A stretch of 24,995 nucleotides of DNA from a virus. Below are positions 1 to 24,995 of this stretch, in pieces (the stretch's first letter is position 1; each line of letters begins with the position of its first letter). The translations under genes were made by a program, and so were the position numbers. Under the pieces are notes generated by a model. The model was not told where the DNA came from and searched no databases. It saw only the letters and a list, made by a program, of their open reading frames with translations. The stretch lies in the IMG/VR virus record IMGVR_UViG_3300006737_000194, positions 1 to 24,995 of that record. The stretch is one strand, 5' to 3'.

Positions 1-3000
1 ATAAGTCTTTTACTTCTTCTTGATACTGTACGTCTAAAGCTATTCTTACTCGACCAATAACTTTTTTAGATGCCGCTCTTACAGAAGCATTAGTATGACC
101 TTTAAATACATTTATACCAGACACCATCTGTTTAGATGAAGTTGCTGTTTCTGCATTTTTATCTAATTCTCCTTGTACACCAAAAAATCTTCCATCATAC
201 CCATACAAATCATTACTCTCGTCATAAGAGTATTTGTTAATAAAATTGTTAATAGCGTCTTCTCCTTGTTTAGACAAAGCACCCCACTCTTGTAAACTTA
301 ACATGTTTTGCGAAGTTCCCTCAGCTCCTTTTATAGAGCCTTTTTTAATACCGCTACTTGCGTATCCTAAAACGTTTACACCATTAAGCTTATTTGTTTT
401 GTAAAACTTTTCTCTTGCTTTTAACGATTTATATATAGCTTTAAAAGGACCTTCAGATGTTTCATTAACTACAATAGTGTGCCCTTTTGCATAAAAAGAG
501 TTACGCTGCTGACCGAACATTCCTGATATAGTCTTGTTGTCTATATTAGTTCCATATCCTACAAGCTTAAAAGAACCTTTTACATCTACTATATCACCAT
601 GCAAAGCAATAAGTTTATCAGCTGCCTCTTGCGTCATAACAGAAGCAGAATCCATAATTGCTGGATTGTCTGATAAATTAACTTCTTTTATGACAGCTTT
701 AGGCTTTTTCCTTATAACATTATAAGGATAGTCTTTATCTTTCACCCAAGTTTCTTCGTCAGTTTCATAAGCAAGAACTTTTACTTTTTGCTTAAGGTCT
801 TCCTGACTAAGTTCTGCATCTTCAAAAACCAAAAGCTCTACTCTTTCACCTGCATAACTTGCATCGTGATTTGCTATATAACCAGTAGACCTTTTATTCT
901 TCATTGTATAGTCTTGGTCTTCCATGATAGAAGATGACATATCCTGAAGGTAGTATTTGTTTATAAAGTAGTTTGCACCTATTAAACCAGCATTACCAGC
1001 AACACCTGATTGGCGCATTAGTTTTTCGGTTGATTTTTCTATATCTTCATAGTTAGATAAATCATATGTAACGCCATCAATTTTTAACTCAAAAGCTTTT
1101 TTACCTAATAAATTAAGTTGTCCTTTTTTAGTGTGACCTTCATTATTGGTTTTGTTAATTTCATAGCCTTGCGAGCGTAATTCATTTATTACAGATACAG
1201 AAGTTACAAGATGCATATCAAACTCATCAGACTCATCATTATGTCTATCTATAATAGATTGAGTTTTTACCATGTGGTAATCAACCAAATCTTTGAGTTT
1301 AGACTTTGCTTCTGCTTCAGTTTTAATAGTAAAAGCATCTGAATAATATCGTCTAGTTTTATCAGAAAAATCTCTAACAGGTTGCATGTACATATTTGTA
1401 CCTGAACTAATAGCACTTGCTATTTCTTCTATATCCATTACAGACACCTCTCTGTTAGTTATCTCATCTCTATCAAGGTTATTGTTTATATCACCGTCTA
1501 AAGAATGATAATCTAACTCATACTCACCGCTTGCTATTTTTTCTGCATAAGGATTAGTTATACCATATGTAAACATAGATATAAAACTTTTTGGTTTTTC
1601 CTTATAGTAATCTAACATAGCATCGCGCCCATACTTTAAATAATACTTTCTAATGTTTTTATTAAGCATGTTACCTTTTGGCGACATTATTGTATATAAG
1701 TATGCTTTATTTTCTGCAGGAACTTTTGTGCTTAACAATGCTTTAATTGGGTAAGAAACGCCCTGCATATCTGCAAAGCTAAAGTTTACACTTCCGCCCG
1801 ATATAAATGACTGTAAAGAAGCTTTTTGTTTATACTTATAAATTTTCACTTCTTTGACTTGATGACCTCTAGCAGTTTTAGAAATCTCAAGCTCTTGTAC
1901 ATCATTGTTTTTGTCTCTTAAAAAGAATCTTTTAACCTCTTCGTTAAATTCAGCTGGCGCTCCTTTATCATAGTATGTTTTATATATTGCTTTGTCTGAT
2001 TTAATTACACCGACATCTTTTCTATTTATAACATTATAAGGGTAATCTTTATCCTTTACCCATTGATTTTCATAATCAAATACTAAATGTTCTCTTTTAA
2101 TAGTATTTTCTTTAAACTTATTGTAATCAAATTTTTCTTGCGCGTAAGATGCTTTAATGTTTTCTGCAAATTGTTCTTTTAGTCTAAGAGAAGTTCTATA
2201 ATCTATATTATTGACTACTACGCCAAGATTAGCAGAATCAGATAGATTCTTTTTTACCATCAAGTTATCGAATATAGGATTAAACACATCATTAATAGCT
2301 TCTTTTTGTAAATCTTCTAATGATATATTTTCTTTTTCTTTTTCTGTAATACTAATAGAAACGCTATCCCACAACATACTTTCTAGTTTTGCTCTACTAA
2401 AATATTTTGTTATAGGCATGTAGTTGCCATTTTCATCTTTTATTGTTAAATTATTATATTTTGTTTCGTCTAACGACTCACCTGTCGGAAGTAAGTACTT
2501 ATTTATAAAATCTCTTTTTTCTACTTCTTGTATTGTTTGCTGACCATACAAAAGCTGTACTAATTTTCTAGAATAATTTAATCTTTTTTGCACAGCTGAC
2601 CATACCTCAATATTTTTCTCATCAACGTTTTTTCTGTTGTATAAGTCGCTTTGATATATATTAATAAACTTTATTTTTTCAGGCTTTGACGCACCACGTT
2701 TATAAGCAGCTTCTTCTTCGTAAGAAACCATAACATCTTCTTTTGCTGAAGATATTCTTCTTCTTAATTGCATACTCATAGAAGGACTAAATCTTTTACC
2801 ATCCCACATTAAACCTTTATCAGTAGTCATAGACCTAAACTGTAACATTACATTCTTAAATATATTGTTACCTGAGCCATCTACTTCTGTTTGTAGGTAA
2901 TCAAAAAAGCCTCCAAGTATTATTCTACCTGTCTGTGCTTTACTAGGATTTTCTATTTTAGTACGAGAAAAGCTGATAAACTGTTGAGCCTTTTCAGTAA

Positions 3001-6000
3001 ACTCCATTGGTGTTGGATGTTTTTCTTGAAAAGTTTTAAGCAAATACATTATGTTTGCCTTATTAATTTGAGCTACAACTTCAGGATTTTTATTTCCTAT
3101 ATACTTTTCGTTTTCTATAAACTGTCTTACATGCATGTAAAATTTAGCAGCAATATCTTGGTGTTCACCATTAATTAAAGCTACTAAAGCATTATCATCC
3201 ATTTCAGACATCTCTTCTTCAGTAAACAAATTAAGCTGTAAATCATCTTTTGATACTGCAGCACTCAAGAACATCTGTCTTATGTATGCATCTATCTGCT
3301 TATTGTTATCTCTAAGAGCGTTTCTTACATCTCTATACTCTTGCGTTCCTTCAGTGTAATTAAGCAGTAGATTAGCCTTAAACTTTTCTTTTGCTCTTCT
3401 AAATTCTCTACTAGACATTAACATGGCTTTTTTGTTTGCCATGATTTCTTCACGAGTTGCTTCTTCTAACTGCTCAGCAGTTAATAAATCTTTTTCTATA
3501 GTTTTATAAAACTCTTTTGCATCTTTAACAATAGTTCCTTCTGCGCTAGTAATTTCTTGTTCTATTTGCGACAACAACTTATCGTTTTTAAGTTGTTTGA
3601 TTTTTACTGTAGAAGGAGATTCTTTTGCTAAGTTACCATACTCAGCTTCGTGATTAGCTATTAAATCTTTTATACCATCAAACGCAGCCTCAAAGTCAAA
3701 CTCATCTGTTTTCTTGTATTGATTGTTAGACGCTTGTTCTAATGTCCAATCAGACTCTTCTTTAGTAAATGCTTTAGATATTTTTTCTTTCCAAGAAAGC
3801 ATTGACTTATTGTAAGCTTTACGCTTTTCTTCATCTGCTAAAAACAAATCTTGGTTGTATTCACCATATATACCAGCGAGTTTAGTTAATGCCTCGTCTT
3901 GTATATTAACTTGTTCTTGTGCCGCTAACTCTGTGTAATTGTTTTTATTTAACACATCTAACGACTCTTCATAAAAATCTTGATAAGTTTGTGGAGTTAC
4001 ATTTTCTATAGACTCCATTTCAATATACTCATCTATAGTAGTTGGTATAACTGCACCAGTACGTTTTTTAATTAAGCGTAACGCATCTTCTTGTCTTATG
4101 TAAGCTTTCTCACCTTTTCTTGCTGGAGCTGCGTAAATAATGTTTTCTTGATAATCAAGTTTGGTTTTATTGTATATAGGTTGATTCACTATATGCTTCA
4201 TCATCTCTTGTACCTCTGGATAATTAGCATACAGCACTCTAAATATATGGAAGTTCTCATGGAAGAAAGCTTCGTCTTTAGCGTCTCCATCTGTATTAAT
4301 GAATACACTCATACCTGCAGCATAACCCGCAAACCTTGGCCCTTGTTTTGCAAGAGCAATAATACCATTTACTGACACTAATCCGTCAGCTGCTTTTTCA
4401 GATAATAAATCAATTACTGCATTTTCAGAACCATCAGTTAAAGGTATAGCCTTTCTTATTTTTCTTTTCATGTAGGCTCTTTCCATTACATCTATAATCT
4501 TACCTACATTTTCTTTTGTAAATGTTTTTTTAGTAAAACTTTTTGCAGCATCTTTTGCTAAAACTACAGAAGCTTTAGCTCCTTCTAAAGATTTTAAAAA
4601 TTTAAGTTTGATTTGCTCTGAACTATTAACACTACTTAAGGGTGTTTCTTTAATATATTTCTGTATATCTGATTTTGTTATTCTACCATTTTTTCCTGTA
4701 CCTTTTACTTTTGATAAGTCTATCTTATATTCTTCTGCTAACTCTTGAGCTTTTGAAGTTACTTTAGCTTTATCAACAGGCGGAACTTTTTCTTCTACTT
4801 TTGCCTCTGCTTTAATTATTTGCTCTACCTCTTCTGCAACACCTTGTCGCATTGCTTCTTCTTGTTTTGTAAGACCACGACCATTCATAATCTTATAAGC
4901 AATACGCTCTATTGTTTCTTTCTCTACTACACCTGAATCAACAAACTTATCAAACTCTGATTGTGTTTTTGTTTTGTTAATTTCTTCTGCTTTTTGTAAA
5001 GAGGCATCATCTTTGTTGGTTTCTAAGCTTACCTCACCTGTAGGTGACACAACAATAGCACTAATAGTTCCGTCTTTGTTTTCTTTAACAAACTCTACAG
5101 AACCATCTTTTTGTGTCTTTGCTGGACCATATTTAGCAAACTCTTTACGCCCAACAAACTCAGCAGCTTTATTAGTTCTATCAGCTTGTTGAATTACTTC
5201 TTTAGATTGGTTGTAAAAGTTTTTATTGTTTGCAATTAAGTCTTGTTCTTCTTGCGTAAGCTCTTGACCTTCTACTTCTTTTTGCGCTATATCAACAAGT
5301 TGTTTACCTTCTTCATTAGCAAACCTTTCTTGTTCTACTCGTGAATCAGCTTTTTTATATACCTCTGCTATTTGGTCGCTTGAAGCTTGTTTAATTAATT
5401 CTTCTTGCTTTATTGCTTGCTTTTCAGCTTCTTTTAATCCAGCTATTTCTTTATCAGCCCACGACTGCTCTTGCTTTTCTTCATCTACTAAAGATTGAAC
5501 CTCATCCATTCTTTGCTGAAACTCACCTCTTTGTTTTTGTAGGTTTGCAGTAGTAACATTATTTAACCAAGCGTTAGCTACAAGCTCAGCTTTTTCTTTT
5601 GTATTTAAGTTTTGTGTAGGATAATTTTGTACAGCAGCTTCAACTTGCGTTAAAGTTTCTTGATACATTTCAAATTGTTCTTTACTAATCTTACCTGATT
5701 CTACTTGCGAACCTAAGTATTCCATAATTACTTCAGACTCCCCATGAACAACAGCATTTTGTATCATTGTTCTTGCAGCAGTATCTCTACCTAACATGGT
5801 AGCTTGTTCAGCAGACAGCTCTACTAACTCACCATTTCTGTTTTTAAAGTTATATGTACCTGCGTCTAAATCTCTATTAAATATATCTAAAACTTCATGC
5901 GATTCTGCTTTATCATTTAAAGCTTTATTAATCATGTATCTGTTTTCTGCAGATGTATTAATAGTGTTACTTACACCAGAAATTAATAAGCTTGTAGCAA

Positions 6001-7228
6001 AAGAAAGTACACGAGTAGGTTTTTGTTCATCAGCCATAAAGAACTCCATGTAAGGAGTAAACTCTTCACCTTTTGCTTCCGCAATTCTTCTTTGAACAGA
6101 CCAGTCTTGATACACTTCTTGGAACTGCTCTATAACACCATCTGTTATACCGTTTGCAGCACCCATACCTAACGCTCTAAAACCATTCTTAACTGCAGAA
6201 CCAATACCCATATTTTTAAGAGGAGCCTGCGTTGCTTTTATACCAACCTTAGCAGCTGTACCTTTAATAACCTGTTTAGCTGTTTTAGCTAATGCACCAC
6301 CAACTCTTAACTGACCTGCAAATAAAGCCCACTGAGCAATTTCTGCACCCATAGATGCCAAGTTGTCTACATAAACTTGTCTTGCTGCGTTTTGTGCAAC
6401 CTTTGGGTCTAACCCCTGAAGTACACCTTCATTTAAAGTTTGACCTGCTAATGCAGCTCCTTCTATTAAAGTCTGTGTAGCACCAGCCGCTGTAGCTCCA
6501 ATACCTGCTTTTACAAGTCTCGTAGCATTTAATGTGTTTGCAACACCTTTAGACAAACCAATAGAGCGACCACCCGCTGCAATTCCTTTAGCTATATTAG
6601 CAAATCTAGCACCTTTAGTAAGAACTTGTGCGCCTTTAACTGCAGCCTGACCAGGTATTAATAACGATAAAGCAAACGGTAGCAAACGAGCCACTCCTGT
6701 TTCCCAAAACTCTACATCCGATAAAGAACTAAATTCTATATCTTCTAAGTCTTTTAATCCTGGAACATCATCTCCATAAGATTGTAGGTACTCACCAAAA
6801 TCATGAAATGCATCTGAAACTGGTTTATTCATATCTACACCATAAACTTGCTTTGCCACCATAGATGAAGGTGTTCCCCCTATAAAGTCTACCATATCTC
6901 CTACGGAAGTAAATAAGTCTCCAAAACCAACCATTAAAGATTTACCTATTTTTTCAACGTGTCCCATATCGTAATCAATACCAGGCTTACCTACTTCTGG
7001 TATGTCTGGTATTTGCATTCCCTCTGGTTGAGTAACGTCTGATTGCAAAGGACTCCACATACCATCATCTTTTTGCTGTTCAGGCTGTGGAGTTGTTACT
7101 GGCTCACTAGGTGCAGAAAGACCAGACTGTATGTCTGGTTCTTTAAAACTACTATCTAATGATTGGTCATATTCGTTTATACTTTCCTGTGGCGTGTTAA
7201 CGCTTGGATTCCAAAAATTATCTTCCAT
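1..7228 (-). CDS. Giant multidomain virion protein, putative packaged RNA polymerase (3' end outside window)
   Basis: One open frame starts at the ATG at 7228 and reads through at least 2409 codons to the window edge with no stop, so the C-terminus is missing. Seen in the translation: a Pro/Gln/Ser-rich linker (residues 1-90); an Ala/Gly-rich hydrophobic stretch (about 175-360), as in ejected phage proteins; Gln/Glu/Lys-rich helical sequence (about 450-720); an E3-binding-type domain (821-861); a zincin site HENFH (990-994) with a possible third ligand E1112; and a long region (about 1200-2409) carrying a duplicated WVKDKDYPYNVI. Around residues 2193-2222, DSASVMTQEAADKL followed by FKLVGYG resembles the first double-psi barrel of single-chain RNA polymerases (eukaryotic RDR, YonO, crAss-like). 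The catalytic DxDGD motif is not in the window. The start lies 2 bp after the preceding cargo gene. By analogy with crAss-like phages I infer a virion-packaged RNA polymerase; the polymerase call is moderate, the reading frame is certain. Confidence 0.85.
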   Translation of the reverse strand, partial: MEDNFWNPSVNTPQESINEYDQSLDSSFKEPDIQSGLSAPSEPVTTPQPEQQKDDGMWSPLQSDVTQPEGMQIPDIPEVGKPGIDYDMGHVEKIGKSLMVGFGDLFTSVGDMVDFIGGTPSSMVAKQVYGVDMNKPVSDAFHDFGEYLQSYGDDVPGLKDLEDIEFSSLSDVEFWETGVARLLPFALSLLIPGQAAVKGAQVLTKGARFANIAKGIAAGGRSIGLSKGVANTLNATRLVKAGIGATAAGATQTLIEGAALAGQTLNEGVLQGLDPKVAQNAARQVYVDNLASMGAEIAQWALFAGQLRVGGALAKTAKQVIKGTAAKVGIKATQAPLKNMGIGSAVKNGFRALGMGAANGITDGVIEQFQEVYQDWSVQRRIAEAKGEEFTPYMEFFMADEQKPTRVLSFATSLLISGVSNTINTSAENRYMINKALNDKAESHEVLDIFNRDLDAGTYNFKNRNGELVELSAEQATMLGRDTAARTMIQNAVVHGESEVIMEYLGSQVESGKISKEQFEMYQETLTQVEAAVQNYPTQNLNTKEKAELVANAWLNNVTTANLQKQRGEFQQRMDEVQSLVDEEKQEQSWADKEIAGLKEAEKQAIKQEELIKQASSDQIAEVYKKADSRVEQERFANEEGKQLVDIAQKEVEGQELTQEEQDLIANNKNFYNQSKEVIQQADRTNKAAEFVGRKEFAKYGPAKTQKDGSVEFVKENKDGTISAIVVSPTGEVSLETNKDDASLQKAEEINKTKTQSEFDKFVDSGVVEKETIERIAYKIMNGRGLTKQEEAMRQGVAEEVEQIIKAEAKVEEKVPPVDKAKVTSKAQELAEEYKIDLSKVKGTGKNGRITKSDIQKYIKETPLSSVNSSEQIKLKFLKSLEGAKASVVLAKDAAKSFTKKTFTKENVGKIIDVMERAYMKRKIRKAIPLTDGSENAVIDLLSEKAADGLVSVNGIIALAKQGPRFAGYAAGMSVFINTDGDAKDEAFFHENFHIFRVLYANYPEVQEMMKHIVNQPIYNKTKLDYQENIIYAAPARKGEKAYIRQEDALRLIKKRTGAVIPTTIDEYIEMESIENVTPQTYQDFYEESLDVLNKNNYTELAAQEQVNIQDEALTKLAGIYGEYNQDLFLADEEKRKAYNKSMLSWKEKISKAFTKEESDWTLEQASNNQYKKTDEFDFEAAFDGIKDLIANHEAEYGNLAKESPSTVKIKQLKNDKLLSQIEQEITSAEGTIVKDAKEFYKTIEKDLLTAEQLEEATREEIMANKKAMLMSSREFRRAKEKFKANLLLNYTEGTQEYRDVRNALRDNNKQIDAYIRQMFLSAAVSKDDLQLNLFTEEEMSEMDDNALVALINGEHQDIAAKFYMHVRQFIENEKYIGNKNPEVVAQINKANIMYLLKTFQEKHPTPMEFTEKAQQFISFSRTKIENPSKAQTGRIILGGFFDYLQTEVDGSGNNIFKNVMLQFRSMTTDKGLMWDGKRFSPSMSMQLRRRISSAKEDVMVSYEEEAAYKRGASKPEKIKFINIYQSDLYNRKNVDEKNIEVWSAVQKRLNYSRKLVQLLYGQQTIQEVEKRDFINKYLLPTGESLDETKYNNLTIKDENGNYMPITKYFSRAKLESMLWDSVSISITEKEKENISLEDLQKEAINDVFNPIFDNLMVKKNLSDSANLGVVVNNIDYRTSLRLKEQFAENIKASYAQEKFDYNKFKENTIKREHLVFDYENQWVKDKDYPYNVINRKDVGVIKSDKAIYKTYYDKGAPAEFNEEVKRFFLRDKNNDVQELEISKTARGHQVKEVKIYKYKQKASLQSFISGGSVNFSFADMQGVSYPIKALLSTKVPAENKAYLYTIMSPKGNMLNKNIRKYYLKYGRDAMLDYYKEKPKSFISMFTYGITNPYAEKIASGEYELDYHSLDGDINNNLDRDEITNREVSVMDIEEIASAISSGTNMYMQPVRDFSDKTRRYYSDAFTIKTEAEAKSKLKDLVDYHMVKTQSIIDRHNDESDEFDMHLVTSVSVINELRSQGYEINKTNNEGHTKKGQLNLLGKKAFELKIDGVTYDLSNYEDIEKSTEKLMRQSGVAGNAGLIGANYFINKYYLQDMSSSIMEDQDYTMKNKRSTGYIANHDASYAGERVELLVFEDAELSQEDLKQKVKVLAYETDEETWVKDKDYPYNVIRKKPKAVIKEVNLSDNPAIMDSASVMTQEAADKLIALHGDIVDVKGSFKLVGYGTNIDNKTISGMFGQQRNSFYAKGHTIVVNETSEGPFKAIYKSLKAREKFYKTNKLNGVNVLGYASSGIKKGSIKGAEGTSQNMLSLQEWGALSKQGEDAINNFINKYSYDESNDLYGYDGRFFGVQGELDKNAETATSSKQMVSGINVFKGHTNASVRAASKKVIGRVRIALDVQYQEEVKDL

Positions 7229-7230
7229 AA

Positions 7231-8973
7231 CTAATTGTAAGCTTTTTGTATTTTATCCCTTAATACGTCTACTTTCTTTAAATGTTCTATTGCTTGATTT
7301 CTATCGACACCTTGCGACACCAAACCTTCTAAATATAAATCAAAGAATGATTTAGAGTCGCCTTTAACTAAAGCTTGGTGTATTTGTGGCTGACTGTCTG
7401 CATTAAACATACCAACCAACTGACCCATACCTTGTTCCAAATCACCACTACCTGATGTTAAAGCCATAAGCAAACTTCTTGAAACTATATTACTTGGCTG
7501 TAATCCTAATCTATTCATAGTGGTAGATACTTGAGCGTCATAATTTTGTAGCAATGGCTGTATATCTTCTACACTTGATTCAAAACTTATTGATGGAGCC
7601 GCACCCCTAGGAGCTGTTTCAGCAGGCACATCTTTCGTGTATCTTGCTAAAGCTCCATCTAATCCTTTTTCTTTAGTCAACATAGCCATTTTTGTAGGGT
7701 TTGCTGTGTCAATTTCAATATAATACTTTTCTTTACCTGTAAAGAAATCATCATCTTGATATTCCTGCATTAAAACGTGTTCTGCATCTTTAGGGTCACC
7801 CTCTAAATCATCTGCCATAACAAGTCTGTAACCATCTTCTGTTTTTATCTTATAACCTAAGTATACACCTAAAGGCTGTATGTTACCCATCTCATATCCT
7901 GCTGGTAACATAGCACCATCTTCGTCGTACATGTTTCCATCTGACGTTACATTATCTATATATGTATCGCCATCTAAATCTGGAACATTATTTTTACCAA
8001 ACTGCATTTGTGCAAATATAAGCTCATCACCTTCAAAACCTCTATGACCTACTACATCTGTACCGCTAGGTCCTTGGTTTTGTGTAAACCTACCTGAATC
8101 AAAATCTTTAACAGACATATTGTATTCTTCAGAACCTGACGATATTAAGTCTGTAGATACAGGCTTGCGGTTAATCTTTTTAAATTGTTTTGTTAAACGA
8201 CCTGCATAAGTTTTACTTACTTGGCTTTGTTCTATAGGTGCTAAAGCTTTTTGTTTTCCACCACCTACATATCCAGCAACATAATTTTCTAGCTCTTGGT
8301 CTGATACTTGGTCAAAATAATTAGCAGGTAAATCATATTCAATTAAATAGTTTTGCTTGAATATTCTATAGTTATTATCTGTATTTAAATAAGCTTGAAC
8401 TTTATTTTGAGCGCCTACCATATCTTCTTCAGTTGGCTCTTTCCAGGCTGCCATTTGTTTATGTGTGAACGTATCTATATCACCTTCCATAAACGCATTA
8501 AAATCTCTCCTTGTTTGATTTGATATTAAATATGCGTTTATACCATTCTCACCTTCTAATTGCTCAAAATAAGCCTGTATCTGTTGAGTATTAGAACGTA
8601 TTCTGCTTACTTCATCAGAGTTTACAATATTATTGTAAAAATTCTGCATTACTTTTCTTCCACCAGAATTCATAAATTTAACTGGGTCGTTACCAGCTTT
8701 CTCTAATTCAGCTAAAAACGTTTCTTTTTCTTGGTCATACAAACCCTGCACTATATCTCTATCTTCATTACGAACAGCTATCTCACTTGCTTTAGATTGA
8801 ATCTCTTGCATCCAAGTGTTCATTTCACTTTCTTTCTTTTCTTTATCAGCTTGTATAGCTTGGCTTTGTTGCATTAACTGCATAGCCTGACCAAGTTCTG
8901 CTTGAGCTCTATCTCTTCGTGCTCCCGAACCCACCCAACCTGATAGGGCACTATTTACTTTTGAATAATCCAT
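7231..8973 (-). CDS. Putative internal virion (cargo/ejection) protein
   Basis: A 580-residue protein with no family I can name. Residues 1-100 are rich in Gln, Glu, Lys and Ala and look like a long coiled coil. The middle (about 100-260) is acidic and helical, with a GYVGGGKQK turn near 230. Residues 300-440 are Asp/Gly-rich, with many short beta-type segments (for example DLDGDTYIDN, which resembles a calcium-loop sequence). The C-terminal 130 residues are helical again. There is no signal peptide or membrane segment. It overlaps the upstream lysozyme-domain gene by 1 bp (TAATG) and ends in TAG 2 bp before the giant gene, so the three are probably translationally coupled. Its place between the tail proteins and the giant protein matches the cargo genes of crAss-like phages; the cargo role is inferred from position and composition. 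Confidence 0.8.
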   Translation of the reverse strand: MDYSKVNSALSGWVGSGARRDRAQAELGQAMQLMQQSQAIQADKEKKESEMNTWMQEIQSKASEIAVRNEDRDIVQGLYDQEKETFLAELEKAGNDPVKFMNSGGRKVMQNFYNNIVNSDEVSRIRSNTQQIQAYFEQLEGENGINAYLISNQTRRDFNAFMEGDIDTFTHKQMAAWKEPTEEDMVGAQNKVQAYLNTDNNYRIFKQNYLIEYDLPANYFDQVSDQELENYVAGYVGGGKQKALAPIEQSQVSKTYAGRLTKQFKKINRKPVSTDLISSGSEEYNMSVKDFDSGRFTQNQGPSGTDVVGHRGFEGDELIFAQMQFGKNNVPDLDGDTYIDNVTSDGNMYDEDGAMLPAGYEMGNIQPLGVYLGYKIKTEDGYRLVMADDLEGDPKDAEHVLMQEYQDDDFFTGKEKYYIEIDTANPTKMAMLTKEKGLDGALARYTKDVPAETAPRGAAPSISFESSVEDIQPLLQNYDAQVSTTMNRLGLQPSNIVSRSLLMALTSGSGDLEQGMGQLVGMFNADSQPQIHQALVKGDSKSFFDLYLEGLVSQGVDRNQAIEHLKKVDVLRDKIQKAYN

Positions 8974-11021
8974 TATTCTTTAGTTTTCTTTTTTCTAGAA
9001 TTATTAGATGTAACAGTGTAATCCGTATTTTCTGAATCATACGTATCGTTACCCATATTACCTATAGTTTTTAAGGCATTCGTTGTTGCTTGGTCAATTA
9101 AATCCCTATTAGGGTTTACGTAATAACTTACATCACTTAAAGCGTCAGAAAGTAAATTAGTACCTATGCCACCAAGTAACTCTCTATTTTGAGCCATAGC
9201 TTGTTGTTTCATTTGCTCTGCAGTCATATCTCTATTTAATTGCATTTGACCAACTCGAGTAGCTAAATTATTAAAACCTTCTATATTTTGTCGTCTTACT
9301 GCCGCATCTTGTGCAGCTAATTGATTTAACCCTTGTATTCTATTTGCATCTACAGCACCTTGCCCTGCTAAAAACATACCTCTTTGACCACCAGAAGCTC
9401 TCAATACATTTTTCATGGCACCAGCATATGCATTGTTTAAATTTTGCATAGCAGCACCTTTTTCTTGTGCAGTCAAACCAGTCTTTGATAGCTGTCTTTG
9501 TTTATTTACCGCTTCTTCTATTAATGGAGATAATTCTGGAACATCTACTTCAGGGTCTCTTAAGGCTTTAGATAAAGACGTAATTCCTGCTGCAGCTTTT
9601 AAACCAGTTAAGGCTTTTTCAGCAGCACGCATTCTTTTTTGTTGTTGTAAGTCTGTAAGTCCACCACCACCATTTTCACCATCTTGACCATTTTTACCAT
9701 CTTGACCTTCTTCTTCAGATAAATAAAGTTTATTTAAGTCCTCTAAGCGTTTGTTATGTCTATCTAAAGCAGCTTGTCTATCTTCATCTGTAACACCTTC
9801 TTTTCTAATTCTATCAATTATAGCTTTTTCTTCTGCTAGTTTTTTTGCTATTTCTGCTTTTTCAACTGAATCTTCTGCTTGTTCTTTCTGAACCTCTAAA
9901 GACTCTGCTTCTTCAGTTTTTCCTGTTGTTCCTTCTGGAATTGCAACAACTTCTATTTCACCAGTATTAGGGTCCGTTACAACTTCTGATAAACCTGTAG
10001 CTGCGGCTGATGCATCTTCTAGTGCAGCCACTTCAGCTGCATTTATAATAGATTTATCACCATCGTTTAAAACCACTAAAGCGGCTTCACTTGGGTTTAC
10101 ATCTGGTATACTACCATTATCAGCGTCTTCTATATACTTAAGCTCTTCTATTGTTAATTCAAAAGGCGACGGACCTGTTGTTAAATCATGTTTTGAATTC
10201 TTTTTAGCTTTAAGCTTTAACCTTATAAGTTTATCTTGATTAGACTCACCATCAGGCGCTACATTTAAATCTGTATCAGCATCAGTCAAATCTGTTTCAT
10301 TCTGTCTTTGATTTTGAGCATCAGACTCACCTCTAATTTCTTTTAGAACATTTAAATTACTGGTTGAGTCATTACTAAACTGCATTTGCTTTAATTGCTC
10401 ATTACTATATTGGTCTTCTGGCTCTCTATATAAGTTAAGTCTTTTTAACCAACCTTGACCGTGTTTTGGTACAGTCCCTGAACCCATGTAAGATTTTTCT
10501 CTTCTGTTACTGTAAGCCGTGTTTACAGCCTCAGCACCTTTTTCATCTATAGCTTTATTTAAAGCAGTAATAGCTTTTTTATTGGTACCAAAATCTGTTG
10601 CACCATCTACATCATAACCTAACTCATTTAAAACATCTGCTAATGTATAATGAGTACCTTTACCCCCTAAAGTGTACTCTTGATTAATCATTGCATCGTA
10701 TATGTTCGCTGCAACTCTATCATCTTTTATTTTATCTAAATTGTACGTATTCCAGTATTGGTCTTTAAAAGATTTTTTTACATCATCTTTATTAACTTTT
10801 TCAAACTCTTTTTTTAGTGCGTCAAATTCTTTTTGAGTGGTTGGTTTTGTCTTTTTAGAATAACCAAGCCAATTTATAAATGTTTGACCATATCTTGTGG
10901 CAACAAAATTGTTTTTACCAGCTACTTCATAAAAATTACCCGTGTCACCTCTATCTGTAGAGATTTCACCTTCGTTTCCTTCGCTTAATTTATAAGCTTT
11001 ATCCCATGATGTTTCAGCCAT
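8973..11021 (-). CDS. Virion protein with N-terminal GH108-like lysozyme domain
   Basis: A 682-residue protein. The N-terminal ~170 residues resemble the GH108 (zliS-type) N-acetylmuramidase family: W6-D-K-A-Y, then NEGE with E17 in the place of the catalytic Glu of the EGG motif, D23-R-G-D-T-G as the D..G..T stretch, RYGQTF where the family has GIT, and later RVAANIYDAMINQE and a final R-R-x-x-Y-M-G. Residues 240-430 are acidic and helical. A short collagen-like tract GQDGKNGQDGENGGGG (439-454) follows. The last 230 residues are an Ala/Gln/Asn-rich helical region like those of ejected internal virion proteins. The likely role is local peptidoglycan degradation during DNA entry rather than host lysis, because the domain is fused to a structural part and sits among tail genes. 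It starts 2 bp after the previous gene's TAG stop. The catalytic E17 assignment is by motif, not proven. Confidence 0.8.
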   Translation of the reverse strand: MAETSWDKAYKLSEGNEGEISTDRGDTGNFYEVAGKNNFVATRYGQTFINWLGYSKKTKPTTQKEFDALKKEFEKVNKDDVKKSFKDQYWNTYNLDKIKDDRVAANIYDAMINQEYTLGGKGTHYTLADVLNELGYDVDGATDFGTNKKAITALNKAIDEKGAEAVNTAYSNRREKSYMGSGTVPKHGQGWLKRLNLYREPEDQYSNEQLKQMQFSNDSTSNLNVLKEIRGESDAQNQRQNETDLTDADTDLNVAPDGESNQDKLIRLKLKAKKNSKHDLTTGPSPFELTIEELKYIEDADNGSIPDVNPSEAALVVLNDGDKSIINAAEVAALEDASAAATGLSEVVTDPNTGEIEVVAIPEGTTGKTEEAESLEVQKEQAEDSVEKAEIAKKLAEEKAIIDRIRKEGVTDEDRQAALDRHNKRLEDLNKLYLSEEEGQDGKNGQDGENGGGGLTDLQQQKRMRAAEKALTGLKAAAGITSLSKALRDPEVDVPELSPLIEEAVNKQRQLSKTGLTAQEKGAAMQNLNNAYAGAMKNVLRASGGQRGMFLAGQGAVDANRIQGLNQLAAQDAAVRRQNIEGFNNLATRVGQMQLNRDMTAEQMKQQAMAQNRELLGGIGTNLLSDALSDVSYYVNPNRDLIDQATTNALKTIGNMGNDTYDSENTDYTVTSNNSRKKKTKE
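9660..9707 (-). other. Collagen-like Gly-X-Y linker in the lysozyme-domain protein
   Basis: Residues 439-454 of the 682-residue protein read GQDGKNGQDGENGGGG, about five Gly-X-Y triplets with one repeated unit (GQDG). It separates the acidic helical middle from the Ala/Gln-rich C-terminal part. It is too short for a stable collagen triple helix alone; a flexible hinge or a short trimerising segment are both possible. Confidence 0.6.
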
Positions 11022-11023
11022 AA

Positions 11024-12196
11024 CTATTTATGTTTCCAAGTTTTCATTTCTCTATTAACAAACTCTCCAACCTCATCAAATCTACCGCCTCTTAATAGCT
11101 TTTTAATATTATCCATTGCTGGTTTATCAAACACACCTTCACCACCTGTTAGCTCCATACCTGTATGGTTACCATTTTTATCTACTACAGCCAAAGGGTT
11201 AGTTGTGTGATTATATGCGCCTTGTGTCATACCACCAACACTATATTGTCTAACACTTCCATCTTTTGTGTGAAAGTCTACTTTCTTTAAACCTTCTTCA
11301 TCTAAATCCCATTTTTTCATAAACCATTTTTTCATATCAGCACCTCTACGAGAATAATCTATACCAATATTAGTTTGGTCTTGTCGTGCTGATATATTAG
11401 GCGTATAATTATATGATTCTATTTTTTTTATAGCAGCCTGTAAAACTTCAGGCTTCATTTTTTCTTTTGGTTTTTGCATGCTTGGTGGTAAACTTCCATA
11501 TTTATTAATAAGACTATCTTGATAGTTTTCACCATACATATCTATAAAATGATTTTTAGCTTCATTGTCTCTAAAATCTTTTACAGCATCATTAACTGAA
11601 TCACGTATTGTACTATCTAGTTTATCTTGAGGAGAAGTTATTTTACCACCATCTTTGTACCCAGCATAATCTTCCGATTTAATTTTTTGAAACTCACTTA
11701 AGTTTTCTTCTCGCTCTGCCTTTTGTTCAGCCTTCTTTTTTTCTTTTTGATATTTTTTCTTTTTAACAATACCAACCCCTAATCCTACAGCTGTTCCAAT
11801 AGCAGCACCGACAGGTCCAGCTTGAGCACCCATAGCTGTGTACTTAAGGGTTTCTTGAGCAATATCTGCGTTTCCATATCCAGGGTCTTTATCAAAAGCT
11901 CCTATAAGTTGACTTGCAGCACCTGCACCCATACTTGTAATACTACCCATTGCTTCGTTTTCCCAACTTGTTCCTTTTCTTAAAGTTGACATGTCATCTC
12001 TTGTAGGAGCTACAGAATTAGGGTCATTAGGGTCATACTCTTTCATCATATCTGCGTAGTTGCCCTGAAAAAAAGTTGGGTCTTCTCCTAGTGCAGAGAA
12101 AATACCACCATCAACATATTTTTTAGTTACACCTCCACCAAAGTATAACTCGTTAGCTAAAGCTTTTTCTTGCTCTAAAGTTAAATTTTTAATCAT
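11024..12196 (-). CDS. Putative internal virion / ejection protein with Gly/Ala-rich hydrophobic segment
   Basis: A 390-residue protein. Around residues 125-150 there is a Gly/Ala-rich hydrophobic segment (GAQAGPVGAAIGTAVGLGVG) followed directly by a run of basic residues (KKKKYQKEKKKAEQKAERE). That is a membrane-insertion-like pattern common in phage ejection proteins. The motifs YKDGGKI and ELTGGEGVFDKPAMDNI near the C-terminus are of a kind I associate with Bacteroidota phage virion proteins, but I cannot give a verified family. Its ATG overlaps the stop of the upstream 1595-residue tail gene by 4 bp (ATGA), implying translational coupling, and it ends in TAG. Its location after the tail gene and before the lysozyme and polymerase genes suggests it is carried in the virion and enters the cell with the DNA. 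That function is inference. Confidence 0.75.
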   Translation of the reverse strand: MIKNLTLEQEKALANELYFGGGVTKKYVDGGIFSALGEDPTFFQGNYADMMKEYDPNDPNSVAPTRDDMSTLRKGTSWENEAMGSITSMGAGAASQLIGAFDKDPGYGNADIAQETLKYTAMGAQAGPVGAAIGTAVGLGVGIVKKKKYQKEKKKAEQKAEREENLSEFQKIKSEDYAGYKDGGKITSPQDKLDSTIRDSVNDAVKDFRDNEAKNHFIDMYGENYQDSLINKYGSLPPSMQKPKEKMKPEVLQAAIKKIESYNYTPNISARQDQTNIGIDYSRRGADMKKWFMKKWDLDEEGLKKVDFHTKDGSVRQYSVGGMTQGAYNHTTNPLAVVDKNGNHTGMELTGGEGVFDKPAMDNIKKLLRGGRFDEVGEFVNREMKTWKHK

Positions 12197-15100
12197 GTTG
12201 TAATTCTATTATGTATTAAAGCACCAAATAACTCTATTTTACCTGAATCACTACTTTGAATTGAAATACTTAAATGCTGACCAGTAGCTTTACCCGTTCC
12301 GTCTGTACTTGTTATTGGTATTATGTGCTTTCCATTTACCATTTTTTCTCCTGTTCCTGTCGAAATTATAGCAGTATTGCTTACTGAATCTCTGAAGATA
12401 AAATTAGTGAATTTTTTTGAGTTTTCATTTCCAGATAAATACAACACTAATTTATCAAAATGCTTTGATTGATATATGTTTTCATTACATACAAATGTTA
12501 AATTTATTGAGTGATTATTTTCACTTCCATAAAACATTTTAAAATTAGAATTACTATTTTCTTGATATATTTTAGAAGCATCAATTGTATTTGCACCAGC
12601 ACTTCTTCCAACAGTATATAATTCTCCTGGTAAATTAAAAGCTAAAGCTATTGGGTCTTGTTTTTGCGTAACCATTATATCGTTTAACTCACTGTAAACT
12701 AAATGTAATGAGCCAAAGAAATTATTCTGGGTTGTTACACATAAACCTACTTCATCTAAAATTTTATTATAATATAAGCAAACACCGCCTTTTGAGTAAT
12801 CCAAAGGACTATCAAATACTGGTGCGCTTTTTAATTGATGTAATAAAACTGAATTTTGTGTAGTTAAACCTAAGTCTTGAACAAGTATACCTTGACCATA
12901 AGATAGCTTGCAAAAAGCAGACATGTTTTTATCAAACCAATAAGCTGCTGTATTTGTAACTATTGTGTTATTAAAGTGTTGACTACCGTATGTTGTATCT
13001 ATATAGTCGCTTCTTTCAATTACTTGACCAGTACCTGTAGCAATCATTACTGCGGCTGCATCAGTATTATCAACAACCACCCTCGGGTTAATAGTTAATT
13101 TAGCAACACCAGATTGCTGTAGTGCAAATAAATCACCTCTTAAATTAAATAAATTATATATTGGACCTTTACCAGTTTCTAATTCATGTATCTCACTTGC
13201 GTCCCATGTAGTATAAGCGTCAAAAAGATTTCCTGCTAATTTTAAATTAGAAGCAGCAATTAAATTACTATAAGTATTTACATCCTTAAAGTTTGCTGGT
13301 TTTTGAACATAAGTTTTAGAAGTGTTTTGGCATCCATAAGTTTCATTTATAAGATTGTCATCATATATAGTATATTCCATATCATCAGATGAACCTAAAA
13401 AAACTCCATCTCGAAGGTCTAAATTTATAGAAGATTCAACTGGGTATACAATACCCATAGCAGGATATGCAGCAGTACCAGAACCGCTACCACTTGAGTG
13501 TGCTACTTTCTTTTTAGCATACATATTTATAAACGTATCACCACCAAAAACAGAATCAAAATTTGAGCTTTGTGGGTTAAAGTTTACATGGCCTGTGTTT
13601 ATATATTGATTATTTTCAAAAGCAGCTTCTGAATTACCACCGTATTGACTACCCTCTACATTCCTTACAAATTGAACATACAACTTTTGAGCATAAAGTT
13701 TTAGATTAGGACTGTTACCATCAAAATTAAGTATAAAAGGATTTTCTAATTCACTTCCAGTACCACACTCAAAGTCTTCTGGTAATAAATCTGCAGCACT
13801 TTCGTTAGCTGTACCCTCTAATGATAAAAACATAGTTGGAGCACCCCAAAGATTATTGTGATGACCTGCACCATCACCAACATCCCATTTCTCATCTGAA
13901 GGTGTGTCGCTTGCATATCTTAATTGGTCATCACCACCATTCCAAGCAAGCCTGATTTTATTTTTAAAATTTTTATGTATAGAACCAGAATAACTTCTAT
14001 CTCTACGAGAATTTCTTAAATCACTAACTGTCCCTCCTTCTGCTACGGTTTCTGCGTGATATATAGGAAATACTTTATTAGAAGTTGCTACATCTCTAAC
14101 GCAATAAGTACTTTGAAAATATTGACTATATATTGGATATGTAGAAAATTGAAAAGTCTCTTTGTTATCCGTAGCCGCATTTGGGTCAAATCTTCCTGCT
14201 AAAAAATAAGGTTGATTAGTAGTAGTCCCATTATAATGAGCGTATTGTTTTATGTTATTTAAAGGATGAGAGTCATTTGGGTCTATATTTTCAAATTCTA
14301 CGAAATCTTCATTATAATGAGAATAAGTACCATCTAACCTTGCAACTACTTTTATTTTATCACCAGTCCTTTTATTATAAACAAATTTACCAAAATATGG
14401 TTCAGGAGTGTCACAAGTAAAATTTGTGACATGAAAAGATTGGTGTGATTGAAATGGAGTAAAATTAGTTACACTAGAAGGTCCGTTCAGATGCCTCATA
14501 GAACCTGATGAGGAATTATTTGCATGAATCTGGTTTTGATTTATTACACCACTTGCTAAAATTCTTTTATCGTTTTCACCCCTTTTAACTCTAACAATAG
14601 CATACCCACTTATTTTACTTCTAACATCTTCAGATAATTTAACATGAAATTGAGGATATATTGCATATCCAGAAACAGAACTTAATGGTTTATCAAAAAA
14701 TAAAGTCATTCCTGCGCCAGGACTACCAGCAGTTGTATTTTGAGAAATTGTAATAGTGTTCGCAGTAACAGTAGTTATATACGAGCCTTTTGGTATTCCG
14801 CTAGTATCAATAGACCCTGTTACCAATTCACCAACAACATGGAGGTTTCCCTCACCTGTTTTGGTTAAAACATTACTTCCACTTGAATAAGTCCATCCAG
14901 AGCTTATTCCTGGAGTAGAACCACAATATTGAAAAGTTTTTACTCCATCTGAATTTGTTACTATTCTGGTACCTGACGAATTATGACTTTCAAATTTCAT
15001 TTCATTGTCAGGCATTCGAACATCACCTATTGGACTAACAAATGTTGGGTTACCTGATTTATCATAAAACAAAATACCAAAACGATATACTTCACCTCTT

Positions 15101-16980
15101 TGGTATCCTACATAATCTTTTGCAAAAATTGGATTTTTATAATTATTATATCCACCATTAAATGTTTTATCTAAATACCCATAAAGAGGAACATCATTAA
15201 GTGCACTATGCGCTTTGTCATTATTGCTTCCAGTTCTTGCACACCTTCCATTTCTAAAGTAATCAACTTCAGATAAATCAAGTTCTTTAACATTAAATGT
15301 TACTCTAACTCCATTATCTATATTTTCAAAATCTGGTGTTTCAGCGCCAGGAACTTTTGTTTGGTGAGTTGTATTTATCCAAGCATATTGATTTTGTTCA
15401 TAAAAACTATCTTTATACAAGTCTTCATTTATATAATTATCATATGTTTCTGCTGAGCCGAATCCGTCGGTTCCAAATCTGTAAGATTTAACTCTAAAAT
15501 CTACATCTATACTTTGTGCATTATTTGTTAAATTAGAAGCAAATAATCTGTTATTTTTAATAGCTAAATCTTTACAAGTATCCCAACTAACATTATTTCT
15601 TAATAAATCTCCTATAGATATACCAACAGTAGTTTCGTTACCATTATGAGTGTATGTAAAAGACGAACCCGATATAGAAGCTTCTGTTATTATATTAGCC
15701 TCTATAGCTCCTTCAGAAGAAGTGTATCTTATATTTATAACCTGAATAGAAGTATAAGACTCGTCTATGTTATTTATAGTTAAAGTAACTGAATTTGCTG
15801 AATTTTCCGATAAAGGTCCTCCAGTTAATTTATGATATTCAGTATCTAATGTTGTTTTTGCTACATGTACAGGATTAGTTATCTGTGAAGTTCTAGATGT
15901 TTTACCATCTTGTGTAATTAACCTATAACAATACGAATGAGAGCCACACAAAACTATACCACCAGGAATTACTGAATTAACAATAGGGGCTTTTAATTCT
16001 GCAGATTTAAAAACATTTAAGTCCTCTGCAGTAATACCTACATAATATCCTGGGTCCTCTTTAAGGTTTATTGTTCTTAATGGATTAACACCGTCCGTCC
16101 AATATATTCTATGAAAATGTTCATTTTCTTCTGAAACCTCTATTCTCAATGAAGTTTTTGACGACAAACCTAAATCAGTTTGTAATATTACTTCTTGAGT
16201 AAACAGCTGACCATTTTCTAATGGTGTAATTTTCCAAATAATATCTTGCTCTCCTGATGTAGTAGATTTTGCTATAACAGCAACATAGTCTGAAAAATTA
16301 GCTACCCCAACAACTTCTTGAGTTAAAGATGATAAAATTTGTGACGACTTACCGTTACCATCTGTTAATGATATGAACTGTGGGTTATCCTCGGTTAACA
16401 TATATTGAATCTCAAAACCGAGAGTCATTGATACGTTTGTTTTGTTTATATGTGTAATATTAATACCATTATCAGTAACCGCAAAACTTACACCAAGAGT
16501 TAATTTTTCTGCTACTTCTGGAATATCCATAGCCTTTGCACAAGCTAAGTACAAATAATTTTTATAATGAGCACCCATACTCAAAACAAAGTTATTGTAA
16601 CCTACATTAGAATTTGTCGCAGAATCAAAACCTATATGTACAACTTGTGTTGTAAAACCAGTTCCTGATATTGTTAATCTAGCCCCCATAATAGCAGACT
16701 GACTATAACCTACAACGTTTCCATCCAAATCTTCAGTTGTTTGTATAGTGGAATTTGCTGTTAAACTTGTTATGTTGATAAGATGTCTAGAGCAACTAAA
16801 TTCTAAAGTCGTAAATTCAGTATTACCTTGTGCATTTTTTAAAACAAAGGCATTGTCTTCTCTTGTAAATATTCTACCGTTTGTTAAAAGTTTATATGCG
16901 TCATTTGGTAATAAATTATTATCCAAATCAGACTGCATACCTTTTATAAAATTATTGGGTTTTTTAGCTGGTTTCGACAT
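12193..16980 (-). CDS. Large tail protein, P22 gp10-like 'stabilization' / crAss muzzle type
   Basis: A 1595-residue, beta-rich, Gly/Asn/Ser/Thr-rich protein. The N-terminus (NNFIKGMQSDLDNNLLPNDA, then YKLLTNGRIFT) is the pattern seen at the start of the large tail proteins called tail stabilization protein (P22 gp10-like) in crAss-like phages and muzzle in the crAss001 virion structure. Its size, by far the largest tail gene, and its place directly after the tail tubular gene fit that role: it would form the distal part of the short tail. Residues about 705-763 look like a separate small beta module (finding listed). There are no enzyme motifs, signal peptide or membrane segment. It starts 3 bp after the stop of the tail tubular gene and ends in TGA overlapping the next start. 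Confidence is good for a tail structural role, lower for the exact family. Confidence 0.8.
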   Translation of the reverse strand: MSKPAKKPNNFIKGMQSDLDNNLLPNDAYKLLTNGRIFTREDNAFVLKNAQGNTEFTTLEFSCSRHLINITSLTANSTIQTTEDLDGNVVGYSQSAIMGARLTISGTGFTTQVVHIGFDSATNSNVGYNNFVLSMGAHYKNYLYLACAKAMDIPEVAEKLTLGVSFAVTDNGINITHINKTNVSMTLGFEIQYMLTEDNPQFISLTDGNGKSSQILSSLTQEVVGVANFSDYVAVIAKSTTSGEQDIIWKITPLENGQLFTQEVILQTDLGLSSKTSLRIEVSEENEHFHRIYWTDGVNPLRTINLKEDPGYYVGITAEDLNVFKSAELKAPIVNSVIPGGIVLCGSHSYCYRLITQDGKTSRTSQITNPVHVAKTTLDTEYHKLTGGPLSENSANSVTLTINNIDESYTSIQVINIRYTSSEGAIEANIITEASISGSSFTYTHNGNETTVGISIGDLLRNNVSWDTCKDLAIKNNRLFASNLTNNAQSIDVDFRVKSYRFGTDGFGSAETYDNYINEDLYKDSFYEQNQYAWINTTHQTKVPGAETPDFENIDNGVRVTFNVKELDLSEVDYFRNGRCARTGSNNDKAHSALNDVPLYGYLDKTFNGGYNNYKNPIFAKDYVGYQRGEVYRFGILFYDKSGNPTFVSPIGDVRMPDNEMKFESHNSSGTRIVTNSDGVKTFQYCGSTPGISSGWTYSSGSNVLTKTGEGNLHVVGELVTGSIDTSGIPKGSYITTVTANTITISQNTTAGSPGAGMTLFFDKPLSSVSGYAIYPQFHVKLSEDVRSKISGYAIVRVKRGENDKRILASGVINQNQIHANNSSSGSMRHLNGPSSVTNFTPFQSHQSFHVTNFTCDTPEPYFGKFVYNKRTGDKIKVVARLDGTYSHYNEDFVEFENIDPNDSHPLNNIKQYAHYNGTTTNQPYFLAGRFDPNAATDNKETFQFSTYPIYSQYFQSTYCVRDVATSNKVFPIYHAETVAEGGTVSDLRNSRRDRSYSGSIHKNFKNKIRLAWNGGDDQLRYASDTPSDEKWDVGDGAGHHNNLWGAPTMFLSLEGTANESAADLLPEDFECGTGSELENPFILNFDGNSPNLKLYAQKLYVQFVRNVEGSQYGGNSEAAFENNQYINTGHVNFNPQSSNFDSVFGGDTFINMYAKKKVAHSSGSGSGTAAYPAMGIVYPVESSINLDLRDGVFLGSSDDMEYTIYDDNLINETYGCQNTSKTYVQKPANFKDVNTYSNLIAASNLKLAGNLFDAYTTWDASEIHELETGKGPIYNLFNLRGDLFALQQSGVAKLTINPRVVVDNTDAAAVMIATGTGQVIERSDYIDTTYGSQHFNNTIVTNTAAYWFDKNMSAFCKLSYGQGILVQDLGLTTQNSVLLHQLKSAPVFDSPLDYSKGGVCLYYNKILDEVGLCVTTQNNFFGSLHLVYSELNDIMVTQKQDPIALAFNLPGELYTVGRSAGANTIDASKIYQENSNSNFKMFYGSENNHSINLTFVCNENIYQSKHFDKLVLYLSGNENSKKFTNFIFRDSVSNTAIISTGTGEKMVNGKHIIPITSTDGTGKATGQHLSISIQSSDSGKIELFGALIHNRITT

Positions 16981-16982
16981 CC

Positions 16983-17582
16983 TTAAAATATTTTACGTGT
17001 ATCGTCTTTGTAAGCTCTTAATGAATTCCAATATTTGCTAATGTTTCGCCATTGCTGTTTTGTAGGCATATTATCTTTACCTCTCGCTTGAGCGCACTGC
17101 ATAGACCATTCTCTTTTAAGGTCTTGGTAAACGTAGCGTGGCAGTTTTTGATTGTAATACTCTCTACCTTTATATTTATACATGATATAAGCCGCTATCG
17201 CATCTTCATGGTCTGCTGATATTGTTGGATAACCTTCATTATCTGTTGATATAGCCTCATAGTGAAATTTAATTACAGTACCGTCAACTAAATCTATGTG
17301 AAGGTATCCACCAGAAGCGTAACAATTAGTTGTGTCATACCCACCATCTTCAGCTAATATTTCTATTGTATTCAAATGGTCTGTTGGTAATAAAACTTTT
17401 TTACCAGACACAGTTAAGTCAGCTATTTTTTTATCAAATGTTACATATGAGCCTATTTTTTTTTCAGCCTCAAAAGCCCATTCAACAAAATTATGGAACT
17501 CTCTTGCCGCATCTTGTATACCTAAGTTTCTTATTACTGCAGAAACTACTTGCTTAACACTTATTTTAGGGCTTCCTTTCAT
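16983..17582 (-). CDS. Tail tubular / head-tail adaptor protein (P22 gp4-like or T7 gp11-like)
   Basis: A 199-residue protein. The N-terminal helical part (VVSAVIRNLGIQD, then FVEWAFEAEKKIGSY) is the typical opening of podophage tail tubular/adaptor proteins, where helices dock on the portal-side ring. A beta-rich middle follows (VSGKKVLLPTDHLNTIEILA, residues about 58-80), then a helical C-terminus rich in Tyr, Arg and Lys. It lies directly before the giant tail gene, the position of the tail tubular (P22 gp4-like) or hub protein in crAss-like phages. The gap to the upstream 146-residue gene is 2 bp. The family call rests on pattern and gene order only. Confidence 0.75.
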   Translation of the reverse strand: MKGSPKISVKQVVSAVIRNLGIQDAAREFHNFVEWAFEAEKKIGSYVTFDKKIADLTVSGKKVLLPTDHLNTIEILAEDGGYDTTNCYASGGYLHIDLVDGTVIKFHYEAISTDNEGYPTISADHEDAIAAYIMYKYKGREYYNQKLPRYVYQDLKREWSMQCAQARGKDNMPTKQQWRNISKYWNSLRAYKDDTRKIF

Positions 17583-17584
17583 GT

Positions 17585-18025
17585 TTATTTTTTTATAGCC
17601 TCTTTAAATCTTGATAAAGGCAGTATTTTGTGTTTACTAAATTTAAAAGGCCTATCCCACATAACCTTTGTATATTCATCATCTAAGATAGGTACTTTAT
17701 ATAAAACTATTTTCCCTTGCTTTTTTGATTCTACATGGTCTATTCTTACGTGAAAAGGTCTTTTGTGTGGTAATCTTTTTAAATACACCTGCCCCATTTT
17801 AAAAGGCATTTTAAAGACTTCTTGTTCTTTAGTAATGATATTTACCATCTCCTCTAAGAAAGACTCCATAATAGCGTAATACTCACTATAAGAAATCATT
17901 CTATCACCCTTCTCTGTCTTTACTCTTATTCCCGCTTTTAAAGTGTTGTATATATCTTTCATTGATACATACTTATTCTTGTATTTCTTATTGTGGCTCC
18001 TGCTTGCCTTTTGCCGTATTTTCAT
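17585..18025 (-). CDS. Small basic protein of unknown function in the tail-gene cluster
   Basis: A 146-residue, strongly basic protein that I do not recognise. Residues 1-20 are Lys/Arg-rich (KIRQKASRSHNKKYKNKY). The middle is a helical segment (about 45-70, YSEYYAIMESFLEEMVNIIT), and the rest is beta-type with conserved-looking aromatics and basic residues (PFKMGQVYLKRLPHKRPFHV and a WDRPFKFSKHK stretch). It overlaps the upstream gene by 38 bp if the ATG at 18025 is used. A second in-frame ATG at 17962 (residue 22) would remove the overlap and the basic leader, so the start is uncertain. It could be a nucleic-acid-binding or tail assembly factor; nothing in the sequence decides this. Confidence 0.7.
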   Translation of the reverse strand: MKIRQKASRSHNKKYKNKYVSMKDIYNTLKAGIRVKTEKGDRMISYSEYYAIMESFLEEMVNIITKEQEVFKMPFKMGQVYLKRLPHKRPFHVRIDHVESKKQGKIVLYKVPILDDEYTKVMWDRPFKFSKHKILPLSRFKEAIKK

Positions 18026-18638
18026 CTACCTGATTATTAGGACCTCTTGAATTTAGTCTTAACATAACATTAAATTCTGCTTGCAACACACTCTGTACAA
18101 TCATAGGTATAAGTTCCTCAGGAACAGGGTATTGCGTTACGTCATCACTTTCATAAGAACTAACTTCTGTAGGATTAGCAAACACTGCATTGATTTCTAC
18201 CGAACCACCTGTTGTTAAGCTTTCCCCTTCCCATATATATAGTTTTCTATCTGACAAACCAGCCACTTTGCTACTATTTTGCATAAACCTAGAACTACTT
18301 ACAAACATTCTATCATGGTTTTGAACTATCGGTAAAGGTACATAAGCAGACTCTACTGATGAATCATCTTTGTATGCTATGCTTCGAATTGCTTTATTAT
18401 CATTAAAACCAACTACTGCTTTTAAATCAATGCCTTTACTTGATGGTTGGGCAACATCTACTTGATAACAAGCGTTAGATGTTTTTCTACCATTGTCTGT
18501 GTATTTTACTAACAAGTTAGCTCTATGATAATGTATCATAAATTTAATTTGTCTTAAAGATACATCTGTATCATCTGGCGCAACCCCACCTGAGATTACA
18601 TTTCTGATATTGTACGCTATTTCATTTAATGTTGCCAT
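17988..18638 (-). CDS. Collar / portal-vertex ring-type structural protein
   Basis: A 216-residue protein from the ATG at 18638 (MATLNEIAYNIRN). A TTG 6 bp upstream (18644) extends it to 218, but the ATG gives the expected family-like beginning and is preferred. The N-terminal helix and the segment DVSLRQIKFMIHYHRANLLV, then a beta-rich core and a helical C-terminal part (PVPEELIPMIVQSVLQAEF), fit the small structural proteins found between the capsid and tail tubular genes in Bacteroidota podophages and crAss-like phages, where they form ring layers below the portal. The C-terminal 20 residues are polar and probably disordered. It lies 80 bp downstream of the 195-residue gene, across a spacer with a strong hairpin, and its 3' end overlaps the 146-residue gene by 38 bp. 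Confidence 0.75.
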   Translation of the reverse strand: MATLNEIAYNIRNVISGGVAPDDTDVSLRQIKFMIHYHRANLLVKYTDNGRKTSNACYQVDVAQPSSKGIDLKAVVGFNDNKAIRSIAYKDDSSVESAYVPLPIVQNHDRMFVSSSRFMQNSSKVAGLSDRKLYIWEGESLTTGGSVEINAVFANPTEVSSYESDDVTQYPVPEELIPMIVQSVLQAEFNVMLRLNSRGPNNQVDENTAKGKQEPQ

Positions 18639-18653
18639 AATCAATTTTTAATA

Positions 18654-18692
18654 AGAAAGGGCAAAGTAAGGAAACCCTACTCTACCCTTTCT
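18654..18692 (-). promoter_or_regulatory. 18-bp RNA hairpin in a 79-bp spacer between the two collar genes
   Basis: On the minus strand the two arms AGAAAGGGTAGAGTAGGG and CCTTACTTTGCCCTTTCT pair along all 18 positions (15 Watson-Crick, 3 G-U) around a UUU loop. The G-U pairs become A-C mismatches on the other strand, so the fold favours minus-strand RNA, the sense of transcription. No long U tract follows, so it is not a typical terminator. It ends about 15 nt before the ATG of the collar gene. An RNase III-type processing site, a transcript-stability element or a translational control hairpin are the main options. Confidence 0.75.
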
Positions 18693-18717
18693 AGAAAGCA
18701 GGGAGCAAAAAGCATCT

Positions 18718-19305
18718 TTAAACTCGTCGTTCAGTTATTTCCGCCTGAACAGCTTGGTATCTTGGGTCTCCCAATGTAGCAAGTACCTTACGAGCTGCGA
18801 TTTGACAAACTTCTTCGTGAGTTACATCACTTAAGTCTTCAAAATCAGTTGTGTATTGTAAATATGTTACAATAAGTTTAGTTAAACTAGAAAAACCTAT
18901 TGAACATATATTTCCTTCTTTAAAATAGATAACAGGATTACTAGCATCTGCTTTATTAAATGGGTCATTTAAATAAGCTGATATATCTTCTATTTGTATA
19001 ACTTTTACGTTTACATTAGGACTATCTTTTACATAAGCAGACAAAAATCTACCATATGTATCAGAGTCATCCATAGTTGCGATTGAAACTGGTGTTGTAT
19101 CTATAAAGTCTACTTCCTTGCTAATAACTAAATCACTAAGCTTATCTCTACTATCTTGTGTAGTTTCAAAGCCCATGTAATATTGCTGCACAAACTCATC
19201 AGTAGCCATTTTCATAAACTCGTCTAACTCTCCGTTACTAAAGTACGCAGTAGTTTCACTGTCTATAATGTTTCTAATTCGAGCTCTAGCACCAGCGTCA
19301 TTCAT
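18718..19305 (-). CDS. Putative head-tail connector / portal-vertex ring protein
   Basis: A 195-residue protein. The N-terminus (ARARIRNIIDSETTAYFSNG, then ELDEFMKMATDEFVQQY) is two helices of the type seen in phage head-tail connector and adaptor proteins, where an Asp/Ser-rich turn separates short helices that sit under the portal. A beta-rich middle (about 60-140) and a C-terminal helix (THEEVCQIAARKVLATLGDP) complete it. Its start overlaps the stop of the 224-residue gene by 1 bp (TAATG). By position after the capsid gene it corresponds to the ring proteins of crAss-like phages; the exact ring layer cannot be assigned from sequence. Confidence 0.75.
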   Translation of the reverse strand: MNDAGARARIRNIIDSETTAYFSNGELDEFMKMATDEFVQQYYMGFETTQDSRDKLSDLVISKEVDFIDTTPVSIATMDDSDTYGRFLSAYVKDSPNVNVKVIQIEDISAYLNDPFNKADASNPVIYFKEGNICSIGFSSLTKLIVTYLQYTTDFEDLSDVTHEEVCQIAARKVLATLGDPRYQAVQAEITERRV

Positions 19306-19979
19306 TATTCTTCTATTTTAATTATTTTCTTTTTTGGTTTATCGTTACCACGAATTTCATTCTTTAGTATAGCCAAGATGTCTTTGTTGTCTTTTAACCA
19401 AACTAAAACTTGTTCTTCGTTAGTACCAATTGCTTCCTTTCCATAATAGAAAGTATCATTTCTATAATCTAACTTTCTTTCTTTAACAGCTTCAACAACA
19501 AACACTCTTAAATCTTTTTCTGGGTCAAAATGTGTTTCCATAAAAGATTCAGGAGTTGCTTGCGCCACACCTATTATTTTTGCTCTTAAAGTATCCATGT
19601 CAGCGTTTAAATTCATACGCTTTAATGTTGCAAATTGAATTACTTCTGCTTCTGTCATTTTAGCAGCTTCTATAATAGCTCTTGCTGAATCTAAAGTATC
19701 TTTTGTTTTTTTCTCTTCTTGCCGTTTTAAATCAGTACGCTTCCATTCTCCCATTAAAACAGAAGGATGTGTTTTTAAAAAATTGTCAATTAACACATTA
19801 CTTTCAATGTCCATATCTAATAAGACTGTTGCATTGCGCCATATTAATTTTGAATTCTCTCCATTAATATCCAAATACTCAACTCTTTTTCCATTTTTAA
19901 GTTTGTAATTAGAAAAATGATAATAATTAAAATTTTTCAAATCATGAAACTCGTACTTTACAAAGTGATTGCTTTCCAT
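19305..19979 (-). CDS. Unknown protein downstream of the capsid gene
   Basis: A 224-residue protein with no family I recognise. The N-terminal ~60 residues are rich in aromatics and beta-type sequence (HFVKYEFHDLKNFNYYHFSN). Then comes a highly charged helical region with KRQEEKKTKDT (about 85-95). The C-terminal third has DYRNDTFYYGKEAIGTNEEQ followed by a predicted helix (VLVWLKDNKDILAILKNEI) and a basic tail (KPKKKIIKIEE). It is the first gene after the capsid terminator, so it depends on read-through or on a promoter not clearly visible; a partial TAnnTTTG match (TAAGTTTA) lies in the 61-bp spacer before it. A head-completion or auxiliary capsid role is a guess from its location. Confidence 0.7.
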   Translation of the reverse strand: MESNHFVKYEFHDLKNFNYYHFSNYKLKNGKRVEYLDINGENSKLIWRNATVLLDMDIESNVLIDNFLKTHPSVLMGEWKRTDLKRQEEKKTKDTLDSARAIIEAAKMTEAEVIQFATLKRMNLNADMDTLRAKIIGVAQATPESFMETHFDPEKDLRVFVVEAVKERKLDYRNDTFYYGKEAIGTNEEQVLVWLKDNKDILAILKNEIRGNDKPKKKIIKIEE

Positions 19980-20009
19980 CTTTTTGCTTTTTATTAATTA
20001 AACTTAAGT

Positions 20010-20034
20010 AAAAACACGCCCCCGAAGGGGCGCA
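20010..20034 (-). terminator. Intrinsic terminator after the major capsid gene (UUCG tetraloop)
   Basis: On the minus strand, 6 nt past the capsid stop codon, TGCGCCCC pairs with GGGGCGTG around a UUCG loop: six G-C pairs plus two terminal G-U pairs, closed by C-G, the especially stable C(UUCG)G form. A run of five U follows (20014-20010). This is a textbook intrinsic terminator in an otherwise very A+T-rich region. Placed between the most highly expressed gene and the collar and tail genes, it would set the capsid-to-tail expression ratio by partial termination. Confidence 0.92.
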
Positions 20035-20040
20035 TTAATA

Positions 20041-21519
20041 TTATATTACTAAACCAGTTGGTTTAAAGATACCACAAGATAGTGGGTTTCTTACTATAAT
20101 ACCTGATTGAGTTAACCAGTGACACTCGAATTTGTCATCTCCCGAAGCAGCTAACATAGACTTAGAGTCATAAGGATTAATCATACCTGGTACATATTTC
20201 TTAACCCAGTTACGGTTAGTGCCTTCAGCACCTTTAGAGATAAGCTCGATGTTTGCAACACCTTGTTGTACGCCCATATCTAAAAATACCATTAAACCTG
20301 AAAGGTTAGCACCTTTAAATCCTGTGCTTGAACCGTCAGCATTAATTTCAGCATTAGCAGCATAACCTGGAGCAGCTGCAATATTCGGGTCATCAAATAC
20401 TGGACAGTGTGCTAAAGTAATTTTATTACCCATACACATGTAAGAACTAAAGTTAGAACCTACAGCAATTTCTTGACCAGCCTTATCAACTAAAATTGAT
20501 GAAGCTTGACCTCCATTAGAGAACAATAAGTCTTTCATTGCTCTGTGGAATTGAACTTTACCTTGAGTACCTGTAAATACTACATACTCATTACCTGTTG
20601 CATTTTGTGCATTTAATGATAATTGAGCCATGAAGTCAACAAGTTGGTCTTCAGTAACATTCTTATCTTCTTCGTAAGTAAGAACGTTAGTAGAAGAAAT
20701 TTGTGCTAGTAAACCATCACCAATAATTGGCACACCTGTAATAGGGTCTGGGTTAGAACCAGCAGTAGATGCAGTATATTGTGCAATAGAAGATTTACCA
20801 AACCAACGCATAACTTCTAAGTCATACATAAACTGAGCTTCAGTTTGTTGCTCTTTAGTAAAGAACCATAAACGGTGTCCATTATGTTCAACCCATGTAA
20901 CATCTGTAAGGTCACGAGCATCAATAACTAATTTCTTACGAGAAATAGTTAACCAGTTTTTACGAGTTTCTGGGTAAGCGTAACCTTCACCTACTGTAGA
21001 GCCTTCAGAAGCTTCTCCAAATGCATTACCAATTACAGCAACAACAGAATTAGCTGCTAATATTGTATTTGTAGCAACAGATGCTGTTAAAGCAATTGCA
21101 GTTAAAGCACGAGAACCACCTGAAACAGCAGCTACAGCTGTTACATAGTATTGTGAACCATCAGCAAGACGAATAATATCGAACTTGTTAACCATACAAA
21201 CATCATCACCAGTTTCAACAACTTTAATAGTTGTAAGTGTGTCACCAACAGAAACAGCGTTACCTCCATTGTGAGCAAGAGCTGTTTTTAGTTTTTGTAA
21301 TTTTCTGTATCGAGCCATAGACTTCCATTCGAAAGAATTGTCTCCTAATACTTTTTCACTAGCACCAAAACCTAATTTTTCAAGAAGGTAAGTTGTAGTG
21401 TATCGAGGATAAAGCTCGATTACTTTTTTTGCAATCTCTGGGTATTTAAGCAAATTTGCTACCAGAGCATTTTCTGCCGTGTTATGGGCAGCGTCATATT
21501 TAGCGTTATATACTCTCAT
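20041..21519 (-). CDS. Major capsid protein (crAss-like)
   Basis: A 492-residue protein with the size, position and sequence character of crAss-like major capsid proteins (HK97 fold expected). It follows portal and scaffold genes and is followed by a strong terminator. The N-terminal helical part (NTAENALVANLLKYPEIAKK, residues 13-32) and the segment around 207-245 (DVTWVEHNGHRLWFFTKEQQ, then EVMRWFG) match the E-loop/helical region pattern of this group. Residues about 90-170 are Ala/Val/Thr-rich beta sequence that could be an insertion domain. No cleavage site is obvious. Its start is preceded by a 52-bp A+T-rich spacer with an inverted repeat and possible promoter elements. The call is by homology pattern and gene order. 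Confidence 0.88.
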   Translation of the reverse strand: MRVYNAKYDAAHNTAENALVANLLKYPEIAKKVIELYPRYTTTYLLEKLGFGASEKVLGDNSFEWKSMARYRKLQKLKTALAHNGGNAVSVGDTLTTIKVVETGDDVCMVNKFDIIRLADGSQYYVTAVAAVSGGSRALTAIALTASVATNTILAANSVVAVIGNAFGEASEGSTVGEGYAYPETRKNWLTISRKKLVIDARDLTDVTWVEHNGHRLWFFTKEQQTEAQFMYDLEVMRWFGKSSIAQYTASTAGSNPDPITGVPIIGDGLLAQISSTNVLTYEEDKNVTEDQLVDFMAQLSLNAQNATGNEYVVFTGTQGKVQFHRAMKDLLFSNGGQASSILVDKAGQEIAVGSNFSSYMCMGNKITLAHCPVFDDPNIAAAPGYAANAEINADGSSTGFKGANLSGLMVFLDMGVQQGVANIELISKGAEGTNRNWVKKYVPGMINPYDSKSMLAASGDDKFECHWLTQSGIIVRNPLSCGIFKPTGLVI

Positions 21520-21571
21520 TATTTCTGAGTGTTTTAAAAATTAAAAATTGTTTTATATAAACAATATATAA
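21520..21571 (-). promoter_or_regulatory. Capsid-gene leader with inverted repeat and possible Bacteroidota promoter
   Basis: The spacer is almost pure A+T. ATTGTTT (21547-21553) and AAACAAT (21559-21565) form a perfect 7-bp inverted repeat with a 5-nt loop, just after the scaffold stop. On the minus strand, TTG (21564-21562) followed after 18 bp by TAATTTTT (21543-21536) approximates the Bacteroidota -33/-7 elements (TTG and TAnnTTTG). The TTG lies within the repeat. The repeat is certain; a promoter is only plausible, because AT-rich DNA gives many partial matches. Confidence 0.35.
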
Positions 21572-22588
21572 TTATGAACCTAAAAACTTATTCGGGTCAA
21601 AGCCTTTGCTTGGAGCCTCAAAACTGTTAGAAGAACGATTACCTCTACTTGGAGAAGTAATACCATCTAGAACTTTTGATTTTCCTTGTTCGACGCCTTG
21701 CGTTCTAATCATCTTGAAAATCTTGTCCTTGTTTCGCCATAAGAAAGCGGCCTCCGCAACATTGGCATGAGACTCAAATATGTCTTGGGCGAAATCTCCT
21801 TTGGTTATGTAACTATACAGTTGTTTCTTGTCTTTTTGAGAAATCTTACCTCCAAAAAACTCTTCTTTATTTCTTATAAAGTTTTGTAGTTCTTTGCGAG
21901 ATTTTGTAGCCTTCTCTGCCTTTTGCTTTTCTACTTGTACTTTTTCGTTTCGCAATCTATCCTTTTCACTATGGATATGCTTTGTTAATTGCTGACGAAT
22001 TAAAGTTGCTTCTCTTTTTAACAAACCTGCATCTGTTAACCTATCAATAGTATCATCAATTGCATCATCATCATACTTAGATGCTCTCATATCTGCTATT
22101 ACAAGGTCTTTATCAGATAGCTCTAAGAAACTATTAAGATTTTTAATAGCTTCATTGTCACTTACCTGAGGCTTCATAGCATCTTGAACTTTTGCTATAA
22201 ACTCTTCTTTGCTCGTTGCCTCAATACCTGCTTCTTTGCTAATATTTTCCCAATCCAATTCTGCTGATGAAGACTGTTCCTCTTCTGCCACTTCCTCTTC
22301 GACGTCATCCCAATCTTCTGTTTCCTGCTCTTTCGTTTCGGCTTCAGGTTCATCAACCTTTGCTTCCACTTCGGTATTAGTTTCCACAGAGTCCCACGAA
22401 AAACCTTCATCATTTTCTGTTTCTGTTGTTTCACCTGATGTAGCTTCTTGTGGCTGTTCTTCATCTGTCATTGTTTTGACTGCTTCAACAGCGTCGTCAC
22501 TTAAAAACGCTGATGGGTCAAAACCTTCCTGTTTTGTTTCTTCTGAAGCATTTACCGCTTCCTCAATAATTTTGCTTTCTTCTGCCAT
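21572..22588 (-). CDS. Capsid scaffolding protein
   Basis: A 338-residue protein. The N-terminal ~110 residues are extremely acidic (Glu/Asp/Thr/Ser). The middle and C-terminal parts are helical and charged, with the basic coiled-coil-like segment KDRLRNEKVQVEKQKAEKAT near 215-235. This composition, and the place between portal and major capsid genes, is the standard signature of a phage scaffold that guides prohead assembly and is then lost. Two short repeats stand out: GFDPSAFL near residue 22 and GFDPNKFL near 329; and three Trp motifs (FSWDSV W65, EDWDDV W93, LDWENI W113). There is no protease signature. It begins 30 bp after the portal stop. Confidence 0.82.
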   Translation of the reverse strand: MAEESKIIEEAVNASEETKQEGFDPSAFLSDDAVEAVKTMTDEEQPQEATSGETTETENDEGFSWDSVETNTEVEAKVDEPEAETKEQETEDWDDVEEEVAEEEQSSSAELDWENISKEAGIEATSKEEFIAKVQDAMKPQVSDNEAIKNLNSFLELSDKDLVIADMRASKYDDDAIDDTIDRLTDAGLLKREATLIRQQLTKHIHSEKDRLRNEKVQVEKQKAEKATKSRKELQNFIRNKEEFFGGKISQKDKKQLYSYITKGDFAQDIFESHANVAEAAFLWRNKDKIFKMIRTQGVEQGKSKVLDGITSPSRGNRSSNSFEAPSKGFDPNKFLGS

Positions 22589-22610
22589 TTTTATTGCTTT
22601 TAACTGTTTA

Positions 22611-22618
22611 CAAATATA
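22611..22618 (-). promoter_or_regulatory. Candidate -7 promoter element (TATATTTG) before the scaffold gene
   Basis: The minus-strand sequence TATATTTG in the 30-bp gap between portal and scaffold matches the Bacteroidota -7 consensus TAnnTTTG exactly and lies about 25 bp before the scaffold ATG. A matching -33 TTG at the right distance is not visible; that stretch lies inside the portal C-terminus. It could give extra scaffold and capsid transcription independent of the portal. Confidence 0.3.
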
Positions 22619-24874
22619 TTACTTTTTTTGAACACTTTTTGCTGACTCTATTTTCATTGATTGCTCTGCATCTTTTTCTTTTTGCTGAGAATTAAAATCT
22701 GCTTTTATTTTTTCTAAACTTAATTTATTCTTTTCTCTAACATCATCTATATCTCTATGAGCATCAGACGCTACTTCTTGTGCAGCAACTCTTGCTTCAG
22801 CATTTATTTGAGCAACTTTTATTCTACCCTCTATATCCATTTGTTTAAGTTGCATGTCTGCTTGTGATTGTTGTGCTTGCGCTTCTGCTGCAGCTTGTTG
22901 CTGTTGCATAGCTTGCTGTTGAGCCGCTTGTTGTTGTTTACGCATAGCGTCAATCCCTTGCTCAAGTACAACTTGCGCTTCCGTCATAGTATCTGCTTTC
23001 ATAACTTTAAGAGCATCTAAAAGAGTAATAGTACCTGACTGTAATGCTGCTTGTGACATTTGTTGCACCGCTTGTTTAAGAGCGTCATCTTTACCTGAAT
23101 CTCCCATAAAAATACCATAATCATTAAGAGCTACATCGGGTAGTATGTTAAGCATCTTATATCCTGCATCACCTAAAATAAAGCCTGCCTTTTTACCTCC
23201 AGACCAAGCTATCTTCATAAGGTTTGCTAATTTTTCAAATACTTTCTTTTTAACTTCATTATGTGTAAAAAACCAACTACCTGTAGATATAGAAGATTGT
23301 GATACTGAGCGCTGTACATTACCTACATACTCATACTGCTCAACAGCTCCTTCTCTTTGTGGTGATACACCAGATACTTGACCTGCCGTTTGTTCAAGCA
23401 TTAATTTCAAATTAATAAGTTGTTGCACTGAATTAGATAGTGTAAAATCAACTTGTTGAAATTGATTAAAAGATGCAGAATCCCCTCCTTCATCTCTTGT
23501 GTTTATAGGTATGATACCATCATTCTTAAGGTGATACATAACCTCTTGCATATCCATACCAATATTGGAAGGCATTTGTGACACATCATACACTACTGCT
23601 TTACCACCTGAACGAGCAAGAGCTAGTTCTATATGGTACATTACAATATTATACAACATTTGTATGTGCCGCATAATATCTACTAAGCTTGTAGGTTTTC
23701 CTGTAGTGTGATTGTATACTACACCTACATAAGATAAAGATGTGCTACCAGCGTCGTCAACAGACCTAACTTGATTAGGGCGTCTTCTGCAATTAACCAA
23801 TATTTGACCACCGATTTTCGTACCTTCCCATATATCATCAACACATTTTGTTTCAATAACGTCTCCTTTTCTTTTTCTGTATCTATCACCTACAACTTTT
23901 TTAAATGGTTGCTCTGGATTAAATTTATTTTCTGATATTTTAAATCTAAGCGCTTTTATTGATTTCCACTCAGCAGAGATTACTCTTACTTTGACTGTTT
24001 TTGAGTGGTCTATTTCTACCCAATTAAATACACCATTCCATCTGTCAATATTATCAGATGTTGTATGTCGCATCTCCTCTAACTGTCTTACATCATCTTC
24101 ATCAAGCTGGTCCCTAAATTCATCTATAACTTCATTTACAGTAAGCCATCTCTCTTCACCTGCCCATTGTGCATTATCTAAAAAGTCCGAATCAATTGAT
24201 TTATCAAAAACAAATGTTCTTGGGTCAACTCTTCTTACATAAGGGTCGCCATCTTTTACATATACCTTATAAAATTCTTTTGCTGTAACAAGCAGGTCGC
24301 GCATACCTTCTCTAAACATATGTTTGAATTGGTATTTCTGCGCCAAATAATCAAGTCCGTCATGTATTGATTCTTCTACAACTTCTTTGTATTGGTATCT
24401 CATGAACTGGTCTATATCGTCAGGTATAGGAAAATCTTTGTTATCCATTTCAATCTCCATACCAAACTCTTTTTCTACGTCTTGATTTACATGCTTAAGA
24501 AGTTCATTAGCAATTAAAGAAACTTTAAACTGTTCTTTTCTTAACGCAGCATCTAAGTTTATAGCATAAACATTTTTATCAAGAGGTCTTGACAAATCCT
24601 CATTACACAATAAATCTATTTTATTACGAGTTATAGGGTAATTAGCCATTGTTGCAGGCGACGGCATATTGTATTGCTCTGTTACATAACTATAATCATC
24701 ATATTCTAAATCACCGTTATACAATCTATAGTTTCTTATGTCTTTGTCATAATCACTAATAGAACCTTCTGCATTATTGTGTTCTAATTGCTTTACAATT
24801 GCGTTTATGTTTTGGTCACACCATTCAATAGTTTTTTCACTATCTGATATAAACTGCTTTGGGAAATTACTCAT
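22619..24874 (-). CDS. Portal protein (crAss-like)
   Basis: A 751-residue protein with the length and order typical of crAss-like portals. The N-terminal part has IEWCDQNINAIVKQLEHN, then YRLYNGDLEYDDYSYVTEQY and a MPSPATMANYPITRNKID segment, which is how these portals begin. The core carries many aromatic/charged beta segments (DGDPYVRRVDPRTFVFDKS near 210-230) and the wing/stem region. The last ~110 residues are Gln/Ala-rich (RKQQQAAQQQAMQQQQAAAE and onward) and then highly charged coiled-coil-like, a common portal tail. It forms the dodecameric ring through which DNA is packaged and the tail attaches. It starts 4 bp after the stop of the upstream partial gene, so it is the second gene of the visible operon. 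The assignment is by pattern and gene order. Confidence 0.87.
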   Translation of the reverse strand: MSNFPKQFISDSEKTIEWCDQNINAIVKQLEHNNAEGSISDYDKDIRNYRLYNGDLEYDDYSYVTEQYNMPSPATMANYPITRNKIDLLCNEDLSRPLDKNVYAINLDAALRKEQFKVSLIANELLKHVNQDVEKEFGMEIEMDNKDFPIPDDIDQFMRYQYKEVVEESIHDGLDYLAQKYQFKHMFREGMRDLLVTAKEFYKVYVKDGDPYVRRVDPRTFVFDKSIDSDFLDNAQWAGEERWLTVNEVIDEFRDQLDEDDVRQLEEMRHTTSDNIDRWNGVFNWVEIDHSKTVKVRVISAEWKSIKALRFKISENKFNPEQPFKKVVGDRYRKRKGDVIETKCVDDIWEGTKIGGQILVNCRRRPNQVRSVDDAGSTSLSYVGVVYNHTTGKPTSLVDIMRHIQMLYNIVMYHIELALARSGGKAVVYDVSQMPSNIGMDMQEVMYHLKNDGIIPINTRDEGGDSASFNQFQQVDFTLSNSVQQLINLKLMLEQTAGQVSGVSPQREGAVEQYEYVGNVQRSVSQSSISTGSWFFTHNEVKKKVFEKLANLMKIAWSGGKKAGFILGDAGYKMLNILPDVALNDYGIFMGDSGKDDALKQAVQQMSQAALQSGTITLLDALKVMKADTMTEAQVVLEQGIDAMRKQQQAAQQQAMQQQQAAAEAQAQQSQADMQLKQMDIEGRIKVAQINAEARVAAQEVASDAHRDIDDVREKNKLSLEKIKADFNSQQKEKDAEQSMKIESAKSVQKK

Positions 24875-24878
24875 CTTA

Positions 24879-24995
24879 TTAAACTTTATATGGAACTAAT
24901 CTTCCGTTTTCTCTTTTATAAAACACAAAGCCTATGCCTTGTTGTGTTGCTTTTTCCATCTTTACTTGCTTATCATATAAATCTATATCATGTAT
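24879..24995 (-). CDS. C-terminal end of an upstream gene (5' end outside window)
   Basis: The last 38 codons plus a TAA stop of a frame entering from the right edge. They end in GFVFYKRENGRLVPYKV after a basic, helical start (YDKQVKMEKATQQ). Its stop lies 4 bp before the portal ATG, so the two genes share one transcript. In crAss-like phages the large terminase subunit often lies near the portal, but nothing in these 38 residues is diagnostic, so the identity is open. Confidence 0.6.
   Translation of the reverse strand: MHDIDLYDKQVKMEKATQQGIGFVFYKRENGRLVPYKV

Follow-up and report, generated by a model that had tools for sequence, protein, structure and literature searches.

An ejected virion RNA polymerase (vRNAP) transcribes the early genes of crAss-like phages (PMC10136315), and the literature describes giant vRNAP fusions as a hallmark of the group (PMC10136315, PMC10770324). 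Mass spectrometry has detected the crAss001 proteins gp47, gp49 and gp50 in virions, and their extrusion is proposed to occur in a partly unfolded state (PMC10172136). The annotation of phi14:2 gp65-gp67 derives from virion proteomics. The polymerases among them, phi14:2 gp66 (6VR4) and crAss001 gp50, are two-barrel single-chain enzymes in which a lysine motif precedes a DxDxD motif, and their genes follow those of the muzzle and cargo proteins. The giant proteins of Suoliviridae, such as Culoivirus cr1_1 gp076 (4,551 aa), and of Flavobacterium phage FpV4 (4,287 aa) unite an N-terminal part and the polymerase in one chain, and their genes again follow muzzle and cargo.

The window analysed here is an entire IMG/VR record, a viral metagenome fragment of 24,995 b. 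Its virion genes lie on the minus strand in the order portal, scaffold-like gene, capsid, head/ring genes, muzzle, three cargo-type genes and a giant frame (Table 1). This is the gene order of the Crassvirales virion module. Two ring proteins match CrAss_Ring_1 and CrAss_Ring_2. The TerL gene lies outside the window, and the assignment to Crassvirales was made from portal, capsid, muzzle and rings. Judged by the relatedness of its portal, capsid and tail proteins to the signature proteins of the order, the phage is crAss-like. No host was assigned because none of the 46 pattern matches obtained by searching GTDB genomes with the RNAP alignment was a relative.

Table 1. Features of the window, with residue numbers of the giant chain where applicable.
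Feature	Position (nt)	Strand	Basis or remark
Giant chain, probable vRNAP ejection protein, 2,409 codons	2..7228	minus	3' end cut by contig end
Two-barrel RNA polymerase, N-terminal part, residues ~1847-2409	2..1690	minus	VIA-align to 6VR4, hhalign
Lysine motif SGIKKG, residues 2292-2297	338..355	minus	region of first double-psi beta-barrel
Putative zincin part, residues 984-1134	3827..4279	minus	HENFH + invariant QDE
Peripheral-subunit-binding (E3-binding-type) domain, residues 820-866	4631..4771	minus	Pfam, PDB profile, AF2 + Foldseek, VIA
N-terminal, putative ejection part, residues 94-316	6281..6949	minus	homologous to phi14:2 gp67; includes conserved hydrophobic helix
Conserved hydrophobic segment VARLLPFALSLLIPGQAAV, residues 179-197	6638..6694	minus	Kyte-Doolittle 1.55 over 19 residues
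Cargo-type gene, 580 aa, directly before giant gene	7231..8973	minus	position + length only
682-aa gene, GH108-type lysozyme-like N-terminus	8973..11021	minus	Pfam E 7.8e-6, above cut-off
Cargo-1-like gene, 390 aa (crAss001 gp45 family)	11024..12196	minus	hhalign
crAss muzzle protein	12193..16980	minus	Pfam crAss_MUZ, E 1.7e-117
Major capsid protein	21519-20041	minus	crAss-like, E 4e-16
Portal	24874-22619	minus	crAss-like, ~30% identity over 98%

The left third of the window is, as first described, a single frame of at least 2,409 codons. It runs from an ATG at 7228 to nt 2 with zero stops, and the contig ends before the frame does. In shuffled versions of the window (n=20), stop-to-stop runs reached at most 142 codons. 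Further family members were found in other assemblies by alignment-based and genome searches. The frame is likewise unbroken in ten relatives, whose identity ranges from 80% to 35%. In the nearest (L002, ~80% identical) the chain reaches 3,446 aa and is then cut by the contig end; the complete chains measure 4,048, 4,062, 4,173/4,174, 4,424, 4,627 and 4,701 aa (449-527 kDa). Neither the chain nor its RNAP core had a tblastn match in 50,697 phage records, and the giant chain had no match above chance in PHROGs. PF02817 was the only Pfam domain in the window chain at E up to 1, and E3_binding was the only clear Pfam family among seven members.

A HMMER search of PDB sequences with the chain profile matched E2 binding domains only and missed 6VR4, so profile-profile and fold comparison were needed. 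Comparison of the whole alignment with single gp66 or gp65 sequences by hhalign was uninformative; tblastn detects no pairwise similarity between gp66/gp50 and the window chain. Family profiles on both sides were informative. Overlapping pieces of the family profile were set against the three large Steigviridae proteins associated with the vRNAP and against the Suoliviridae giant proteins, and this piecewise comparison gave three strong, collinear matches, to gp67, gp66/gp50 and gp65/gp49.

The N-terminus matches phi14:2 gp67 with an hhalign probability of 91-93% (93% for family-profile residues 63-370), which falls to 52% in a broader comparison with several Crassvirales families. This part contains an invariant TGVARxxPFALSL block, and its hydrophobic segment has an aligned counterpart in gp67. 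The Ala/Gly-rich region noted earlier was recovered as a weakly hydrophobic stretch at residues ~178-365, with 29-35% A+G in the 201-400 blocks.

The polymerase-like part is homologous to phi14:2 gp66, as the preliminary description had suspected. A profile of 10 relatives aligned with one of 8 crAss-like RNAPs at 95.9% (hhalign, E 5.4e-9), with DLDGD placed on the catalytic DFDID and column-shuffled controls at <=0.3%. Among overlapping family-profile pieces, which were not hand-picked, residues 2301-2465 matched the gp66/gp50 barrel region at 88%. An AlphaFold model of L002 residues 1790-2960, of modest confidence (mean pLDDT 54), has 6VR4 as its best solved match (VIA Z 15.1, 686 residues), with other multi-subunit-type RNA polymerases ranking next; Foldseek alone returned no match to this model with E below 0.001. 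The window contributes about the first half of the region matched to 6VR4. It includes the first polymerase barrel and ends before DxDGD. The lysine-type motif lies 269-437 residues before DxDxD in the family and in other crAss-like phages. The aspartate motif, at 2566 in L002 numbering and ~150 residues beyond the point where the window chain breaks off, reads ADLDGD or SDLDGD in 10/10 relatives that reach the position. Since the window ends before the catalytic aspartates and the C-terminal part, we infer both from the relatives, the nearest of which is ~80% identical.

This C-terminal part, a third of the chain beyond the contig, was missed in the preliminary description, whose list of an N-terminal part, an E3-type domain, HExxH and a polymerase otherwise stands. 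It matches the gp65/gp49 family at 97.6% (E 2.9e-12; shuffled <=0.2%), and family-profile residues 3802-4159 match at 93-95% in the piecewise comparison. The gp65/gp49 profile comprised phi14:2, crAss001, cr128_1, cr1_1, cr118_1, cr52_1, cr4_1 and cr7_1. Homology covers the last ~340 residues of the complete chains. In phi14:2 and crAss001 the homologue is a separate protein, and its N-terminal half, including the HExxH of gp65, is not recognisable in the chain of the window's family.

In the annotated crAss-like records that show a gp65/gp49 gene, this module is divided between two or three genes. Three Steigviridae records have three separate genes. In FpV4, and in the Suoliviridae records that show both genes, the giant gene is followed by a separate gene of ~1,570-2,000 aa, either of gp65/gp49 type or large and in the same position, and the motif of their polymerase is not DLDGD. 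A gp65-type gene stands apart in ProJPt-Bp1 as well. The separate gene was profile-tested as a gp65/gp49 relative in FpV4, ProJPt-Bp1 and cr53_1, and assigned by position and size in cr131_1 and cr273_1; the linear record of cr10_1 (Suoliviridae) ends after the giant gene, leaving any second gene outside it. The full three-part fusion was not found in the other crAss-like phages sampled. Uniqueness is provisional because Intestiviridae, Crevaviridae and the zeta group lie outside this sample. It is well supported that the window's family has the most completely fused crAss-like vRNAP among those examined. The novelty first attached to a giant vRNAP fusion was overstated, as such fusions had already been described and most of the gut crAss-like phages examined also have a HExxH before the polymerase. 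What looks new is the union of three vRNAP-module proteins in one chain, the docking domain and the DLDGD site.

We consider it very probable that the chain is an ejected crAss-like vRNAP whose N-terminal, polymerase and gp65-like parts work as one machine. The original idea of a single giant ejected polymerase is thus upheld by homology, with ejection itself deduced from the described systems. Several copies of the chain would be stored in the capsid. When the muzzle opens, the chain would be threaded through the tail unfolded, probably N-terminus first, and its Ala/Gly-rich and hydrophobic N-terminal part could help to form, or dock to, an inner-membrane channel. The two-barrel polymerase would refold in the cytoplasm and, with its own chain tethering it to the entry pore, transcribe early genes during DNA entry; the gp65-like C-terminus would remain attached as an accessory part. 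The E3-binding-type domain may be the module to which a partner protein docks, and the HExxH part may act as an envelope or target protease or as a processing activity. Threading and refolding are modelled on crAss001 (PMC10172136) and the N4 vRNAP (PMC12633501).

The HExxH motif is HENFH at residues 990-994 (nt 4247-4261). It is invariant in ten aligned sequences and present in all eleven members, bearing out the site read from the window alone. The surrounding part has a predicted helical core (model confidence ~90), and a QDE at 1110-1112 lies in the second helix, with the invariant DE at 1111-1112 as candidate third ligand. Foldseek and VIA searches with residues 795-1240 returned no zincin match; the E3-binding domain dominated the list, so the missing match is not evidence of absence. 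Family-profile residues 913-971 align collinearly and weakly (17% probability) with the HEAFH region of crAss001 gp47. A HExxH precedes the polymerase in most gut crAss-like phages examined, the Suoliviridae giant proteins included. There, HEAFH or a similar motif lies ~1,430-1,880 residues before DxDxD, or near the gp47 end; the distance in the window's family is ~1,450-1,660 residues. Going by these positions, Crassvirales may generally have a HExxH before the polymerase, and it is not special to the giant chain since other crAss-like phages have one too.

The motif raises the question of whether the chain is a self-cleaving polyprotein, cut by its HExxH part after entry or during assembly into equivalents of gp67, gp66 and gp65. 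The invariance of the site fits such a role, as does its position near the Steigviridae gene split, crAss001 gp47 ending ~180 residues after HEAFH. Steigviridae make the three parts as separate polypeptides, which are therefore able to work uncoupled. Yet no cleavage site or product was seen, and neither Foldseek nor VIA found a zincin fold. Moreover, crAss001 gp47 keeps its HExxH although the genes are already split, so the motif cannot serve to separate the parts there, which makes it less likely that the HExxH part exists mainly to cleave the fusion. We regard self-cleavage, which the preliminary description had raised as one possibility, as unlikely, and a chain acting as one machine as the better reading.

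The E3-subunit-binding-type domain proposed from the sequence was confirmed by Pfam (PF02817 at residues 828-856, E 9.8e-11, 42.1 bits against a cut-off of 23.7). Its AlphaFold model superposes on solved E3-binding-type domains at ~1 A (Foldseek rmsd 1.0 to 4qoy_E; VIA Z 7.3). It shares this fold, and 30-49% identity over ~40 residues, with the peripheral-subunit-binding domain of E2 proteins, but the phage copy lacks a recognisable adjacent lipoyl or acyltransferase domain. The linker that holds the domain, with the N-terminal part on one side and the HExxH part on the other, is the least conserved one. Pfam detects the domain in 4/7 members, divergent copies are readable in L075 and L077/L078, and it is cleanly missing in three family members. 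On a fully supported tree, its presence and absence require at least two changes. Because it occurs in both halves of the tree, it looks ancestral to the lineage and lost twice. Pfam does not find it in phi14:2 gp67, crAss001 gp47 or cr1_1 gp076, and our literature search found no paper in which a phage protein is described as having an E3-binding-type domain. Such a domain would ordinarily be expected to dock to a protein of the phage or of the host. A bolder proposal, in which an all-in-one early-transcription machine docks to a host dehydrogenase component (E1 or E3), seems to us improbable. If true, central metabolism would serve as an anchor for the ejected polymerase, or be disturbed by it, at the moment when infection takes place.

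Polyvalent phage proteins are typically giant, with a HExxH and a small adaptor domain. The chain shares these traits, and the preliminary description had named this class as the alternative. On this reading the chain would be a loose string of injected effector domains with an inactive polymerase-like part. Conservation of both the catalytic DLDGD and the lysine motif speaks against inactivity. No Pfam domain of the class was found, and collinear homology to three vRNAP proteins together with synteny identifies a virion RNAP module, leaving the polyvalent reading very improbable. Related phages have two or three genes at the same place, which might suggest that a misassembly or frameshift has merged separate genes into the long frame. 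This is scarcely credible because seven complete chains from other metagenome assemblies (six clearly distinct; 4,048-4,701 aa) run unbroken from the N-terminus to the gp65-like end at identities down to 35%.

The window chain also carries a 12-residue insert, WVKDKDYPYNVI, in two in-frame copies (window positions 2027-2062 and 713-748, minus strand; residues 1723-1734 and 2161-2172). The copies share 32/36 bases, and neither site carries the insert in the nearest relative or in any other member. A search of the viral collection for exact back-translated matches found none. The insert has the look of a short mobile or copied element of recent origin.

Among the products of the genes beside the giant frame, the 390-aa protein matches the Suoliviridae gp074 family at 91% and the gp45 family at 57% (hhalign). 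The 682-aa product is, from its Pfam match, probably a cell-wall-cutting cargo; the N-terminal sequence of its L002 counterpart appears different, as if the wall-cutting domain had been swapped. The 580-aa gene has the position and size of crAss cargo protein 2 (gp46 / cr1_1 gp075), with an insignificant profile match to it (2.8%). A DLDGD string also occurs in this protein at about residue 334 (VPDLDGDTYIDN), which looks like a loop of another kind and no polymerase site. Downstream of the giant gene (L041 15646-23087 and equivalents) lie genes of ~180, 240 and 1,085-1,190 aa, then two more, in an order conserved across the family and with no Pfam match. A displaced gp65 among them was considered and rejected, as four tested genes showed no gp65 similarity.

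Volume estimates for crAss001 leave room for ~6 copies of each large RNAP-associated protein (PMC10172136). The literature we found does not settle whether these three crAss-like virion proteins form one complex. The fusion is comparative evidence that argues directly for a 1:1:1 assembly, because one lineage has all three as one chain. It also offers a single protein for studying ejection, refolding and tethered transcription, and the DLDGD site and added docking domain are natural variants for testing which parts of the machine are needed.

The N4 vRNAP is a T7-type polymerase. N4 gp50 and the tail-tape-fused vRNAP of P23-45 are also giant ejected or virion chains that combine a polymerase with other domains (PMC12633501, PMC10770324). 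The P23-45 polymerase, unlike that of the window chain, forms the N-terminal part of a tail tape protein. The polymerases of Steigviridae are encoded by a gene of their own and carry DFDID or DFDVD, whereas the window's family carries DLDGD.

What the first reader, a model, noticed from the sequence alone, without database searches (positions are those of the whole stretch)
713..2062. Perfect 12-residue internal duplication WVKDKDYPYNVI, 438 residues apart
The same 12 residues occur at 1723-1734 (DNA 2027-2062) and 2161-2172 (DNA 713-748). The DNA copies differ at only 4 of 36 bases, so the match is more likely a recent duplication or gene conversion, or a strongly selected motif, than chance. 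Both copies are followed by a similar K-x-x-x-VIK stretch. They may be two equivalent structural elements of the polymerase region or a repeated partner-binding motif.
Basis: seen in the sequence. Interest (0 to 1): 0.72.

Follow-up and report, generated by a model that had tools for sequence, protein, structure and literature searches.

The report
Same peptide inserted twice in polymerase
A marine crAss-like phage carries an identical 12-amino-acid peptide inserted at two places in the RNA polymerase part of a giant protein, whereas its relatives lack it; the peptide has stayed the same although its DNA has drifted, so it probably does a job, but which job is unknown.

Summary
The closest relative found (G001, 77% identical over all 2409 residues) lacks BOTH copies. 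Only three indels of 4 or more residues separate the two proteins, and two of them are in-frame inserts (19 and 14 residues) carrying this peptide. At the second site all 16 relatives examined lack it, so that copy is a derived insertion; at the first site only G001 is alignable. No other copy was found in this window, in about 90 related loci, in viral or bacterial contig collections, or in phage records. All four base differences are synonymous (4 of 6 synonymous sites, 0 of 30 non-synonymous). That fits an older event followed by purifying selection rather than a recent duplication or conversion. "Polymerase region" holds: relatives carry an invariant DLDGD motif, a profile match to phi14:2 gp66 ends at its catalytic DFDID, and both predicted models rank 6VR4 first. 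The second copy extends a beta-hairpin; the first lies in a low-confidence loop. Best reading: one short cassette copied into two loops of a virion RNA polymerase and kept for a shared contact. Origin and function are inferred.

The parts
2..7228 (-). Giant ORF, first 2409 residues (cut by the window end); relatives' complete ORFs are 4050-4283 aa
2027..2062 (-). Copy 1 of WVKDKDYPYNVI (residues 1723-1734)
2009..2065 (-). Stretch absent from G001 at site 1: QWVKDKDYPYNVINRKDVG (19 aa, 57 nt; ends placed by alignment, uncertain by a few residues)
713..748 (-). Copy 2 of WVKDKDYPYNVI (residues 2161-2172)
707..748 (-). Stretch absent from all relatives at site 2: WVKDKDYPYNVIRK (14 aa, 42 nt; placement may shift by 1-2 residues)
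2..2791 (-). Region (residues 1480-2409) corresponding to the N-terminal part of phi14:2 gp66-type virion RNA polymerase, ending before the catalytic DLDGD of relatives

Best explanation
In the lineage of this marine crAss-like phage a short coding cassette (about 12-14 residues, WVKDKDYPYNVI) came to be present in frame at two surface loops, 438 residues apart, of the RNA polymerase module of a giant virion protein. Shown: the closest relative lacks both copies and all relatives lack the second. Inferred: one copy was templated by the other (template switching or illegitimate recombination, with no mobile-element hallmarks), or both came from one unseen donor. The event was not very recent; since then synonymous sites have drifted while the peptide stayed unchanged. 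Inferred function: each copy is a beta-hairpin-tip extension that makes the same short contact, either with one partner at two points of the polymerase or with another cargo subunit or template. That would explain why two separate sites keep one sequence.
For: Exact repeat far above chance. Two of the only three indels of 4 or more residues between window and G001 over 2409 residues are these inserts, and both carry the same 12-mer. At site 2 sixteen relatives lack it, in a hairpin whose tip varies in length. No relative's giant protein shows a comparable non-low-complexity internal repeat. pS 4/6 and pN 0/30 between copies; window-G001 pS 0.535; age bound. Predicted strands 91-94 and 101-104 of the insert continue hairpin strands 79-87 and 107-115. 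Polymerase identity: invariant DLDGD in relatives; hhalign to phi14:2 g066 1209-1369 ending at DFDID, E 1.9e-5, prob 78%; 6vr4_A top hit for both models, Z 8.0 and 8.3, with colinear ranges 368-901 and 876-1102.
Against: Only one close relative polarises site 1; more distant relatives are unalignable there. Only 12 codons: 4 of 6 synonymous sites has a 95% interval of 0.22-0.96, and the repeat was noticed because the peptides match, which biases pN towards 0. If the two copies came from already diverged donors, the age argument fails. The insert has low model confidence at both sites (pLDDT about 60-70 at site 2). No partner and no third copy were found, but most of this phage's genome is not in the window.
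Confidence: 0.5

Rival explanations
1. Neutral templated duplication: one insert was copied to the other loop by template switching and has simply not yet changed at the protein level; no function.
For: Both sites are loops that tolerate length change; both native sites share a short TGTNATNAA-like stretch (the xVIK strand), which also resembles the insert's right end and could have served as microhomology.
Against: Four synonymous and no non-synonymous differences: 6 synonymous vs 30 non-synonymous sites; by hand calculation about 0.4% if four transitions fell at random.
Confidence: 0.2
2. Ongoing or recent gene conversion keeps the two copies alike.
For: High local DNA identity (32/36) inside flanks that do not match.
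Against: The synonymous difference is as large as between species; conversion would have erased it. The shared tract is very short for homologous conversion.
Confidence: 0.06
3. Both inserts come from a third source: another gene of this phage or a host gene carrying the same motif, acquired twice.
For: Would explain synonymous differences without great age; the window is an incomplete genome.
Against: No match to the degenerate peptide patterns in viral contigs, bacterial and archaeal genomes, phage records, or six frames of about 90 related loci. Records very near the window may be left out of those collections.
Confidence: 0.15
4. Both copies are ancestral and were lost in G001 and all other relatives.
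For: Synonymous divergence between copies is similar to the window-G001 divergence.
Against: Requires clean loss at site 2 in every lineage sampled.
Confidence: 0.05
5. Assembly artefact or chimera.
For: Metagenome assembly, a single contig.
Against: Both inserts are in frame, the copies differ at four bases, the flanks are colinear with G001 on both sides, and the longest exact shared DNA stretch is short.
Confidence: 0.04

Closest known systems
[quoted passage not shown]
   Same: Colinear fold matches of residues 1480-2409, profile match ending at the DxDxD catalytic motif, and the same place in the gene order downstream of the muzzle gene.
   Different: Here the polymerase module is part of one giant ORF (about 4100 aa in relatives) whose N-terminus resembles phi14:2 g067, with DLDGD instead of DFDID. 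The repeated peptide has no counterpart in the relatives examined.
Rickettsia palindromic elements (short in-frame insertions in coding genes; from own knowledge)
   Same: Short DNA added in frame to protein genes at more than one site.
   Different: No shared palindrome or hairpin in the two copies, no dispersed copies in other genes, and shorter (42-57 nt).
Lineage-specific insertions in surface loops of RNA polymerases (general class, own knowledge)
   Same: Insertions in loops of the catalytic subunit confined to one lineage.
   Different: Two loops received the same peptide, which I did not find described in the papers searched.

Membership tests
Crassvirales (crAss-like phages) | Crassvirus major capsid protein, muzzle and tail ring proteins in conserved order | tested here: met
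   Crass_capsid 1.2e-27, crAss_MUZ 1.7e-117; CrAss_Ring_1 7.8e-27, CrAss_Ring_2 1.8e-20
crAss-like virion RNA polymerase (phi14:2 gp66 type) | DxDxD catalytic motif | tested here: met
   Invariant DLDGD at about residue 2450 in all relatives' giant ORFs, including G001; the window itself ends before it
crAss-like virion RNA polymerase (phi14:2 gp66 type) | Fold of the solved structure 6VR4 | tested here: inconclusive
   6vr4_A ranks first for both models with colinear ranges, Z 8.0 and 8.3, but high rmsd and no Foldseek E below 0.001
crAss-like virion RNA polymerase (phi14:2 gp66 type) | Transcription activity and presence in the virion | not testable with these tools
   -
Palindromic in-frame elements (RPE type) | Palindromic DNA able to form a hairpin | tested here: not met
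   The two copies fold differently and share no hairpin
Palindromic in-frame elements (RPE type) | Copies dispersed in many genes | tested here: not met
   Only two copies in the window and none in related loci
Ancient internal domain repeat | Longer diverged homology around the copies, present in relatives | tested here: not met
   Masked self-comparison not significant; relatives lack both peptides

The most novel reading that the evidence does not exclude
The peptide is a portable interaction cassette: a phage duplicated a functional 12-residue hairpin-tip into a second loop of its virion RNA polymerase to create a bivalent contact with one partner (a host factor, another cargo subunit or the promoter DNA), a route to new polymerase regulation by copying a short motif rather than a domain.
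Probability: 0.2. Interest if true: 0.7.

Novelty: new variant of a known kind. Interest (0 to 1): 0.45.

Why it matters
Lineage-specific insertions in RNA polymerase loops are common, but the same peptide placed in two loops of one polymerase and kept unchanged while its codons drift is unusual. It gives a precise testable handle: two deletable 14-19 residue inserts whose natural 'absent' state exists in a relative. It could show how a virion-packaged polymerase gains partners, and how short in-frame cassettes spread inside a phage gene.

Tried and rejected
Chance: rejected. RNA or DNA hairpin element: the two copies do not share a structure. Longer diverged repeat: not significant when the peptide is masked. 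Source in known phages, viral contigs, bacterial and archaeal genomes or PDB: none; PHROGs, NCBIfam and Pfam gave nothing for the insert region. Direct scans with the C-terminal sequence found only G001; the tail ring protein was a better bait. Foldseek alone gave no significant hit for either model. Whether the two loops lie near each other in space could not be judged (pTM 0.40). Literature searches for a comparable double peptide insertion found nothing relevant.

Full report
WHAT WAS CHECKED. The 12 residues WVKDKDYPYNVI are encoded at window 2027-2062 and 713-748, both on the minus strand, at residues 1723 and 2161 of an ORF that covers 2-7228 and runs off the window end. The DNA copies match at 32 of 36 bases; the four differences are third-position synonymous changes. 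Shuffled versions of the protein never gave an exact repeat above 7 residues, and a degenerate core of the DNA is found only at these two places in the window, with none expected.

WHERE IT LIES. The window belongs to a crAss-like phage: major capsid, muzzle and two tail ring proteins match Crassvirales families. The giant ORF follows the muzzle and three cargo-like genes, as do g067 and g066 of Cellulophaga phage phi14:2. In relatives it is complete at 4050-4283 residues and carries an invariant DLDGD near residue 2450, just beyond the window's end. A profile of the relatives matches phi14:2 g067 near its N-terminus (E 1.2e-6) and the catalytic polymerase subunit g066 at 1209-1369, ending just past its DFDID motif with DLDGD and DFDID aligned (E 1.9e-5, probability 78%). 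These E-values are for single pairwise comparisons. Two AlphaFold2 models, of residues 1480-2409 and 2070-2409, both rank phi14:2 polymerase 6VR4 first in the structural second look (Z 8.0 and 8.3), with ranges 368-901 and 876-1102 that are colinear with the profile match. Each line is weak alone; together they make a polymerase module likely. In phi-crAss001 the corresponding proteins are packaged as cargo and thought to be ejected into the host (PMC10172136).

THE KEY RESULT. The nearest relative found, contig IMGVR_UViG_3300030207_001308 (G001/L003), is 77% identical over the whole 2409 residues and lacks both copies as clean in-frame gaps: 19 residues at site 1, 14 at site 2. Only three indels of 4 or more residues separate the two proteins, and two of them are these inserts. 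Using the conserved tail ring protein as bait I reached 44 related contigs, and then sixteen relatives with the polymerase region. At site 2 none has the peptide; the site is the tip of a hairpin whose length varies. So copy 2 is a derived insertion. At site 1 only G001 can be aligned with confidence, so polarity there rests on one relative. No relative shows a comparable internal repeat; the only others of 7 or more residues are low-complexity or a single chance match between different genes. The VIK after each copy is native to both sites, since G001 has it too.

AGE AND SELECTION. Between the copies 4 of 6 synonymous sites and 0 of 30 non-synonymous sites differ; between window and G001 the whole gene gives 0.535 and 0.13. 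If the copies arose from one another at a tenth of the age of the species split, seeing 4 of 6 would have probability 0.0008; at a quarter, 0.017; at half, 0.12. So the event is probably not recent, and the peptide has probably been held by purifying selection. Limits: twelve codons, ascertainment on identical peptides (partly offset because the insert at site 2 is itself only 14 residues long), and the assumption of one shared origin.

MECHANISM. In the smaller model the inserted residues form two short strands that prolong an existing hairpin (strands 79-87 and 107-115; insert strands 91-94 and 101-104), at modest confidence. Site 1 is in a low-confidence stretch. I take the peptide to be a hairpin-tip or loop extension making the same contact at two points of the polymerase. 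The insertion is shown, selection is likely, and the contact and the copying route are inferred. There is no shared palindrome and no other copy in any collection searched, so a known kind of mobile element is not supported. The most likely route is a short templated duplication or two acquisitions from an unseen donor.

VERDICT. The 'recent duplication or conversion' reading is not supported, and 'selected motif in the polymerase region' is. It is a new variant of a known kind of lineage-specific insertion in a known kind of polymerase.

Noticed in passing
window 4247-4261 (-), residues about 990-994: HENFH (HExxH) motif in FFHENFHIFR, kept in all eight giant ORFs examined: a zincin-like metallopeptidase motif in the same polypeptide as the polymerase. 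The N4 virion polymerase is also reported to have an HExxH motif (PMC12633501).
   Followed up: partly
window 4661-4747 (-), residues 828-856: E3-binding (peripheral subunit-binding) domain of 2-oxoacid dehydrogenases inside the giant phage protein (9.8e-11); also in L089 (1.4e-8) but not reported in L082.
   Followed up: no
window 2-7228 and relatives L082, L083, L085, L089: The giant ORF (about 4100 aa in relatives) looks like a fusion of phi14:2 g067-like and g066-like (polymerase) proteins.
   Followed up: partly
L085 and L086: Giant proteins 89% identical but differing by large unrelated segments (161, 106 and 166 residues): apparent domain swaps.
   Followed up: no
window 10683-10976 (-): Glycosyl hydrolase 108 match near the N-terminus of the 682-residue protein (7.8e-6): possible virion muralytic enzyme.
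   Followed up: no
window 12193-16980 (-): Muzzle protein only 45% identical to G001 over its main part while most neighbouring genes are 70-90% identical: probably fast-evolving host contact.
   Followed up: no
window 1829-2728 (-), residues 1501-1800: Fastest-evolving stretch of the giant protein (dN 0.36 against 0.09-0.16 elsewhere); copy 1 lies in it.
   Followed up: partly
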